Source: Sulfurimonas autotrophica DSM 16294
Lineage (GTDB): Bacteria > Campylobacterota > Campylobacteria > Campylobacterales > Sulfurimonadaceae
Length of the DNA: 64,000 bases
Assembly (NCBI RefSeq): GCF_000147355.1
Contig: NC_014506.1
Coordinates: 1,612,001-1,676,000 of the forward strand
Direction: 5' to 3'
A model generated the notes under the pieces. It made no database searches. It had not been told where the DNA came from and worked only from the letters and a program-made list of their open reading frames with translations. Below are positions 1 through 64,000 of the stretch, one piece after another (position 1 is the stretch's first letter; the number at the start of each line of letters is the position of its first letter). A program made the translations under genes and the position numbers.

Positions 1-572
1 AATTAAATCTGCTCAGAAAACAAATTAAAAATGTAACGATTTTTTCAAAAATAAAAAACAATATTTCCAAACTGACAGAAGAAGGCTATATTATAAATAC
101 CGAGTATATCTATGCCTTGACTTCAAAAGAGGATTTTAGAGTTCCTGCTCTGGCTTTAGAGGTATATTCTCCAACAAAAAATAGATACTACACACTCCAT
201 ACAAAAGCCTATACAATCAAAGTCAAAAAAATAGATACCACAGTGTTAATAGATAAAACGAATGCGCCAAAAGCAAATAACTTTGTAAATATAGAAGCCG
301 TGAAAAAGTTTTTTATCTATGCCCTGCTCTTTTTAAGCGGTTTCTTAGCAGCAAAATTGAGTGAAAAATCATTTATAAAAAGAGAAAAAAAAGAAGAATT
401 TAAAGATATTAAAAATGCAAAATCAGTAAAAGAGCTGCTTACACTACTCATCATGCATTATCAAGACAAAGGGCTGGATGAGTATATTTTCAAGCTTGAA
501 GATAGTCTCAATAATAAGCAGCCTCTCAATCTCAATAAAATAAAAAAAGAAATAGTTGCAGAACTTACGTAA
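1..572 (+). CDS. BatD-like (oxygen-tolerance family) protein, C-terminal part
   Basis: The reading frame is open from the left window edge (first full codon at base 3) to the TAA at 570-572, so only the C-terminal part (about 189 residues) is present. Visible: a beta-rich segment with FRVPALALEVYSP and YYTLHTKAY, which resembles the last Ig-like repeat of BatD proteins, then one hydrophobic helix (KKFFIYALLFLSGFLAAK) and a charged, probably cytoplasmic tail of about 70 residues. BatD proteins are exported, membrane-anchored partners of BatA/B VWA proteins and MoxR ATPases; that role is known of the family, not shown here. A TTG at 117 could be read as a start, but the similarity continues upstream, so I treat the gene as truncated by the window. 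The stop overlaps the convergent gene at 565-1023 by 8 bp. Confidence 0.55.
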   Translation, partial: LNLLRKQIKNVTIFSKIKNNISKLTEEGYIINTEYIYALTSKEDFRVPALALEVYSPTKNRYYTLHTKAYTIKVKKIDTTVLIDKTNAPKANNFVNIEAVKKFFIYALLFLSGFLAAKLSEKSFIKREKKEEFKDIKNAKSVKELLTLLIMHYQDKGLDEYIFKLEDSLNNKQPLNLNKIKKEIVAELT

Positions 573-1023
573 AAAATTCTACGTAAACCTTGTCAAGATA
601 TTTTTTTGCTTTTTGTGCTTTTTGAATTTTTGGTTCAAAGAGCTCTTGCATCGCAGGATATTTTTGTGAATACTCTTTATATAACTCACATTTCATGTCC
701 ATATGACTTTTAAATTGATCGACAACTGAGAGCATATCTTCAGGTGTAGCAATCCACTGCATAAAATTTTTAAACATTCTCTCGCGAACATCTATGGCAA
801 ATGATTCATCAAGTTCTGCAGCCATACGCTTTAAATCCCATCGTGAAAAATAAATACCGCTCTTCGCAGGAGGCATTATCTCTGCGTAAATAGCTTTTAA
901 ATAATCCGGGTAGTCTTCATATTCATCTTCTACGCAGCTTCCATCCTCACAGGCAGCCTGCATTGCCTGTTGTTGCATCATTTCAAATTCATTTCTTAAT
1001 TCGTTTAAATCTTTTATATCCAT
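565..1023 (-). CDS. Conserved unknown protein, last gene of the molybdoenzyme operon
   Basis: A 152-residue soluble protein that I do not recognise. It is acidic near the N-terminus, with a short Cys-containing stretch (AACEDGSCVEDEYEDY) and then helical, Trp/Met-rich segments (IYFSRWDLKRMAAELDES, MFKNFMQWIATPEDM). There is no signal peptide and no membrane segment. It lies 10 bp downstream of the AroE-N-like gene and ends the leftward operon encoding the ferredoxin, TorD chaperone and molybdopterin enzyme, so a role in maturation or electron transfer of that enzyme is a fair guess but only a guess. The helical content suggests a chaperone-like or adaptor protein. Its 3' end overlaps the convergent BatD-like gene within the palindrome TTACGTAA. 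Confidence 0.75.
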   Translation of the reverse strand: MDIKDLNELRNEFEMMQQQAMQAACEDGSCVEDEYEDYPDYLKAIYAEIMPPAKSGIYFSRWDLKRMAAELDESFAIDVRERMFKNFMQWIATPEDMLSVVDQFKSHMDMKCELYKEYSQKYPAMQELFEPKIQKAQKAKKYLDKVYVEFFT

Positions 1024-1033
1024 TCTTCTCTCC

Positions 1034-1459
1034 CTATTTTATATATTTTTCAAATATTTCTTTGGCTAAAGCTTCGCCTAGCAATGTTTTATTTTTTTCT
1101 AAATACGTTCCTATCAATCTTTCTCCATCTCTTAGAACAAAATCACATTTATTGTACACCTGTACGAATTCATCTGCTTCATCCAAAAGCTCAACCACAT
1201 TTTCTTGATATTCTTCGGCAATATATGCTCCGTTTACATGTGATTTTTTCATATTTGAAAGCGTAAAATAAAAATCATCTTCACGTATATTCATAGGTAT
1301 CATCATAGCATCAGCATTGTTTACTTTTATCTCTTTATTGAGCATAACAAAGAGTCTGTTTGGACTGGCATGTTCTGCAATAAGACCAAAGAGTTTTGTC
1401 TCTTTTTTAATCCCGTCATCAGCATTCATTGTCTCTACTTCAGCCATTCTTTCACTCAT
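1034..1459 (-). CDS. Stand-alone protein resembling the shikimate dehydrogenase N-terminal (substrate-binding) domain
   Basis: A protein of 141 residues starting at MSERMAEVE. I prefer this ATG (1459) over the one at 1471: it overlaps the ferredoxin stop as ATGA and has GGGGGAT about six bases upstream. Residues about 20-130 line up by eye with the AroE N-terminal domain: KLFGLIAEHASPNRLF matches the 'G-x-P-x-x-H-S-x-SP' start, then a central NGAYIAEEYQENVVELLDEA where AroE has its NVTxPxKE lysine motif, and finally CDFVLRDGERLIGTYLE where AroE has GAVNT...DG.L.G.NTD. The lysine and NTD residues needed for catalysis are not conserved, and the NADP-binding domain is absent. It is therefore unlikely to be a dehydrogenase; it could be a small-molecule or protein-binding module serving the neighbouring molybdoenzyme. 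The similarity is my pattern reading and needs a profile search. Confidence 0.7.
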   Translation of the reverse strand: MSERMAEVETMNADDGIKKETKLFGLIAEHASPNRLFVMLNKEIKVNNADAMMIPMNIREDDFYFTLSNMKKSHVNGAYIAEEYQENVVELLDEADEFVQVYNKCDFVLRDGERLIGTYLEKNKTLLGEALAKEIFEKYIK

Positions 1460-2556
1460 TTGATCCCCCATAATTCTTTTGCTTCTTCTTCTTCAATTCT
1501 ACATCTGTTACAGATTTTTTCTCCGCCTTGATAAGCAAAGAAATTACCGCATTCATCGCATCTTTTTATATCAAAACGCACCAAAGTTTCAATTTTCGGC
1601 TCAAAAAAGCTGCTAAGAGAAAAAGTTTTTCGTAACGTTAAAGAGTCAGGTTCACATACATCATGACAACTGTGGCACTGCACACAGGCAAGCGGATTAA
1701 AATTAATCACACTTCCTCTCACATCAGAACTCAATGCGCCTGTCGGGCAGATTCTATAACACATTTGACAATTTGTGCATGTCGTCTCATTTAAATCTTT
1801 TTGTGAAATAAATGAAATATCTTTTATATCAATGGTATGAAAAACTTCCGGTACGCTTGCACGCTTCATAGCCATAAGGAGTAAACTACGTCTATCAGGA
1901 ATGTTCTTCTCTTTTATTTTCATAATATCTTGCGCAGTAACTGTATGTGTTTTTACATTTTCATCACTGGAGTCAACTTCATTTTGAAGTTGCTGTTTAA
2001 TGCTTATAGCAGTTTTCACACCCTCTTTAGAGAGTAATTTACGTCTGCTTAAAGGGTCAAGATCTTTTTTAACTTCATAATTTAATTCTGCAATGCGTAA
2101 ACTTTTGTCTTGTAGCATCGCTTCAAGTAAAAAGTTCACTTCCTCAGCTCTGTTGTTTATAATAGCGAGATTTGTTTTTGCAATCTCACAATCAGTACAG
2201 GGACCAATATCTAAACTAATTTGTTCTGGAGATATCAACGCCATACTAAGCAGTTCTTCAACACTTAAAGATGCTATACATGGAAAATTTGTATCATTAC
2301 ATGTAAGCACACTATTTTGATCTTCTAAAAATTTAAAAACATAATTTATCGGTTTAAAATCATCCAATGTATATGCAGCAGTCGGACAAACAGCGTCACA
2401 GCCGCCGCATCCGACACATTCACTGGGAGTAAAAGAGATGGTAGAGTTTTCTAAGTGTATAGTTTCAACAGGGCATACTTCGACACATTTGTTACATATC
2501 GCAAATTTATTGGAAGTATGAACACATTTACTGACATCTAAGGTTAAAAGACTCAT
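1456..2556 (-). CDS. Multi-cluster 4Fe-4S ferredoxin-type protein with C-terminal zinc ribbon
   Basis: A soluble protein of 366 residues. The N-terminus has two ferredoxin cluster motifs (Cys21-x2-Cys24-x3-Cys28-Pro, with an extra Cys11, and Cys47-x2-Cys-x2-Cys-x3-Cys57-Pro). A central part carries FPCIAS and GPCTDC cysteines, similar in style to HdrA/MvhD-type middle regions. Near residues 255-300 come two more ferredoxin motifs (CTNCQMCYRICP and CVQCHSCHDVC). The extreme C-terminus has a CDEC...CNRC zinc-ribbon-like pair. Such proteins pass electrons or help assemble Fe-S partners. It starts inside the TorD gene end (ATGA overlap) and ends overlapping the next gene, so it is translated with them. 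No Tat or Sec signal is present, so it is cytoplasmic, unlike the exported catalytic subunit; a maturation or cytoplasmic electron-shuttle role is my inference. One exact TTACATGTAA lies inside it (2297-2306). Confidence 0.85.
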   Translation of the reverse strand: MSLLTLDVSKCVHTSNKFAICNKCVEVCPVETIHLENSTISFTPSECVGCGGCDAVCPTAAYTLDDFKPINYVFKFLEDQNSVLTCNDTNFPCIASLSVEELLSMALISPEQISLDIGPCTDCEIAKTNLAIINNRAEEVNFLLEAMLQDKSLRIAELNYEVKKDLDPLSRRKLLSKEGVKTAISIKQQLQNEVDSSDENVKTHTVTAQDIMKIKEKNIPDRRSLLLMAMKRASVPEVFHTIDIKDISFISQKDLNETTCTNCQMCYRICPTGALSSDVRGSVINFNPLACVQCHSCHDVCEPDSLTLRKTFSLSSFFEPKIETLVRFDIKRCDECGNFFAYQGGEKICNRCRIEEEEAKELWGIK

Positions 2557-3203
2557 ACCGGGTAGTTATATCCATTATTTTTTAATTGCGTTAAGTATTC
2601 AAAATCACTCATCATAAATTCTAAGACTAAATCAGCAACATCAAAGTAAAATGCAGTACCCGCTTCACTTTTCACATTTAAAAGATACATTGGAGCCCAC
2701 TCTAAAAGATGGTCTTTCATAAATCCGTATTGCAGTTGTGAGAGTTGTTTCGCCATTTCCAAGTCATTTGCTTCTAGTGCTTTTAACTCTGCCTTACACA
2801 ACTCATACATAAATTCCAACTCTACCCCTATATGGTCTGCTGCCATAACACGAGCTTTATCAAGCTGTACCTTAAATTCAAAAGCATTAAAAATTGCTTG
2901 TATAGGGTTATCTCCCCCTGTTTCCATCATTTGATCTTCTCTTGTATAAAATGATTCATAAGGAATAAGATGGAGTAAAAAAAGGTTAGTAAAATCAACA
3001 TTCAAATATTTTTCTATCAAATCTTTTGAATCAAGCTCTTTTCTTTTTTCCCAATCTTTAAATGTCGGGAAAAAAGAGAGCATATTTTCATCTTCTTCTA
3101 TTGATTTTAATAGCCCTTCATCAATTTCACTCATCGTAATTCTTGAGATAAGTGCATAGATATTTATTCTTGCAATCTGTTCTTGCTTTAAATCATTATT
3201 CAT
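2553..3203 (-). CDS. TorD/DmsD-family molybdoenzyme chaperone
   Basis: 216 residues from the ATG at 3203, which has AAAAGG about ten bases upstream; a longer frame from 3254 would begin in a hairpin-bearing spacer and is less likely. The all-helical protein carries the family hallmark around DHIGVELEFMYELC, matching the E-x-x-DH-x-x-x-EL-x-FM pattern of TorD/DmsD proteins, and YESFYTREDQMM upstream of it. Members bind the twin-arginine signal of a specific molybdoenzyme, hold it until cofactor is loaded, and then release it for export. The target here is evidently the Tat-bearing catalytic subunit encoded just upstream (3279-6554). It overlaps the ferredoxin gene by 4 bp. Confidence 0.9.
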   Translation of the reverse strand: MNNDLKQEQIARINIYALISRITMSEIDEGLLKSIEEDENMLSFFPTFKDWEKRKELDSKDLIEKYLNVDFTNLFLLHLIPYESFYTREDQMMETGGDNPIQAIFNAFEFKVQLDKARVMAADHIGVELEFMYELCKAELKALEANDLEMAKQLSQLQYGFMKDHLLEWAPMYLLNVKSEAGTAFYFDVADLVLEFMMSDFEYLTQLKNNGYNYPV

Positions 3204-3244
3204 AAACAATGTACCTTTTGGAAATTTTCTTATGGAAGTATAGT

Positions 3245-3268
3245 AAAGCCACACTTGAAGTGGGCTTT
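3245..3268 (-). other. Intra-operon RNA hairpin between catalytic subunit and chaperone genes
   Basis: On the minus strand AAAGCC-CACT pairs with AGTG-(T)-GGCTTT around a three-base loop, one bulge, ten pairs. It sits directly after the catalytic subunit stop and before the chaperone gene. There is no following run of T, so it is not a classic terminator; a 3' stabiliser or processing site separating the highly expressed structural genes from the accessory genes is likely. Confidence 0.5.
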
Positions 3269-3278
3269 AACTTTGTTG

Positions 3279-6200
3279 TTAAACGTCTTTAATATTAACT
3301 TCGTAAGCTTTTTGGCTTGGTTTTACTGGACGTTTAATGTGATATGGACGACGTAATTTATCTGACGCATTTAAAGGACGAGTCAGTTGATCTCTCCATG
3401 CCTGATAAACTTTAAAGTTACTTTCATAGTTAACTTTAATGTCACCTATTTTATCATCAGCAGATGCTTTAGTGATGATAACTTTTTGGTGCCAACCGTG
3501 ATTTCCTGCAATAGGATCCGGATGACAAGGAGCCACAGCATTCTGCCATGCACCGCTAAGACCATCCCACCAGATGTTGTCAAGGTCTTTGTTGTACTCT
3601 TTAAACTGCCATGCTTCATGCGGCTTAATTCCCTCAGTCGGTTTCATTGTTCCAACTTTACCATCATTAGTCATTTCATATTTAGGAGAACCTAAACTCA
3701 TAATGCCAAGCTGATGTTCAAACCCTGGAATTTTCACAGAGTCTTTAAGTTTCCAACGACCGGCATGGTGTGAACATGCAAGAACACCGGGACGAGTTGC
3801 CTCAGTAGGAACTGCCATACCAACAAAATAACCACTCTTAATACCTGTTAAAGTATCTTGAATTTGTACTCTTATAGCATCACCGCGTTTAATGCCAAGT
3901 TTTTGGGCATCTTTTGTGTAAATCCATACAGGATTATGGTTTTGTGAAATCTCCATCAAATGTTTAGAGTTCACAGAACGTGTGTGAATATTGTATGGTA
4001 AACGATAAATCGTATTTAATGCAAATTCATTATCTGCTTTCATATGTTTATGGTGAACTTGAGTTACAAGGTGTACCATTTTATCATTTTCTGCATCATT
4101 TCTTGGATAAATAGGAATAGCATACTCCGGCCATTTCCACTCATCTGCTAACCACTCGGAGAAGAATTCCAGTTTTTTACTTAATGTATGGAAACCTTCA
4201 TGAAGCTCACCATTGATTTCAACACCAATAGATTTTTTGAAATTGCCATCATCTACCCATAATGCACCAAAATCATCTTTAGTAACTTCATTTTTACTAT
4301 ATTTATGTCCATGTGCATGGTAATACGTTCCATCAAATTCAAGCTCTTCTTCTTGAGGTTTATACACATCAGTTTTCTCAGTCCAAGCACCATGATCTCT
4401 CATATAGCTGTAGATTGGATACTCTTCACCTTTATAAAGTTTTGTTGCTTCTGCTTTTAGTTTCGGTAACAGTTTAAATGCTTCATCAAAATACTCAGGA
4501 ACAGTAACACAACGAGACGGATCTTTTTTACTTGCCCAGTATTTAGCAATACCTAAAGAACCGTCAGGGTCAACATAATGCATAATTAGGTTCGGCCAGA
4601 ATTCACTCTCTTCCCAAACTTCACCAAGACCAAATTTCATATGTGCTTCAAGTGTTGCACGTGTCGGATCTTTTGGCTTCCAACCGGCTTTCTCAGCGGC
4701 AACACGAAGAACCGCTTGACGGAACTCTATACGTTGTTCCGGTTTAGACGGCGTTGACTGCTGATCGTTTCTCTCACCTGCAAGTCCAACAGGAAGTACA
4801 TAATCACAGTACCAGTTAGTCTCAGACCACGTTGGAGACAAGTTAAATGATAATTCAAATTTATCTTCACGCTTGAGTGCTTCTATCCATCTGAATCCAT
4901 CCGGATTAATCCATAACGGATTGTGCATTCTTGGAACATAAACAGCCATAGATTTTGGAATCTTCAAACCGCGTTTTGTCCATTTTTCATGCCATGCATC
5001 ATCCATCATAATTTGCGGCATCATATAACCCATTTCATATGTTGAAATAGGATATTCAGGTGGCCATGCAATTTCATTCCATGCATCAGTTTTTTCAGGG
5101 TGTTTTCCGGCTACTGTAGCTTTATCACCTTTTCCTGCAACTGAAATTTCATGCCAGTGGTGCATGCCGACACCACCAATATCACCACGCATAGCTCCAA
5201 CAAGAGCAAGCGGTAAGAAACCAGCACGCGTATTCATCCAACCACCACGGTGACCAATCGGTCCTGCGCGCCACAAGTATGTAGCAATTTTAGCACCAGC
5301 TGGAACAAACATCTCCCAAAGCTCATCTAACTTATATTCCATACCTTCAAGTCTACACTCTTTAACAACAAACTCTTTAGTATATGGAGCATAAAGTTCT
5401 TTTGCAACTTCAAGAAAAGACTCATAAGTGTCATCTTTTGGCATCTTAGAAATATAGCCGTATCCAATCATCTTTTTAAGATAATCTTTGTTAGCCATTA
5501 ATCTATCCCAGTTTACCCATTCTTTTACAAATTCATGGTTTACTATATCTGAATCATCTTTTTTCTTTTCATTCAAAATACGATTTGTTAAATAAAGATA
5601 AAGCGCCGCTTCCGTTCCCGGCCAACATGGAATCCATAAATCTGCCATACCCGCAGAGTTACTCATTCTAGGATCAATAACAATCATTTTTGCACCACGT
5701 TTACGTGACTCAGCAATTAAACCGGCTGATTGTTGGAAATAGTGTCCTGCATCAGCAGCATGTGATGATTGTAAGAATATAAGATCCGCATTTCCCCAGT
5801 CCGGCGAATTTCTATCATCATTTGCCCATTGAATTGTTCCCTCACGAGCACCTGCAGAACAGATGTTCGTATGTGAGTTGTATCCATCAATACCTAAAGA
5901 TTGTGGTACACGTGGACCAAAACCATTTTCATTTGGACGACCGACATGGTACATGATAGATTTCTTAGAAATCTCATCACCTTTAGCAAGAGTATCATGC
6001 ATTTTTTTACCAATAGCAGCCATAGCTTCATCCCAGGTTACACGAACCCACTTTCCTTCACCACGCTTAGAACCAGGAGCTCTCTTAATAGGAAACGGAA
6101 TACGATCCGGATCATACATTTGAGATGTTACAGCGTAACCTTTTGCACAGTTTCTACCACGAGAACCAGTGTGTAACGGGTTACCCATATATTTTCTAAC

Positions 6201-6554
6201 TGTCATAGTGTCTTTATTTACCCATGCAGTCAGTCCACAACCCGCTTCACAGTTTGAACAAACTGTAGGAACGATTGTATAGTTGTTTACTTGAATTCCA
6301 TCAGGATTTTCAGCACTTCTAACACCATGGCGTTCAATACCGCCACGTTTCCAGTCATCGCCATCAAGTTCAGCAAAATTATCCCAATCTTTTTGATCAG
6401 GATAAAAAGAAATTGAATCAGGAGTATTAGTAAACTTACTTTGGCTAACAGATTCTGCAGCTGCATCAGTTGCAAATACACCCTTAGCTATGGCTACACC
6501 AGCTACGCTGAATGCAGCACCTTTTAAAAATGTTCTTCTACTTTGTAAATACAT
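3279..6554 (-). CDS. Tat-exported molybdopterin oxidoreductase catalytic subunit (PsrA/PhsA/TtrA-like)
   Basis: 1091 residues, belonging to the complex iron-sulfur molybdoenzyme family. The N-terminus has a twin-arginine signal (SRRTFLKGAAF), so the enzyme faces the periplasm. Cys99, Cys102, Cys106 and Cys136 (CSNCEAGC...NCAKG) form the 4Fe-4S site. The region SHTNICSAGAREGT places Cys232 where the molybdenum ligand is expected, as in polysulfide and thiosulfate reductases. The rest is the bis-MGD fold, ending with the dinucleotide-binding domain. At 1091 residues it is longer than typical PsrA (about 750) and nearer TtrA or SoeA. The gene order (Fe-S subunit, membrane subunit, catalytic subunit) is that of ttrBCA, not psrABC. 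Family membership is certain; whether the substrate is polysulfide, elemental sulfur, sulfite, thiosulfate or tetrathionate cannot be read from the sequence. Confidence 0.9.
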   Translation of the reverse strand: MYLQSRRTFLKGAAFSVAGVAIAKGVFATDAAAESVSQSKFTNTPDSISFYPDQKDWDNFAELDGDDWKRGGIERHGVRSAENPDGIQVNNYTIVPTVCSNCEAGCGLTAWVNKDTMTVRKYMGNPLHTGSRGRNCAKGYAVTSQMYDPDRIPFPIKRAPGSKRGEGKWVRVTWDEAMAAIGKKMHDTLAKGDEISKKSIMYHVGRPNENGFGPRVPQSLGIDGYNSHTNICSAGAREGTIQWANDDRNSPDWGNADLIFLQSSHAADAGHYFQQSAGLIAESRKRGAKMIVIDPRMSNSAGMADLWIPCWPGTEAALYLYLTNRILNEKKKDDSDIVNHEFVKEWVNWDRLMANKDYLKKMIGYGYISKMPKDDTYESFLEVAKELYAPYTKEFVVKECRLEGMEYKLDELWEMFVPAGAKIATYLWRAGPIGHRGGWMNTRAGFLPLALVGAMRGDIGGVGMHHWHEISVAGKGDKATVAGKHPEKTDAWNEIAWPPEYPISTYEMGYMMPQIMMDDAWHEKWTKRGLKIPKSMAVYVPRMHNPLWINPDGFRWIEALKREDKFELSFNLSPTWSETNWYCDYVLPVGLAGERNDQQSTPSKPEQRIEFRQAVLRVAAEKAGWKPKDPTRATLEAHMKFGLGEVWEESEFWPNLIMHYVDPDGSLGIAKYWASKKDPSRCVTVPEYFDEAFKLLPKLKAEATKLYKGEEYPIYSYMRDHGAWTEKTDVYKPQEEELEFDGTYYHAHGHKYSKNEVTKDDFGALWVDDGNFKKSIGVEINGELHEGFHTLSKKLEFFSEWLADEWKWPEYAIPIYPRNDAENDKMVHLVTQVHHKHMKADNEFALNTIYRLPYNIHTRSVNSKHLMEISQNHNPVWIYTKDAQKLGIKRGDAIRVQIQDTLTGIKSGYFVGMAVPTEATRPGVLACSHHAGRWKLKDSVKIPGFEHQLGIMSLGSPKYEMTNDGKVGTMKPTEGIKPHEAWQFKEYNKDLDNIWWDGLSGAWQNAVAPCHPDPIAGNHGWHQKVIITKASADDKIGDIKVNYESNFKVYQAWRDQLTRPLNASDKLRRPYHIKRPVKPSQKAYEVNIKDV

Positions 6555-6567
6555 TTATATTTTCTCC

Positions 6568-7467
6568 TTAACTCAATGGTAATAATTGTGGAATAACAAG
6601 CCATACATGTTTTACTACCCACAGACCTACGATTGCTAAAATAGCCGCAAGACTTAAAAGACTGTTACTTTTGCTGACTCTTGAAAGAGCAACCAATAAC
6701 ATTGGTAAAATATATGCAACCCATTGTCCTATCCAGAACATAGTTGAATACTCACCGTTACCTTTCACATGTGCTAAAATAGCTGTTACTTCTTCTGATT
6801 TCATTCCACCAAAGATATATTCTGACATGTAAATTATAAATGCTAGTAAAGCACTTAAACCTAAAATCGCTCCAAAAAATTGTTTTGTTTCGTCACTAAG
6901 TTTTGAACCGCCGAGTAAAATCATTGCTGCAGAACCAGAAAGAGTTGCTGCTAGAATCATTTGTACTGATTCTGTTGACATTTGCCACAATTCACGTGCA
7001 CTAGCCTCTGCCATAATACCGGCAGTATATAGTGTAACAGGAATAGCAAGAAGTGTTACCCAAAATAAAAGTTTATCAAATGATTCTGTTTTCTTTTGAA
7101 ACCCTAAAATAATCATCAAAAATTCTAAACCAACAAATACCGTTGCCATCCATGCACCAACTGTAATAGCTGACGTCCAATGAGGATAGAAAAAGATATG
7201 CCACATTCTAAATGGTTGATGTAAATCAGCCAAAGTAAACAATAAGAAAATGTTCATCATAATAAATGAAACAATAAGCGTTGAAGTTCTAAGACCTGTC
7301 ATTTCACTTGAATTTTTTCTAAGCAATAAGAAAAGCATAAAAATCAAACCTGTACCTATACTTTTTGCCCACATATTCATTGTAACAAACCAACCCCAAA
7401 ATACGTCTGGTAATGCTACGTCCAAAGTCACTACTGCATGTGTTGCAGCTAAAGATTCATGTATCAT
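6568..7467 (-). CDS. NrfD/PsrC-type membrane anchor and quinone-interacting subunit
   Basis: 299 residues, nearly all hydrophobic, with about eight to nine membrane helices and short charged loops, as in the NrfD/PsrC family. Such subunits anchor the periplasmic Fe-S and molybdenum subunits and exchange electrons with menaquinone. The N-terminal part (LPDVFWGWFVTMNMW, TGLIFMLFLLLRK) and the histidine-containing DLHQPFRMWHIFF loop resemble NrfD-type helices 1-3. It starts within the end of the Fe-S gene (ATGA overlap) and is 13 bp before the catalytic gene, so the three subunits are translated together. I assign the family with confidence but not the quinone type or direction of electron flow. 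Confidence 0.88.
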   Translation of the reverse strand: MIHESLAATHAVVTLDVALPDVFWGWFVTMNMWAKSIGTGLIFMLFLLLRKNSSEMTGLRTSTLIVSFIMMNIFLLFTLADLHQPFRMWHIFFYPHWTSAITVGAWMATVFVGLEFLMIILGFQKKTESFDKLLFWVTLLAIPVTLYTAGIMAEASARELWQMSTESVQMILAATLSGSAAMILLGGSKLSDETKQFFGAILGLSALLAFIIYMSEYIFGGMKSEEVTAILAHVKGNGEYSTMFWIGQWVAYILPMLLVALSRVSKSNSLLSLAAILAIVGLWVVKHVWLVIPQLLPLS

Positions 7468-8102
7468 TCGTGATGCCCTCCTAGTGGAAGTGTTGTTATT
7501 TTATTGAATAAATTATAGCCCTCTATTCTTTGTGATGCAAGAGGGTTAAGGTTCACTTGACCTGCTCCAACATAGAAATGGTGAGGGTTTGTTCCCTTTT
7601 CAGGTTTTCGAACCTGTACATCTCTATGATCTTGAATATACATAGAAATATTTGAAGCCGGATCGTCAAGGTCACCAAAAATATTTGCTTCAACAGGACA
7701 TGCAACAACACAAGCAGGCATCATGCTTGATGCGATACGGTGCGCACAATATGTACACTTATCTGCTGTTTGTGTTTCAGGGTCAATATAAATTGCACCA
7801 TATGGACAAGCCATAACACAACCCGCACAACCGATACATCTTTCTTTATCAATGTTTACAATACCATTCTCTATATAGTGTAATGCACTTACAGGACAAA
7901 TTCTCTCACATGGTGCATTCTCACAATGATTACATCTAAGAGGAGTAAATGTTCTCTTAGTTTCTGGGAAAGTTCCCACATCTACATATTTAACACGAAG
8001 TCTCCATGTACTAAGCGGAACTTCATTCTCCACTTTACATGCGATCTCACAACCTTTACAACCCATACACAGGTGTAAATCAACTAGGAAACCTAATTGC
8101 AT
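7464..8102 (-). CDS. Four-cluster ferredoxin subunit of the molybdoenzyme (PsrB/TtrB/DmsB type)
   Basis: 212 residues, first gene of the operon, preceded by AAAGGAG. Four cysteine groups bind four 4Fe-4S clusters: CMGCKGCEIACK near the N-terminus, CNHCENAPCERICP, CIGCAGCVMACPYG, and CTYCAHR...PACVVACP. This is the standard DmsB/PsrB arrangement which wires the molybdenum site to the membrane subunit. It has no export signal of its own; such subunits travel with the Tat-bearing catalytic partner. The C-terminal 50 residues are less conserved and contain the likely contact with the NrfD partner. The start is fixed by the ribosome site and the conserved MQLGFLVDLHLCMGC opening. Confidence 0.93.
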   Translation of the reverse strand: MQLGFLVDLHLCMGCKGCEIACKVENEVPLSTWRLRVKYVDVGTFPETKRTFTPLRCNHCENAPCERICPVSALHYIENGIVNIDKERCIGCAGCVMACPYGAIYIDPETQTADKCTYCAHRIASSMMPACVVACPVEANIFGDLDDPASNISMYIQDHRDVQVRKPEKGTNPHHFYVGAGQVNLNPLASQRIEGYNLFNKITTLPLGGHHE

Positions 8103-8214
8103 ATATTCTCCTTTGGCCTTTAATGGCTTTTTTAAGATTTATAACTACGACTTATTAACATTAAAAGAAGCCCTTATGCACGGCATTTCGAGCTTTTTTT
8201 ACTACATCAATATT

Positions 8215-8227
8215 AGCTAAGTTAGCT
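8215..8227. promoter_or_regulatory. Perfect 13-bp palindrome, candidate operator for the molybdoenzyme operon
   Basis: AGCTAA-G-TTAGCT is a perfect inverted repeat about 115 bp upstream of the first start codon of the molybdoenzyme operon. ATTAGTTATAAAA follows nearby (8231-8243) and recurs in the inverted repeat at 8307-8347. No known consensus (FNR, NssR-like) fits. Regulator binding is an inference from symmetry and position. Confidence 0.4.
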
Positions 8228-8306
8228 TAAATTAGTTATAAAAGAGTGATAATTTTTTGATAATTTTTTTTTGCTGGGTATATTTGGAAAATTAATATTT
8301 GGAAGG

Positions 8307-8347
8307 TTTATATTAGTTATAAAATTAACTTTTACAACTAATATAAA
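8307..8347. promoter_or_regulatory. 12-bp perfect inverted repeat between hisD and the molybdoenzyme operon
   Basis: TTTATATTAGTT (8307-8318) and AACTAATATAAA (8336-8347) are exact inverted copies around a 17-bp spacer. The element lies just past the hisD stop, so on the minus strand it could act as an AT-only hairpin for hisD; it also sits upstream of the next operon and shares TTAGTTATAA with 8231-8241, which favours a protein-binding role. The two readings cannot be separated by eye. Confidence 0.4.
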
Positions 8348-8351
8348 TTAT

Positions 8352-9641
8352 TTATTTAAGTCTGACACGTACTGACTGCTCATGCGCTGTCAGTCCTTCT
8401 GTATTGGCTATTAATGCACACTCTTGACCAATTTCATTGATAGCTGCAGAGCTAAATGAGATGATAGAACTTTTTTTCATAAAGTTTTCGACACCAAGCG
8501 GTGAATAGAATTTTGCCGTTCCACCGGTTGGAAGCGTATGATTTGGTCCTGCAACATAATCACCAATAGCTTCAGGCGTATTGTGGCCTAAAAAGATTGC
8601 TCCAGCATGTTTGATATAGGGCAATAATTCAAACGGACTCATAGTAGCAACTTCGAGATGTTCAGGTGCTATTTTGTTCATCAACTCTATCGCTTCATCC
8701 ATTGTTTGTGTCACGATAATTGCACCGCGTTCTTCTATAGATTTTCTTGCAATTTTTTGACGAGGAAGTTTTGTAAGCCATGATTCTATCTCTATTTTAA
8801 CTGCATCAGCCAATTTTTGTGATGGCGTAATCAAAATAGAACTTGCCATCTCATCATGTTCTGCCTGAGAAAGCAGATCTATTGCCAAATGATTTGCATT
8901 CGCACTCTCATCTGCCAAAATACCAATTTCACTCGGCCCTGCTATCATGTCAATATTTACTTCACCAAAAACCATTTTTTTAGCAGTTGCTACAAAAATA
9001 TTTCCTGGTCCTGTAATAACATCAACTTTTGGTATAGTCTCTGTACCATAAGCAAGAGCTGCAATAGCACTCGCACCACCGACTTTATAAACTTCGCTCA
9101 CACCGCATAGATGACAAGCAGCCAATAAAAGTTCATTTGGCTCATTGTCGGGCGTCGGTGTACAGACGATAATGTTTTCAACACCGGCAACCTGCGCAGG
9201 AATAACATTCATTAACAAAGATGACGGATATGCTGCTTTTCCTCCGGGAATATAAAGCCCAGCACTGTCAACAGGAGTCACTTTTTGACCTAAAATTGTT
9301 CCATTTTCCTCTGTATCAAACCAAGACTTTGGTTTTTGTTTTTCGTGATATGCTTTTATTCTATCATATGCCAAATGAAGTGAATCTTTTAATGCTTCAT
9401 CAATATTTTCATATGCTGTTTTCATAGACTCTGTAGTAATTTTCAAGTCTTCATCACTTTTTGGCGTCCAGTTGTCAAACTTGGCAATATGAGACTTAAG
9501 TGCTTTATTTTTATCTGTTTTTATATCTTCAATAATATCACCTACAATTGCACTCACATGAGCGATATCCATCTTCCCTCGTCCCAGAAGTTCTTCAAAC
9601 TTTACATCAAAATCATTATCATTAGATTGTACAAATATCAT
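8352..9641 (-). CDS. hisD: Histidinol dehydrogenase
   Basis: 429 residues, normal length. It oxidises L-histidinol through histidinal to histidine, the last two steps of histidine synthesis, using two NAD and a zinc ion. Family motifs are clear: [45 protein letters not shown], the zinc-binding LLSQAEHDE, the catalytic Glu-His pair in APEHLEV, and the C-terminal [20 protein letters not shown]. It is the third gene of a leftward set after aroK and the thioredoxin-like gene (2 bp gap). Other his genes are not adjacent apart from hisC about 19 kb away, so the pathway is scattered as in other Campylobacterota. Confidence 0.97.
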
Positions 9642-9643
9642 AT

Positions 9644-10075
9644 TTACTTTCCACTTTTTTTCTTATTTATTTCTGAGAATTCTTTTTTTACAATATCTAA
9701 AGCCTGTAAAAAAGCATTTTCTTTTACTGCACCCATTAAAGGCTGAAACATTGGCTGACCGTTTGGCATCAAAAACCATATTGTCGGTGTTCCCGGTCTC
9801 CACAACTCTTGTGGCATAGCATCACCCTCATCACTGTAAGCTATAATAGAAACAAAATCGTTGTTCAACTCTTTTATAACTCTGGAGTCTGAAAACGTTG
9901 TTTTCTCGAGAATCACACAATACTTACATGTATGCCGTGAAAATACAAACAAAACAGGTTTATTCTCTTTTGTTGCCTGTTCAATTCCTGATGTAAAATC
10001 TTTTGCCCAGTGCACTTCATCGGCCATTAGAGATGTTGTTAGCAGAAATACTATTATTAGTAGTAATTTACCCAT
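9644..10075 (-). CDS. Periplasmic thioredoxin-like protein
   Basis: 143 residues with a Sec signal peptide (MGKLLLIIVFLLTTSLMA|DEVHW). A thioredoxin fold with the active-site pair Cys50-Lys-Tyr-Cys53 and a cis-proline region PGTPTIWFLMPNGQ, typical of the thioredoxin_7 / DsbD-gamma-like group that reduces or isomerises periplasmic disulfides. It overlaps the aroK end by 8 bp and precedes hisD by 2 bp, so it is probably co-transcribed with unrelated biosynthetic genes. No DsbD-type membrane donor is near it, so its electron source is unknown. Confidence 0.82.
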   Translation of the reverse strand: MGKLLLIIVFLLTTSLMADEVHWAKDFTSGIEQATKENKPVLFVFSRHTCKYCVILEKTTFSDSRVIKELNNDFVSIIAYSDEGDAMPQELWRPGTPTIWFLMPNGQPMFQPLMGAVKENAFLQALDIVKKEFSEINKKKSGK

Positions 10076-10583
10076 ATTTTTTTACCTTTTTTAAAAGTTC
10101 TTTTGCACATTCCTGCGCTGATTTATCAGTAACATCTATTACAATCTCTGCTAATTTCAAATACTGAGGTCGTCTCTCTTCATACAGCTTTTTTGCCTCT
10201 TTTAAATCATTAAGCAATGGTCTTTTTTTCAGTTTTCTCGCCGCATTTGGATGTTTTTTTATTCTCTTAATAATAGCATCAAAAGGAGAGTCCAATAAAA
10301 CAATTGTACCTATTTTTTGTAAATTTTCTCGTTTATAAAAACCGCCGCCCGTAGATACAAGAGTATCATGTACACTTTTTTCTAACCATTTTGCAACATG
10401 TTTTTCTAATTTTCGAAAATAATCTTCACCATTTTCTTCAAATATTTTTTTAATTTTTTTATTTTCCATACTCTCGATAAGATCATCTGTATCAATGGCA
10501 ATATAATCAGAATATTTTACAACTTCTCTGGCTATACTTCCTTTGCCTACGCCCATAAAACCTATCAGTACAATGTTTTTCAT
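10068..10583 (-). CDS. aroK: Shikimate kinase
   Basis: 171 residues from the ATG at 10583 (AGGGGAT upstream); the longer open frame has no similarity before this Met. Shikimate kinase phosphorylates shikimate with ATP in the chorismate pathway. Visible are the P-loop GFMGVGKGS, the shikimate-binding DTDD and the STGGGFYKRE glycine-rich loop with the LLDSPFD region following, and the lid RPLL...YEERRPQY. The P-loop ends GKG-S rather than GKS/T-T, still compatible with the family. It is divergent from ctpA; the 118 bp between them carries the ctpA promoter. Confidence 0.93.
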   Translation of the reverse strand: MKNIVLIGFMGVGKGSIAREVVKYSDYIAIDTDDLIESMENKKIKKIFEENGEDYFRKLEKHVAKWLEKSVHDTLVSTGGGFYKRENLQKIGTIVLLDSPFDAIIKRIKKHPNAARKLKKRPLLNDLKEAKKLYEERRPQYLKLAEIVIDVTDKSAQECAKELLKKVKKYG

Positions 10584-10664
10584 TTCACATCCCCTACAGT
10601 TTTGCTTCTTTGGACGTGATTTTATCATACTTAGCATAAAAGTATTCCATTTATCAACTGTTGG

Positions 10665-10670
10665 TATAAT
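10665..10670 (+). promoter_or_regulatory. -10 box of ctpA-pur operon
   Basis: TATAAT, 31 bp before the ctpA ATG, giving a leader of roughly 25 bases. No good -35 box is visible, which is common in Campylobacterota promoters. Confidence 0.6.
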
Positions 10671-10701
10671 ATCTTCTTTAAAAATCAACAGTAGGTTTAT
10701 T

Positions 10702-12012
10702 ATGAAAAATAAAAAATTTATCACCTTAGGATTTGCATCGGTTGCTACATCAATGGCTCTTATGTTTTCCTCTTCTTTATTTGCAGAAAGTTCAATTAAA
10801 GATGCGCAGGCTTCTAGACTTCAGGCTTTAGAAAAGTTTACAAAAGTTATCAGTATAGTACAGCAGTATGATGTAGATGATGTAACTATAGAAGAACTTA
10901 TAGATAAAGCACTTGACGGAATGATGAAAAATCTTGATGCCCATTCAAATTATTTAACACAAAAAGACTACAAACAGCTCAAAGTACAAACTGAAGGCGA
11001 GTTTGGCGGTCTTGGCATCACGGTAGGCATGAAGAACGGAGCGTTAACTGTTATTGCCCCAATTGATGGTACTCCAGCAGATAAAGCAGGACTAAAATCT
11101 GGTGATATAATTTTAAAAATTGATAATAAATCGACAATCGGCATGACCATTGATGAAGCTGTATCATTAATGCGTGGTAAAGTCGGTGAACCAATTGATT
11201 TGCTCATTGTTCGAGAGGGAAAGATGAAGCCTCTTGCCGTGCATATTGTTCGCGGTGTTATTACTATTGAGTCAGTACATGCAAAAACCATCGGTAAAAA
11301 TATACTTTATCTAAGAGTCGCTAGTTTTGATAAAAAAGTCGTAGAAGATGTTACAAAAGAAATCAAAAAAAGAAAAGCGGCAACAAAAGGTATTATTTTG
11401 GATTTACGAAACAATCCAGGCGGTTTACTTGACCAGGCTGTCGGCTTGGTTGACACATTTGTTAATGACGGTGTTATAGTTTCCCAAAAAGGACGACGCA
11501 AAGCGGAAACGAAAACATATACTGCACATACATCAAACACACTCACCAAAGTTCCTTTAGTAGTTTTAATCAATGGCGGCAGTGCAAGTGCAAGTGAAAT
11601 TGTGAGCGGTGCTTTGCAAGATCATAAACGCGCTGTGTTAGTAGGTGAAAATACTTTTGGAAAAGGAAGTGTACAGGTTGTCCTACCTATTACAAAAATA
11701 GAAGCGATAAAACTCACAATTGCTAGATATTATCTTCCAAGTGGAAGAACCATTCAGGCTGTCGGGGTCAAACCTGATGTTATTGTTACACCAGGTGAAT
11801 TTACAACGCATAAAAATGAGTTTGCTATTAAAGAAGCGGACCTAAAAAAACACCTGCAAGAAGAACTTGAAAAAGTTGATGGCAAAAAAGCACAGACTAA
11901 AGAAGATAAAAAAGATAAAAAAGATATAATTACGCCAGAAATTTTCAACAAAGACATTCAACTCAAAGAAGCAGTTGACATTATGAAAGCTCTTGTGATA
12001 ATAAAAGGATAG
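10702..12012 (+). CDS. ctpA: Carboxy-terminal processing protease (S41 family)
   Basis: 436 residues from the ATG at 10702; upstream in-frame codons precede the -10 box and cannot be translated. A signal peptide ends near LFAES, so it acts in the periplasm. A PDZ domain (about residues 95-175, [19 protein letters not shown]) guides substrate C-termini. The catalytic domain has the serine cluster NGGSASASE (294-298) and the Lys321 in [11 protein letters not shown] forming the Ser-Lys dyad, with [11 protein letters not shown] before it. The C-terminus is a Lys/Asp-rich linker. It leads a rightward run with purC 5 bp behind, a pairing with no obvious functional logic. Confidence 0.95.
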
Positions 12013-12017
12013 AAACA

Positions 12018-12731
12018 GTGGAAAAAAAAGGGTTACTTTACGAAGGTAAGGCAAAAAAGTTATATTTAACAGAAGATGAAAACTTGGTTATTTCTGAGTT
12101 CAAAGATGACTTAACAGCATTCAACGGCGAAAAAAAATCAAGTGAAGAAGGAAAAGGAGCGCTCAATAATAAAATTTCTACAGAGTTATTTAAACTCTTA
12201 GAGCAAAACGGTATTCCAACTCACTTTGTTAAAATGCTTGATGACAACCATATGCTGCATAAAAAAGTTGATGTTATACTTATAGAGGTAATTGTTCGTA
12301 ATATTGCGACAGGGAGTCTTACTCGTAACCTCGGTATTGAAGATGGCACGGTTTTGCCTTTTACTCTTGTAGAATTTGACTATAAAAACGATGAACTTGG
12401 TGACCCAAAACTCAATGATCAACATGCTCTTATTCTCGGGTTAGTTGATTTTCAAGATGAACTTGATAAACTGCGCCGCATGGCAAGACAAGTCAATGAT
12501 ATTTTGAAACCTTATTTCGCAGAAAAAGGCTTAAACCTAGTTGACTTCAAACTTGAGTTTGGAAAAGATAAAGACGGCAATATTATTCTCGTTGATGAGA
12601 TTTCACCTGATAACTGTCGTTTTTGGGACATGAAAAGCGGTGAAAAAATGGATAAAGACAGATTCCGTCAAGGGCTTGGCGGACTTACAGTAGCTTACGA
12701 GCAAGTTTTAAATAGAATATTAGGAAAGTAA
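12018..12731 (+). CDS. purC: SAICAR synthase (phosphoribosylaminoimidazole-succinocarboxamide synthase)
   Basis: 237 residues, typical length. It joins aspartate to CAIR using ATP in de novo purine synthesis. Recognised by [14 protein letters not shown] at the N-terminus, [14 protein letters not shown]-type nucleotide loop (here [13 protein letters not shown]), [14 protein letters not shown], and the aspartate/CAIR-binding [14 protein letters not shown]. It is followed 3 bp later by purS and then purQ, so three consecutive purine enzymes are made together. Begins with GTG-GAA. Confidence 0.97.
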
Positions 12732-12734
12732 TTA

Positions 12735-12974
12735 ATGAAAGCAATAGTAAATGTATTTTTAAAAGCAGGCGTATTAGATTCTCAAGGTAAAGCAGTTCAT
12801 CATGCACTTAGTTCTCTTCAATTTAACAATGTAGAAGATGTCCGTGTTGGAAAGCAAATCGTACTTCAACTCACTGAAACAAATAAAGAAAAAGCAATGG
12901 CTGATGTTACAAAAATGTGTGAAGAACTTTTAGCAAATACCGTAATTGAAGACTATACTATAGAGCTTGTATAA
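12735..12974 (+). CDS. purS: FGAM synthase subunit PurS
   Basis: 79 residues, the normal small size. PurS bridges PurQ (glutaminase) and PurL (synthetase) in the three-part formylglycinamidine ribonucleotide synthase found in most bacteria outside gamma-proteobacteria. Typical features are the short ferredoxin-like fold with VFLKAGVLDSQGKAVHHAL, VEDVRVGKQIVL and the C-terminal NTVIEDYTIEL. Its stop overlaps the purQ start by one base. purL is not in this window. Confidence 0.95.
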   Translation: MKAIVNVFLKAGVLDSQGKAVHHALSSLQFNNVEDVRVGKQIVLQLTETNKEKAMADVTKMCEELLANTVIEDYTIELV

Positions 12975-13648
12975 TGAAAGTTTCTATTTTACAATTTCCT
13001 GGAACAAACTGTGAATACGACACACAGTATGCTTTTGAAAAACTAGGTGCACAAACTGAAATAATCTGGCACAAATCTACTACTATTCCTGCAGACACTG
13101 ACCTTTTAGTGGTTGCGGGAGGATTTTCATATGGTGATTACCTTAGAAGCGGTGCTATTGCAAAATTTTCTCCGGTGATGTCTGCTGTTAAAGAATACGC
13201 AGACAAAGGTGGAAAAGTATTAGGTATTTGTAACGGGTTTCAAGTTTTAACAGAAGCAAGACTGCTTCCGGGCGCACTTAAACGTAATGAAGGACTGCAC
13301 TTCATCTCCAAACACCATCATTTAAAAGTAGAAAATAATGAAAACATTTTTTTAGAAAAATTAAATACAGGTGATGTTGTCAATATTCCGATTGCACACC
13401 ATGACGGGAATTACTACATCGATGATGAGGGCTTGAAAGAGCTTGAAGCCAATGGACAAATTCTTCTCAAGTACACAGATGCAAGCGGTGAAATTAAAAA
13501 TCCCAATGGCAGTGTTGCAAGTATTGCAGGTGTTTGCAACAAAGAAAAAAATATTTTTGGTCTCATGCCACATCCAGAGCGTGCTATGGAATCACTTTTA
13601 GGAAGTGATGACGGAATAAAAATGCTTCAAGGTTTTTTAGCGTCGTGA
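12974..13648 (+). CDS. purQ: FGAM synthase glutaminase subunit PurQ
   Basis: 224 residues. A class I glutamine amidotransferase that supplies ammonia to PurL. The catalytic cysteine lies in KVLGICNGFQ and the His/Glu pair in LMPHPERAM; FPGTNCEYDTQYAFE at the N-terminus and VAGGFSYGDYLRSGAIAKF are typical PurQ segments. It overlaps purS by one base and the next gene by 4 bp (GTGA), so translation is coupled along the run. Confidence 0.97.
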   Translation: MKVSILQFPGTNCEYDTQYAFEKLGAQTEIIWHKSTTIPADTDLLVVAGGFSYGDYLRSGAIAKFSPVMSAVKEYADKGGKVLGICNGFQVLTEARLLPGALKRNEGLHFISKHHHLKVENNENIFLEKLNTGDVVNIPIAHHDGNYYIDDEGLKELEANGQILLKYTDASGEIKNPNGSVASIAGVCNKEKNIFGLMPHPERAMESLLGSDDGIKMLQGFLAS

Positions 13649-14691
13649 TAAGAACACTTTTACTTACTCTCATTTTCATCTCATCACTTTTTGCAAATAA
13701 AGTGATTTATCTCAGCTATGATGAAATTCCACAAAGAGTAATTAAAGGTGAAATCTTTCCTGTTACTTACAAAACTTTATCGACAGTGAAAAAATTTGAT
13801 GATGTTTTGTATGAATTTTCCAACCAAAAAGGATTGAAAATACTCGATGAAGCACCTCAAAGAGTACAAAAAGGAAAGTATTATTATGATACTTTTCATA
13901 TGCAAGCAACACAAAACAGAGCAAGACTTCCTGATGTAGAAGCTTTTTTAATGGCTCCACATGACTATGAAAGTACAATTCTCAAAGGTTCAAAACTCAA
14001 TGTCATTACACTAAATCCAAGTAAAAACTTTTCAAATATCATCGCAAATAATTTCTCAATCAAAGAGTACAAAACTACCGTATATGACAACATACACAAT
14101 ATTGTTATTTTTGTAGCTTCCACGCAAAACTGTGATATTGAAAAAATGCATTTTAACGATGTTTACAAACAAGGCATAGAATCAGAATCGGGTACTTATT
14201 CTGATGCAAAAATAACCTATTTTCTTGTCATTGATAAAACAATAGAAAATTTTTCTTTTTCATACTTTAATTTGTTGAAAAATGATTACACACAGGTGAC
14301 TATTCCTATCATCGTAAATGATGATAGTGTTACCACGCAAAGTGATTTACGTCCGCGAGACCAGTCGCATGACACAATAAAAATGTATATAGCCGCTGCT
14401 TTTGCATTTATAGGCTTTATTTTAATACTTATACGACGAAGATATCTCTATTTAGTTTTAATTATAATCCCGCTGATATACATTATATATCTGGCAATAC
14501 CCCAAGAAAAAATATGTATAAAAGAGGGGGCACAGATTTACCTGCTGCCTGTAGAGAATTCAACTATATTTGAAACAACACAAACACAATATCATTTAAC
14601 AAAAGAAGGCCAAGTGCAAAACTTTATAAAAGTAAAATTAACAAACAATAAAATAGGCTGGGTAAAACATGAAGATACTTGCTCATATTAG
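13645..14691 (+). CDS. Unknown exported membrane protein with C-terminal SH3-like region
   Basis: 348 residues starting at GTG inside the purQ stop. I do not recognise a named family for the whole protein. A signal peptide (MIRTLLLTLIFISSLFA) is followed by about 225 periplasmic, beta-rich residues, then two membrane helices near residues 245-285 separated by RRRYLY, and a final extracytoplasmic domain (ICIKEGAQIYLLPVENSTIF...IGWVKHEDTC) that has the look of a bacterial SH3 domain: 'a-x-lr..P...s.v...g....v......gWv'. The N-terminal part (IPQRVIKGEIFPVTYK) resembles the Ig-like regions of BatD-type proteins. It ends inside plsC by 23 bp. An envelope-stress or cell-wall role is only inferred from the architecture. 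Confidence 0.75.
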   Translation: MIRTLLLTLIFISSLFANKVIYLSYDEIPQRVIKGEIFPVTYKTLSTVKKFDDVLYEFSNQKGLKILDEAPQRVQKGKYYYDTFHMQATQNRARLPDVEAFLMAPHDYESTILKGSKLNVITLNPSKNFSNIIANNFSIKEYKTTVYDNIHNIVIFVASTQNCDIEKMHFNDVYKQGIESESGTYSDAKITYFLVIDKTIENFSFSYFNLLKNDYTQVTIPIIVNDDSVTTQSDLRPRDQSHDTIKMYIAAAFAFIGFILILIRRRYLYLVLIIIPLIYIIYLAIPQEKICIKEGAQIYLLPVENSTIFETTQTQYHLTKEGQVQNFIKVKLTNNKIGWVKHEDTCSY

Positions 14692-15367
14692 CTGGGCCTA
14701 TGCCACGCTTATAATATTTACCGGGCTTACTTTTTCCATAATTATGTACCCCATTTTGCCCCGACCATATGCCAGAAAAATTTCAGCATGGTTTATAAGA
14801 CTAAGTACACTTTTTTCTACAACAATTGAAGGAAATGAAGACCCTGATGCACAAATGTTTTTAGTGAATCATCAAAGTGATTTGGACATCTGCGTTATAG
14901 AAACCATAACAAATAAAGATATTACCTGGGTTGCCAAAAAATCACTCTTTGAAGTGCCATTTTTCGGACTTGCAATGAGTATGCCAGAAGATATAGAAGT
15001 AGAAAGAGAGAGCAAGACATCTTTAATCAAGCTTCTTCGTGCGGCAAAAGACAGACTCAAGAAGAAAAGAATCATAACAATGTTTCCAGAGGGTACCCGT
15101 TCTCGAGGTGCAAAAATGTTACCGTTTAAATCGGGAGCAAAGGTTATAGCTGATCAGTATAAGCTCAAAGTACAACCTATTGTCCTTATAGAGACTGCCA
15201 AATGTTATGATATTAAACGTTTCTATTATGTACCAAGAAACATAAAAGTTATATTTTTAGACTCATTTATCGCAGATAAAGATGACCAAAATTGGTTAAG
15301 TGGACTAAGAGAAAAGATGCAAAAGGTGTATGATCATGAGTTGGCAAACAATACTCGCAATAGGTAG
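14669..15367 (+). CDS. plsC: 1-acyl-sn-glycerol-3-phosphate acyltransferase
   Basis: 232 residues. It adds the second acyl chain to lysophosphatidic acid, giving phosphatidic acid at the inner membrane. An N-terminal hydrophobic segment anchors it. The catalytic NHxxxxD box is NHQSDLD and the substrate-binding box is FPEGTRSRG, the two diagnostic motifs; VQPIVLIETAK is the third. It overlaps the preceding gene by 23 bp and crcB by about 30 bp, so it is in a translationally coupled set. Confidence 0.95.
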   Translation: MKILAHISWAYATLIIFTGLTFSIIMYPILPRPYARKISAWFIRLSTLFSTTIEGNEDPDAQMFLVNHQSDLDICVIETITNKDITWVAKKSLFEVPFFGLAMSMPEDIEVERESKTSLIKLLRAAKDRLKKKRIITMFPEGTRSRGAKMLPFKSGAKVIADQYKLKVQPIVLIETAKCYDIKRFYYVPRNIKVIFLDSFIADKDDQNWLSGLREKMQKVYDHELANNTRNR

Positions 15368-15725
15368 CGGCGGATTTATCGGAGCAATTTTACGCTCATA
15401 TATTAATGGTCTGATTTCTCATAGAGTACCGCATGAACTTCCATTCGGTACACTTGGTGTAAATCTGATAGGAAGCTTTATAATGGGTTGTCTTGTAGCC
15501 TATTTTATGTACTCAACTCTATTGACTCCGCATATGAAATCTTTTCTATCAACAGGAATTTTAGGAGCATTAACAACCTACTCTACTTTTGCGATAGAAA
15601 GTTTTTTACTTCTAGAGGGCGGCAGTATTGCACTGGGTCTTATGAATATGGCACTAAATGTTTTTGGTACAGTGTTTATGGCTGGAAGCGGCTATTATCT
15701 GATCAATCACTTTTTTAAATCTTAA
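15336..15725 (+). CDS. crcB: Fluoride channel CrcB/FluC
   Basis: 129 residues from the second of two close ATGs; AAAGG lies nine bases before it, whereas it is too close to the ATG at 15330. Small four-helix membrane protein that works as a dual-topology dimer to expel fluoride. Typical features: GSGGFIGAILRSY, the channel-lining GTLGVNLIGSFIMG and GILGALTTYSTFAIES. There is no fluoride riboswitch, because the start lies within plsC. Its 3' end overlaps the convergent ABC gene by 11 bp. Confidence 0.93.
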   Translation: MSWQTILAIGSGGFIGAILRSYINGLISHRVPHELPFGTLGVNLIGSFIMGCLVAYFMYSTLLTPHMKSFLSTGILGALTTYSTFAIESFLLLEGGSIALGLMNMALNVFGTVFMAGSGYYLINHFFKS

Positions 15726-16287
15726 TAATTTCATCCGCACACCATGATGCCAAATCCATATCATGAGTAATAAGCAGCATCCCCATAGAATCCAAATTTT
15801 TTATAAGCATCTTCATCACTTCAAGTTGAATCACATTGTCAAGTGCTGATGTCGGTTCATCCAGTAAAAGAAGTTGAGGCTGCATGAGCATAGCTCTGAC
15901 AATAGATGCACGTTGGAGCTGCCCACCTGAGAGTTCATGTGGAAGTTTTAAGAGTAAATTATATTCTAAGTTCATATTCTCTAAAAGAGATTCTAATTTA
16001 TGTAAGGGTGCTACATCTTTAATTTGATGTAGTAATGTATAACTTGGATGAAAAGAGCTGTAAGGGTCTTGAAAAATTTCAGCTACTCGCGATATTTTGA
16101 TACTGCCGCTTTGCGGTTTTAAATTCCCAAGTATAAGCTCAAAAAATGTACTTTTTCCTGCCCCACTATCTCCGACTATAGCTTTTAACTCACCTTGTTT
16201 TAAGAAAACAGAAAAATTTTCAAAAAGCAATTTTTCTTTTTTGTAGCCAAAAGTTAAATTTTTTACCTCCAATACATTATGCTTCAA
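15715..16287 (-). CDS. Orphan ABC-transporter ATPase of the oligopeptide/nickel type
   Basis: 190 residues. Walker A GDSGAGKST, the Q-loop (AEIFQDPYSSFHPSYTL, of the OppF/NikE kind), the signature LSGGQLQRA, Walker B LLLLDEPTSALD and the switch histidine in LLITHDMDLA are all intact, so it should hydrolyse ATP. It is shorter than most OppF/DppF proteins (about 260-330) because the C-terminal oligopeptide-binding extension is missing. No permease or binding protein lies next to it; the neighbour upstream is dUTPase (4 bp gap). Substrate unknown; a nickel, peptide or lipid system encoded elsewhere may supply the membrane part. Confidence 0.85.
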   Translation of the reverse strand: MKHNVLEVKNLTFGYKKEKLLFENFSVFLKQGELKAIVGDSGAGKSTFFELILGNLKPQSGSIKISRVAEIFQDPYSSFHPSYTLLHQIKDVAPLHKLESLLENMNLEYNLLLKLPHELSGGQLQRASIVRAMLMQPQLLLLDEPTSALDNVIQLEVMKMLIKNLDSMGMLLITHDMDLASWCADEIIKI

Positions 16288-16291
16288 AAAA

Positions 16292-16990
16292 TCAACTCTT
16301 AGTTAATGCAAGATAGGCTTTTTCTAATTTTTTATACAAAATATCTGGTGTAATATCACTGTTTTCTTCCCAGATTTTTTTCATAACTACGTTATCTTCA
16401 TCGCCGTTCCAGACCTTAATATAGGTCCCTTCTTTGTATCCATGATCTTGACGAAACTGATTTAAAATATTTTTTCCTACATATAGACGATAAAGTGTAT
16501 CTAAGTTCAAGCCGCTCATACTGACTAAATCAAAAAATTCCGATACCAATTCACCCAAATCAATTTCATCTTTTGATACAGCAATTCGTATAAGATTTTC
16601 CACTTTTTCAATTACATCTTCTTGTGATGCAAATTTTAATGTATCAGTTTGGATATTACTTAATGATTCCAGGGCTGAAATATCTATAGCTATATCTTCA
16701 ATACCACCTTTTAAATTTCTTTCATACACCTCAATTGCCAAACTCATTATAAAATGCCAGACATCAATGACTTCAATCTGATGATTTTGCCAATCAGGCT
16801 CTACATCTATGCTTTTCCAATGTTTCCAGCCAAAACTGTCCACCATTTCTGCACACTCCATATATATACAGCGTTTCCAGTTAATTGTTTTTCCATTTTT
16901 TGTCACGCCTTTTGTCCAATTTTCGCCATTGGTTGCATCATTGAGCTGATTTTGCAGCTGTAACATTAACAAAATTTTATTATCCATCAA
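16292..16990 (-). CDS. dut: Dimeric all-alpha dUTPase
   Basis: 232 residues. It hydrolyses dUTP to dUMP, protecting DNA and feeding thymidylate synthesis. It belongs to the all-alpha NTP-pyrophosphohydrolase family used by Campylobacter, not to the trimeric beta-sheet Dut. The metal-binding helices are visible as IYMECAEMVDSFGWKHWK (E-x-x-E/D pattern) and HQIEVIDVWHFIMS (E-x-x-D), separated from GLNLDTLYRLYVGKNILNQFRQDHGY in the last third, a family hallmark. Divergent from the 57-residue gene at 17071. Confidence 0.9.
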   Translation of the reverse strand: MMDNKILLMLQLQNQLNDATNGENWTKGVTKNGKTINWKRCIYMECAEMVDSFGWKHWKSIDVEPDWQNHQIEVIDVWHFIMSLAIEVYERNLKGGIEDIAIDISALESLSNIQTDTLKFASQEDVIEKVENLIRIAVSKDEIDLGELVSEFFDLVSMSGLNLDTLYRLYVGKNILNQFRQDHGYKEGTYIKVWNGDEDNVVMKKIWEENSDITPDILYKKLEKAYLALTKS

Positions 16991-17070
16991 TTTCCTTTTG
17001 TCTAAAGCTCTATTTCTTTTATATATTTTATCTAAATATGCTAAAATTACTTACTTAAAAAGAGAGATTT

Positions 17071-17244
17071 ATGAAAAGAATTAATTGTAGAAAATGTGAC
17101 TATTATTATGTAACATGGGAAGCATCCAAACCGCATGGGTGTAAGGCTTACGGATTCAAGTCAGCACAAATTCCTTCTATAGTCGTTTTTAACAGCAGCG
17201 GAGCTGAATGCTCTTTGTTTAAGCCAAAGCAGATGAGTAAATAA
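17071..17244 (+). CDS. 57-residue cysteine-rich protein, probable zinc-binding
   Basis: A short gene (ATG 17071, TAA 17242-17244) with AGAGAG upstream. The protein is small and basic with four cysteines: Cys6-x2-Cys9, Cys24 and Cys47. CRKCDYYYVTWEASKPHGCK and the following AYGFKSAQIPS...SSGAECSLF match a short conserved protein I have seen in Campylobacterota and delta-proteobacteria, sometimes labelled as uracil-DNA-glycosylase-related without support. A four-cysteine zinc fold is the obvious reading. Its 3' end overlaps the convergent UPF0306 gene by 26 bp, unusually long for this region. Function unknown. Confidence 0.8.
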   Translation: MKRINCRKCDYYYVTWEASKPHGCKAYGFKSAQIPSIVVFNSSGAECSLFKPKQMSK

Positions 17245-17644
17245 TTTTTTTTCCAAAACCCAGTCTGTTATCAGTTAGTTTAAAATAATCAACTTTTATC
17301 TGCCATAGTTTTGGCATCATCGCCAACGCATATGGAAATCTTTTAAAATAGAATTTTTTTAAATTACTCTCATTGAGCAGTGTCATTGTTCCCTCAAACT
17401 GCAATCCCTCAATTTTTCCTATCTCTTGTGTTTCGAGAAAAATATTTCCGGCAACTGCAGAATTTTGTAATATATTTTTTACATGTAAAGTATCAACACT
17501 GCTTGCCACCACAAAAGAAAGCTTAGACTCATCATATGCATAAAACAGGCTGCAAACATTAGGTTTTTTCGTATCTGTTGTTGCCAAACTCATCACATGA
17601 TGCTTGGCAATAAAAGTTGATATTTTTGCTAAATCTTTACTCAT
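17219..17644 (-). CDS. PNPOx-like split-barrel protein (UPF0306/YhbP type)
   Basis: 141 residues. The start MSKDLAKISTFIAKHHVMSLATTDTKKPNVCSLFYAYD (N-terminal half) and the FEGTMTLL and WQIKVDYFKLTDN segments are typical of the pyridoxamine-phosphate-oxidase-like split barrels, most of which bind flavin; YhbP-type members have no assigned reaction. It is the last gene of the ovoA operon, its start overlapping the 82-residue gene stop by one base. That places a possible flavoprotein next to ovothiol synthesis, a redox cofactor pathway, which is why I flag it. Contains one TTACATGTAA (17479-17488). Confidence 0.8.
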   Translation of the reverse strand: MSKDLAKISTFIAKHHVMSLATTDTKKPNVCSLFYAYDESKLSFVVASSVDTLHVKNILQNSAVAGNIFLETQEIGKIEGLQFEGTMTLLNESNLKKFYFKRFPYALAMMPKLWQIKVDYFKLTDNRLGFGKKIIYSSALA

Positions 17645-17892
17645 TAATGTTTGTACATGAAACTTTCTAATTTTTCTGCATCCCTAATTTTACGTTTATT
17701 TAGCATCATTTTTGCAGTTTCATCGTCATCAAGCATGTCAAATATATCAAAAGGACTTGTCATATTATAATAACTCTTTATAAAATCCAGTAGTATTTCA
17801 AAGTTGTCTTTTTTTGTAGTATATTTTTTATACTCTTTATATTCAGTCCAATTTATATCAGCCAATCTGTCTCCTTTGTAATGCACTTTCAA
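17644..17892 (-). CDS. Small unknown protein in the ovothiol operon
   Basis: 82 residues, highly charged and rich in Lys, Asp and Tyr (WTEYKEYKKYTTKKDNFEIL, DMLDDDETAKMMLNKRK). No signal peptide, no membrane segment, and no family that I recognise. Its start lies 35 bp inside the PLP-lyase gene and its stop overlaps the next gene by one base, so it is read as part of a coupled four-gene set headed by ovoA. The heavy overlap on both sides is good support that it is translated. Function not known. Confidence 0.7.
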   Translation of the reverse strand: MKVHYKGDRLADINWTEYKEYKKYTTKKDNFEILLDFIKSYYNMTSPFDIFDMLDDDETAKMMLNKRKIRDAEKLESFMYKH

Positions 17893-19054
17893 GTCGTTGA
17901 ACTATCTCTGTCATTTTAGCAGAGCTAACAGCAAAATTCAAGCGCATAAAACCGCTGCCTTCTCTGCCAAAACTAATCCCAGGATTGAGCCCGAGTTTTG
18001 CTTCATTGATAAAAAAAGCGCGTAACTTTTTGTCTTTTAAACCCATACTGCGACAATCAATCCATGCCAAATAGGTTGCTTCAATTGGTGTTATTTTAAT
18101 AAACTGCGGATATTTTTTTGCGACTGCTTCGAGGAGTAAATAATTATTGTATAAATGACTTTTTAATGCTTCAAGCCACTCTTTTCCTTCTTTGTAGGCA
18201 GTTTCAAAAGCAACATGAGAAAGTGATGAACCTTGGGCGAAATGTACTCTGTCATATGCTTTTTTAAATTGCTCTTTAAGTTCTTTATTCTGTATAGCAA
18301 CACTGCTCATTGCAAAGCCTGCCATATTAAAAGTTTTTCCTACACCAAGCGCTGTCACAGTGATCTCCTTTGCTTTTTGACTTAGCGAAGCAAAAGCTAT
18401 ATGCTTGTTAGGTTTATAAACTAAATCTGAGTGTATTTCATCTGCAAAAACAACAATATTATGCTCCAAACAGATTGCCAATATTTCTTCCAATTCCTCT
18501 TTGCGCCATACTCTTCCAACCGGATTGTGAGGCGAGCATAGAAGTAGAAGTTTAGTATTTTCATTGATTTTTGCTTTAAAATCTTCTATATCGAAACTAT
18601 ATTTTCCCTCAGAATCAAGTTTAAGAGAATTTTTTACAAGTTTTCTGTTAAGTTTTAAAATACTGTGAAAAAATGGCGGATAAACAGGTGTTTGCACAAT
18701 CACACCCTCACCCTCTTTTGTAAAAGCTTCTATGCACGTATGCATGGATGCCACAACAGAATGAGAATAGAGCATATCTTCTAAATTAAAATCAATGTCA
18801 TGCTCTTTTTTCATCCACTCAATCTGCGCCATAAATGCCGACTTGGGTACTTCTTCATACCCCATTACAGGATGTTGGAGTCTTTTTTTGACAGCATCTA
18901 AAACACATTGCGGCGTGTCTATATCCATATCTGCCACCCATACCGGCAGAACATCTTGTGTACCAAAAAGTTCTTCTCTTAAAGTATACTTTTCCGCATT
19001 TGTTCCCTCACGTTCACTTGCTGTTGTAAAGCTGTATGTTAGCGCTTTTTCCAT
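17858..19054 (-). CDS. PLP-dependent C-S beta-lyase (MalY/PatB family), probable OvoB
   Basis: 398 residues, class I/II aminotransferase fold. Lys240 in GVGKTFNMAG is the PLP lysine; CSPHNPVGRVW and VVFADEIHSDL are the cofactor-binding motifs; LPVWVADMDI near the N-terminus and GISFGREGSGFMRLNF at the end are MalY/PatB signatures. Family members cleave C-S bonds in cystathionine or related thioethers. It overlaps ovoA by 16 bp. Ovothiol synthesis needs a PLP beta-lyase (OvoB) to cut the 5-histidylcysteine sulfoxide made by OvoA, so OvoB is the natural reading here. That assignment is inference from context; plain cystathionine beta-lyase (MetC-like) remains possible. Confidence 0.88.
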   Translation of the reverse strand: MEKALTYSFTTASEREGTNAEKYTLREELFGTQDVLPVWVADMDIDTPQCVLDAVKKRLQHPVMGYEEVPKSAFMAQIEWMKKEHDIDFNLEDMLYSHSVVASMHTCIEAFTKEGEGVIVQTPVYPPFFHSILKLNRKLVKNSLKLDSEGKYSFDIEDFKAKINENTKLLLLCSPHNPVGRVWRKEELEEILAICLEHNIVVFADEIHSDLVYKPNKHIAFASLSQKAKEITVTALGVGKTFNMAGFAMSSVAIQNKELKEQFKKAYDRVHFAQGSSLSHVAFETAYKEGKEWLEALKSHLYNNYLLLEAVAKKYPQFIKITPIEATYLAWIDCRSMGLKDKKLRAFFINEAKLGLNPGISFGREGSGFMRLNFAVSSAKMTEIVQRLESALQRRQIG

Positions 19055-21138
19055 ACACTCACCTGTGAAATAGTATGCTGATATTTTCTTGCCGTCTCTT
19101 TTATAACAAACTCTAAGTCTTCTACATGTAACAGGTCAAATTTTGCATCTAAAATACTTTTTAAACACTCAATTGTTTTTACCTCATTGCCGTTTCCATC
19201 TTTGTAACCGCCGAGCCAAAACTCTTTTTTCGTAGAGCTTTCCTGCCATGTATATGGAGATGTTAGCATCAAAATGCCATCATCATTGAGCCTTGCATCC
19301 ACTGTATCTAAAAAAAGTCTCGGGTTGTAGAGTCTGTCAATGAGATTTGTCGCCATTATAAGATCATAAGAATTAAAATTCGGTTTTAAATTACAAGCAT
19401 CGCCCTGCCAAAAAGAGACTTTATGCGCCAACTTTTCATACCCTAAATCCTGCAGGCTTACTTTTTTATTGACAGTGAGCTCACCCTCTTCTTTTGAACT
19501 AAAGGCAATATACCCCTCTTCTTTTAATTTAGAACCGACACTGACAAAACGCACAGAGAAGTCTAACCCCTCAACTTCGTCAAAAGTTTTTGCAAGCTCA
19601 TAACTCGCTCTCCCTGTTGCACAGCCTAAATCCAGTGCTTTTGTTTTGTTATGTGCATATTTATCAGCAATTTTTGCACATGAGACTGCAAAATTTTCAA
19701 CACCGAAATGTGTGTCACCGTATTGAAACTCACAATACTGCGAGATGAGTTCATCCGTTTCATAAATATCTTCACTTTTGTGCTGTGTGTTTGTTGTAAT
19801 AACGTATCGAAATCCGGCATTTTGAAAAAAATGTTTTCTAAAGGCATACCGAGAATGTTTCATTATCAAATTCCCGCTGCTTGCCCACGAAGAGCCTAAT
19901 ATGAGGGCATGCTTCTCATCAAAAGTAGGAATTGAAAAGTCATCATAGGCTTCATGCGCCTCAAAGCCTTTAAACCCCCGTATAGGAGTTCGGCTCCACT
20001 GCCAGACGTTCCCTATCACATCATAAATTCCATTGAAGCTAAACTCATCTACAGGACAGGATGAGGCATAATGATAAAAATTAATATTTGCCCGACTTTC
20101 ATGGAGCTCGGGAACATCTTTAAGATTTGAGTGCTGGTACACAAGTTCATATTCGGCTTCACTCGGCAGCGTATAATGACGGCTCTCTTTTCGGCTCTTA
20201 TACCTGCAAAACGCTTCCGCTTCTAAAGCATTCACATCCACGGGCCAATCCAGTGGCATATCTATAATTTTACTCAATGCCCGGTATTTAAAAGTTGTCT
20301 CTTCTTTTACCCAGAAATGCGGATATTTTACTTGAGATTTTTTTAAAAACTCCAATCCTTCTTCGTCCCAGAATTCTTCTCTCTCATAGCCGCTTTCATT
20401 GACAAACTCCATAAATTCGCCATTGCTTACTAGATATTTGGAAACCTGATAATCTTCTACAACCTCACTATAATCCCCATATTCATTATCCCATCCGTAT
20501 AGGTTATGTGTTTTATCTTTTCCCAATGTAACTTCGCCGCCGCTGATTGCTATCATTTCATTTTGAGGGGCATCTGAAGAATGCTTACATAAATTAAATT
20601 CAGGAACCTCTTTTATAAACTCGATTGGCATTTGACGATGCAGAACAAGTGAAGTTTCAATATGAATACGCTCATGTTCAATGCTCATCAGTATAATCCA
20701 CATAGAAGAGTCATCCCGTATCGGTAGTGTAAAATCCAAATGAATAATCAGCTCATCAACAAGTGTACGCACAGCATTTCGGTAAGCTCTAACTTCTGAA
20801 ACCTCAGGCCATTTATAATGACCTTCTTGCATGTCATCCCAGCTCATTTCATCCACGCCCACGGCAAAGATAGATTCAAATTCAGGGTTTATCCTCTCAT
20901 TAATTATCTTCATGTTGATAAGTTTGTTCACAAAAAAAGTCGCCGTATGCCCGAAATAAAATATCATCGGATGACGAGTCGGTTCACTCTTTTTATAAAA
21001 TACACTCTCATCTTTTAAGAGTTCAAATACTTTTTCAAACAAATCAAACGTATTATGAAAATACGCGCGTATCTCTTCACGTTTTTTTGCAATACTTTGA
21101 CCGTCGAGTGTTACGGGGTACATACTTAATTTACTCAA
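19039..21138 (-). CDS. ovoA: OvoA, 5-histidylcysteine sulfoxide synthase with methyltransferase domain
   Basis: 699 residues, the full OvoA architecture. Residues about 20-175 form the DinB-like domain with His64 (FGHTATFF) and the iron-binding pair His155/His159 in EHERIHIETS. Residues about 190-460 are the formylglycine-generating-enzyme-like domain (GGEVTLGKD, WPVDVNALEAEAFCRYKSR, GNVWQWSRTP, GFRYVI). Residues about 480-690 are a SAM methyltransferase (ALDLGCATGRASYELA, VSFWQGDACN, DLIMATNLIDRL). OvoA couples cysteine to histidine C5 with oxygen, and after beta-lyase cleavage methylates 5-thiohistidine to ovothiol A. It heads the overlapping operon with the beta-lyase at 17858-19054. Ovothiol is a redox thiol; the neighbours agree with a complete route. 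Confidence 0.95.
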   Translation of the reverse strand: MSKLSMYPVTLDGQSIAKKREEIRAYFHNTFDLFEKVFELLKDESVFYKKSEPTRHPMIFYFGHTATFFVNKLINMKIINERINPEFESIFAVGVDEMSWDDMQEGHYKWPEVSEVRAYRNAVRTLVDELIIHLDFTLPIRDDSSMWIILMSIEHERIHIETSLVLHRQMPIEFIKEVPEFNLCKHSSDAPQNEMIAISGGEVTLGKDKTHNLYGWDNEYGDYSEVVEDYQVSKYLVSNGEFMEFVNESGYEREEFWDEEGLEFLKKSQVKYPHFWVKEETTFKYRALSKIIDMPLDWPVDVNALEAEAFCRYKSRKESRHYTLPSEAEYELVYQHSNLKDVPELHESRANINFYHYASSCPVDEFSFNGIYDVIGNVWQWSRTPIRGFKGFEAHEAYDDFSIPTFDEKHALILGSSWASSGNLIMKHSRYAFRKHFFQNAGFRYVITTNTQHKSEDIYETDELISQYCEFQYGDTHFGVENFAVSCAKIADKYAHNKTKALDLGCATGRASYELAKTFDEVEGLDFSVRFVSVGSKLKEEGYIAFSSKEEGELTVNKKVSLQDLGYEKLAHKVSFWQGDACNLKPNFNSYDLIMATNLIDRLYNPRLFLDTVDARLNDDGILMLTSPYTWQESSTKKEFWLGGYKDGNGNEVKTIECLKSILDAKFDLLHVEDLEFVIKETARKYQHTISQVSVWKKR

Positions 21139-21185
21139 TATTATTTCCTTTTTTACTAATGCTCATTGAATCTAGTTAATAGTCT

Positions 21186-21252
21186 TTTTAGCTTTATAAT
21201 GGAGAGGCTCAGACCGAAGGGAGGATTCGTCCTCGGAATTACAAAGCTAAAA
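21186..21252. repeat. Palindromic intergenic element with UUCG-capped inner hairpin
   Basis: A 15-bp inverted repeat with one mismatch (21186-21200 and 21238-21252, TTTTAGCTTTRTAAT) encloses an inner hairpin GAGGA-TTCG-TCCTC (21221-21234). It lies between the divergent ovoA and pgeF genes. The architecture, an outer AT-rich stem around GC-rich inner stems, matches the element at 40134-40240, suggesting a family of repeated palindromes; it could also be a leader or terminator structure. Confidence 0.55.
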
Positions 21253-21296
21253 TGACGGCCACTAGTAATCACAACACCTTATGTTATAATCATTAT

Positions 21297-22019
21297 ATGA
21301 AATTTTATCAAAGTAAATTATTAAACAACTATCCAGAGCTGACACATGCCTTTACATGTAAGGAAAGTAACAACCTGGCTTTTCATGTCAATGATATAAA
21401 AAAGAATGTAATACAAAATCATATACAGTTGGCAAAAGAGCTCAAGTATGATTATAGAACACTCGTTCATATGAAACAAATCCACTCAAATATTGTAAAA
21501 ATAGTTGATAAAAATGATAATTTTGACAACCCTCTAACCTGTGATGCAGTGATAACAAATAAAAAACATATCCCTCTTATGGTTATGGTAGCAGACTGCT
21601 CCCCTCTGCTCTTTTTTGACCCTGTACAAAATGTCATCGCAGCAGTACATGCAGGCAAAGCGGGAGCCTTTGGAAACATTATTCAAAATGTTATAAAGAG
21701 TTTTACAAACGATTTTTACTCTGTGCCAAAAGATATTATAGTAAGCATAGGTCCTGCTATTTGTCAAAACTGTTATGAAGTCGATGATGAGATTTATCAA
21801 GAGGCAAAAGAACTTAAACTTGATTATGCTGTTGAAAAAAAAGATGAAAAATTCTATTTGGACATTAAAGCAATTTTGCGAGAACAGTTACATGTAATGG
21901 GCATAGAAGAGAAAAATATTGAAATATCTTCTCTTTGTAACTGCTGCCATGCAGATACATTTTATTCCTACAGAAAAAATAACAACACGGGAAGATTTGC
22001 CGGTGTTATAATGCTTTAA
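21297..22019 (+). CDS. pgeF: Peptidoglycan-editing / laccase-domain protein PgeF (YfiH family)
   Basis: 240 residues from the ATG at 21297; the upstream in-frame part (21252 on) runs through the hairpin repeat and is not credible. The YfiH family has a zinc site built from His and Cys residues: VHMKQIHSNIV, VADCSPLLFFD, AVHAGKAGAFGNI and the C-terminal CNCCHADTFYSYRKNNNTGRFAG. Family members have polyphenol-oxidase-like activity and, in E. coli, correct wrongly incorporated residues in peptidoglycan. Ends in TTAA shared with the stop of the convergent Rrf2 gene. Contains two TTACATGTAA copies (21352 and 21888). Confidence 0.9.
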   Translation: MKFYQSKLLNNYPELTHAFTCKESNNLAFHVNDIKKNVIQNHIQLAKELKYDYRTLVHMKQIHSNIVKIVDKNDNFDNPLTCDAVITNKKHIPLMVMVADCSPLLFFDPVQNVIAAVHAGKAGAFGNIIQNVIKSFTNDFYSVPKDIIVSIGPAICQNCYEVDDEIYQEAKELKLDYAVEKKDEKFYLDIKAILREQLHVMGIEEKNIEISSLCNCCHADTFYSYRKNNNTGRFAGVIML

Positions 22020-22420
22020 ATCTCGTAAAAATATGTCGCATAAGCACGGTCAAGTTCAGATAATTTTATATTAAAAACTGCTCTGACTTTCTCTTGAATA
22101 TCCTTCCAAAATGAATCTAAAACCACACTCGCACCCACATTTTGAGAAACAGTGAAAAGTTCCCCCTCCAAAGCTTCAACAACATCCAAAACTATAATTT
22201 TAGAAGCATCGGATGCCAATTTATATCCGCCGTTTGCCCCTCTTACACTTATTACGAAGCCGTGTTTTTTTAAAGTTGAGAGAATCTGTTCAAGATAGCC
22301 GTGTGATATTTGTGTAACTGCGGCTATCTCTTTAATCTGCATCAGTTTATTTCTTGGAGAGTTATACAGGGCATGCATTGCTGCAACACCGTAGAGACTT
22401 TTCGTAGAAACACCGACCAT
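22016..22420 (-). CDS. Rrf2-family transcriptional regulator without iron-sulfur cysteines
   Basis: 134 residues with the N-terminal winged helix: VSTKSLYGVAAMHALY, IKEIAAVTQISHGYLEQIL, KKHGFVISVRGANGGYKLA, all typical Rrf2. IscR, NsrR and RirA carry three cysteines for a cluster; this protein has none, so it is closer to CymR-type Rrf2 regulators that respond by protein-protein contact or other ligands. It starts one base into the DUF4395 stop (TGATG), so the two form a pair. The dyad in the shared promoter (22860-22896) suggests autoregulation. Target pathway unknown. Confidence 0.92.
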   Translation of the reverse strand: MVGVSTKSLYGVAAMHALYNSPRNKLMQIKEIAAVTQISHGYLEQILSTLKKHGFVISVRGANGGYKLASDASKIIVLDVVEALEGELFTVSQNVGASVVLDSFWKDIQEKVRAVFNIKLSELDRAYATYFYEI

Positions 22421-22854
22421 CAGACAACAAACCTTTTATACAGGTAATATATTTTACAGCCCATACAGTAATCAAATGCAAGTTCCAAGAACAAACATAC
22501 TAAAAGTATGGCACTTGTTATATAAAAAAGAGTCTCTGCATGTAACAAGTCAAACAACAAAATCAAAACTAAAAATAAAAAACCAAAGTACGTTGCTAAT
22601 GTCTTGGGTGCATTATCTTCAAGCTTGCTCTTTACATGTAAGAGCTCTTTTGTTCTTGAAGATATAAAATATAAAGGACTGTAACTTTTACTTACAAAAA
22701 GTCTTATGGAAAAATCCGCTATTAAAAAAAGTATAATAAATTTATTGAATGTCATTAGATAAAGACTCACAAGCAGTAAAATGTAAAATGCATTTATTCT
22801 TACAATATTAGCATCAATCTTTATAAATGAAACGGGACAGGATTTTTGACTCAT
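22420..22854 (-). CDS. DUF4395-family membrane protein
   Basis: 144 residues with four probable membrane helices. The N-terminus has CPVSFIKIDANIVRINAFY and the C-terminus the CMGCKIYYLY motif, both diagnostic of DUF4395 proteins, whose members often sit near rhodanese or sulfur-related genes and the conserved cysteines are thought to be redox-active. It forms a pair with the Rrf2 regulator downstream. It begins 73 bp after the dxs stop, behind its own promoter. One TTACATGTAA lies in it (22632-22641). Function not established. Confidence 0.85.
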   Translation of the reverse strand: MSQKSCPVSFIKIDANIVRINAFYILLLVSLYLMTFNKFIILFLIADFSIRLFVSKSYSPLYFISSRTKELLHVKSKLEDNAPKTLATYFGFLFLVLILLFDLLHAETLFYITSAILLVCLFLELAFDYCMGCKIYYLYKRFVV

Positions 22855-22859
22855 GCCGA

Positions 22860-22910
22860 CTCCTTGTATTAAGTATTGTAATAATACTACAAGGAGTAAA
22901 GAAATGTCAA
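22860..22910 (-). promoter_or_regulatory. Consensus promoter overlapped by a nested dyad, probable Rrf2 operator
   Basis: On the minus strand TTGACA (22910-22905) and TATTAT (22886-22881) are 18 bp apart. A perfect 9-bp inverted repeat CTCCTTGTA / TACAAGGAG (22896-22888 and 22868-22860) surrounds an inner AGTATT-N5-AATACT, and covers the -10 region. The right arm also contains the ribosome site AAGGAG of DUF4395. A repressor bound here would block RNA polymerase; the Rrf2 protein encoded two genes down is the obvious candidate. Confidence 0.6.
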
Positions 22911-22927
22911 GTAAACACAGCAGGTTA

Positions 22928-24760
22928 CTAAGGATTATACGCTTTTATTCTTTGGGCAAGCTGCTCAGGCAGAAGCTGTAAAGATTCTTCTACAACTTTT
23001 GTATTTCCATGGGTTATAAATTCGTCCTCATACTCAAAAGAGACTACAGAAATATCCAAAATATTTTCTTTGGCTAAAAACTCTAAAAGTGCAGAGGCAA
23101 CACCGCCTAGTTTTGCCGTGTCAGAAAATACAAACCATTTTTTGTATTTTTTTGACAATTCTTTAAGCATCTCTTCATCAAGCGGTTTTACAAAACGCAA
23201 ATCTAAAATAGTTACATCTTCATCCAAGTATTTCGATGTCTCATACGCTCGTCCTACACCGTTTCCGTATCCAATAAGCAGTATATCACTCTTCGCAGTT
23301 TGGAGCAGTTGTGATTTTGCAAGTTCAAAAGGTGCAGATTCAGGAAGATCTGTCTCTATAAAAGAGCCTCGCGGATACCGCAGTGAGCAGGGATGTTCAT
23401 ACTTTGCCGCAAATCCCATTGCCTGGTGAAAACTTTTTTCATCTCTTGGTGCAAAAAGAGTCATATTCGGGATGGCTCTTAAATAGCTTACATCAAATAC
23501 ACCCTGATGCGTCTCACCGTCTTCACCCACTATACCTGCACGGTCAAGGGCAAAAACCACCGGCAGATCCATTATGCAGGTATCATGGATGACTTGATCA
23601 TAAGCACGCTGTAAAAAAGTCGAATAAATCGTGCAAAAAGGCTTAAATCCTTCTTTTGCAAGTGCTGCCATAGAAGTAACAGCATGCTGTTCTGCAATTG
23701 CCACATCCCAAAATCGCGTCGGATATTTTTCTATAAGTTCACTTAAGCCTGTACCGCTGGGCATAGCTGCCGTCACACCTACAATCTTCTCATTTTTTTC
23801 ACATAAAGCAAGCAGTGACTCCGTATATATCTGCGTAGCACTCTTGTTTGCAGCTTTTTTAGCAGAATTCCCACTCGATAAATCAAAAGGACCGACACCG
23901 TGCCATTTCTCTTCTTTGCCTTCTGCTATTTCATAGCCTTTTCCCTTGAGAGTCTGTGCATGAATAATTACAGGTTTATTGAGTTTTCTAGCTGTTTGCA
24001 TGATATCTACAAGCTGTGCAATGTTATGCCCGTCAACCGGACCAATATAGTTAATGCCCATCTCTTCAAAAAGCATCCCCGGCGTTACCAGTTTTAACGA
24101 TTCTTCCATACGCTTAGCAATATATCTGGCACCTTCACCGAAATTATCAACAAAACTTTCAGTATTTTTCTTAAATCTTTGATAAAAAGGAGAAGCCATA
24201 GCAGAACTGAGCATTCTACTTATGGCACCAATCGGCTTTGCAATACTCATTTCATTGTCATTAAGGATTATTACCATTGGGTATTTTCTATCGCCAAGTT
24301 CATTTAACGCTTCATATACCATACCCGCTGTCATAGAACCGTCACCGATAAGGACAACAGGGATTCTTTCATCCTGTTCTCCTTTAAGCGCAATTGCTTT
24401 TGCAGCACCGACACCTAGCGATATAGAAGTCGAACTATGCCCCGCTACAAAATAATCATCAGTACTTTCACTTGGTTTTGTATAGCCGCATATACCGTTA
24501 AATTGTCTAAGTGTATCAAACTCCTCCCATCTTCCGGTAAGGAGTTTATGTGCATATGCCTGATGTGACACATCAAAAATAAAAGGATCTTTCTGAGAAT
24601 CAAATACCTTGTGCATTGCCACAATTATCTCTGTAGCACCAAGCGTAGAGCTTAGATGTCCGCCGTTTTTACTTACAACCTCTAAAATTCTTTTTCTTAT
24701 CTCATCACTTAAAGCCTCAAGCTCTTTAATATTTTTTTCTTTTACATTTATTCTATCCAC
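22928..24760 (-). CDS. dxs: 1-deoxy-D-xylulose-5-phosphate synthase
   Basis: 610 residues. It condenses pyruvate and glyceraldehyde 3-phosphate with thiamine diphosphate, first step of the non-mevalonate isoprenoid pathway. Visible: KNGGHLSSTLGATEI, the TPP/Mg motif GDGSMTAGMVYEALN, GPVDGHN, the transketolase pyrimidine domain with AEQHAVT, and ALDRAGIVGEDGETHQG. It overlaps fliH by 8 bp, the same fliH-dxs junction found in Campylobacter and Helicobacter. Confidence 0.97.
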   Translation of the reverse strand: MDRINVKEKNIKELEALSDEIRKRILEVVSKNGGHLSSTLGATEIIVAMHKVFDSQKDPFIFDVSHQAYAHKLLTGRWEEFDTLRQFNGICGYTKPSESTDDYFVAGHSSTSISLGVGAAKAIALKGEQDERIPVVLIGDGSMTAGMVYEALNELGDRKYPMVIILNDNEMSIAKPIGAISRMLSSAMASPFYQRFKKNTESFVDNFGEGARYIAKRMEESLKLVTPGMLFEEMGINYIGPVDGHNIAQLVDIMQTARKLNKPVIIHAQTLKGKGYEIAEGKEEKWHGVGPFDLSSGNSAKKAANKSATQIYTESLLALCEKNEKIVGVTAAMPSGTGLSELIEKYPTRFWDVAIAEQHAVTSMAALAKEGFKPFCTIYSTFLQRAYDQVIHDTCIMDLPVVFALDRAGIVGEDGETHQGVFDVSYLRAIPNMTLFAPRDEKSFHQAMGFAAKYEHPCSLRYPRGSFIETDLPESAPFELAKSQLLQTAKSDILLIGYGNGVGRAYETSKYLDEDVTILDLRFVKPLDEEMLKELSKKYKKWFVFSDTAKLGGVASALLEFLAKENILDISVVSFEYEDEFITHGNTKVVEESLQLLPEQLAQRIKAYNP

Positions 24761-25532
24761 TCAACGCTGCCTTTTTCACTCGTTCAAATCTTTTTGATAT
24801 TTGTGCATCTATATTTCCTGCATCACTTAATGCAATGACACCGCCTTCACTTACTGCACTGTCAGGAAGAACCTCTACATGTTCAAGTTTCCCTAAATGT
24901 TCAACTATCGCACTATGATCTTTTGGATTGACTTTCAATGTTATCTTTGAAGCACTTTGCAGCTCTTTCATTAACTCATCACTTAATGTTTTAGCCACTT
25001 GGACTGAATTTTCACTCACTTCAATTTGTATGACCTCTTTGGCAATATCCAATGCAGCATTAAGTAGTTCACTTTTTACACCTTCTAAAGCTTTTTCAAA
25101 CTCACCGGCACTCTCTTCAAGTTTTTGTATGGAAGTCGTTAAAAGCTCTAGCTTGTTGTTAAGCGCTTTGTCAATTTCTTCACGCGCTTTTGCCTCTCCT
25201 GCTTTAAGACCTTCATCAAAAGCCTCTTCTTGTACTTTTTTCAACTCTTCTTGAAACTCTTCTTCTTTGGCTTCAAGTTTCATTTGCAGTTTTATAAAGT
25301 TTGATGACATTTCATCCGTCTTTTTCATCAAAGATTCAATAAGAGAGTCTTTGGAACTCGTACTTAATGCACTAGAATCAACATCTGAGACTCTGGCTTT
25401 TGGGTTGTCATCTGCTGTAAAAACTTTTTCTTCACTCTTTTGTTGTTCATTTAACCCCATGGCTATAACTTTGAAACTATATTTATGCACATTATGTTCA
25501 TCAACTGCGTTGCTAGATATTATCGTTGCCAT
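24753..25532 (-). CDS. fliH: Flagellar assembly protein FliH
   Basis: 259 residues. FliH holds the export ATPase FliI and regulates it at the flagellar C-ring. The middle (about 80-160) is a long charged coiled coil (KLEAKEEEFQEELKKVQEEAFDEGLKAGEAKAREEI), and the C-terminal part (LLNAALDIAKEVIQIEV...TLKVNPKDHSAIVEHL) matches the FliH/YscL domain, related to the V-ATPase E subunit. It is 4 bp after fliG and overlaps dxs, so it is in the motility block. Confidence 0.92.
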   Translation of the reverse strand: MATIISSNAVDEHNVHKYSFKVIAMGLNEQQKSEEKVFTADDNPKARVSDVDSSALSTSSKDSLIESLMKKTDEMSSNFIKLQMKLEAKEEEFQEELKKVQEEAFDEGLKAGEAKAREEIDKALNNKLELLTTSIQKLEESAGEFEKALEGVKSELLNAALDIAKEVIQIEVSENSVQVAKTLSDELMKELQSASKITLKVNPKDHSAIVEHLGKLEHVEVLPDSAVSEGGVIALSDAGNIDAQISKRFERVKKAALSG

Positions 25533-25536
25533 TTGC

Positions 25537-26565
25537 TTACTCTATCATCTCTTCAGTTGAACCCATCTGAATAGCTCCAGATTCAGCCAACTGATTTACA
25601 AGTTCAACAATTTTTCTCTGAGCAGCTTCTACATCTTTCATTTTCACAGCCCCAAGGAACTGCATCTCTTCTTCAAATGCTTCGCGAGCACGCTCACTCA
25701 TTGCAGAGAAGAACTTCTCTTTTAACTCTTCAGGAGCAGACTTAAGTGCCAGCATAAGTTCTGCTTTGTCCACAGCTTTTAATACTTCTGCAATAGAGTT
25801 TTTATCAAGAGAAACCATATCTTCAAATGTAAACATCATCTCTTTAATTTGTGTTGCCAATTCTTCATCAACCTGTTCAATATTTGCCAATGTAGCTTTT
25901 GAATTTTTCGCACCAAGACGGTTAAATATATCTGCAACGGCACGTGTTCCACCCACTTCAACTTTGTAAGATGCAAGAGATTCAAGTTTTGACTCTAACA
26001 CTGCTGAGACTCTTTTGATTACTGAAGGAGAAATATCTCCGAGTTTTGCCATACGCATAGCTACTTCACTTCGCAAGTCATCCGGAAAATACTGCAGTGT
26101 ATCTGCCGCTTCGGTCGGATCCATATGTGCCAAAATAAGCGCAATAGTCTGCGGATGCTCATTGATAATAAAGTCTGAGAGCTGTTGCGGCTTGATTTTT
26201 GATAGATATGCAAAGTTTTGTGTATTTTGCATACTTTTGGAGAGTTTATCTAAAACTTTTTTTGCCTCTTCCGGACCAAGTGTTCTATACAACAACTCTC
26301 TGGCATATTCCATACCGCCTGATGTCATATATTGACCCGATTGAAAAATTGCATGAAATTCTTCTAAAACGGCAGTTGCCATTGCTTTATCTATTGTTTT
26401 ATTTGCTGCAATATATTTAGAGATTTCAGTAATAGCTTCAACACCCATATGAGAAAATATGGCTGCAGTCGCGTCTTCACCTAACTGCAGTAAAAGTATG
26501 GCAATTTTTTCTGCCATACTCATTTCATCAAGTGCTGCTTGTTGTTGCTGCGTTAAAGTAGACAT
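25537..26565 (-). CDS. fliG: Flagellar motor switch protein FliG
   Basis: 342 residues. FliG forms the rotor ring between FliF and FliM and contacts the stator. The N-terminal, middle and C-terminal armadillo domains are clear; the EHPQTIALILAHM motif in the middle domain is the FliM-binding EHPQ site, and the charged helix near the end (SERAREAFEEEMQFLGAV) is the torque region. The C-terminus is slightly extended (SGAIQMGSTEEMIE). It is 2 bp after fliF. Confidence 0.97.
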   Translation of the reverse strand: MSTLTQQQQAALDEMSMAEKIAILLLQLGEDATAAIFSHMGVEAITEISKYIAANKTIDKAMATAVLEEFHAIFQSGQYMTSGGMEYARELLYRTLGPEEAKKVLDKLSKSMQNTQNFAYLSKIKPQQLSDFIINEHPQTIALILAHMDPTEAADTLQYFPDDLRSEVAMRMAKLGDISPSVIKRVSAVLESKLESLASYKVEVGGTRAVADIFNRLGAKNSKATLANIEQVDEELATQIKEMMFTFEDMVSLDKNSIAEVLKAVDKAELMLALKSAPEELKEKFFSAMSERAREAFEEEMQFLGAVKMKDVEAAQRKIVELVNQLAESGAIQMGSTEEMIE

Positions 26566-26567
26566 GT

Positions 26568-28277
26568 TTATCTCCTCTCTCTGCTAGGAATTTCAGATTC
26601 TTCACTCAAAAGTGCTTCTAGTAAAGATGCCACCTCTTCTGGTGTATCTTCTGCCATTGTTCTTACTTTTTCCAAAATAACTTCATGTTTTAGGTCATCT
26701 TCATTAAAGTTACTGCTCATACCCAGTTGATCTTCAACTTTTTTACGCATTGTCTGTACTTTTTCAACCAAATCTTCACCTTCTTCCTCTTCTATTTCCA
26801 ATGACGGAGCTACAAGTTCTTCATCTTCTTTTGAAATTTCAAGCATCTTGTCTGCAAACGGTGCAATAACTTTTTTATACAGAATAAACAATAATATAAG
26901 TACAAACAAGTACTTAAACAGGCCTGAAAATGGTGCTAAATATGTTTCGCTAAATATGATAGCCTGGTTCACGCCTTGCACGCCTTTATTTGTTAATGCT
27001 CGCTCAAACTGCAAGTTTTGCACACTGATTTGATCCCCCCTATTAGGATCAATACCTATAGAACGGCTAGCCAGAGATGTTAATGCATTAATATCCGCAT
27101 CGTCTAGTGGTACATACTCCATTTCTTCAGTAGGATTTCCGTCTTTATCTACTTTTGTTTTATATTTACCATCGACTACAACAGCAGCCGTTATCCTTTT
27201 AATTCTCGCAAACTGGCTTTTTGTAGTACTGACAGTTTTTCCTACTTCATAATTAGTAGTACCCGAATTTTTTGAATATTTTTCTACTGTTTTATTTGAT
27301 GCAAGTCCCTGTACAGGACCGATATTACTCACAGTTCCTGGCACTCCTCCAACTTCTTTTGGCGAACTGCCTTCTCTTTTTTCTTCATTCACCTGTTCAC
27401 TTCGTACAACATTTTCAGGATCATATTTTTCGGAAGTAGAGTTTTTCTGTGAAAAATCAAATTCTATAGTTACCTGTGCCACGACTTTGTCTTTTCCACC
27501 CACAAATGGTGCGATAACATCAATAATTTTTTCTTGTCTTTTTTTCTCTTCTTTGATTTTATACTTTTGCTGTACAACAGAAAGTTCACTCATCTGTGCC
27601 ATTTCATCATTATCGCCAAGTGTCACGCCGTCGCTGTCAATCAACATCACATTTGAAGATTTTAATTTTGGTACGGCTGCAGATACAAGGTTTTTAATAC
27701 CTCTTATTTGCTTAGGCGTAAGCATTCTCCCATCAGCGAGCTGCACCATTACAGAAGCCGTAGGATCAACCTGTTTTGATACAAAGAGTGTGTCTTTTGG
27801 AAGAGCAAGGCTTACTGTTGCTTTCTCAACAGGAGAAAGTGCAGTGATAGTACGGGAAAGTTCCCCTTCTAAGGCACGAAGATGTTTAATTTTTTGATCA
27901 AAACTCGTTGCACCGAACTCCTGCTTGTCAAAAAGCTCAAAACCAACACCGCTGTTTTTTGGTATGCCCAAAGAGGCTATTGAAATTCTCTCTTTATAAA
28001 CAACGTCACGCGGTACTTTTATAACATTATTTGCTTCAATTTTATAAGTAATATTGTCTTTTTCAAGCTGCTCTACCACTTTTGCAGCATCTGCCGGTGT
28101 TAAAGCATCAAAAAGTACTTCATATGCACTGCCTGAAGTTTTTTTAGCAGTAAAAACAACTAAAAATATTAAAAAAGCAACAATACCGACAACAGCGGCT
28201 GCTATAATAATTTTTTGCTGTTTTGTCAGTTTTGCATACAATACTGACAGCTGTGAAAAAAGTACCTTAAAATCCAT
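26568..28277 (-). CDS. fliF: Flagellar MS-ring protein FliF
   Basis: 569 residues. It builds the MS-ring in the inner membrane. Two membrane helices bracket the periplasmic part: about residues 25-46 (IIIAAAVVGIVAFLIFLVVF) and about 447-467 (FKYLFVLILLFILYKKVIAP). Between them are the secretin-like domains (YEVLFDALTPADAAKVVEQL and LPKDTLFVSKQVDPTASVMV). The C-terminal cytoplasmic tail with SEESEIPSRERR binds FliG. It is first of the fliFGH set, 19 bp after hisC. Confidence 0.97.
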   Translation of the reverse strand: MDFKVLFSQLSVLYAKLTKQQKIIIAAAVVGIVAFLIFLVVFTAKKTSGSAYEVLFDALTPADAAKVVEQLEKDNITYKIEANNVIKVPRDVVYKERISIASLGIPKNSGVGFELFDKQEFGATSFDQKIKHLRALEGELSRTITALSPVEKATVSLALPKDTLFVSKQVDPTASVMVQLADGRMLTPKQIRGIKNLVSAAVPKLKSSNVMLIDSDGVTLGDNDEMAQMSELSVVQQKYKIKEEKKRQEKIIDVIAPFVGGKDKVVAQVTIEFDFSQKNSTSEKYDPENVVRSEQVNEEKREGSSPKEVGGVPGTVSNIGPVQGLASNKTVEKYSKNSGTTNYEVGKTVSTTKSQFARIKRITAAVVVDGKYKTKVDKDGNPTEEMEYVPLDDADINALTSLASRSIGIDPNRGDQISVQNLQFERALTNKGVQGVNQAIIFSETYLAPFSGLFKYLFVLILLFILYKKVIAPFADKMLEISKEDEELVAPSLEIEEEEGEDLVEKVQTMRKKVEDQLGMSSNFNEDDLKHEVILEKVRTMAEDTPEEVASLLEALLSEESEIPSRERR

Positions 28278-28296
28278 TAACTTCCCATCTTAAATT

Positions 28297-29391
28297 TTAT
28301 ATTAATGCTGATGCAAGTTCAAAAAAACGGCTGTTTTGTTCTTTTGTTCCGACAGTTACACGAATTGCGTTCATACCGTAACTACTTAAATCTCTCACAA
28401 TCATTCCTTGTCGCAATAAAGCATCAGAAAGTTTCGTTGAATTTTGCGTTTCATTTAGACATAAAGTAACAAAATTTGTATAACTCTCTATTATATCTAT
28501 TTTTTTCTCGTTTGCAAACTCTTCATAACGTTTCATCTCATCAAAATTTAAAGCGATACAATTATTTACAAATTCTTCATCTTCAAGAGCAACGCTTGCA
28601 GCTTCAAGCGACAATGTTGTAATATTAAACGGCGGTCTTAATTTATAAAGTTCTTTTATGATATTTTTCTGCGAAATACCATAACCCACACGCATACCAC
28701 CAAGGCCATAAGCCTTTGAAAAAGTACCCAAATAAATAACATTTTCAAATTTGTTCAATAACTCTTTTGGAATAACTTTTTTACTTGCATCTTTATAAGC
28801 ACCATATTCCATATAGGCACAATCTACAACAACCAAAGTATCCTTATCAATTTTTTCTAAAAATTCCATCATTGCCTGCGCATCTATAGCATCGCCCGTC
28901 GGATTATTCGGCGTACACAAAAAAATAATATCCGGATTTTCTTTTTTATAGAGTTCATAAAATTCATCTAAATCGTGTTCTTGTGATGCAGTTCTAATAA
29001 TCTGGGCACCAACATGTTTTGCATATATCTCATACATTGCAAAAGTAACACTGTTAATCAGTATTTTAGAATTTTCATCAGCTTTTGCATGCATAATAAA
29101 CTCTATAACCTGATCACTGCCGCTACCGATAATGAGATTTTCATTTTCAATAGCGTACTTACCTGTTAATGCACTTTTGAGCTTCGTCATGCTGTCATCA
29201 GGGTAAAGCGCCATATTTGGTATAATCTTTGCAACTGCATTTTGCACTTTTGGTGAGCATCCGTAAGGATTTTCATTTGAAGCAAGTTTTACAATGTCTT
29301 TTGGCTCTATACCAAATTCCCGTACTACAAGCTCTATTGGCTTACCTGCTTCATAAGTATTAATGCTTTCTAATTTTTTGTTAAATTTCAA
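28297..29391 (-). CDS. hisC: Histidinol-phosphate aminotransferase
   Basis: 364 residues. PLP enzyme that transaminates imidazole acetol phosphate to histidinol phosphate; in many bacteria it also handles aromatic keto acids. Lys226 in [13 protein letters not shown] is the PLP lysine; LASNENPYG near the N-terminus, CTPNNPTG and [11 protein letters not shown] are family motifs. Overlaps pheA by 4 bp, so a combined His/Phe role is plausible and is typical of Campylobacterota. Confidence 0.93.
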
Positions 29392-30470
29392 TCTTCACCC
29401 TTTACGTAACTTCCAAGCCATGTGACTTCATCTTTATGTTTTTGTATTACTTTTTGAATTCTTTGTTCATCTATATGACCATAAAAGTCTATATAGAACC
29501 AGTAACCGAATCCGCCTTTATCTTTTGAAGGACGTGATTCTATTTTTGAGAGATTTATTTTTTCTTTGTCAAAGTCCTGTAAAAAATGCACCAAAGAACC
29601 CGCCTCGACGGCATCGTTTAAGCGTACTAATATTGAAGTCTTATCATCTTTACTTATAGCGTTTTTAAAATCACTTAAAATGACAAAGCGTGTTGTGTTG
29701 TCTATAGCATCTTCTATGTTTTCAAACATGGTAGGAACACCATAGAGTTTTGCGGCAATATGTGAGCAAATTGCAGCTGAATTTGGTTCACGTGCTGCGA
29801 GTATTGCAGCTTTTGCAGTCGATTCTACAGGAATCAATTCAACATTAACAAGACCATGCTCGCTTAAAAATTCACGACACTGTCCAAAGCCTTTGTCTTT
29901 TGAGTATATTTTCGTAATATTTTCAAGTTTTTCCGCTTTTGTAGCAAAAGACATATGAATAGGCATATAAAGTTCTGCAACGATTTTGACCGAACTTTTG
30001 GCAAGTAAATCAAGTGTTTCTCCAACAATACCGTCACGAGAATTTTCAATTGGTACAACACCGAATTTCGCACGACCTGCTTCAAGTGTTTTAAATACCG
30101 AAGCAATAGAGTTTAACGAAAGATAATCACTCATAGCCCCAAAACGGCTCTCTGCCGCTTGATGGGTGAAGCTCCCCTCAGGTCCTAGGTATGCGATACG
30201 TTCAGGCAATTCCAAATTTCTTGCAACTGCAAAAATTTCTAAAAATATTGCCTCTATAGCGCTTTGATTTAAAAGTCCGCCTTCTTCTTTATTTAGAGTA
30301 ACAAGTCTGTCAATAATGGCTTTTTCTCTCTCTGGTCTATAGATAGCTCCGCCTGTATCTTTTTTAATTTCCCCGACTCTTTCAACGACTTTCATACGCT
30401 TATTAAGGAGTTTAAGCATCTCATTATCTATTTCATCTATTGCTACTCTACAGTCATCCAAAGTTTTCAT
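29388..30470 (-). CDS. pheA: Bifunctional chorismate mutase / prephenate dehydratase
   Basis: 360 residues. The first 85 residues are an AroQ-type chorismate mutase ([26 protein letters not shown]). The prephenate dehydratase domain follows: [38 protein letters not shown], and the dehydratase signature NTTRFVIL. The last 80 residues form an ACT domain ([15 protein letters not shown]...[19 protein letters not shown]), expected to bind phenylalanine for feedback. It abuts the HAD gene and overlaps hisC by 4 bp. Confidence 0.97.
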
Positions 30471-31258
30471 TACTTCTCCATCTTATGTCGAATTAAAATA
30501 TCTTGCATATTTTTATATATAAAATCGGGTTTGAGATTTTCCTCTAAAAAAGGCACGATTTCATCAGCACTTTTATACTTTCCGCTTGTCACAAAAATCG
30601 TCTGCATTCCAAGCTCTTTTGCTCCGCCCAAATCTCCTTTGACATCATCACTTATAATTGTTATATCACAAAACTGAGCATAAGGGTTTTGTTTTTTGAG
30701 TCTTTCAAGGGCTTCTTTGTAAAATACTTGACTCGGTTTACCCACAACATCATAAGCACTGCTTGTTGCAAATTCAAGCATTTTTAAAATCGCTCCGACA
30801 CCGGGGTAGCGTTTATTGTTTTTTGCATAAATAGATGTTTCATGCATACCCACTAACTTTGCGCCTGAGAGTAGAAAATCTATCATCTGTGCATATTCAT
30901 CGGCAGTGAAATTCTCTTTTATAGCTATGAGCACTGTTTTAGGGTTTGTATAATCTAGCTTGTATCCCATTTTTTGCAGTGTTTGTAAAAATTCTTCTGC
31001 TCCATATGCAGCAACAGCCTCTTTTGAAACATGTGATTCTAAAAGCATTAAAGGGTCAAGATATTTACCTGCATCAAAATCAAAATCTATCGAGTTGAGA
31101 TATGCTAAAAAATCCTGCGATGCTTTTTTTGTATTGTTGGTAATTACCATGTACGGTATATGCTCAGTATTAAGTTTGTTTATAAACTCTCTGCTCCCCT
31201 CTATAGGAGATTTGTCTTCATCGCTGATAAGAGTGCCCTGAACATCTATAAAATACAT
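30470..31258 (-). CDS. HAD-superfamily hydrolase (NagD-like, subfamily IIA)
   Basis: 262 residues. HAD motif I is FIDVQGTL (the usual DxDGTL with Gln replacing the second Asp: D5-x-Q), then motif II VITNNT, motif III with the Lys in VVGKPSQVF and motif IV in ISDDVKGDL. The cap is of the C2 NagD-like type. The change of the second acid in motif I suggests weaker or different chemistry than a normal phosphatase. It sits between lysA (1 bp away) and pheA, as in Campylobacter jejuni, so a housekeeping role linked to amino-acid metabolism is likely but undefined. Confidence 0.88.
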   Translation of the reverse strand: MYFIDVQGTLISDEDKSPIEGSREFINKLNTEHIPYMVITNNTKKASQDFLAYLNSIDFDFDAGKYLDPLMLLESHVSKEAVAAYGAEEFLQTLQKMGYKLDYTNPKTVLIAIKENFTADEYAQMIDFLLSGAKLVGMHETSIYAKNNKRYPGVGAILKMLEFATSSAYDVVGKPSQVFYKEALERLKKQNPYAQFCDITIISDDVKGDLGGAKELGMQTIFVTSGKYKSADEIVPFLEENLKPDFIYKNMQDILIRHKMEK

Positions 31259-31259
31259 T

Positions 31260-32471
31260 TTAGTCTACTAAAAATTCTTGTTCTAAACAAATAAGGTCTT
31301 CAAAACATTCGCGTTTGCGAATGAGCCTTGCTTTGCCGTTTTGTACTGCTACTTCCGCACTTCTGCCGCGGGTATTATAATTACTTCCCATACCGAAGCC
31401 GTATGCCCCTGCACTGTGAATAACGAGCAAGTCATTTCTATTAAGCTCCGGTAATGGGTAATTTTTAGCAAAAAAATCACCGCTTTCACATACAGGGCCA
31501 ACAATATCAACTTCTCTTGTCTTGCCATTATTATCTGTAATCGCTTCTATTTTATGGTAGGCATTATAAAGAGAAGGTCGAAGTAAATCATTCATTGCCC
31601 CGTCAACTACCACGAATTTTTTATCTCCATTTTGTTTTTCGTACAACACTTTTGTAACAAAATAGCCTGCATTTGCTGTTAAAAATCTGCCCGGTTCACA
31701 AAGAATAGTCAAATCGAGTGCTGTAAGTGTGCTTAAAATCGCCTGAGCATAATCATACGGTTTTATCGTCTCTTCGTTGCCATATTTAACGCCAAGCCCG
31801 CCACCGACATCAAAAAACTTCAATTCTATATCAATAGCCTGCAGTGAACGAATTAAGTCCGCTACTATTTCAGCAGCTTCTCTGATTGGCTGTAGTTGTG
31901 TAAGTTGTGAGCCAATATGAAAATGAATCCCTACAGGGTCAAGGTGTTCAGAGTTCTTGGCCTGAATATACATACGCTTTGCAGTTGAGAGATCAACGCC
32001 AAATTTATTGTCATGCAAGCCTGTTGAAATATAAGGATGAGTTTGAGGGTCAATGTTCGGATTGACCCTGATACTGATACGAGAAGGTCTACCAAGCTCC
32101 TCTGCGATTGATTCAACACGCTGCAGTTCTGCTTCACTCTCAACATTAATATATAAAATATCTTTTTCTATCGCTTCGCGAATTTCGTCATCACTTTTAC
32201 CAACACCCGAAAATATAATTTTATAAGCAGGAATACCTGCTAAAAATGCGCGGCGCACTTCACCGATAGAAACACAATCAGCACCGCTTCCCATTTTTGC
32301 AAAATGTCTAACCACACTCAAATTTGAGTTTGCTTTAACAGCATAAGCTATAATAGACTTACGGCCTTTAAAAGCCTCTTTTAACTCTGTATATTGTTCT
32401 GACATATAATCAAAATCATACACATATAACGGTGTACCATACTCTTTTGCCAATGCTTTAAAATCAACCAT
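31260..32471 (-). CDS. lysA: Diaminopimelate decarboxylase
   Basis: 403 residues. A fold III PLP enzyme converting meso-diaminopimelate to lysine. Lys46 in IIAYAVKANSN is the PLP lysine; GADCVSIGEVRRAF, HFHIGSQLTQ, DVGGGLGV, CEPGRFL and the C-terminal GAYGFGMGSNYNTRGRSAEV are typical. It follows lptG by 53 bp and precedes the HAD gene by one base, the same order as in C. jejuni. Confidence 0.97.
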   Translation of the reverse strand: MVDFKALAKEYGTPLYVYDFDYMSEQYTELKEAFKGRKSIIAYAVKANSNLSVVRHFAKMGSGADCVSIGEVRRAFLAGIPAYKIIFSGVGKSDDEIREAIEKDILYINVESEAELQRVESIAEELGRPSRISIRVNPNIDPQTHPYISTGLHDNKFGVDLSTAKRMYIQAKNSEHLDPVGIHFHIGSQLTQLQPIREAAEIVADLIRSLQAIDIELKFFDVGGGLGVKYGNEETIKPYDYAQAILSTLTALDLTILCEPGRFLTANAGYFVTKVLYEKQNGDKKFVVVDGAMNDLLRPSLYNAYHKIEAITDNNGKTREVDIVGPVCESGDFFAKNYPLPELNRNDLLVIHSAGAYGFGMGSNYNTRGRSAEVAVQNGKARLIRKRECFEDLICLEQEFLVD

Positions 32472-32524
32472 AAAAATTCCAAATCTTTTTTAGATGATTT
32501 TACCCAAAATGTGCTTATAAGTGC

Positions 32525-33601
32525 CTAAGATGTAGAGGATCTGTGCCTATGCCACTGCAAGAAGGCCAAAACAGCAAGTATGACAACCGGGACAATTATA
32601 CCTATTTCACTCGATATAACTTTATTATTTGCAAGTTTTATAAGGAAAAAAAGAATTCCCCAGGTAAGTAAAGTAGCTAAAATTGCGCCGAAGGTAAAAA
32701 GGGAAACATTCAAAAAACGTACACTCATAGGTACAAAGAAAAATATAATGACTATAAGACAAGGAACAAAAAATGGATAAATAAATATTTTATACAATGC
32801 TGCTTTGATATTATCCGTATTGATGTTTTGTTTATCCAGCAGACGTATAGCATCAACAGCGTCTTTAATTGTAAAATTCACCTTGCCTTCATATACCTGG
32901 TCAAGCATTTTAGGACGAAAACCTTCTAAAATTCTCAAGTCCTTTGCCTTTGTGACTGTTATGCCGGGTGATACAAGGGATAAATCATCAGGTTTGGTGA
33001 TGATGTCAGCTCGCTTAATAAACCAATAATTATCTATATATCTTGCAGACTTGGCAACCACGACCTCTTTTAAAGACTCATTTTCAACACTGAATACACG
33101 AATATTTTTTGCACTCTCCTGCAAAGGAAGGAGTTTTGAAAAGTATATATACTTGCCCTTGTAAGCAAAAAAAAGATCTCTTGTAGGGCTTAGGTATTGT
33201 GCATTCTTTTTTATATTTCTAGAAAATTCTTCTGATCGGGCGAAATTTGACCAGGCATGTAGTGCAATAAAAAGTATAATCACAGCAGTTGATACAAATA
33301 CAAATGGACGCAGTACATCTACTCTTGAATAACCTAAAGAGAAAAATGAAACAAGTGCATTTGATCGAATGAGATATATTTTTGTAGATATCATGGCAAA
33401 TACAAGTGCTACAGGAAGTAAAATATCAATTGCTGAAAATGACTTATACACCAAATAAATTAAAATAAGGTTTGCCGATGACTTTGACAATTCCTCTGCA
33501 CTTCCCATATAATCAAAACCGACAACAAACAAAACCAAGGCTGTTAATATAATCAAAAAATATTTTATATAATGCAAAGATATATATTTAAAAGCTAGCA
33601 T
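32525..33601 (-). CDS. lptG: LptF/LptG-family lipopolysaccharide export permease
   Basis: 358 residues. Six membrane helices in a 3+3 arrangement around a periplasmic beta-jellyroll (about residues 120-250, YLSPTRDLFFAYKGKYIYFSK...ARYIDNYWFIKRADIITKP), the layout of LptF/LptG permeases that move LPS from the inner membrane to the Lpt bridge. Positively charged cytoplasmic ends fit the family. I name it LptG by its position after pth (known in Campylobacter); LptF cannot be excluded. The start overlaps the pth stop by 7 bp. Confidence 0.85.
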   Translation of the reverse strand: MLAFKYISLHYIKYFLIILTALVLFVVGFDYMGSAEELSKSSANLILIYLVYKSFSAIDILLPVALVFAMISTKIYLIRSNALVSFFSLGYSRVDVLRPFVFVSTAVIILFIALHAWSNFARSEEFSRNIKKNAQYLSPTRDLFFAYKGKYIYFSKLLPLQESAKNIRVFSVENESLKEVVVAKSARYIDNYWFIKRADIITKPDDLSLVSPGITVTKAKDLRILEGFRPKMLDQVYEGKVNFTIKDAVDAIRLLDKQNINTDNIKAALYKIFIYPFFVPCLIVIIFFFVPMSVRFLNVSLFTFGAILATLLTWGILFFLIKLANNKVISSEIGIIVPVVILAVLAFLQWHRHRSSTS

Positions 33602-34149
33602 ACCATAGCCTTTTGAGAATACTTTGAGCTCGTATCTTCGAGTGAATTTGTCAATAAAAATTCCACTGCATCACAACTTTTGTTTATCCATTCTTGGAGA
33701 CATTTTTGTTCAGTTTGATTAAATGGGCTAAGCACATAAGAGGCGATTTCGCCTTTATGTTCAGGTTTACCAATGCCCATTCTTACTCTGATATATTCAC
33801 GAGATATTTTAGAGTCTATTGACTTTAAACCGTTATGTCCACCATGTCCACCACCTTTTTTAAAACGCAATGCGCCAAAAGACAGGTCTAAATCATCATG
33901 TATTACAACAACATCTTCAAGTTTATAGAATTGTTTTACTTTTATAACAGATTCTCCCGAGAGGTTCATATAAGTCAATGGTTTTAATAAAAAATGATTT
34001 TGGAATTTATAAAGTTCACCTTGGAATGATGAAGAAGAAAGTTTTACGGCATTATGACGACGAATAAGTTCATCTACAACCATAAAGCCGATATTATGGC
34101 GTGTATTCTCATAGTCGGATCCAGGGTTTCCCAGCCCAACTATAAGCAT
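33595..34149 (-). CDS. pth: Peptidyl-tRNA hydrolase
   Basis: 184 residues. It releases peptides from peptidyl-tRNA dropped by ribosomes. Essential His18 lies in GLGNPGSDYENTRHNIGFM, with LKPLTYMNLSG and the DDLDLSFGALRFKKGGGHGGHNGL motif downstream. It is 8 bp after rplY, a very common pairing. Confidence 0.97.
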   Translation of the reverse strand: MLIVGLGNPGSDYENTRHNIGFMVVDELIRRHNAVKLSSSSFQGELYKFQNHFLLKPLTYMNLSGESVIKVKQFYKLEDVVVIHDDLDLSFGALRFKKGGGHGGHNGLKSIDSKISREYIRVRMGIGKPEHKGEIASYVLSPFNQTEQKCLQEWINKSCDAVEFLLTNSLEDTSSKYSQKAMVC

Positions 34150-34157
34150 ATTTGTTA

Positions 34158-34694
34158 CTACTTAGCTTTAATAATACTTAATACAGCAACACGGTCAGCA
34201 TCTGTAAATTTAACATTTTCAGACGCATCAATATCGCGAATAAGTTTAGCATCACCAACGTCCATATCTGTTACATCGATAACAATTGTTTTTGGTAAAT
34301 CTTCTATCTTAGCTTTTACTCTTAAACGTCTCTTAGAAACATTTACAAGACCTTTATTTTTTACACCGATAGCTTCACCTACAGGTTCAACAGGAACCAT
34401 ATAGTGAGTTACAACACCCGGTTGTGCTACCATTAAATCTACGTGTAAAAGTTTCCCTGTAACTGGGTGAGACTCATATGATTGAACAACAACATTCATT
34501 TCATTTCCGTTAATTGAAACTGGAAATGCTAATGTGTCCTTATTACGAACAGTACGGATATACTCATTTTCTTTAAATGCAGCATTGATATTCTCAAGCC
34601 CTTTTCCGTAAATATTCGCAATTAGATAACCATCACGGCGAAGTGCTTTTGTGCCCTTTTTGCCAATACTCTCTCTAACTATACCTTCTAACAT
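34158..34694 (-). CDS. rplY: Ribosomal protein bL25, long Ctc form
   Basis: 178 residues. bL25 binds 5S rRNA. The N-terminal part ([25 protein letters not shown]) is the 5S-binding domain, and the C-terminal domain ([10 protein letters not shown]-like; here [23 protein letters not shown]) is the TL5/Ctc extension seen in Thermus and Campylobacterota but not in E. coli. It leads a long leftward operon down to dxs, with a -10 box at 34726. Confidence 0.95.
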
Positions 34695-34725
34695 ATGAAG
34701 TCCTTTATTTTTTAAAATGGCTGAA

Positions 34726-34731
34726 ATTATA
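34726..34731 (-). promoter_or_regulatory. -10 box of the rplY-dxs operon
   Basis: TATAAT on the minus strand, 32 bp before the rplY ATG. The genes from rplY to dxs are spaced 53 bp or less, so this could drive most of the block. Confidence 0.55.
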
Positions 34732-34750
34732 CCTGTTTATGCATTAAACT

Positions 34751-35941
34751 TTACTTTAAATCGAAAACATCATCATCATCAGTAGAAATATTAATATTTT
34801 TTTCTATACTCTCTTCCAGCATCTCTGATACTTTTCCACTCATAAGTCCATTCATTTTCAGTTCCAAATCTGAGGCACTCGTTGCATTTTCAAGTGCCTG
34901 TTCCTTAGAAATGATGCCCTCATCATATAAATCTAAAATAGCCTGGTCAAAACTTTGTGATTTATAATGTTCTTTTCCGGCTTCAATAGCATCACGAATT
35001 TCATAATCCCTATTTTCCATAATCAACTTTTCAATTGTCGGAGTACGCACTAAAACTTCAAGAGCAACACGACGCTTGCCATCAATAGTTGGAATCAGTC
35101 TTTGAGATATTACCCCCTGTAAGACACCTGCAAGTGAGAGACGTACACGGTTTTGCTCATCTGTGGGAAACTGTGCAATAATACGGTTAATAGTCTCTTT
35201 CGCATCTAGCGTATGGAGCGTTGAAAAGACAAGGTGACCGGTATCTGCAGCATGAAGTGCCAAGTTGATTGTTTCTTGATCCCTCATTTCTCCAACCAAA
35301 ATAATATCAGGATCCTCCCGAAGTGCGGCACGAAGGGCACTACCAAAGGAGAGTGTATCTTGTCCGACAGATCGTTGATTAACTATGCAGTTTCTGTCTT
35401 TATGCACAAATTCAATCGGATCTTCAATTGTAATAATATGTTTCTTTTTATTGTAATTGATTTCATTTATAAGCGCCGCAAGCGTTGTAGATTTACCACT
35501 ACCTGTAACACCGGTAACAAGTACCAATCCTCTCTCTCTTTGCGTGAAACTTTTTACGATATCAGGCAAATGAAGTTCTTCAAAAGAGGGAATTTTAACA
35601 GGAATAACACGAAATACCGCTGATACTCCATCCATTTGAAAGAAAATATTTACACGAAAACGGCTATTCTCATCATATGGGTAAACAAGGTCAAGTTCTT
35701 TTTTTTCGACAAATTCACCAAAACGCCCTTTTAATAATTCTTTGGCAAATGTTAATGCATCTTCTTTAGAAAAAATACCTCCAGAAAACTGTACAATATT
35801 TCCGTTGATTCTTGCTCTCATTACAGAGTTGGCCTTTACATGTAAGTCACTGCCACCGACTTCAATCATCTTTTTAAGATGCACCCGTACTTTTTTTAAT
35901 TGTTCAAACGTTAATCTGCTGACATCCACCTGTGTAGTCAT
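34751..35941 (-). CDS. pilT: Twitching-motility ATPase PilT/PilU
   Basis: 396 residues. Retraction ATPase of type IV pili. Walker A GVTGSGKST (Lys150), Walker B IILVGEMRD, His box LVFSTLHT and the Asp box are all present; the N-terminal PAS-like domain starts at SDLHVKANS. It is longer than typical PilT (about 345) because of a C-terminal tail ending in an acidic cluster (DDDDVFDLK), closer to PilU. Transcribed after tal (4 bp overlap). No pilin genes are in the window. One TTACATGTAA (35836-35845). Confidence 0.9.
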   Translation of the reverse strand: MTTQVDVSRLTFEQLKKVRVHLKKMIEVGGSDLHVKANSVMRARINGNIVQFSGGIFSKEDALTFAKELLKGRFGEFVEKKELDLVYPYDENSRFRVNIFFQMDGVSAVFRVIPVKIPSFEELHLPDIVKSFTQRERGLVLVTGVTGSGKSTTLAALINEINYNKKKHIITIEDPIEFVHKDRNCIVNQRSVGQDTLSFGSALRAALREDPDIILVGEMRDQETINLALHAADTGHLVFSTLHTLDAKETINRIIAQFPTDEQNRVRLSLAGVLQGVISQRLIPTIDGKRRVALEVLVRTPTIEKLIMENRDYEIRDAIEAGKEHYKSQSFDQAILDLYDEGIISKEQALENATSASDLELKMNGLMSGKVSEMLEESIEKNINISTDDDDVFDLK

Positions 35942-36918
35942 AATGCCTCCAATATCTCTTTAAATGCTTCTTTAAAGGCTTCTACTCCCTCATCTATCTG
36001 CTTTTGCAGTACTTCATCTATTTTAATACCAGTCTCTTCTATCTGTACAAAATGATCCTTTATAATATTTTTGTCAATCGGCAAGGCTTTTTTATCTGTA
36101 CCATGTGCATGAAAAGCTTTAATAGTATCAACAGGGGCAGTATTTACACTGTTATAAGCCAAAAGCTTTTCAACATAGTAATAAGGCGGCAGCGAATTAT
36201 CTTTTACACCGGTACTTGCAAAAAGTGCTCTACAGCCTTGTACATTCATACTTTGAATTTCTTCATATATAACAGAGGTATTGTATATTCCTGTTAGTGC
36301 TGTTTGAATTCCGTTTGCCTCAAGCATTGCATCAAGTGCACGGTCAATTCTGCTGACAAAAATACTTATCACAGTATCAACGCTTTTTCCATAAACTTCT
36401 ATACCTTTTCTAAAAGCCTCTGCACAGTATATTGCTTGAGATTTTTTAAAAATCAGCGTTGCATTCACCGGAATTCCCACAGCCGTCAGTTCTTTCATGG
36501 CACCATAGCCTGCTTCTGTAGCAGGAACTTTTATCATAACATTTTGTCTGTTTATTGCTTTAAAAAGTCTTTTACCTTCTGCTACAGTTGCCTGCGTATC
36601 ATCACATAAAAAAGGATCAACTTCAATACTCACATATCCGTCATCCCCTCTTTCATACAGTGGTTTTAAAATATCTGCAGCTTTTTGTATATCGTAAATT
36701 GCTACAGCCTCATATTTTTCTTTTGGAGAAAGCCCATCAAGTGATTTAAGTTGTGTTTTATACGCAGGAGAGTTTAAGATTGCATTTTTAAAGATAGCTG
36801 GATTTGAAGTGGCCCCATTGATTATTCCATTCTCTATCAATTCTTTAAATTCTTTATCTAAATAATCTCTTTCGATAAAATCAGCCCACAACGAAAACTT
36901 CAAATCTTCTATATACAT
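35938..36918 (-). CDS. tal: Transaldolase
   Basis: 326 residues. Transfers a dihydroxyacetone group between sugar phosphates in the pentose phosphate pathway through a Schiff-base lysine, visible in NVMIKVPATEAGYGAM. SLWADFIERDYLDKEF at the N-terminus and the GATSNPAIF loop are typical of the TalB/Tal class. The start overlaps no upstream gene; a -10 box lies 37 bp upstream, within the end of a broken kinase gene. Confidence 0.93.
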   Translation of the reverse strand: MYIEDLKFSLWADFIERDYLDKEFKELIENGIINGATSNPAIFKNAILNSPAYKTQLKSLDGLSPKEKYEAVAIYDIQKAADILKPLYERGDDGYVSIEVDPFLCDDTQATVAEGKRLFKAINRQNVMIKVPATEAGYGAMKELTAVGIPVNATLIFKKSQAIYCAEAFRKGIEVYGKSVDTVISIFVSRIDRALDAMLEANGIQTALTGIYNTSVIYEEIQSMNVQGCRALFASTGVKDNSLPPYYYVEKLLAYNSVNTAPVDTIKAFHAHGTDKKALPIDKNIIKDHFVQIEETGIKIDEVLQKQIDEGVEAFKEAFKEILEAL

Positions 36919-36954
36919 TCCAATTCCTGCTCTTTTTTAATTTATTTTGAATCT

Positions 36955-36960
36955 ATTATA
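36955..36960 (-). promoter_or_regulatory. -10 box of tal-pilT
   Basis: TATAAT on the minus strand, 37 bp before the tal ATG, immediately after the pseudogene stop. Confidence 0.5.
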
Positions 36961-36966
36961 ACCCAA

Positions 36967-37597
36967 TCAATCTGAAATTATGGTATTGTTAATATCTTCA
37001 AAAGTTTTATCAAACTCAGTATCTTGAATCTCTTCACCCAACAGACGCTTCACCTGTAGATTTGAAATATTTAATGTTACGGTTGAGAGCGGCTGTCTCC
37101 ATTGGTGTGCTATCATACTAATCATTTCGCCCATAACAGCCTGCTTAGACTGAGTTGTCAGGATTTTATCTTTATGTGAAAGTTGTTCAACTTGTTCTTT
37201 TAGCATATTTTTTTGCTCAACTATCAAACTTTTTGCCTCATCCATTCTTTTTTGATAAAAATAGATATATGTAACCTAAAAAAGCGAATAATGCGCATGT
37301 ATAAAGGACTGCAAAGGGGCTACCATCAGGAAAAATACTAAAATAGCAACCCAGAGAACGGCATTTTTGTCCTTTCTAAAATAAAGATTAAGACCATATT
37401 TGCCAGTAATAAAAAAACCTCAATCGGTATCAATGTCGGCGTATCTCTTAAAATATTTGCGGTAATACCAAAGAGTAATCCGGTACTTGAGAGTACAAAA
37501 GCGATATTCATCATTTGAAACTTATTTTTCAAATCACTTTCATCTTCACTAAAAGTCCAGCCGCTTGTAAAAAATTTTCTAAATTTTTATTTTTCAT
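36967..37597 (-). pseudogene. Remnant of a membrane sensor histidine kinase
   Basis: The ATG at 37597 overlaps the pabB stop (ATGA), so a gene once followed pabB. Its first frame ends after about 21 codons (LENFLQAAGLLVKMKVI); the next frame continues with membrane helices (FVLSSTGLLFGITANIL, IEVFLLLANMVLIFIL) to about 37338; and a third gives a coiled coil plus a HisKA start, VMGEMISMIAHQWRQPLS, with the phospho-acceptor His, ending at 36967 before any ATPase domain. At least two frameshifts and a 3' truncation. 'AHQWRQPLS' is a hallmark of Sulfurimonas-type kinases. It cannot make a working kinase. Confidence 0.8.
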
Positions 37598-38532
37598 GGT
37601 AAATATATTTTATCCTGTAATTCTTCATATTCACGTTTTACATCACTGTCCAAAGTAATACCTCCACCACTTTTGTAAACATATCCATCGGCAGATTTTT
37701 CTATAAAACGTATCATTACACCGCTGTCTAGACTATTCCCATCAAAAATACCGAAAACTCCGCTGAAAAATCCTCGCTTATATCCTTCAACATTCTCAAT
37801 GATATTAACAGTACTTTTTTTTGGAGCACCGCTGATACTGCCTGCTGGAAGCAAAGTACGCAAAAGTGTACCCAATTCATCCTGCCAATTACCATGTAGA
37901 ATACCGCTAATATGTGAGCTGACCTGCAAAAGTTTTTTTTCTCCAGCTTCTATACTCTGCAGATAACGAAATTTTTCTACTTTCACATGTGATGCGACCA
38001 TAGATAAATCATTTCTTAGCAAATCCACTATCATTATATGCTCTGCCATCTCTTTTTCATCTGCTAAAATTTTTTCTTGTGCATTCGGGCATGAGGCATC
38101 AATAGTCCCTTTCATAGGAAAAGTATGTATAGTATTGTTAGAAATCTGTATAAATTTTTCAGGAGAAAAGCAGACAAATTCATCTTTGTAGCGAAGTTTA
38201 TAATGGGCGTTTGCCATTTTAAACATCTCTTTTAAAGAGAGTTCTGTCTGCACAGGTGTTTTTTGTGTAAGATTTAGAATATAAGTCTCGCCTGCTTTGA
38301 TTTTTTCAATAACGGCATCGAATTTTTTTTTATACTCTGTAAAATTTATAGGCACTGTCTGTAGTGTATGGGGATGTTGTATGTAAGTATACTTCTCATT
38401 AATACAAAATTCTATGTCTGCCTCTTGTAAATCTTCAAGCAAAACAACTTCAACCCTTTGTCCTTTAAAATCACTGATAAACAAAAAAGGCTTTTTCTGT
38501 TTTGCTAAAATATTTATTTGCTCAAAACTCAT
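37594..38532 (-). CDS. pabB: Aminodeoxychorismate synthase component I
   Basis: 312 residues. It converts chorismate to aminodeoxychorismate for folate. The chorismate-binding C-terminal domain is intact (TFPMKGTIDA, VDLLRNDLS, LLPAGSISGAPKKST, and FFSGVFGIFDG); the N-terminal TrpE-like half is short, so the protein is a minimal PabB (the usual length is about 450). A glutamine amidotransferase (PabA) is not adjacent. It lies 2 bp after pyrB. Confidence 0.9.
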   Translation of the reverse strand: MSFEQINILAKQKKPFLFISDFKGQRVEVVLLEDLQEADIEFCINEKYTYIQHPHTLQTVPINFTEYKKKFDAVIEKIKAGETYILNLTQKTPVQTELSLKEMFKMANAHYKLRYKDEFVCFSPEKFIQISNNTIHTFPMKGTIDASCPNAQEKILADEKEMAEHIMIVDLLRNDLSMVASHVKVEKFRYLQSIEAGEKKLLQVSSHISGILHGNWQDELGTLLRTLLPAGSISGAPKKSTVNIIENVEGYKRGFFSGVFGIFDGNSLDSGVMIRFIEKSADGYVYKSGGGITLDSDVKREYEELQDKIYLP

Positions 38533-38534
38533 AT

Positions 38535-39404
38535 TTAGGCAATCAGTTTTTTAAGTATCGCCATTCTTATATTTACTCCATTACTGACTTGTTCCAATAC
38601 TTTACAACGCTCATCTTCTAGCATGGCATCGCTTATATCTATGTTTCTGTGAACTGGTCCTGGATGGAGCAGTATAATATCTCGATCACCCACAAGTTCT
38701 TCTGTTATACAAAAATCACTTGCATAATCTTTGAGTGAAGCATAACTTTGTGATGAGTGTCGTTCTGTTTGCGTACGCAGACTCATAATCGCATCTACAT
38801 CATCAATAATTTCTTTTAAATAGTGTGTAGTTTTCAGAAGGGTTTTTGGTAAGAAATGCGGCGGTGCCACTAAAATAACTTCCATGCCAAAACGTGTTAA
38901 AAGCTCTATATTTGAATTTGCAACACGGGAATTTTTAATATCTCCCACAATGGCAATTTTCTTACCTTCAAGTGATCCGAAATGCTCTGTAAGTGTATAT
39001 AAATCTAAAAGTGCCTGAGAAGGATGCGCATGTGCACCGTCACCAGCATTGACTATGCTTGCCTTTGTATGTTTGGAAAGAATTTGAGGTACTCCGGCAT
39101 TTTCATGACGTACAACTATGGCATGCGGTCCCATAGCATCAAGGTTCATTGCCGTATCAACGAGTGTCTCTCCTTTTTTTGTAGAACTTTTTGCAACATC
39201 AAGATGCACTATTTCGGCACCGAGTCTTTTTGCGGCAATTTCAAAAGAGCTCTTTGTACGTGTAGAGTTTTCAAAAAAAAGCGTGATAATAATTTTATCT
39301 TGTAAAATTCTTTCAAAACGGCCGTCGCTGAATTTTTTGGCATCTGCCAATAACTCTTTTATCTCTTCTTTGGTAAAATCATCAGTTCTTATTAAATGCT
39401 GCAT
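38535..39404 (-). CDS. pyrB: Aspartate carbamoyltransferase catalytic subunit
   Basis: 289 residues. Makes carbamoyl-aspartate in pyrimidine synthesis. The carbamoyl-phosphate loop [20 protein letters not shown] is diagnostic, with [31 protein letters not shown], and [10 protein letters not shown]. No regulatory PyrI is nearby. Its start lies 21 bp after bioD, so they may be one transcript. Confidence 0.97.
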
Positions 39405-39425
39405 ATTTATCCTAAGGTATTTAAT

Positions 39426-40073
39426 TTACAAATTATACAAGAGTTGACTCAGAGTGTCAATATCATCTGTAATTTTTAAGACCTCAAAACCACTTTGTAA
39501 AAAATATGGCTCACTTACATATATAAAACTACTATCCTCTTTTTTACAGTTAAAGCCTACGATATGGGGAATATTTTTATCTTCCAAGGCTTTTTTACTT
39601 AGAAGCGTATCATTAATACAGCCCAAAGAACAATGTGTGACCAGCAGAGCACACGCTTCAAACTCCTCTATCAAATCTATCATCATATACTTTTCATCCA
39701 CAGGTACATACAATCCGCCCGCTCCCTCAATAATCAATACATCACAAAGCTTTTCAAGTTTTTGCATCGCTACATGTAAGATATTTATATCAAGTGGCTT
39801 AGCATTTGAAGCCACAAAAGGTGCAGCCGGAAGTTCATATGTAATTGGTACAATATCTTCAACACTTATATCTTTAAACTCCGGATTTAATTCTTGAACC
39901 AAACTCAAAAGTTCACTTCCATCAGGACAAAACCCATCAATAACACCAGTTTCAACAGGCTTTATCACACCAACACGCAAACCACGCGAAGCATATGATT
40001 TTAAAAGCAGTTTAGTTGTATATGTTTTACCAATATCGGTATTTGTAGCTGTAATAAATATACGTTTAGCCAA
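39426..40073 (-). CDS. bioD: Dethiobiotin synthetase
   Basis: 215 residues. Forms the ureido ring of dethiobiotin with CO2 and ATP. ITATNTDIGKTYTTKLLL is the P-loop form of this family; GVIKPVETG, ILHVAMQKL, and the IIEGAGGLYVPV signature are all present. Other bio genes are not here. The upstream intergenic stretch carries a TTACATGTAA at 40099. Confidence 0.95.
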   Translation of the reverse strand: MAKRIFITATNTDIGKTYTTKLLLKSYASRGLRVGVIKPVETGVIDGFCPDGSELLSLVQELNPEFKDISVEDIVPITYELPAAPFVASNAKPLDINILHVAMQKLEKLCDVLIIEGAGGLYVPVDEKYMMIDLIEEFEACALLVTHCSLGCINDTLLSKKALEDKNIPHIVGFNCKKEDSSFIYVSEPYFLQSGFEVLKITDDIDTLSQLLYNL

Positions 40074-40098
40074 GGGTTCTCTTTTTTATTGAATCTGT

Positions 40099-40108
40099 TT
40101 ACATGTAA
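40099..40108. repeat. TTACATGTAA palindrome (one of ten copies in the window)
   Basis: Perfect 10-bp palindrome upstream of bioD. Exact copies also start at 2297, 17479, 21352, 21888, 22632, 35836, 46940, 54574 and 54808; most extend to TTTACATGTAAG. The other nine are inside coding regions. Confidence 0.75.
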
Positions 40109-40133
40109 GAAGATTATAGCAAAATATAGTTTG

Positions 40134-41306
<1,173 letters not shown>

Positions 41307-41382
41307 CTCTATATATGGTAAAACTTTTATTAGACCAAGCTTATAACTTCTGTTAAATTATTTGAGTTAATCTCATACTCTG

Positions 41383-41388
41383 TATAAT
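41383..41388 (+). promoter_or_regulatory. -10 box of the 41412 gene
   Basis: TATAAT with TTTGAG sixteen bases upstream, 24 bp before the ATG at 41412, followed by TTTGGAGAAAAT as ribosome site. Confidence 0.55.
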
Positions 41389-41411
41389 ATGAAAAAATAT
41401 TTGGAGAAAAT

Positions 41412-42062
41412 ATGAAAAAATTCAACCTTTTTAATGAAATCATCACAGTAAATAAAGCAGAACTTCTTAGAGCGATAAACTCTTTTAAAGAGTATGGCAT
41501 AAATATAAAAGGAGCAATAGAATACGCTCCATTTGACAACAAAGAAGTTTTGATTTATCAGGGCAGATACATTCCAAAACCCACAAATGCGCTAATGCCG
41601 AGTCAAGCACCTGCCCTCGCCCAAATATTTGGAGATAATTATCAAATCGTTGATGATGAAGACAGAGTCCTCATTAAAGCATTTTCAAACTGGCAAGAGC
41701 TGATTAAAGTAAACACACCGCGAGCTTCCTATGATGATACGACAGGTGATGGTGTCGATAAATTCGCCGATGAAGCCCTAGAAGATATAGGATGGAATGC
41801 AACCGAGTTCAATATAAACTACAGAACACTCGTTGACGTGCTTGAAAAAGAGTGTGACGGTACACTTCTTTGTATAGAACAAGAAGAACCTTATCAGTTC
41901 AGCGGACTTGGGTTTTTAGAGAATGATGCCCAGGCAAAAGAGCTTCTTTTTTCTTATTGTCAAAACGAAATTAAAAAAATAATGAGTGAAGATCCTTTAT
42001 ATGCAAAAGAGAAACTTAGTGATGATGAGCAAGAGGCAGCTGAGTATTTCAAATGTCTATAA
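41412..42062 (+). CDS. Conserved unknown protein of Campylobacterota
   Basis: 216 residues, soluble, acidic. I do not recognise a domain. Features are a helical N-terminus (FNEIITVNKAELLRAINSFKEY), a proline-rich centre (YIPKPTNALMPSQAPALAQIF), and a C-terminal EKECDGTLLCIEQEEPYQFSGLGF segment. No export signal. It has its own promoter and overlaps the NYN-like gene by 10 bp, so the two are almost certainly co-expressed. Joint RNA metabolism is a possible reading given the partner, but nothing in this protein shows it. Confidence 0.75.
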   Translation: MKKFNLFNEIITVNKAELLRAINSFKEYGINIKGAIEYAPFDNKEVLIYQGRYIPKPTNALMPSQAPALAQIFGDNYQIVDDEDRVLIKAFSNWQELIKVNTPRASYDDTTGDGVDKFADEALEDIGWNATEFNINYRTLVDVLEKECDGTLLCIEQEEPYQFSGLGFLENDAQAKELLFSYCQNEIKKIMSEDPLYAKEKLSDDEQEAAEYFKCL

Positions 42063-42790
42063 ACAAACAAAAAATATCTATAGAGTATAAATACAGAGGT
42101 TCCATAGAATTTCCCGATACCACTGAAGCAAAAGATATTTTTTTTAGAACAAAACAGGCTTATGCCAATCATGAAAAGATGAGCATAAAACTTGTTTTTT
42201 CCAATGCCAAACTTGCAAAATTAAAAAAGTATCAAAAAGGTGCTTCCGAGAATGAATTGCTAAACTTGGATTTTTATATAAACTTAGGTGAAATTTTGGA
42301 TTTTAACACAAATGATGCCCAGCAGTTAAAAAAACGTATTCAAATTATAAATGATACGGCACATTCAAGTTTCAACATCACAAAAAGACTCAGACTCATA
42401 AACAAAAAACAAAAATCACAAGCAAAACAAAGTTATCTTTTTTGGGATATAGAAAACTTTTCAAGTGTTGCTTCAATTTTCAATGATATTATAGAACCTT
42501 ATAACATTTCAGATGATAATATTTTTCTTGCTGCAAACCCTGATTCACTCTACCTTAAAAAAGCCGAATGGGAAGCAAATTTATACGACTATGGTAAAAC
42601 ACTCAACTCATTTAATTTTATAAAGTGTGATCATGGAAAAAATGTAGCCGATGATATTTTACTTCAAAAGTTTCAAAATGCCGACTTAAAAAGCACAAAT
42701 GTATTTATTTTAACTTTTGACAGAGAGTTAAAAGAGCGATTTGCCGAAGTAACGCACCCAAGCAACAATGTCTATATAATGGCTAAATAA
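42053..42790 (+). CDS. Putative NYN/PIN-like RNase domain protein
   Basis: 245 residues. The C-terminal half (about 125-245) has the look of an NYN/PIN domain: YLFWDIENFSSVASIF with a first acidic residue in a strand, CDHGKNVADDILLQKFQ with a central acid, and VFILTFDRELKERF with the 'ILTxDxxF' acidic strand near the end. These four acidic positions bind metal in PIN-type nucleases. The N-terminal half is unrelated and may be a recognition part. It overlaps the previous gene by 10 bp, and its stop overlaps the convergent FIST-GGDEF-EAL gene by 8 bp. The assignment is by pattern, not by profile. Confidence 0.6.
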   Translation: MSINKQKISIEYKYRGSIEFPDTTEAKDIFFRTKQAYANHEKMSIKLVFSNAKLAKLKKYQKGASENELLNLDFYINLGEILDFNTNDAQQLKKRIQIINDTAHSSFNITKRLRLINKKQKSQAKQSYLFWDIENFSSVASIFNDIIEPYNISDDNIFLAANPDSLYLKKAEWEANLYDYGKTLNSFNFIKCDHGKNVADDILLQKFQNADLKSTNVFILTFDRELKERFAEVTHPSNNVYIMAK

Positions 42791-45278
42791 CACTCTCTTT
42801 AGGCTCGCCAAGGTAATATCCTTGTGCATATTCTATACCAATTTCCTTAATAACATCAAACACTTCTTTAGAATGCACAAACTCGGCGACAACCTTTTTA
42901 CCGAGTTTTTTTGCAAATATCACAATTGTTTCAACAATCAGGCGCGAATTTTGATCTTGATGAATATTTTTAATAAGTGAGCCGTCTATTTTCATATAAT
43001 CAGATGAAATATTTGTCATATATTGAAAATTAGCAAATCCGCTTCCAAAATCATCAATTGCTATGTATGCCCCTGATTCATAGACTTCTTTTGTAAATTC
43101 ACTCACAATATCTTCGTTGGAATATTCTTGTGTTTCCAAAATCTCTATTGTTAACTGTTTGGCAATATTATACTCTCTAATTTTTTCAAAAATAAACTCT
43201 CTCATTTTTTCGCTAAAAATATCACTAAATGAAAGGTTAATACTGAATTTCAAACCATTTTTCGCAAAAAAAGCGAATGTCTTTTCTACCATAATCTCAG
43301 TAATTCTAGGATAAAGTTTTATTTTTTCGCTGATTGCGAGGAAAAAGTAGGGAGAAAGTATCTTCCCATCAGATTTTCGTAGGCGCACGAGTGCTTCATA
43401 TTTTTCAACTTCTCCTGTTTTTATATTGAAAATAGGCTGATAATAAGGAATAATATCATCACTTTCTATCGCTCTTTTAATCTCATTTGCCATTTTCAAA
43501 TTTGATTCATATTTTTTTGAAAGTTCCAAGGATTTATTAAAAACCAAGTAGGGTTTATGTGCTTTTTTTGCAGCTTTAAGCACCATATCTGCATTTGCCA
43601 AACCGGTATTCTTCTCATTTATATATGCTGCTGAGATGGTTACTGAGATATGTATCGCCTGATCATTCACTAGAAATTCTTTTTTTTCTATAAATATTAT
43701 AAGTTTTTTAATGATCCTTTCAATATCTTGATAGATTTGCTCCACATTTGAGATGACAGCAAATTCATCCGATGGTAGCTTAAATAGTTCCATGCCTTCA
43801 TTTTCAGTAAATTCTTGAAGGTATTTTGACATTTTCACTAAGACTATATCGCCAATAGCATGTCCATAAAAATCATTTATAGTTGTAAAATCATCAATAT
43901 TGACCAGGAAAACTGTCTCACCGACACATTCATCAATCCTTTGAAGAAGACTCAGCCTGTTTGGTACCCCGGTCAATTTGTCAAAATATGCCTGCTTGTA
44001 GATAAAGTCTGCACTTCGCTGAATTCTTTGTTCGAGTTCTGAATTTAGTTCTGCCAACTCTTGAGATACGCTGTTTGCCAAATTTGCAAGCGCATATTCC
44101 GTACTGACTGCGAAATCATTCCTGCACTCAATATTTTTTCGTTTAATGGACTCCATTATTTTATTATTTTCACTTAAAACCAGTAAAGTAATAGATTCAT
44201 TCAGTAAATCTCTTTTTTGATTGTGAAAAAATTCTCCATAGGTAAAAAAACCACTTAAATCACCAAGTGTAGAGAGACCCTCAAGTTCATACTCTATATA
44301 TTTTTCCATAAAGCGTCTTCTTGCCATACATGAATATACAAAAACAGCTTCAGGCTGGAATTGAATATTGTTAAATATTTTATCTATCTGATAATCACCG
44401 CTTTTTAAAAGATTATTTACATTTCCTACGCCAAAACGAACCTTTTCGCCTTCTTGCAAATTTCCTGCAAATGTCAAGGAACCATCATTGTGTTTAAATA
44501 AAACAGCTCTGCCTATGTTTACCCCGTCTTTTTCAAAAATGAGCGGGAATTCTATACCGATTTGAGGGAGATTCTGTGCAAGTTCTTTACCCATATATTT
44601 TGCATAGATATCTACGGCAGGCATGCCGTCTATTTCATACACTCTGTTTTTTACAGATTTTGTAATGGTAAGTTTTTTCCCTATAGGTGTCCAATCAAAG
44701 CTATAATGAGTAAAAACATTCAATGCATCAGAGTTTAAAGTAACGCCCACTGCTCCGCTGTCTGTTATGCTTTCATTGTTAAAAACATAGGTTTTTTTAA
44801 GCTCTCCATTATCACCTGCCAATCCGCCAGAAACTATTATTTGTGAATCTACACTGCTGATGCCTTTTAAAAACTCTTCACCGTTTGTATTAATTCCATC
44901 AGCAAAACTTAAAAGTACTTTGCTGTTTGAATCAATAATTTGTTTTAATAGTTTTTCACCAGTAGTGTGACTCATTTGTACAGAATCATCATGCTCTACA
45001 AGTATAGATTTCAAGGTAGTCTTTTCAAACTTTGTAAATGTTGCAACATGTTTGGATGCAATATATATATCAGCATTATGCAAGGCACCGTCTGTTGTTG
45101 TTCCAAGAATAGTGGCTTCGGGAAAAATTGTTGCAAAATAGTATTGTATTTCTTTTATTTCTTCAAGATTATTATTTGCACAAAATATTTGTATAAGAGT
45201 TTGTGAGTCTGCAGCTAAAGATTCCTGCTTTTGTAGTTCTGATATATTATCAAAAATTATCGTTTTATTTATCATCAC
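42783..45278 (-). CDS. FIST-sensor GGDEF-EAL protein, degenerate cyclase with intact phosphodiesterase
   Basis: 831 residues. Residues about 25-220 FIST_N and 225-365 FIST_C (ligand sensing, here in the cytoplasm), GGDEF about 425-585, EAL about 595-830. The GGDEF signature is PSDEF, so cyclase activity is lost. The EAL domain keeps EALVRLR, INLS, EILET, AIDDFGSGFA, MKIDGS and VAEFVHS, so it should hydrolyse cyclic-di-GMP. The GGDEF may bind GTP and tune the EAL. No membrane segment. The opening MM gives two start choices one codon apart. Its 3' end overlaps the NYN-like gene. Confidence 0.9.
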   Translation of the reverse strand: MMINKTIIFDNISELQKQESLAADSQTLIQIFCANNNLEEIKEIQYYFATIFPEATILGTTTDGALHNADIYIASKHVATFTKFEKTTLKSILVEHDDSVQMSHTTGEKLLKQIIDSNSKVLLSFADGINTNGEEFLKGISSVDSQIIVSGGLAGDNGELKKTYVFNNESITDSGAVGVTLNSDALNVFTHYSFDWTPIGKKLTITKSVKNRVYEIDGMPAVDIYAKYMGKELAQNLPQIGIEFPLIFEKDGVNIGRAVLFKHNDGSLTFAGNLQEGEKVRFGVGNVNNLLKSGDYQIDKIFNNIQFQPEAVFVYSCMARRRFMEKYIEYELEGLSTLGDLSGFFTYGEFFHNQKRDLLNESITLLVLSENNKIMESIKRKNIECRNDFAVSTEYALANLANSVSQELAELNSELEQRIQRSADFIYKQAYFDKLTGVPNRLSLLQRIDECVGETVFLVNIDDFTTINDFYGHAIGDIVLVKMSKYLQEFTENEGMELFKLPSDEFAVISNVEQIYQDIERIIKKLIIFIEKKEFLVNDQAIHISVTISAAYINEKNTGLANADMVLKAAKKAHKPYLVFNKSLELSKKYESNLKMANEIKRAIESDDIIPYYQPIFNIKTGEVEKYEALVRLRKSDGKILSPYFFLAISEKIKLYPRITEIMVEKTFAFFAKNGLKFSINLSFSDIFSEKMREFIFEKIREYNIAKQLTIEILETQEYSNEDIVSEFTKEVYESGAYIAIDDFGSGFANFQYMTNISSDYMKIDGSLIKNIHQDQNSRLIVETIVIFAKKLGKKVVAEFVHSKEVFDVIKEIGIEYAQGYYLGEPKESVI

Positions 45279-45310
45279 AATATTGTAATAAACTTAAGCT
45301 TCAAAATTAT

Positions 45311-45709
45311 TTAGAATTTAAATTTCTTTGCTAAAAATCTTTGAAGTATTACCATCGCAGATAGGGAATCAACCCTTCCATCACGAATATATTTTATTTT
45401 ACCTTTCATCATATTTTCAGCTTCAAGCGAACTGCCGGCTTCATCCTGATAAAGCACTTTACCCTCAAAATCAACTAAATTCATAAAATGTTCAATGCGT
45501 CTTCGCATTTCATCTTCGCTGCTTCCACCCAGAGGTACACCGATGACAACAGCATCTGCTTCCCACTCTTGTATAATTTTTTTTACTTCAGATGATGCCT
45601 GATTACGATTTTTTCTTATCACGGCAGGAAGTGGTGTTACTATATCTTTATGCGCTGAATATGCCAAGCCTATACGTTTAAGACCCAAATCTATTGCAAT
45701 GTATTTCAC
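45311..45709 (-). CDS. ruvX: RuvX/YqgF Holliday-junction resolvase-like nuclease
   Basis: 132 residues. IAIDLGLKRIGLAYS is the first acidic motif, VVIGVPLGGSSEDEMRRRIEHF the second, and YQDEAGSSLEAENMM the third of the RNase H-like fold. It is essential in many bacteria; roles in 16S rRNA maturation and recombination are known. Located 2 bp after mnmE. Confidence 0.92.
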   Translation of the reverse strand: MKYIAIDLGLKRIGLAYSAHKDIVTPLPAVIRKNRNQASSEVKKIIQEWEADAVVIGVPLGGSSEDEMRRRIEHFMNLVDFEGKVLYQDEAGSSLEAENMMKGKIKYIRDGRVDSLSAMVILQRFLAKKFKF

Positions 45710-45711
45710 AC

Positions 45712-47049
45712 CTATTTACCCAGACAAAAAGAGCCGAACATTTTATCGAGCATTTCATCATTTTCAAACGGACGGGTAATGCTTGCCATCTCTTTAACCG
45801 CTTCATTGAGATGAAATGAAAAAATTTCCAATTCCTGATCTTGCAGCGGCTCGAAAGCTTCTTTTATGTTTTGTATAGTTGCTTCAACGGCAGAGATTTG
45901 ACGTTGGGAAATAAGCATGATTTCATCACTTACATTGCTTGCATCCATTATTGCTTCAAGTTTTTTCACCAAAGCCGTGACATCGTTTCTAGAGTTTAAT
46001 TCCAAGTCAAAAGCCAAATTTTCTAAATGAAATTTCTGCTCTAAATCTATTTTATTTTTAACAACAAGCATCTCTTTTTTATCTCTGTTTTGCTTTATAA
46101 GCTCAAGAATCTGCTCATCTTCTTCATCGGCTTTACGTGAGCCGTCAAAAAGTGCTATAACTATATCACTCTCATTGATAGCTTCAAGAGAGCGCTGTAT
46201 TCCTATGCGTTCTATCTCATCGTTTGATTCACGGATACCTGCCGTATCGACAATACGTATCAGGTGTGTCCCGATTTTAACTTGCTCTTCAATCGTATCA
46301 CGTGTCGTACCCGCTATATCGCTCACTATGGCACGATTATAATTAAGTAAAGTATTTAAGAGTGAGCTTTTGCCGACATTGGGCTTGCCTATAATAGCCA
46401 CACGAAACCCCTGCATTAAACCTTCTCGTGATTTTGAGGTTATGAGTGTTTTTTCAAGTAAGGTATAAAGTTCATCTAGTTTGGCTTGTATTTGTGCTAC
46501 TAAATCTTCGGGTAAATCTTCTTCGGCATAATCAATACTTACTTCACTATACGCTAAAATATGAATAATATCATCACGAACCTGTTCTATAAACTCTTTA
46601 AGCGATCCCTTCATTTGAGAAGCAAGAATCTTTGCCGCATCTTCACTTTTTGCTTCTATGAGTTGTGCAATTGCCTCTGCTTCACTTAAATCAATTCTAC
46701 CGTTAAAAAAAGCCCGTTTGGAAAACTCACCGGCATTTGCAAGACGTGCTCCGGCTTTAAGTGTTGCCCTGAGTATAGTTTGTGCAACAATAAACCCACC
46801 GTGACACTGAATTTCTACAACATCTTCAGCCGTAAAAGAGTACGGCCCTTTAAAATAAATAACAATAGCTTCATCAATAAGTTCATTATTATCATTATAA
46901 ATATTTGTAAGTGTTGCATGTCTGGGAGTGAAGTTTTCTTTACATGTAAGCTTTTTTGCTATATCTAAAGCATGCTCACCGCTTAATCGTATAATAGCAA
47001 TAGAGCCGATACCATTGGCTGTTGCAATGGCGGCTATAGTCTCATTCAT
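45712..47049 (-). CDS. mnmE: tRNA modification GTPase MnmE
   Basis: 445 residues. Works with MnmG to modify U34 of certain tRNAs. N-terminal folate-binding domain (GIGSIAIIRLSGEHAL), helical domain (GGFIVAQTILRATLKAGARLAN), G domain with GKPNVGKSSLLN, TTRDTIEEQV, DTAGIRES, and the C-terminal catalytic Cys in FGSFCLGK. Lies between jag and ruvX. Contains TTACATGTAA (46940). Confidence 0.97.
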   Translation of the reverse strand: MNETIAAIATANGIGSIAIIRLSGEHALDIAKKLTCKENFTPRHATLTNIYNDNNELIDEAIVIYFKGPYSFTAEDVVEIQCHGGFIVAQTILRATLKAGARLANAGEFSKRAFFNGRIDLSEAEAIAQLIEAKSEDAAKILASQMKGSLKEFIEQVRDDIIHILAYSEVSIDYAEEDLPEDLVAQIQAKLDELYTLLEKTLITSKSREGLMQGFRVAIIGKPNVGKSSLLNTLLNYNRAIVSDIAGTTRDTIEEQVKIGTHLIRIVDTAGIRESNDEIERIGIQRSLEAINESDIVIALFDGSRKADEEDEQILELIKQNRDKKEMLVVKNKIDLEQKFHLENLAFDLELNSRNDVTALVKKLEAIMDASNVSDEIMLISQRQISAVEATIQNIKEAFEPLQDQELEIFSFHLNEAVKEMASITRPFENDEMLDKMFGSFCLGK

Positions 47050-47052
47050 AAT

Positions 47053-47928
47053 TTAATTATTATGATAATCGTTTACGATTATATATTTGAGTCCGTCTTT
47101 TGTGGAACGGATAACAACGTATTTATCAGGGTATCTCTCTCGCAGCTCTTTCAAAGCAATTTGTACCAAAACACCATCAAGTATTTTTGTCTGAGCACGT
47201 CCGTCTCTATCTATATTTTCATATACGTTTGTTAAATATCTTGCAACGGATTCTTCTTGGTTTTTCAAAAATTCTGCTATTTCAAGACGCAGCTGCACAT
47301 CATACTTTGTATTAATCCAATTAAATATCATATATGAGAGTGCTTTATATCTGTACCCCTCTTTCCCGATTAACAATGCAGCATCTTCACCTTTGAACTC
47401 TATAAGGAGTGTTTCTTTATCATAAGCTGAAACTTCTATTTTTTCTATCTCAAAACATATAAGATCAAAAAGCTTGTTAATATCTGCTTTTACCTCTTTT
47501 GCTACAACTTGTATATCAACCAAAGGTGCTGCTTCTTCGGATATTTCATCATCATATTCATCATCATAATCTGCCGTATAATCAAGACCGCTTGCCAAGT
47601 CTTCTTCCATCTCGTCTTCATCTTGATCACTAACAAAAGAAGTCGGCATAATAGTATCATTAAGCATTGTATGTGCCGGTGTTATATCTTCTGCTACTTC
47701 TATAACTTTTGGAGTTTCAGGAACCTGCACTGTTGCTACTTTTTTCTTTTCATCCAAAAGCTCATTTTTTATCGTTGCAACGATTATCGCTTTCTTTTTA
47801 AACAATCCTAAAAATCCACCACTTGGAGCCTGTACAACTTCAACAGCTAGTTGAGTTACCGAGCAATCCAAGGCAGCAGCTGCATCTTTAAATGCACCTT
47901 CTAATGTTACTGCTTCAATTTTAATCAT
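47053..47928 (-). CDS. khpB: Jag/KhpB RNA-binding protein
   Basis: 291 residues. Jag_N domain (about 1-50, APSGGFLGLFKKKA), a long acidic linker (DQDEDEMEEDLASGLDYTA), then KH (about 165-245, with AALLIGKEGYRYKALSYM) and R3H (LRERYPDKYVVIRS). Known to bind RNA and to influence cell division and envelope in other bacteria. Starts 2 bp after yidC, as in Campylobacter. Confidence 0.92.
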   Translation of the reverse strand: MIKIEAVTLEGAFKDAAAALDCSVTQLAVEVVQAPSGGFLGLFKKKAIIVATIKNELLDEKKKVATVQVPETPKVIEVAEDITPAHTMLNDTIMPTSFVSDQDEDEMEEDLASGLDYTADYDDEYDDEISEEAAPLVDIQVVAKEVKADINKLFDLICFEIEKIEVSAYDKETLLIEFKGEDAALLIGKEGYRYKALSYMIFNWINTKYDVQLRLEIAEFLKNQEESVARYLTNVYENIDRDGRAQTKILDGVLVQIALKELRERYPDKYVVIRSTKDGLKYIIVNDYHNN

Positions 47929-47930
47929 TT

Positions 47931-49535
47931 TTATTTCTCGCTATTTTTTTCAATTGCCACTTTTGCATCTTTTGCGTTTTTAAACTGTTGATTTACCATA
48001 AACTGTTGTGCAATTGAGAAAAGGTTATTTGTAAACCAGTACAGAACAAGTCCTGAAGGGAAAGTTACAAAGAAAAATGTAAATATTACCGGAAGGTATT
48101 TAAATACTTTTTCCTGCATAGGGTCTGTAAAATTATTTGGTGTCATGCGCTGTTGTATGAACATTGACGCACCCATTAAAATTGGTAATACATAGTACGG
48201 ATCCATACGTGACAAGTCATTAATCCAAAGAATCCAATCTGCACCCTGAAGTTCAACTGCATTTAAAAGCGTACGATAAAGCGCAAAAAATACAGGAATC
48301 TGTAATATCATAGGTAAACAACCACCTAGAGGGTTTGCACCGTGCTTCTTATACATCTCCATCGTAGCTGCATTTAATCGTTGTGGATCTTTTTTATATT
48401 TTTCTTTCAATTCTTTAAGCTTAGGCGCAAGCTCTTTCATCTTTTGCATAGAGACCATACCTTTGTATGTCAAAGGATATAAAACAGCACGAATCAGTGC
48501 AGTTAAAGCAATAATCGCCCATCCCCAGTTACCAAAAATACCATGCAGCCATGAAAGAACGGCAAAAAGAGGTTTCGCAGCAAAAGTAAACCAGCCGTAT
48601 TCGATTGCATTTGTAAGTACAGGATCAATTGCTTTTAAAATTTTATGCTCTTTTGGCCCGATATATCCATGAATGTTTTCATCTTTTCTAGCATCAAAAT
48701 AAACAACCGGATTGTCATCTTTTCCACGTTCAACTATAATATTTGTATCTTTTGTAAAACCATACAATATAATTGCCGTATACTGATCAAATGAAGATGC
48801 CAGTTTTACACCTTGGAACACCTGTCTGCCTTCAGCATCTCCATCTTCAATAATATGCGCAACGTCATCATCTGTATATATAAGTGCACCCGCAACTGCC
48901 ATAAGTTTTTTAGAGACTTTTGGTCTGTCCCCAAGATAAATATAATGTCTCACATCCTTTGAAGTGGAAATTTTTGCATCATAATGACCATCAGTATAAA
49001 ATGTTAACACTTTTGTTACAGTAAGAGCAGATAACTTTTGTGTTAATGTTACGGTAACAGGTTTGTCTTTTAGTGATACTTCACTTACATTTGCCGTATA
49101 TGGAACTTTTGTAGCTTCATCATTTATTGCATCCTCAGCAAAACGAATATACAAAGGCTTTGTTCCTGTACTTGGAATTACCTGCGCATGTAAATTATCA
49201 GTATTTCTAAATTTATCTTCAAGAAGTTCTTTGGAAGACATACGTCCCAATGTATCTATCTTTAAAATAAAATTCTTATTTTTAATTGTAACAATGTTAT
49301 TTGATATACTCTGAGCTATCTTTTCCTGTTGGGATATAGCATGTCCAGAAGCTTCTTCTACACGTGTTGTAACATCTTTTTTTGTATCTGTTTTTGATGT
49401 AACTTTATCTGTTTTAGCATTATCTGCTACCTTTTGTTCTTTCGATGGAAATATCGCAGTATAGCCTACGAAAAAAATTATTGACAATAGTACCGCTACT
49501 ATTAATCTTTGATTTGGTGACATTTTGTCTAACAC
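47931..49535 (-). CDS. yidC: Membrane-protein insertase YidC
   Basis: 534 residues. An N-terminal helix (LIVAVLLSIIFFVGYTAIF), a large periplasmic beta-domain to about residue 330, then five-helix insertase core including WGWAIIALTALIRAVLYPLTYKGM with its conserved Arg, and FALYRTLLNAVEL, MFIQQRMTP, FTFFFVTFPSGLVLYWFTNN. It inserts and folds inner-membrane proteins with or without SecYEG. Lies between yidD (3 bp) and khpB (2 bp). Confidence 0.97.
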   Translation of the reverse strand: MLDKMSPNQRLIVAVLLSIIFFVGYTAIFPSKEQKVADNAKTDKVTSKTDTKKDVTTRVEEASGHAISQQEKIAQSISNNIVTIKNKNFILKIDTLGRMSSKELLEDKFRNTDNLHAQVIPSTGTKPLYIRFAEDAINDEATKVPYTANVSEVSLKDKPVTVTLTQKLSALTVTKVLTFYTDGHYDAKISTSKDVRHYIYLGDRPKVSKKLMAVAGALIYTDDDVAHIIEDGDAEGRQVFQGVKLASSFDQYTAIILYGFTKDTNIIVERGKDDNPVVYFDARKDENIHGYIGPKEHKILKAIDPVLTNAIEYGWFTFAAKPLFAVLSWLHGIFGNWGWAIIALTALIRAVLYPLTYKGMVSMQKMKELAPKLKELKEKYKKDPQRLNAATMEMYKKHGANPLGGCLPMILQIPVFFALYRTLLNAVELQGADWILWINDLSRMDPYYVLPILMGASMFIQQRMTPNNFTDPMQEKVFKYLPVIFTFFFVTFPSGLVLYWFTNNLFSIAQQFMVNQQFKNAKDAKVAIEKNSEK

Positions 49536-49538
49536 AAA

Positions 49539-49862
49539 TTACCCTTTATATAAAAAATTTTTTATGATGTAATAACGGTTTTTTTTATTTGGAACCAACC
49601 AATACTTTATAGCATCAATCTCAAGTTTAGCGGGCTTTAAAGAGAGTCTGTCTAAAAGTGGATACTCTATTCCGCCGTCAAAAAATTGATTGCAACGTAG
49701 TATTCTAGTAAAAGAGTGGTAAAAAGCACTTGAAATTGAATTATTTTCAAAATTTATTCGTGCATATTCGCTACATGTAGGATAATAGCGGCATGATCCA
49801 TAGCCGATTAGTGTAAAAAATTTCTGATAAAGCCATAAAAGCTTAAGTAAGAGTTTTCGCAC
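49539..49862 (-). CDS. yidD: Membrane-insertion efficiency factor YidD
   Basis: 107 residues. Short amphipathic, membrane-associated protein with the conserved CRYYPTCSEYA and FTRILRCNQFFDGG segments. Works near YidC. Longer than the usual 70-85 residues because of a basic C-terminal tail (NKKNRYYIIKNFL). Overlaps rnpA by 20 bp. Confidence 0.92.
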   Translation of the reverse strand: MRKLLLKLLWLYQKFFTLIGYGSCRYYPTCSEYARINFENNSISSAFYHSFTRILRCNQFFDGGIEYPLLDRLSLKPAKLEIDAIKYWLVPNKKNRYYIIKNFLYKG

Positions 49863-50154
49863 GACTTAATACTTTGTTAAAATCATTGGTGAGTTTTTCA
49901 AAAGGTGCATCAAAAATTGCTGCTTTTGCAACAAAAACATATGTACCATCTTTAAAGGAGTCAGAGTATTCACAAAAAAGTGCACGAAGACGACGTTTCG
50001 CACGATTACGTTTTACTGCATTTCCCAGTTTTTTGGTAGCGGTAAAACCTACTTTGCGTACTCCTGGTTGAGGAAGAAAAAACAAAACTACACTCTGTGA
50101 GTGCTGGTTTTTTCCTTTATTATAAACATATTGAAACTCTTTATGGAGTTTCAA
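49843..50154 (-). CDS. rnpA: RNase P protein component
   Basis: 103 residues. The protein helps the RNase P RNA cleave pre-tRNA leaders. The RNR motif is in KLGNAVKRNRAKRRLRALF, with GVRKVGFTATKK earlier. Its 3' end overlaps yidD. rpmH precedes it by 14 bp, the standard pair. Confidence 0.95.
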   Translation of the reverse strand: MKLHKEFQYVYNKGKNQHSQSVVLFFLPQPGVRKVGFTATKKLGNAVKRNRAKRRLRALFCEYSDSFKDGTYVFVAKAAIFDAPFEKLTNDFNKVLSRAKTLT

Positions 50155-50168
50155 TGTGTTAAATCCGC

Positions 50169-50303
50169 CTATACTGTCAATTTTTTACGACCTTTAGCAC
50201 GACGACGATTAATTATGTTACGACCATTTTTAGTAGCCATTCTAGCTCTAAAACCATGTGTTCGTTTTCTAGGTGTATTATGTGGTTGGTATGTTCTTTT
50301 CAT
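50169..50303 (-). CDS. rpmH: Ribosomal protein bL34
   Basis: 44 residues from the ATG at 50303 ([19 protein letters not shown]...) to the TAG at 50169-50171, short enough to be missed by length filters. It reads as a normal bL34 with the C-terminal [11 protein letters not shown]. It starts the rpmH-rnpA-yidD-yidC-khpB-mnmE-ruvX block. Confidence 0.97.
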
Positions 50304-50411
50304 TCGACATATCCTTATCTGATTTAAGTTCGGAAGTTTACAAAAACTTTACTTAAAGCTCGGTTAAGGTTCATTTCACTTACACTTAATACTATTGTAA
50401 TAAAACAAAGT

Positions 50412-50417
50412 TATAAT
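50412..50417 (+). promoter_or_regulatory. -10 box of the 50451 gene
   Basis: TATAAT, 34 bp before the ATG. The divergent rpmH promoter lies in the same 147 bp; it is not obvious by eye. Confidence 0.45.
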
Positions 50418-50450
50418 ACTAAAACAACACACAATCAAGGTTCACCGTCT

Positions 50451-50723
50451 ATGCAGTATGTCAGTCTATTTTTACTAACTTTTTTGTTTTCAAGCATATT
50501 ATTAGCTCAAGATGAAGACATTACTATTTTAGCAAAAAAGTTGAACTTATATGGAGGCCAAAAAGCAGCTATTCAGTGGAATCGTATTTTTTCTTCCCAA
50601 CGTCACCTCAAAAAATATAAACTTGAAAAACTGCCTATACAAACCAGGAATAAACTGCAAAAATATCTTATTTCTCATGCAGCAGACTCAGAACAACCCA
50701 TAGTACCAGGATTACAGCCATGA
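50451..50723 (+). CDS. Small exported unknown protein
   Basis: 90 residues with a signal peptide (MQYVSLFLLTFLFSSILLA|QDED). The mature part of about 70 residues (KLNLYGGQKAAIQWNRIFSSQR..., KLQKYLISHAADSEQPIVPGLQP) is basic and helical; it has the size and periplasmic setting of a cytochrome c-like protein, but no CxxCH. It is a conserved-looking short protein whose function I do not know. Overlaps the next gene by 4 bp. Confidence 0.72.
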   Translation: MQYVSLFLLTFLFSSILLAQDEDITILAKKLNLYGGQKAAIQWNRIFSSQRHLKKYKLEKLPIQTRNKLQKYLISHAADSEQPIVPGLQP

Positions 50724-50977
50724 AAAAAACCCTTTTAATACTGCTAACAACACCGCTTTTATTGATGGCCTCACCAGCCGATGATGCTATTAATAAAAAA
50801 ATACTTGAATTAGAAAAAGCCATTGTCGAACTTGCACAACGTTTACATGTAGAGACTATAGCTGAATTTGTATCGACACAATCAATTTTAGATACTGTGA
50901 AAAGATTAGGAGTAGATTATGCTCAAGGTTTCCATCTAGGAAAACCTTTAAGCATTGAAGAACATATAAAAAGTTAA
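50720..50977 (+). CDS. Chimeric short protein: signal peptide fused to the end of an EAL domain
   Basis: 85 residues. The first about 33 residues are a Sec signal and a short helix (MKKTLLILLTTPLLLMASPADDAINKKILELEK). The rest, AIVELAQRLHVETIAEFVSTQ...LGVDYAQGFHLGKPL, is the last 50 residues of an EAL domain: compare VAEFVHS and YAQGYYLGEPK in the protein at 42783-45278. The catalytic acids are all lost. A deletion has probably joined a periplasmic gene to the tail of an EAL gene. Coupled to the preceding gene by an ATGA overlap, so it may be made; if exported, an EAL tail in the periplasm can do nothing known. Confidence 0.7.
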   Translation: MKKTLLILLTTPLLLMASPADDAINKKILELEKAIVELAQRLHVETIAEFVSTQSILDTVKRLGVDYAQGFHLGKPLSIEEHIKS

Positions 50978-50981
50978 AGTC

Positions 50982-53558
50982 TTAAGAAACCTTAACTTCC
51001 ACTTCACCGTTTACAACAGTGAACTCAACGCGAGAACCTTCTTTAACTGTACCTTCTAAGATAAGGTCAGCTAAGCGGTCTTCAACGATTTCATAAAGAG
51101 CACGTTTAAGCGGACGAGCCCCATATACCGGATCAAATCCAGCTTCTGCAATATACTCTTTTGCCTCTTCGCTAAGAGAGAGCTCAATATCTCTTTCTTT
51201 GACTTTATTGGCAATTTCACTAAAGAAGATATCTACAATACCTTTAATCTGTTCTTTACCAAGTGCATTAAAGATAACCACATCATCAAGTCTGTTCAAG
51301 AACTCTGGTTTAAAAGCTTTTTTGAGTTCAGACATAACCATGCCTTCAAGCTCAGGACTTCCTGCATGTGTAATGATTTTATCACTTGCAATATTTGATG
51401 TCAAGATAATAATAGTATTACTAAAATCAACTGTCACACCTTTATTGTCTGTTAAGCGACCGTCATCAAGCACTTGCAGCAGCATATTAAACACATCAGG
51501 ATGTGCTTTTTCCACCTCATCAAAAAGAACAACTGAATATGGTTTTCTTCTTACCGCTTCTGTAAGCTGTCCGCCTTCTTCATAACCTACATAACCGGGT
51601 GCTGCACCGACCAAGCGTGATACTGCATGTTTCTCCATGTACTCACTCATATCTATTCTAATGAGTGCATCTTCAGAGTCAAACAAGAACTTCGCCAAAG
51701 TTTTGGCAGTTTGTGTTTTACCGACCCCTGTAGGCCCAAGAAATAAGAAACTACCTATCGGTCTGTTCTTATCGCTTAAGCCTGCTTTATTACGTTTAAT
51801 AGCACGTGCCACCGCATGTGTCGCCTGAGATTGACCGACAACAGTTTTATTTAACTCATCTTCAACGTGAATAATTTTATCTTTCTCACTTTGAAGCATT
51901 TTATTTACAGGAATACCTGTCCATCTGCTTACAATTGAAGCAATTGACTCTTCATCCACAGAGTTTTTAAGCAGTGTTCCCTCTGCCTGCATTCTATCCC
52001 ACTGCTCATTAAGCTCTTTTTCCTGCTCAATGAGTTTTGGAATTTCACCGTACTCAATTTCTGCAGCACGGTTAAATTCAGAACGAGCTTTTGCAAGTTC
52101 TGCTTCACGGCGTTTTTGTTCAATCTCACCTTTGATAGCTGAGATTTTTTCAAAAACCTCTTTTTCAGTTTGAAACTGAGATTCTAGTTTTCTTACTTTT
52201 TCTTCAATATCAGCAAGTTCTTTTTCAATTTCTGCAAGACGTTTCTCATTTGATGGAGTTTTTTCCATCTTCAGTGCCTCTTTTTCAACCATAAGCTCTG
52301 AGAGTTTACGTTTAGCGGCACTCAGCTCATTCGGCTCAGATTCAATCTGCATTTTTAGTTCAGCTGCTGCCTCATCAATAAGGTCAATAGCTTTATCCGG
52401 TAAGAACCTGTCTGCAATATATCTGTCGGAAAGTTTTGCCGCAGCAACCAATGCGCTGTCTGCGATACTGACATTATGGTGCGCTTCGAGTCTTTCTTTA
52501 ATTCCGCGAAGAATTTGTAGTGACTGATTTACTGTTGGTTCATCTACAGAAATCGGTAAGAAACGGCGTTGCAGAGCAGCATCTTTTTCAAAGTACTTTC
52601 TATACTCTTTAAGCGTTGTTGCACCGATAGTATGAAGTTCTCCACGTGCAAGAGCAGGTTTTAAGATGTTCGCCGCATCCATTGAACCCTCTGATGCACC
52701 CGCACCCACGATTGTATGAATCTCATCAATGAAAAGAATAATGTTTCCATTCTCTTTTACTTCATCAATAACCGCTTTTAATCTGTCTTCAAATTCACCA
52801 CGATATTTTGCACCGGCAATAAGCGCTGACATATCAAGTGCAATAACACGCTTATTTTGCAGAGATGTCGGTACATCACCGCTTTGAATTCTTTGTGCAA
52901 GCCCTTCAACCAATGCCGTTTTACCGACACCCGGCTCACCAAGAAGCATAGGATTATTTTTTGTTTTACGAATCAGAATCTGCATAGTTCTTGCAATCTC
53001 TTCATCACGCCCGATAACAGGAGACAGTTTCCCCTCCGCTGCTTCTTTTGTTAAATCAATACCGTATTTTGAAAGAGATTCCAATGTTTCATCAGCAGTC
53101 TGTGAATCAATTTTCGCACCCCCGCGCGCTGCTTCAAGCTCTTTTGTAAGCTGCATAATATCTATGTATTTCGGTAATATAGTCGAAAACGGCTCTGTAT
53201 TTAGGTTTGCCAATATATACGTATCAACAGCCAGATAAGAATCCCCGTTTTTCGTCATCAGGCCGATACCGTTTTCCAGCGTTCTTACAAAATCATGAGA
53301 AAGTTTTATATTCTCTTTTGTCACGCTTGAAGATTTTGGCAGTTTTTCCGCCATGCTTTTAATATCAAGCTCCATTGCAACTTTATCAACACCCATTTTA
53401 TTGAACATTTGATTCAGCACAGAATCAGAATTTGTCAAAAGCGCCCATAAAAAATGTATCGGCGTCACTTCTTGATTTTTATTATGTAAAGCCAAAGACA
53501 ACGCGCTCTCAATTGACTCAGTCATATTATGTGTTAATTTCTCAAAAATATTCTTCAT
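50982..53558 (-). CDS. clpB: Disaggregating chaperone ClpB
   Basis: 858 residues. N domain to about 145, AAA-1 ([14 protein letters not shown]), a middle coiled coil (about 400-530, [27 protein letters not shown]-like), AAA-2 ([14 protein letters not shown]) and the C-terminal domain. Residues [11 protein letters not shown] are the sensor-2 arginine region. It rescues aggregated proteins with DnaK. Transcribed leftwards from a near-consensus promoter at 53638-53667 with a leader of about 70 bases. Confidence 0.97.
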
Positions 53559-53637
53559 TTCTCAATCCTTTTTTTTATTTATGGTGAAAGTATATACTCT
53601 TTACGAGTTTCATTTTGCTACTTTAGTTGCAAATTTA

Positions 53638-53667
53638 ATTATACCTACCTGAGTCTTTATTTGTCAA
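53638..53667 (-). promoter_or_regulatory. clpB promoter, consensus sigma-70 boxes
   Basis: TTGACA (53667-53662) and TATAAT (53643-53638), 18 bp apart, both perfect. In the leader, AAAG-A-GTATATAC-TTT is a short dyad (53587-53602) that may be an operator; no CIRCE sequence was seen. Confidence 0.65.
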
Positions 53668-53724
53668 GAAATCTAAGCGAAATAATTCATAAGTTCTTTT
53701 ATCTCTTTATAACCACATATTTAT

Positions 53725-53730
53725 TATAAT
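53725..53730 (+). promoter_or_regulatory. -10 box of the nitroreductase gene
   Basis: TATAAT directly before an ATG at 53731; with transcription starting just after it, that ATG cannot be the start, so translation starts at 53755 after AGGACA. Confidence 0.55.
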
Positions 53731-53754
53731 ATGCGAAAATATTCAGGACAATTC

Positions 53755-54432
53755 ATGCTAAGTGTCACTCAGGCTTTAAAACAACGTTCCTCTAAAAGAG
53801 CATATCAAAATAAAAGCGTTCCTAAAGAAGTGCAAGAAAAAATTCTTGAAGCTGCCGCACAAACACCAAGCGGTGCCAATATGCAGCCTTGGATAACATA
53901 TGCCGTCTCAGATGAAAAAGTTCTTAAAAACATTGGAGATGCAATCATTGCAAAAATGGACGCGGGCATTGAGAATGAGCAGTTTATCCAATACTACCCT
54001 CTTGAGTGGGTCAATCCTTACAAAAAGCGTAGAATTGTCACAGGTGCGGGACTCTACAAGCTCATGGAAGTTGATCGAAAAGACAATGAAACACGCATTG
54101 AAATGTGGAAAGACAATTTTAGATGGTTTGGTGCAAAAAGTGTATTTTTTGTTTTTACGGACAAGGCAAATATTGACGGTGCGCAGGGCGCTTTAATTGA
54201 TTGCGGTGCCTATATGCAGAGTATTATGCTTGCAGCACAAGAGTTCAGCGTAGATTCCTGTCCTCAAGGCTCAACAACAGAGTTTGGAAAAGTGGTCGCT
54301 GATGTTTTAGAAGTACCCGATAATCTTGCTCTTTTATACAGTGTGGTTTTAGGCTATGCAGATGAAGAGGCTAAAATCAACAATTATAAGCCCCAAAGAG
54401 AACCGCTCGAGAAGAGTGTAACTTTTATATAA
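53755..54432 (+). CDS. Nitroreductase-family flavoprotein
   Basis: 225 residues from the ATG at 53755 (see the -10 box). Nitroreductase fold with FMN binding: LKQRSSKRAYQNKSVP at the start, AAQTPSGANMQPWITYAVS and a later QGSTTEFGKVVADVLEVPDNLALLYSVVLGYAD. These enzymes reduce nitro groups, quinones or flavins with NAD(P)H; the natural substrate is unknown. The stop shares TTATATAA with the convergent gene. Confidence 0.9.
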   Translation: MLSVTQALKQRSSKRAYQNKSVPKEVQEKILEAAAQTPSGANMQPWITYAVSDEKVLKNIGDAIIAKMDAGIENEQFIQYYPLEWVNPYKKRRIVTGAGLYKLMEVDRKDNETRIEMWKDNFRWFGAKSVFFVFTDKANIDGAQGALIDCGAYMQSIMLAAQEFSVDSCPQGSTTEFGKVVADVLEVPDNLALLYSVVLGYADEEAKINNYKPQREPLEKSVTFI

Positions 54433-55285
54433 GTCCTTTTTTCTTATAACGAGCAAGCATACTTTTGTTACCGCTCACACCTCCGCTGTGTATATACATA
54501 ACTTTTTCATTTGTCTGCTCCAAGAGTGCCTGCCACATCGCCGGAGCGTAGAGCAAATCAAATTCAATACCCTTTACATGTAAGCTCTGATATATTTCAT
54601 AAAATTCCGGATACGGTTTAGCAAAATGGTACTTTTTTTTCGGTTCTAAAATAATGAGGTTACTCGGAATTTTTGCCAAAGCATTCATCTGCTCTTTTAA
54701 ATAGGCACTGTCACCGATGCAGGGAGTAGTATACACTTTATATTCAGGTAGAGCAAGAGCCAGAAAAAGTGCCGTTGTTCCTGTTCCCGAAGGTGTTGCC
54801 AGAGCCTTTACATGTAAAGTTGTATTTTGCTTGCGTATCTCTTGTGCCAACACTTCTAAACCTTTTTTTGCCGCCTCTAGTGCACCGCCCTGGTCTACAA
54901 GCAGAGTTTTTTCATCCAAATTCAAACGCAAAGAGGCTATGTACTCTTTATAATAATCATTCTCTATCTCTCTGTGCTCCATTCCTAAAGCAAGAGCGTG
55001 CGCATAATTACCTTCACATTCATTTTTTTGTGTAGCAGAAAGTTTTTTTGTATAATAAATGAATTGCCACTTTTTTTTCTGACACATTGCCGCAATAGCA
55101 AGCATTGCATTAGACTGTGTACCACCATAAGATATCAAGGTGTTATAAGTATTGTTTGGAGTATTTAAGAGGGTGTAAAGTTTTCTATATTTGTTGCCGG
55201 CAAGACAGGGGTCAATCAAATCATCCCGCTTGACAAAAAACTCTCTCTCCTCTAAAATAATTTTAGAAAGAGGAGAGTTTTGCAT
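54425..55285 (-). CDS. ACC-deaminase/D-cysteine-desulfhydrase-family PLP enzyme
   Basis: 286 residues. Lys32 in CLAGNKYRKLYTLL is the PLP lysine; ISYGGTQSNAMLAIAAMC, LLVDQGGALEAAKKGLE and ATPSGTGTTALFLALAL are family motifs. This family includes 1-aminocyclopropane-1-carboxylate deaminase and D-cysteine desulfhydrase (DcyD), which releases H2S, pyruvate and ammonia; most Campylobacterota members are annotated in one or the other way without test. The length is shorter than the usual 330. Overlaps the nitroreductase stop. Two TTACATGTAA copies (54574, 54808). Confidence 0.85.
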   Translation of the reverse strand: MQNSPLSKIILEEREFFVKRDDLIDPCLAGNKYRKLYTLLNTPNNTYNTLISYGGTQSNAMLAIAAMCQKKKWQFIYYTKKLSATQKNECEGNYAHALALGMEHREIENDYYKEYIASLRLNLDEKTLLVDQGGALEAAKKGLEVLAQEIRKQNTTLHVKALATPSGTGTTALFLALALPEYKVYTTPCIGDSAYLKEQMNALAKIPSNLIILEPKKKYHFAKPYPEFYEIYQSLHVKGIEFDLLYAPAMWQALLEQTNEKVMYIHSGGVSGNKSMLARYKKKGLI

Positions 55286-55288
55286 GAG

Positions 55289-56119
55289 CTACTTAATAGC
55301 TGCTTTTTTCTGTAATGCATCCATTTTTTTCTTCATTACAGCTTTAAATTTTTCCATTTTTAAACGTTGCTCAATAAATGCTTTTACCTCATCAAAACTT
55401 CGAGTCATAGATGGTTTTTTGTCTTCCACATAAATAACATGGTATCCAAATTGCGTTTTTACAGGTTTTAGCGTCACTTCACCTTTTTTCATAGAAAACA
55501 CTTTATCATTAAAAGCAGGTACCATTTGACCTTTAGAAAAATATCCTAAATCTCCGCCTTTAGGTCCGCTTGGTCCAGTTGACTCTTTTTTAGCAAGCTC
55601 AATAAATTTTTCTTTGAGTTTTTCACCGCTTAATGATTTTAACTGTGCTATAATTTTCTTTGCTTCATCTTCTGCTTTTACTAAAATATGACGAGCATGC
55701 ACACTCTCTTTTTCATTAAACTCTTCTTTGTTTTTGTTATAGTAATCTTTGAGCTCTTTATTTGAAATTTTGATACTATCAAGAAGTTTTTTCTGCCAAA
55801 CCTGAATTGCAAGTTCTTTTTTCATTCTCTGCTCAAGTTTTTTATACTCACTTTTATACTCTTTTGAGTTAATAATACCAGATTTTTTAGCATCATTATA
55901 AATTAACTCTTTTCCTATAAGTTGTTGAAGAACCTGTTGTCTAAATGCAGCTTGACGGTCAGCCGGTACTTGGTTAAATCGCCCCTGTGTCGCATTCATA
56001 AGCTCTGTGTCAACATCTTGTTGCGTGATTGCCTTTCCGTTTACTGTAACTAATGTTTTTGCAGATGCAATTGAGCCGGTCAATAGCAATGCAGATAATA
56101 ACATTGTAACTTTATTCAT
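55289..56119 (-). CDS. Periplasmic peptidyl-prolyl isomerase, Peb4/SurA type
   Basis: 276 residues with a signal peptide (MNKVTMLLSALLLTGSIASA|K). A long helical chaperone arm (residues about 25-125, QQDVDTELMNATQGRFNQVPADRQAAFRQQ-like) precedes a parvulin domain: VHARHILVKAEDEAKKII, GPSGPKGGDLGYFSKGQMVPAF, VKTQFGYHVIYVED. Homologues (Peb4 in Campylobacter) fold outer-membrane proteins. Begins with its own leader after the kinase gene. Confidence 0.92.
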   Translation of the reverse strand: MNKVTMLLSALLLTGSIASAKTLVTVNGKAITQQDVDTELMNATQGRFNQVPADRQAAFRQQVLQQLIGKELIYNDAKKSGIINSKEYKSEYKKLEQRMKKELAIQVWQKKLLDSIKISNKELKDYYNKNKEEFNEKESVHARHILVKAEDEAKKIIAQLKSLSGEKLKEKFIELAKKESTGPSGPKGGDLGYFSKGQMVPAFNDKVFSMKKGEVTLKPVKTQFGYHVIYVEDKKPSMTRSFDEVKAFIEQRLKMEKFKAVMKKKMDALQKKAAIK

Positions 56120-56174
56120 TATAGTTCCTTATAGATTGATAAGAAGAAGTTTAATAGCAATATATTAATAGTTA

Positions 56175-58139
56175 TTAAACAGATTCATTTTCATGTGTTA
56201 TTTTAAGATATTTGTCTAAAATATATTCTAACTTTTCCCGTGTAAGCGGTTTTGAAATATAATCATCAAGACCTTCTTTTAAAAGCATCTCTTTGTCCCC
56301 TTCCATAGCCATCGCAGTAAGTGCAACAATAGGAGCTTGTGATTTGAGAAGCATCATATCTTTAATTTCTTTTGTCGCAACAATTCCGTTCATATAAGGC
56401 ATATCTATATCCATAAAAATAATGTCATATTTTTTCTTTTTATACATTTTAACAGCCTCAAGTCCGTTTGATGCAGTAGAAACTTTGATATTGTACTCTT
56501 GAAGCAGTATTTTAATGAGGCGCTGGTTAATCAAATTATCTTCCACTACCAAAGCATCAATTTTGTCTTTGATTTTTAATTGATTTTCATCATCGCTTGT
56601 GTATTTAAAACTGTTTGCCATATAAAGATGTTTGGCGACAGAACTTGCCAATAATGGTTTTTGTATCACTTCGTCCACAATATGTGTCATTTTCGTTTGC
56701 AGTTTTTCATCTTCTTCTAAAAGAAGAATCACAGGTGCTTTTTTCGTGTAGGTTGCAAGGTCAAGCATCCATGAAGAATCATCCTGATTCGCTACAATAT
56801 AGAGTTCATCTATATCATCATAAACATCTTCGTTCAATTCAGAAGATTTGGTTACATCTATAGCAAATGAACGCAGATATATAGTTAGAAAGTTAGCATC
56901 ATCAACTTTTTCTTTATCTAATAAAAGTACTTTGGCTTTTTTACCCGGCATCATTTTATAATTTTGACCTCTTGATTCTTTAAAATTAAGAACAAAATTC
57001 ACATAGGTACCACTGCCTATTTCACTGTTTATTCGTAGTTCAGAGTCCATCAGTTTTACCAAACCACTTGAAAGGCTCAACCCGATTCCGAGTCTCTCAT
57101 CCGCATGACTACCCGCTGTAAAAGGCTCATCCATGAGAGCTATCTGCTCTTGAGACATCCCTTGACCATTATCTTTTACGCCAAAACCAATGGTACAAGC
57201 TCCATTTTGGAGTCGTTTTAAAAGTTTGACCTCTATAATGACTTTACCGCCATGCGGCGTAAACTTAATCGCATTTTGAATGATAGAACGCATAACCTGC
57301 AAGATTTTTTTCGCATCTCCCTCTAATTCTTGAGGCAGTTTTGGATCAATAAAACTCATAACCCCAACACCATTATTGTTAGCTTTATCAAAACATGTAT
57401 AAATGAGTTTTTCCATTTCAACTAGCAGGTTAAAAGGTTCTAACTCTACTTCAAGACGTCCGCTTTGAAGCTGTGATAAATCTAACAAGGTTTCAATGTT
57501 ATTCATTAAATTCTTTGAAGAATAATCAATCATATCAAGATACTCATTTTGATGTTCATCAAGATCAGTGGATTTAAGTAATTCTATAAAACCTAAAATG
57601 CCGTTCATCGGTGTTCTGAATTCATGCCCTATATTGGACAAGAACTTTGTTTTTAACTTTTCAACCTCTTTTGTTTGCATTCTTGCTTTTTGCAAATCTG
57701 TGATATCTTTTAATTCCAAAATATACAGTTTAGTGTTTTTTGAATATTTATGGCATTTAGCTTCTATACTTAACAAATTCCCTTTTTCATCGGTCATACT
57801 CACTCTATAACCATCACTTTTATATTTTTTAATATAATCCAGCCAACTTTTGTCAGACTCTGTAAATATCTCTTCACTCTCATTCAAAAATATATCGCGA
57901 ATACTTTCATTTTCTCTTTTAAAATCTTTTATATCATAATAATTCATAGTATTAAAAAAAGTTTTATTAGCACCTATCCATCCCTCGCCATGCAGAAAAT
58001 AGAGCATCATCGTATCACTGCTGTCAGCCACTTCGGCAAAAAAATCTTTGTCCAACTGTGAAAGCAATGTCTCTTTTTTCCTGCTTGCATCATACACATG
58101 GACGCTTTTTTGTTTTGAAAATAGTGAAAATATACCCAT
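56175..58139 (-). CDS. Hybrid sensor histidine kinase
   Basis: 654 residues, cytoplasmic (no clear helices). PAS domain (about 1-140); HisKA with FLSNIGHEFRTPMNG (phospho-His about 172); HATPase with GFGVKDNGQGMS and SHADERLGIGLSLSSGLV; a degenerate receiver-like part (about 390-510); and a C-terminal receiver (about 525-650, DALVVEDNLINQRL, IIFMDIDMPYMNG with its Asp, VALTAMAMEGD). Phosphorelay output is unknown; no downstream regulator is next to it. 55 bp upstream of the foldase gene. Divergent from nth. Confidence 0.93.
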   Translation of the reverse strand: MGIFSLFSKQKSVHVYDASRKKETLLSQLDKDFFAEVADSSDTMMLYFLHGEGWIGANKTFFNTMNYYDIKDFKRENESIRDIFLNESEEIFTESDKSWLDYIKKYKSDGYRVSMTDEKGNLLSIEAKCHKYSKNTKLYILELKDITDLQKARMQTKEVEKLKTKFLSNIGHEFRTPMNGILGFIELLKSTDLDEHQNEYLDMIDYSSKNLMNNIETLLDLSQLQSGRLEVELEPFNLLVEMEKLIYTCFDKANNNGVGVMSFIDPKLPQELEGDAKKILQVMRSIIQNAIKFTPHGGKVIIEVKLLKRLQNGACTIGFGVKDNGQGMSQEQIALMDEPFTAGSHADERLGIGLSLSSGLVKLMDSELRINSEIGSGTYVNFVLNFKESRGQNYKMMPGKKAKVLLLDKEKVDDANFLTIYLRSFAIDVTKSSELNEDVYDDIDELYIVANQDDSSWMLDLATYTKKAPVILLLEEDEKLQTKMTHIVDEVIQKPLLASSVAKHLYMANSFKYTSDDENQLKIKDKIDALVVEDNLINQRLIKILLQEYNIKVSTASNGLEAVKMYKKKKYDIIFMDIDMPYMNGIVATKEIKDMMLLKSQAPIVALTAMAMEGDKEMLLKEGLDDYISKPLTREKLEYILDKYLKITHENESV

Positions 58140-58200
58140 ATTTTTCTCCTATGATAAGTCATTGCTTTGATTATAACATATAAGTTGCTAAAATACATCT

Positions 58201-58842
58201 ATGAAAAAAGCAACAAAAAAAGAGATACAAGAGATTAAAAAACGCTTTATTGAGCGTTACAGCGATGCAGTGACGGAACTTCACTATAAAAATGCCTATG
58301 AACTCGTCATTGCAGTTGCACTCTCAGCACAATGCACTGACAAAAGAGTCAATCTTATTACGCCTCTCCTGTTTGAAAAATATCCGACACCTCAAGATTT
58401 GGCAAATGCCGCTATTGAAGATGTTAAAGAACTTATTAACAGTTGTTCATTCTTTAATAATAAAGCAAAAAATCTTATTGCTATGGCAAAACGTGTTGTA
58501 GAGGTTTATAACGGTGAAATTCCGATGAATGAAAAAGATTTGCAGACACTTGCCGGTGTCGGGCAAAAAACGGCACATGTTGTGATGATAGAATATACCG
58601 GTGCAAATCTTATGGCAGTGGATACCCATGTTTTTCGTGTTGCACACAGACTCGGTCTCAGTGATGATAAAACCGCAAAAGCTACAGAAGCTACTTTGGT
58701 AAAAAAATTTAAAACTGACTTACATGTACTCCATCAGGCAATGGTTTTGTTTGGACGATACATATGCACCGCCAAAAATCCAAAGTGCGATGAGTGTTTT
58801 TTAACCCAATTTTGTAAAACAAAAGAGAGTTTCAAAGTTTAG
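58201..58842 (+). CDS. nth: Endonuclease III
   Basis: 213 residues. Base-excision repair glycosylase/lyase for oxidised pyrimidines. The helix-hairpin-helix LQTLAGVGQKTAHVV has the catalytic Lys123; Asp141 lies in AVDTHVFRVAHRLG; and four cysteines (189, 196, 199, 205; C-x6-C-x2-C-x5-C) bind the 4Fe-4S cluster. Starts 62 bp from the divergent kinase. Confidence 0.96.
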   Translation: MKKATKKEIQEIKKRFIERYSDAVTELHYKNAYELVIAVALSAQCTDKRVNLITPLLFEKYPTPQDLANAAIEDVKELINSCSFFNNKAKNLIAMAKRVVEVYNGEIPMNEKDLQTLAGVGQKTAHVVMIEYTGANLMAVDTHVFRVAHRLGLSDDKTAKATEATLVKKFKTDLHVLHQAMVLFGRYICTAKNPKCDECFLTQFCKTKESFKV

Positions 58843-58867
58843 GTATGCAAAGTGCTTAGAAGTCATT

Positions 58868-59119
58868 ATGATTAAAATATATTTACTGATTTTACTTAGC
58901 ATCCTTTTTAGCGGTTGTGTAAATAAACACGGCATCTCTGCAAAAGTCTACAGTGATTGCAAAGAGTACTATGACCTGCAGGGATATTACCATAAAGAGT
59001 GTGGTGAAGACGACATCATCACTTATGATACTATGGGTAAAGAGATAAAAAAAGGTGCCAAAAAAGTAAAAAGCCTTTTTGTAAAAGAAGAACCGAAAGT
59101 TCAAAAAAATGTTTGGTAG
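58868..59119 (+). CDS. Small lipoprotein
   Basis: 83 residues. A lipobox (LLSILFSGC, acceptor Cys17) marks a lipoprotein. The mature part is short and charged, with two more cysteines (DSDCKEYYDLQGYYHKECGED-type spacing), then a Lys-rich tail (KEIKKGAKKVKSLFVKEEPK). No family recognised. It starts 26 bp after nth, so they may share a transcript. Confidence 0.82.
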   Translation: MIKIYLLILLSILFSGCVNKHGISAKVYSDCKEYYDLQGYYHKECGEDDIITYDTMGKEIKKGAKKVKSLFVKEEPKVQKNVW

Positions 59120-59151
59120 TTTTTGAGACCGTAAAATCACTATGGCTTCGC

Positions 59152-59334
59152 TCATAAACACTCCCGCTTGCAATAGCATTGATGATTTGAACTTAGGTAA
59201 TTGACTGAGAGTTCAACTGTCGATATATAGGTTTTATCATATTGTAAATGCTGAAGCGCTGCTTTATAAAAATTTGTCATATCTGCGTTTGCACTCAAAG
59301 CAATGAGTGAAACTAAAGCTATCTTTTTTATCAT
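59152..59334 (-). pseudogene. Truncated exported protein, possibly the N-terminus of a TolC-type channel
   Basis: 60 residues from the ATG at 59334. A clear signal peptide (MIKKIALVSLIALSANA|DMT) is followed by TNFYKAALQHLQYDKTY, which looks like the start of a TolC/OMP efflux protein, and then an unrelated tail (SSNHQCYCKRECL). The 5' end is well kept and the 3' part lost, so I read it as a stump. It lies 64 bp after the kinase of an efflux-like locus with an RND exporter further on. TolC origin is a guess; the truncation is clearer. Confidence 0.45.
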
Positions 59335-59398
59335 TTCGTCATCATGGTTCATTAGAGCATGAGAAAGAGCTTGAATTATTAGGCTGTTAAGCTATAAT

Positions 59399-60679
59399 TT
59401 AAAAAACCACCTTCACAGTAGTTCCATTTTCTTTATCAGACTCTATCTCTAAATTTCCATCATGCATCAAAACACTATTTTTGACAATACTTAGACCCAA
59501 TCCAAAACCTTCAATTTTTTTATTACGTGAGCTGTCAGCTCTGTAAAAGCGTTCTGTGATTTTTGAGAGATGCTCTTTTGATATTCCTATGCCCTCATCT
59601 TTTATACTGAAATAAATTTTAGAATCTTGATAAAGTGAAATGTAAATATTTCTATTTTTTGAAGTGTATTTTATGGCATTATCTATGAGATTTACAAAAA
59701 TAGATTCTATTAGTATTGGATTAGCCTGCATATTTATTGGCTCAATTTTTTCTATATGCAATTTGAGATTTTTTTCCTGAAATTGTAATTGGAATTTATC
59801 TATAACCTGCATCAGTAAGGTATCAACAGAGCACTTTTCAAAGGATTCTTTGATATTCTCTTTGGAGTATTTTGTTAAAAGAAGCAGCTGTTTAACTATA
59901 AGTTCTATCTGTTTTGATTGTTTTTGTATGGTTTTTAGGCTCTGTTCGTACTTCTGAGGAGTGCGTAGTTTTCTCAATGCGATTTCTATCTCGCCTTGAA
60001 TAACAGTAAGAGGCGTTTTAAGTTCATGTGAAACATCAGTATTAAATCTGTCCAATCTCTCAACCCCGTTTTGCAGTCTCTTAATCATTGCATTAAAAGA
60101 GAGCACCAGCTCTTTTATTTCATCTTCATCTTTTGGAAGTTCTATCTCTTGTGTAAATTTTGTAATCGAGATATCTTTTGTGGCATTAATAAGTTTGTTT
60201 ATGGGCAAAAGAATTTTATCTATCATTTTACTTGCCAAAAATATAAAGGCCAGCAGTAAAATCGGGATAAGAAAGAGCAGTACATCTTGAAAATTTTCTA
60301 TCCTATTATCAATATTTTTTCTTAATATCAAAGTTGTTTTTACACCTTGTTCGTCTATATAGAGCGCATCTATATAATCATCATCGCCAGTGTGTGTGAT
60401 TATAAAAAAATTTTCTTTTTGATTGAGGTATTTTTTATAGTTTTTAAGTGAAAACAATGCTGTAGAGTCTTCTATTGTGCCATTATGAAGTGTTAAAACT
60501 TCCACATTTGGAATTTTTTTATCTCTTTTATGTGCTAAGAGCTGCAATTTACTTTTAATATTATTATCAATACTTTGATTAAGAAAGTAGTTAAATGAAA
60601 AAGCGAATAAGGATAAAACCACAAATGCAAGGCTTCCAAACCAAAGCAGTATACGGATTTTCAGAGATTTAAACTGCAA
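59399..60679 (-). CDS. Membrane sensor histidine kinase
   Basis: 426 residues. Two helices (about 13-33 and 131-152) enclose a short periplasmic sensor; then HAMP (KILLPINKLINATKDI), HisKA with His218 in VSHELKTPLTVIQGEI, and HATPase (NLIDNAIKYT, DEGIGIS, GFGLGLSIVK). It pairs with the OmpR-type regulator upstream (11 bp overlap). The nearby RND exporter suggests a metal-sensing CusS-like role, but the signal is unknown. Confidence 0.93.
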   Translation of the reverse strand: MQFKSLKIRILLWFGSLAFVVLSLFAFSFNYFLNQSIDNNIKSKLQLLAHKRDKKIPNVEVLTLHNGTIEDSTALFSLKNYKKYLNQKENFFIITHTGDDDYIDALYIDEQGVKTTLILRKNIDNRIENFQDVLLFLIPILLLAFIFLASKMIDKILLPINKLINATKDISITKFTQEIELPKDEDEIKELVLSFNAMIKRLQNGVERLDRFNTDVSHELKTPLTVIQGEIEIALRKLRTPQKYEQSLKTIQKQSKQIELIVKQLLLLTKYSKENIKESFEKCSVDTLLMQVIDKFQLQFQEKNLKLHIEKIEPINMQANPILIESIFVNLIDNAIKYTSKNRNIYISLYQDSKIYFSIKDEGIGISKEHLSKITERFYRADSSRNKKIEGFGLGLSIVKNSVLMHDGNLEIESDKENGTTVKVVF

Positions 60680-61325
60680 TTTTATATCCTATGCCTCTAT
60701 TGCTTTTGATAAACTCTTTTCCGAGCTTTTTTCGTAAGTGGTAAATGGTCACCTGAATAACATTTGAGTTAATGTACTCTTGATTATTCCAAAGTTGTTC
60801 TTCTATCATTGCATTTGATACAAAACCGTTTTTATGTTTTATCAAAAATAGTAAAAGTTCATACTCTTTTGCACTGAGTTCAATATTTTCATCATCTTTA
60901 CGCACTGTTTTTGTATCGCTATTGATGATTATATTTCCTAAAGTGATAAGATTGACACCGTTTGAAATATCTCTTCTATGCAAAGCTTCAACCCTTGCAA
61001 CAAGCTCTTTATATGAAAATGGCTTAGCGAGATAATCATCTGCACCATGTTGCAAACCCGTAACTTTATCTTCAATCTCGCCTTTTGCACTGAGTATAAG
61101 GATAGGCGTTGTAATCTTCTTTTCTCGCAAAGATTTTGTAATCTCAATCCCACTTTTGTATGGCAACATCCAGTCCATAATGATTACATCATAAGAGTTC
61201 ATACCTGCTAGATACTCCCCGTCTTCACCGTCTAAGGCACTGTCAACAATGTATCCGTCTTCATCAAATCCTCTTTTTAAAAAAGAGAGAATATTTTCAT
61301 CGTCTTCTATGATAAGTAGTTTCAT
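60669..61325 (-). CDS. OmpR-family response regulator
   Basis: 218 residues. Receiver domain with Asp51 (VIIMDWMLPYKSG), LSAKGEIEDKVTGLQHGADDYLAKPFSYKELVARV, then a winged-helix DNA-binding domain (ELSAKEYELLLFLIKHK...NVIQVTIYHLRKKLG). It regulates with the adjacent kinase. An inverted repeat of 78 bp lies just before its start. Confidence 0.95.
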   Translation of the reverse strand: MKLLIIEDDENILSFLKRGFDEDGYIVDSALDGEDGEYLAGMNSYDVIIMDWMLPYKSGIEITKSLREKKITTPILILSAKGEIEDKVTGLQHGADDYLAKPFSYKELVARVEALHRRDISNGVNLITLGNIIINSDTKTVRKDDENIELSAKEYELLLFLIKHKNGFVSNAMIEEQLWNNQEYINSNVIQVTIYHLRKKLGKEFIKSNRGIGYKIAV

Positions 61326-61346
61326 TTTTTAATTGTACCTAATTTT

Positions 61347-61424
61347 ATGCCCTCAAATGAGGCAAAAGCAAGAAAAAGGAGAAAATGAAATTTGAACAAT
61401 TGCTTTTGTCTCATTTGAGAGCAT
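61347..61424. repeat. 25-bp imperfect inverted repeat between PAP2 and regulator genes
   Basis: 61347-61371 and 61400-61424 are inverted copies with two mismatches (ATGCYCTCAAATGAG...), around a 28-bp spacer. On the minus strand it follows the PAP2 stop and precedes the regulator start by 22 bp. It could be a hairpin attenuator, terminator or insertion relic. Confidence 0.6.
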
Positions 61425-61432
61425 ATTATGTT

Positions 61433-61960
61433 TTACCATTTATAACTTAAACTCAATCCTTTGAAATCACTACCTACAATTGGTGTAACTTGTAAGTTTT
61501 TATATGGTGTAACAAAATACCAACTTGAAAGAATTCCGAGTGCGGCTCCGGCATATACGTCGATTGGGTGATGTCTATTTACATGTACTCTGCTGTAACC
61601 TGTATATGCAGCTGCAATATATGGCAAAATTGCATATTTTAATCCATAGCGTTTATGTATAAAACTAGCCCCGGCAAATGCACTTGATATATGACCTGAG
61701 GGGAAAGAGTCCTTGTTATTACTATCTGGTCTTTTTTCTCTTACGGTATATTTCAAAATATATGTAGCAGCCATAGTTGAGCCAAAACTTTTATAAAACT
61801 GCATCTGTCCATCTTTATCACCAAGATAAAGAGATGTGCCGTAAGCTCCGGCAGGAATTGCAATTGATAAAATATCACCTATCGATTCTGTCGCACTTTT
61901 TGCATAGAGCCAATTGCTCATTTCAAGCAAAATTGCAATTGATATAATAAACTTTTTCAT
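61433..61960 (-). CDS. PAP2-family phosphatase
   Basis: 175 residues with a signal peptide or anchor (MKKFIISIAILLEMSNWLYA). The three PAP2 motifs are complete: KYTVREKRPDSN, PSGHISSAFAGA and SRVHVNRHHPIDV. Substrates in the family are lipid phosphates such as undecaprenyl pyrophosphate or phosphatidate. Only about two membrane helices are clear, so it may be a soluble or peripheral member. Its operon includes the two-component system downstream. Confidence 0.92.
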   Translation of the reverse strand: MKKFIISIAILLEMSNWLYAKSATESIGDILSIAIPAGAYGTSLYLGDKDGQMQFYKSFGSTMAATYILKYTVREKRPDSNNKDSFPSGHISSAFAGASFIHKRYGLKYAILPYIAAAYTGYSRVHVNRHHPIDVYAGAALGILSSWYFVTPYKNLQVTPIVGSDFKGLSLSYKW

Positions 61961-62022
61961 AAAATCCTCACTTTATTTTGATGAAGAAGTTTATGATGTG
62001 AAAATGAAATAAAAATGAAAAG

Positions 62023-62446
62023 CTATGGTGTTATTTTTATCACTTGATAGCTTATGTTTTCATTCTCAACTGTGACTTTAATATAATGAAAAAATCCTCC
62101 GTCTTTTAAGGGTGCACCGGCACCGCCTGAAATGATATAAGGAGTTTTATGCCAAATCCCATGATAATAAGCATGTATATGAGAGCAAAAGAGCTTCGTC
62201 ACATTGTACCTCTCAAACAGTTTATTGAGCATTTTCGCAACTCCTGCTTAAGCCAAGAAAATTGCTTTAAACCCAGTCCTTCATCATCGGCATCATCTAC
62301 AATGATAAAATAGCTGTTTTTAAATGCAAAAATGAAAATTTTTGGTTTGTAGGGTTTATATTTTGAATCTCTTTTAGTATTATTTCATTGTAAGACTGAG
62401 AAGACAGGAGTGTCACACAAGAAAATAAAAAGAATATATATTTCAT
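62023..62446 (-). pseudogene. Broken exported metallophosphoesterase
   Basis: The ATG at 62446, immediately after the RND gene stop, starts a signal peptide (MKYIFFLFSCVTLLSSQS) that continues to a TAG; a second frame gives NSYFIIVDDADDEGLGLKQF and WLKQELRK, and a third gives LNKLFERYNVTKLFCSHIHAYYHG and YIISGGAGAPL to 62023. These are in-order pieces of a calcineurin-like phosphoesterase of the 'F.vLDda' and 'SHiH' type, with two internal deletions or frameshifts. The metal-binding N-terminal DxH motif is missing. Not functional. Confidence 0.75.
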
Positions 62447-64000
62447 CTAGCGAATCCTTATAAAATGAAAAAAGAGCGGAATAATATATAAATTTATAAC
62501 AATAGCAAAAAGTAATCCTCCCATGATGGAAATAGCCAAATCTTGAATGATTTGTGTACCTGTTCCAATAGCAAGAGCGATAGGCAGCAGTGCCAAAGCA
62601 TTTGACACCATAGTCATAAGAATCGGTTTTGCCCTTAAAGCAAGTGCATCGAGCTGTTGTTCTATCTCACAGGTCTGATGATTTAAGTTCATCTGAAAAA
62701 AATCATATATCAATACATTATTGTTTATAACAATACTTAAAACAATTAAAACACCCATAAAAGCCATAATATCCAAAGGCTTATGTGTTAAATACAAAGC
62801 TAAGAATACTCCGGTAGATGTTAATATAAGTGCAGTAACAATAGCAACAGCGATACGGAGTGAGCTGAAGTTTAGCAACAGACCGATAAAAATGATAGTG
62901 ACAGCAAAAAGTATAACTAAACTCATCTGTTTAAATGATTTTTGCTGTTCTTTATAAAATCCGCTGATTTCAGTTGTAATGTTATCAGGGATTTTTGCAT
63001 TGTTCATCTCTTTTTTAATTTTGGCAACAACGCCGCTCATATCATTCCCGGTAAAACGAATACCCAATACACATACCGGAGACAGATTATAATGACTGAC
63101 TTCGGCTACTTTGTTTTCATAAGAGATATCTGCCAACTCTTTAAGTGGAATTCTTTGTTTTAGTGTTGGTGAATAAATTTTTAGATCTTTTTTCAAATAT
63201 GCAATAGGATCAATATTTGGTCTGCTCATTAAAACTCGAAGATTAATAAGTTTTTCACCATTTGCCACAGAAGCCACAATTTTTCCATAATAAAGTGCAC
63301 TGATTTGACTTCTTATCATCGCCTCATCTATGCCATAGCGTGAACGTGCGATACTTTTTGCTTTTATATTAATAGCAGGAGAAGCATACGATGTTAAAAC
63401 ATTTACCTCTTCCACATCTTTTATTTTTCTGAGAACTTTTTGCAGCTTGTAACCTTGGGTAATGAGCTCTTCGGGATTTGAGCCAAACAGATGCACAGAA
63501 ATAGGTGCATCTGCACCCATAATATCACCAAGTCTATCTTCAAGTACCTGTGAAAGTCCAAGTTCTACAATATTTGGTATTTGTGCTTCAATCTTTTTGC
63601 GTATATCATCTATTACCTCAAAACTGCTGCGTTTATGATTTGCTTTGAGCGTAACTAAAAAATCACCCTGATTTATGGGAATATTTAGTTTTCCAAGTCC
63701 GGTTCCAATGCGCATAGTCCAATTTTTTACCTCTGGTATTTTACTGAGTATCATACCTATTTCATCAAACTCTTCTTGAGATTGATTGAGTGTTATTTCT
63801 GTTGGTAAAACCAAATCAACAACAATATTTCCCTCATCCCATTGTGGCAGGAAAGCTGACGGAATATGAAGATATAAAACTGCCGACGTAGCTAAAAAAG
63901 CTATAATTAATGGAATTGAAACCCAAGAGTGCTTAAAACTTTTACGCATAAAATTTATATATTTATCTATATATTTCTGCATAAAATCTTCATTTTTATT
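62447..64000 (-). CDS. RND-family efflux pump (C-terminal part, HME/CzcA-CusA-like)
   Basis: 517 residues to the window edge; the frame is open beyond the ATG at 63982. Heavy-metal-efflux RND features are visible: helices after the porter domain with SLVILFAVTIIFIGLLLNF, then TSTGVFLALYLTHKPLDIMAFMGVLIVLSIVINNNVLIYDF, and ALLPIALAIGTGTQIIQDLAISIMGGL. The segment LGLSQVLEDRLGDIMGADAPISVHLFG is typical of the CzcA type. It should export metal ions or drugs with a fusion protein and a TolC channel. Gene is probably intact to the right of the window; the substrate is unknown. Confidence 0.88.
   Translation of the reverse strand, partial: NKNEDFMQKYIDKYINFMRKSFKHSWVSIPLIIAFLATSAVLYLHIPSAFLPQWDEGNIVVDLVLPTEITLNQSQEEFDEIGMILSKIPEVKNWTMRIGTGLGKLNIPINQGDFLVTLKANHKRSSFEVIDDIRKKIEAQIPNIVELGLSQVLEDRLGDIMGADAPISVHLFGSNPEELITQGYKLQKVLRKIKDVEEVNVLTSYASPAINIKAKSIARSRYGIDEAMIRSQISALYYGKIVASVANGEKLINLRVLMSRPNIDPIAYLKKDLKIYSPTLKQRIPLKELADISYENKVAEVSHYNLSPVCVLGIRFTGNDMSGVVAKIKKEMNNAKIPDNITTEISGFYKEQQKSFKQMSLVILFAVTIIFIGLLLNFSSLRIAVAIVTALILTSTGVFLALYLTHKPLDIMAFMGVLIVLSIVINNNVLIYDFFQMNLNHQTCEIEQQLDALALRAKPILMTMVSNALALLPIALAIGTGTQIIQDLAISIMGGLLFAIVINLYIIPLFFHFIRIR

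Follow-up and report, generated by a model that had tools for sequence, protein, structure and literature searches.

A probable ovoA-ovoB cassette with two separable neighbour genes in Sulfurimonas autotrophica DSM 16294

Four overlapping open reading frames (ORFs), of which ovoA is the first, form a string in Sulfurimonas autotrophica DSM 16294, and they raise the question of whether all four serve the making of ovothiol or whether only some of them do. The window analysed here is the whole stretch of 64,000 nucleotides that runs from 1612001 to 1676000 in a genome of 2,153,198 bases on one contig, and coordinates below are counted from its first letter. The original prediction had read the string as a complete ovothiol operon, in which a PLP-dependent lyase provides OvoB and the two last genes may use or regulate the thiol. 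We consider it highly probable that the locus is an ovoA-ovoB cassette, and that the genes for a 73-residue protein and for a split-barrel protein are neighbours with no part in making the thiol. According to the available sections of two publications, the three-enzyme ovothiol pathway and OvoB are already established (PMC12631010, PMC9103826), and, according to the summary in a review, bacterial OvoA and OvoB were the subject of a 2021 survey (doi 10.1093/gbe/evab169). In the mechanism proposed for the present locus, OvoA would join histidine and cysteine with O2 to give 5-histidylcysteine sulfoxide, the PatB-family lyase would remove the cysteinyl part to leave 5-thiohistidine, and the C-terminal domain of OvoA would methylate the latter to ovothiol A. 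The ORF listing placed all four frames on the minus strand, at the coordinates originally given for them, and the features of the locus are as follows.

21252-22019, plus strand: pgeF, divergent upstream neighbour of ovoA (TIGR00726, over cut-off)
22016-22854, minus strand: genes for an Rrf2-family regulator and a DUF4395 protein, lying upstream of pgeF (profile matches)
19039-21138, minus strand: ovoA, predicted 5-histidylcysteine sulfoxide synthase with C-terminal 5-thiohistidine N-methyltransferase, 699 aa, TTG start (TIGR04344, TIGR04345)
19039-19054, minus strand: overlap of the ovoA end and the lyase start, 16 bases
17858-19054, minus strand: candidate ovoB, PatB-family PLP C-S lyase, 398 aa, ATG start (TIGR04350)
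17644-17865, minus strand: first passenger gene, predicted all-helical protein, 73 aa with the probable corrected start (uncorrected ORF 17644-17892, 82 aa)
17219-17644, minus strand: second passenger gene, YhbP-like split barrel (FMN/heme/F420-binding fold), 141 aa (PF01243)
17071-17244, plus strand: small ORF of 57 aa at the end of the string, convergent with the second passenger gene; recurs in relatives
16292-16990, minus strand: dut (dUTPase_2, PF08761), in the block that the second passenger gene accompanies (synteny in G015 and G027)
15715-16287, minus strand: ABC transporter ATPase of the dut block (PF00005; synteny)

The overlaps of 16 bases between ovoA and the lyase gene, and of one base between the third and fourth genes, are as originally described. 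Since the lyase gene begins inside the last bases of ovoA, translational coupling of the two genes is probable, and they would presumably be co-transcribed as well; a promoter scan returned 24 sites, where shuffled sequence led us to expect 15.1, pointed to no clear promoter and was set aside. The third gene had been described as encoding 82 residues and overlapping the lyase gene by 35 bp, which probably reflects a wrong start. The TTG at 17865 is preceded by AAAGGAG, and the script that picked starts at 31 homologous loci placed 29 of them within a residue or two of the equivalent position (the other two being longer); because of this ribosome-binding sequence and of the homologues that begin there, 17865 is the probable start. 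We therefore replaced the start at 17892 by that TTG, which gives 73 residues and an overlap of eight bases. At the other end of the string, the 57-aa ORF contains several cysteines and overlaps the end of the barrel gene; it recurs at 11 of the 14 OvoA loci mapped in the same genus (L060-L073), as well as in genomes G015, G027 and G010. Upstream, pgeF holds the same position at 10 of those 14 loci. The Rrf2-family and DUF4395 genes are present in L240, but do not lie between dxs and pgeF at the other same-genus loci mapped.

The original assignment of OvoA to 19039-21138 is borne out by scores that leave chance aside: the protein reaches 642 bits against TIGR04344 (sulfoxide-synthase domain, curated cut-off 400) and 322 bits against TIGR04345 (methyltransferase domain, curated cut-off 170), and the solved OvoA 8khq aligns to its residues 3-698 with 829 bits. 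Among 11 Campylobacterota OvoAs, residues H64, H155 and H159 are invariant and pair with histidines in 8khq, and D503, G505 and C506 are invariant in the same set. We take the three histidines to be the iron-binding ones. With both domains above their cut-offs, the enzyme is predicted to catalyze 5-histidylcysteine sulfoxide synthesis as well as 5-thiohistidine methylation.

The second protein scores 574 bits against TIGR04350 (PatB, cut-off 340), and its best solved chains, 4dgt and PatB 6qp3, match it over the full length. Among 120 aligned lyases, the PLP lysine K240 as well as N177 and D205 are kept in all, and R371 in 119. The likeness to the PatB C-S lyases extends over the full length and includes the PLP lysine along with further active-site residues. 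It differs from 6qp3 and 4dgt in one motif, where the window lyase reads CSPHNP and those two CNPHNP. As the solved members of the PatB subfamily are named cystathionine or cysteine-conjugate beta-lyases, this protein could instead be a general lyase of that kind, working in methionine synthesis or sulfur salvage and merely sited behind ovoA. In a phylum sample of 298 genomes, where OvoA occurs in 67 (as a fragment only in G058), a PatB-family lyase at 1e-30 was found in 67/67 genomes with OvoA, which speaks for OvoB, and in 75/231 without it, which suits the general reading.

The distribution within the family tells against a general lyase. We sampled 200 genomes of the family coded f1, which we take to be the Sulfurimonadaceae; 137 of them were good (at least 90% complete and at most 5% contaminated) and 63 poorer, and presence was called at 1e-30 for OvoA and the lyase, 1e-10 for the barrel and 1e-4 for the small gene. 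OvoA is present in 133 of the good genomes and the lyase in 131, with both in 131 and neither in four (G010, G015, G027 and G429), so that the lyase is absent from every good genome that lacks OvoA. Two good genomes (G304 and G432) have OvoA without a lyase at this threshold, and none has the lyase without OvoA. Among the poorer genomes, 13/63 show no OvoA, of which two incomplete ones (G306 and G438) show the lyase. On a tree of the neighbouring genes (38 loci, 35 of them different; a quick method with SH-aLRT support only, G429 not being on it), OvoA and the lyase each change three times, and at the same three loci, with presence read from the fetched stretches except in G357, where both were set as present by hand. 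One of these joint absences is in G027, whose close relative G037 has both genes. We read the three joint changes as losses; G010 stands on a long branch, and primary absence is possible there. Moreover, a profile search found an O-acetylhomoserine sulfhydrylase over cut-off encoded elsewhere in the S. autotrophica genome, so the lyase is no evident requirement for making methionine, and a methionine role for it is unlikely.

Adjacency of the two genes points in the same direction. Rather than always standing elsewhere beside methionine genes, an arrangement named at the outset as one that would speak against OvoB, the lyase lies directly behind OvoA in 35 of the 67 phylum genomes with OvoA (32 by hit coordinates and three by ORF map); it is near with inserts in 3/67 and elsewhere in 29/67, including family f10, where it is not near OvoA in any of 16 genomes. 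The lyase region was mapped in nine of the 29 genomes with the lyase apart (G190, G287, G061, G145, G176, G206, G290, G237 and G058), and a methionine gene may yet lie beside the lyase in some of the 29. At 91 loci with both genes on one strand (starts chosen by script, some loci being the same genome twice), 82 have the lyase start no more than 77 bases from the OvoA stop, 38 of the 91 show an overlap of exactly 16 bases, and nine have the lyase 1.1-4.4 kb away. Within the best 80 named OvoA loci, it is adjacent in 47, six carry it on the same strand at a distance of 1.7-4.4 kb, and it was not seen in the fetched stretch at 27, five of which reach less than 600 bases behind OvoA. Adjacency extends to 15 of 33 named loci with titles outside Campylobacterota (hand list), including Nitrosomonas, Nitrosospira, Sulfuricella, Geomonas and Halothiobacillus; the annotations of two enterobacterial plasmids (Ewingella and Rahnella) show no lyase next to ovoA. 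On balance, ovoA and the lyase gene are the only pair seen held together.

The joint between ovoA and the lyase gene tolerates insertions in some relatives. In the three cases examined, the inserts are a C5-methylase in G126, a KilA-N protein and an unknown gene in G185, and an NgoPII-type endonuclease accompanied by a related C5-methylase and one unknown gene in G199; in L069, a four-gene set lies between the lyase and barrel genes. The region (L062, L064, L065 and L069) may be an insertion hotspot.

A tree of the lyases themselves also speaks against a general enzyme. The tree was built by a quick method with SH-aLRT support only, excluded two short lyases and shows very long branches for L137 and some others. 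The window lyase falls inside a clade of 53 rows (SH-aLRT 100), every one of which comes from a genome with OvoA, while 10 of the 17 lyases of OvoA-free genomes form another clade (SH-aLRT 98). Six lyases of OvoA-free genomes (L115, L116, L117, L124, L135 and L136) are placed among those of OvoA genomes, and the four sampled from family f10 lie in another clade, in the company of Geomonas and an OvoA-free genome. Residue 174 follows a similar pattern: it is serine in 85/90 lyases counted as adjacent (that is, sharing a fetched stretch and strand with OvoA, eight of the 90 having inserts), in 9/13 unlinked lyases of OvoA genomes and in 6/17 from OvoA-free genomes, and asparagine in 10/17 of the latter as well as in chains 4dgt and 6qp3. 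Ser174, within CSPHNP, is a weak candidate for a specificity marker of OvoA-linked lyases. Pro127 had also been considered as an OvoB marker and was dropped, as 4dgt and 6qp3 read PF there too.

Altogether, co-occurrence with OvoA, joint loss, adjacency in several phyla, membership of a clade of lyases from OvoA genomes and a separate methionine enzyme favour the lyase as candidate OvoB, as originally proposed. We regard the general beta-lyase reading as very improbable, and the PatB-family lyase, judged from its sequence and its company, is very probably the natural OvoB, with 5-histidylcysteine sulfoxide as its presumed substrate.

The two genes that follow are a different matter. The fourth gene had been assigned a split-barrel type, and this assignment is upheld: the protein scores 30.4 bits against PF01243 (cut-off 28.1) and 106 bits against NF002900, below its cut-off of 176, so that it shares fold and broad family with the YhbP-like split barrels. 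No PDB match was found by sequence; its predicted structure (pLDDT 92.6) comes closest to 5bnc in the PDB (E 8e-9, with a TM of 0.81 normalized to query length), which supports an FMN/heme split-barrel fold for the model. The third protein is less readily placed. Its 82-aa form had no Pfam match with an E of 1 or less and no NCBIfam family over cut-off, and one PHROGs match had an E of 0.36. The model has five helices (pLDDT 93.4), and one fold search returned three PDB matches, all with E above 7, and a second one none at Z 2, hence no credible match. Within the phylum sample, confident matches to this protein come from one family only, in which OvoA is nearly universal; four matches outside that family (E 0.0026-0.008) were taken as chance.

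The case for one functional unit of four genes, in which the small and split-barrel proteins would use, recycle or regulate ovothiol, rests on gene order and on part of the distribution of the small gene. The four-gene order is unbroken in 13 of the 16 same-genus genomes of at most five contigs (hand count; the exceptions being G251, G357 and G365). The small gene, present in 85 of the 137 good family genomes, occurs in 84/133 of those with OvoA and in 1/4 of those without it (G010, the other three lacking it), and on the neighbour-gene tree two of the three OvoA-free loci also lack it. Against this, the small gene is missing from 49/133 good OvoA genomes and changes six times on the tree. It stands alone and elsewhere in G358, G392 and G304, and it is found with the barrel gene and no cassette nearby in three other genomes: in G010 it overlaps the barrel gene by four bases, in a genome with neither OvoA nor lyase; in G300 one ORF lies between the two; and in G357 both keep their place beside dut, with ovoA and the lyase gene on a different contig. 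In G425 and G440, the barrel gene is gone and the small gene is still behind the lyase gene.

The barrel gene is not tied to OvoA either. It is retained in all four good family genomes without OvoA, and in the phylum sample it is no commoner with OvoA (39/67 genomes) than without it (143/231; hand count). Two events on the neighbour-gene tree are losses of the barrel gene without the other genes. Moreover, G015 and G027, both devoid of ovoA and the lyase gene, keep the order barrel gene, 57-aa ORF, dut and ABC transporter gene, while in G429 the barrel gene adjoins dxs. The barrel gene travels with the dut-ABC block and not with ovoA and the lyase gene. Each passenger can thus be parted from the ovoA-lyase pair as well as from the other passenger, and the barrel persists in the good genomes without OvoA, so that the part of the original prediction that made the four genes a functional unit did not survive, while its reading of the lyase as OvoB did. 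Given this pattern of presence and absence, together with the relocations, we rejected the four-gene unit, which we hold to be quite improbable. A narrower version, in which the 73-aa helical protein, whose gene mostly goes with the cassette, would be an ovothiol accessory (e.g., by partnering or regulating the lyase) and the barrel would not, seems to us improbable too, if slightly less so. The reading that we prefer is that of an ovoA-ovoB cassette with two neighbours.

Relatives differ in the methyltransferase part of OvoA. In the sister genus g5 of the same family, the OvoAs of G132 and G175 have no methyltransferase domain, while that of G216 keeps a diverged one; in G175, an OvoM-like methyltransferase domain is fused behind an ADP-ribosylglycohydrolase (L243:8377-10218). 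Among six further g5 genomes, chosen for having at least two OvoA matches each (G349, G350, G351, G354, G356 and G404; L244-L251), five have the methyltransferase and the ADP-ribosylglycohydrolase next to each other or in one frame interrupted by a single stop, and the sixth, G356, has them on different contigs. Elsewhere, the methyltransferase end of OvoA is shortened or has diverged in L105, L106, L107, L078 and L079; of these, L105, L106 and L079 were tested and score below the TIGR04345 cut-off, and L238:7609-8958 has no TIGR04345 methyltransferase domain. The link between methyltransferase and ADP-ribosylglycohydrolase is more surprising than the ovoA-ovoB cassette, and is a possible hint of a further ovothiol-related reaction.

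The order of ovoA followed by a PatB-family lyase gene is not new, as it is visible in a public annotation: a Sulfurovum mangrovi plasmid (NZ_CP087125.1) carries ovoA and then a gene annotated as PatB family C-S lyase. That pair differs from the present one in having yajC-secD-secF-DUF6394 and dacB as neighbours, and no passengers. By enzyme type only, the cassette is like the Erwinia tasmaniensis OvoA/OvoB system, a two-domain OvoA with a PLP beta-lyase, as presented in the available sections of PMC9103826; those of PMC12631010 describe another OvoA cluster in which several neighbours are unlinked to thiohistidine. Among the open-access papers searched, ovothiol and Sulfurimonas appeared together only in a review citing the S. 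hongkongensis genome paper, and the word ovothiol is absent from a comparative paper on Sulfurimonas.

Overall, these results show how poorly a tight gene overlap in a single genome predicts shared function, as the passengers proved separable across 200 relatives. They also make a good genetic case, at the scale of a whole family, for one PatB-family lyase dedicated to ovothiol. Since the lyase is gone wherever OvoA is gone from good genomes, Sulfurimonas would offer a clean setting for tests of OvoB in the native host.
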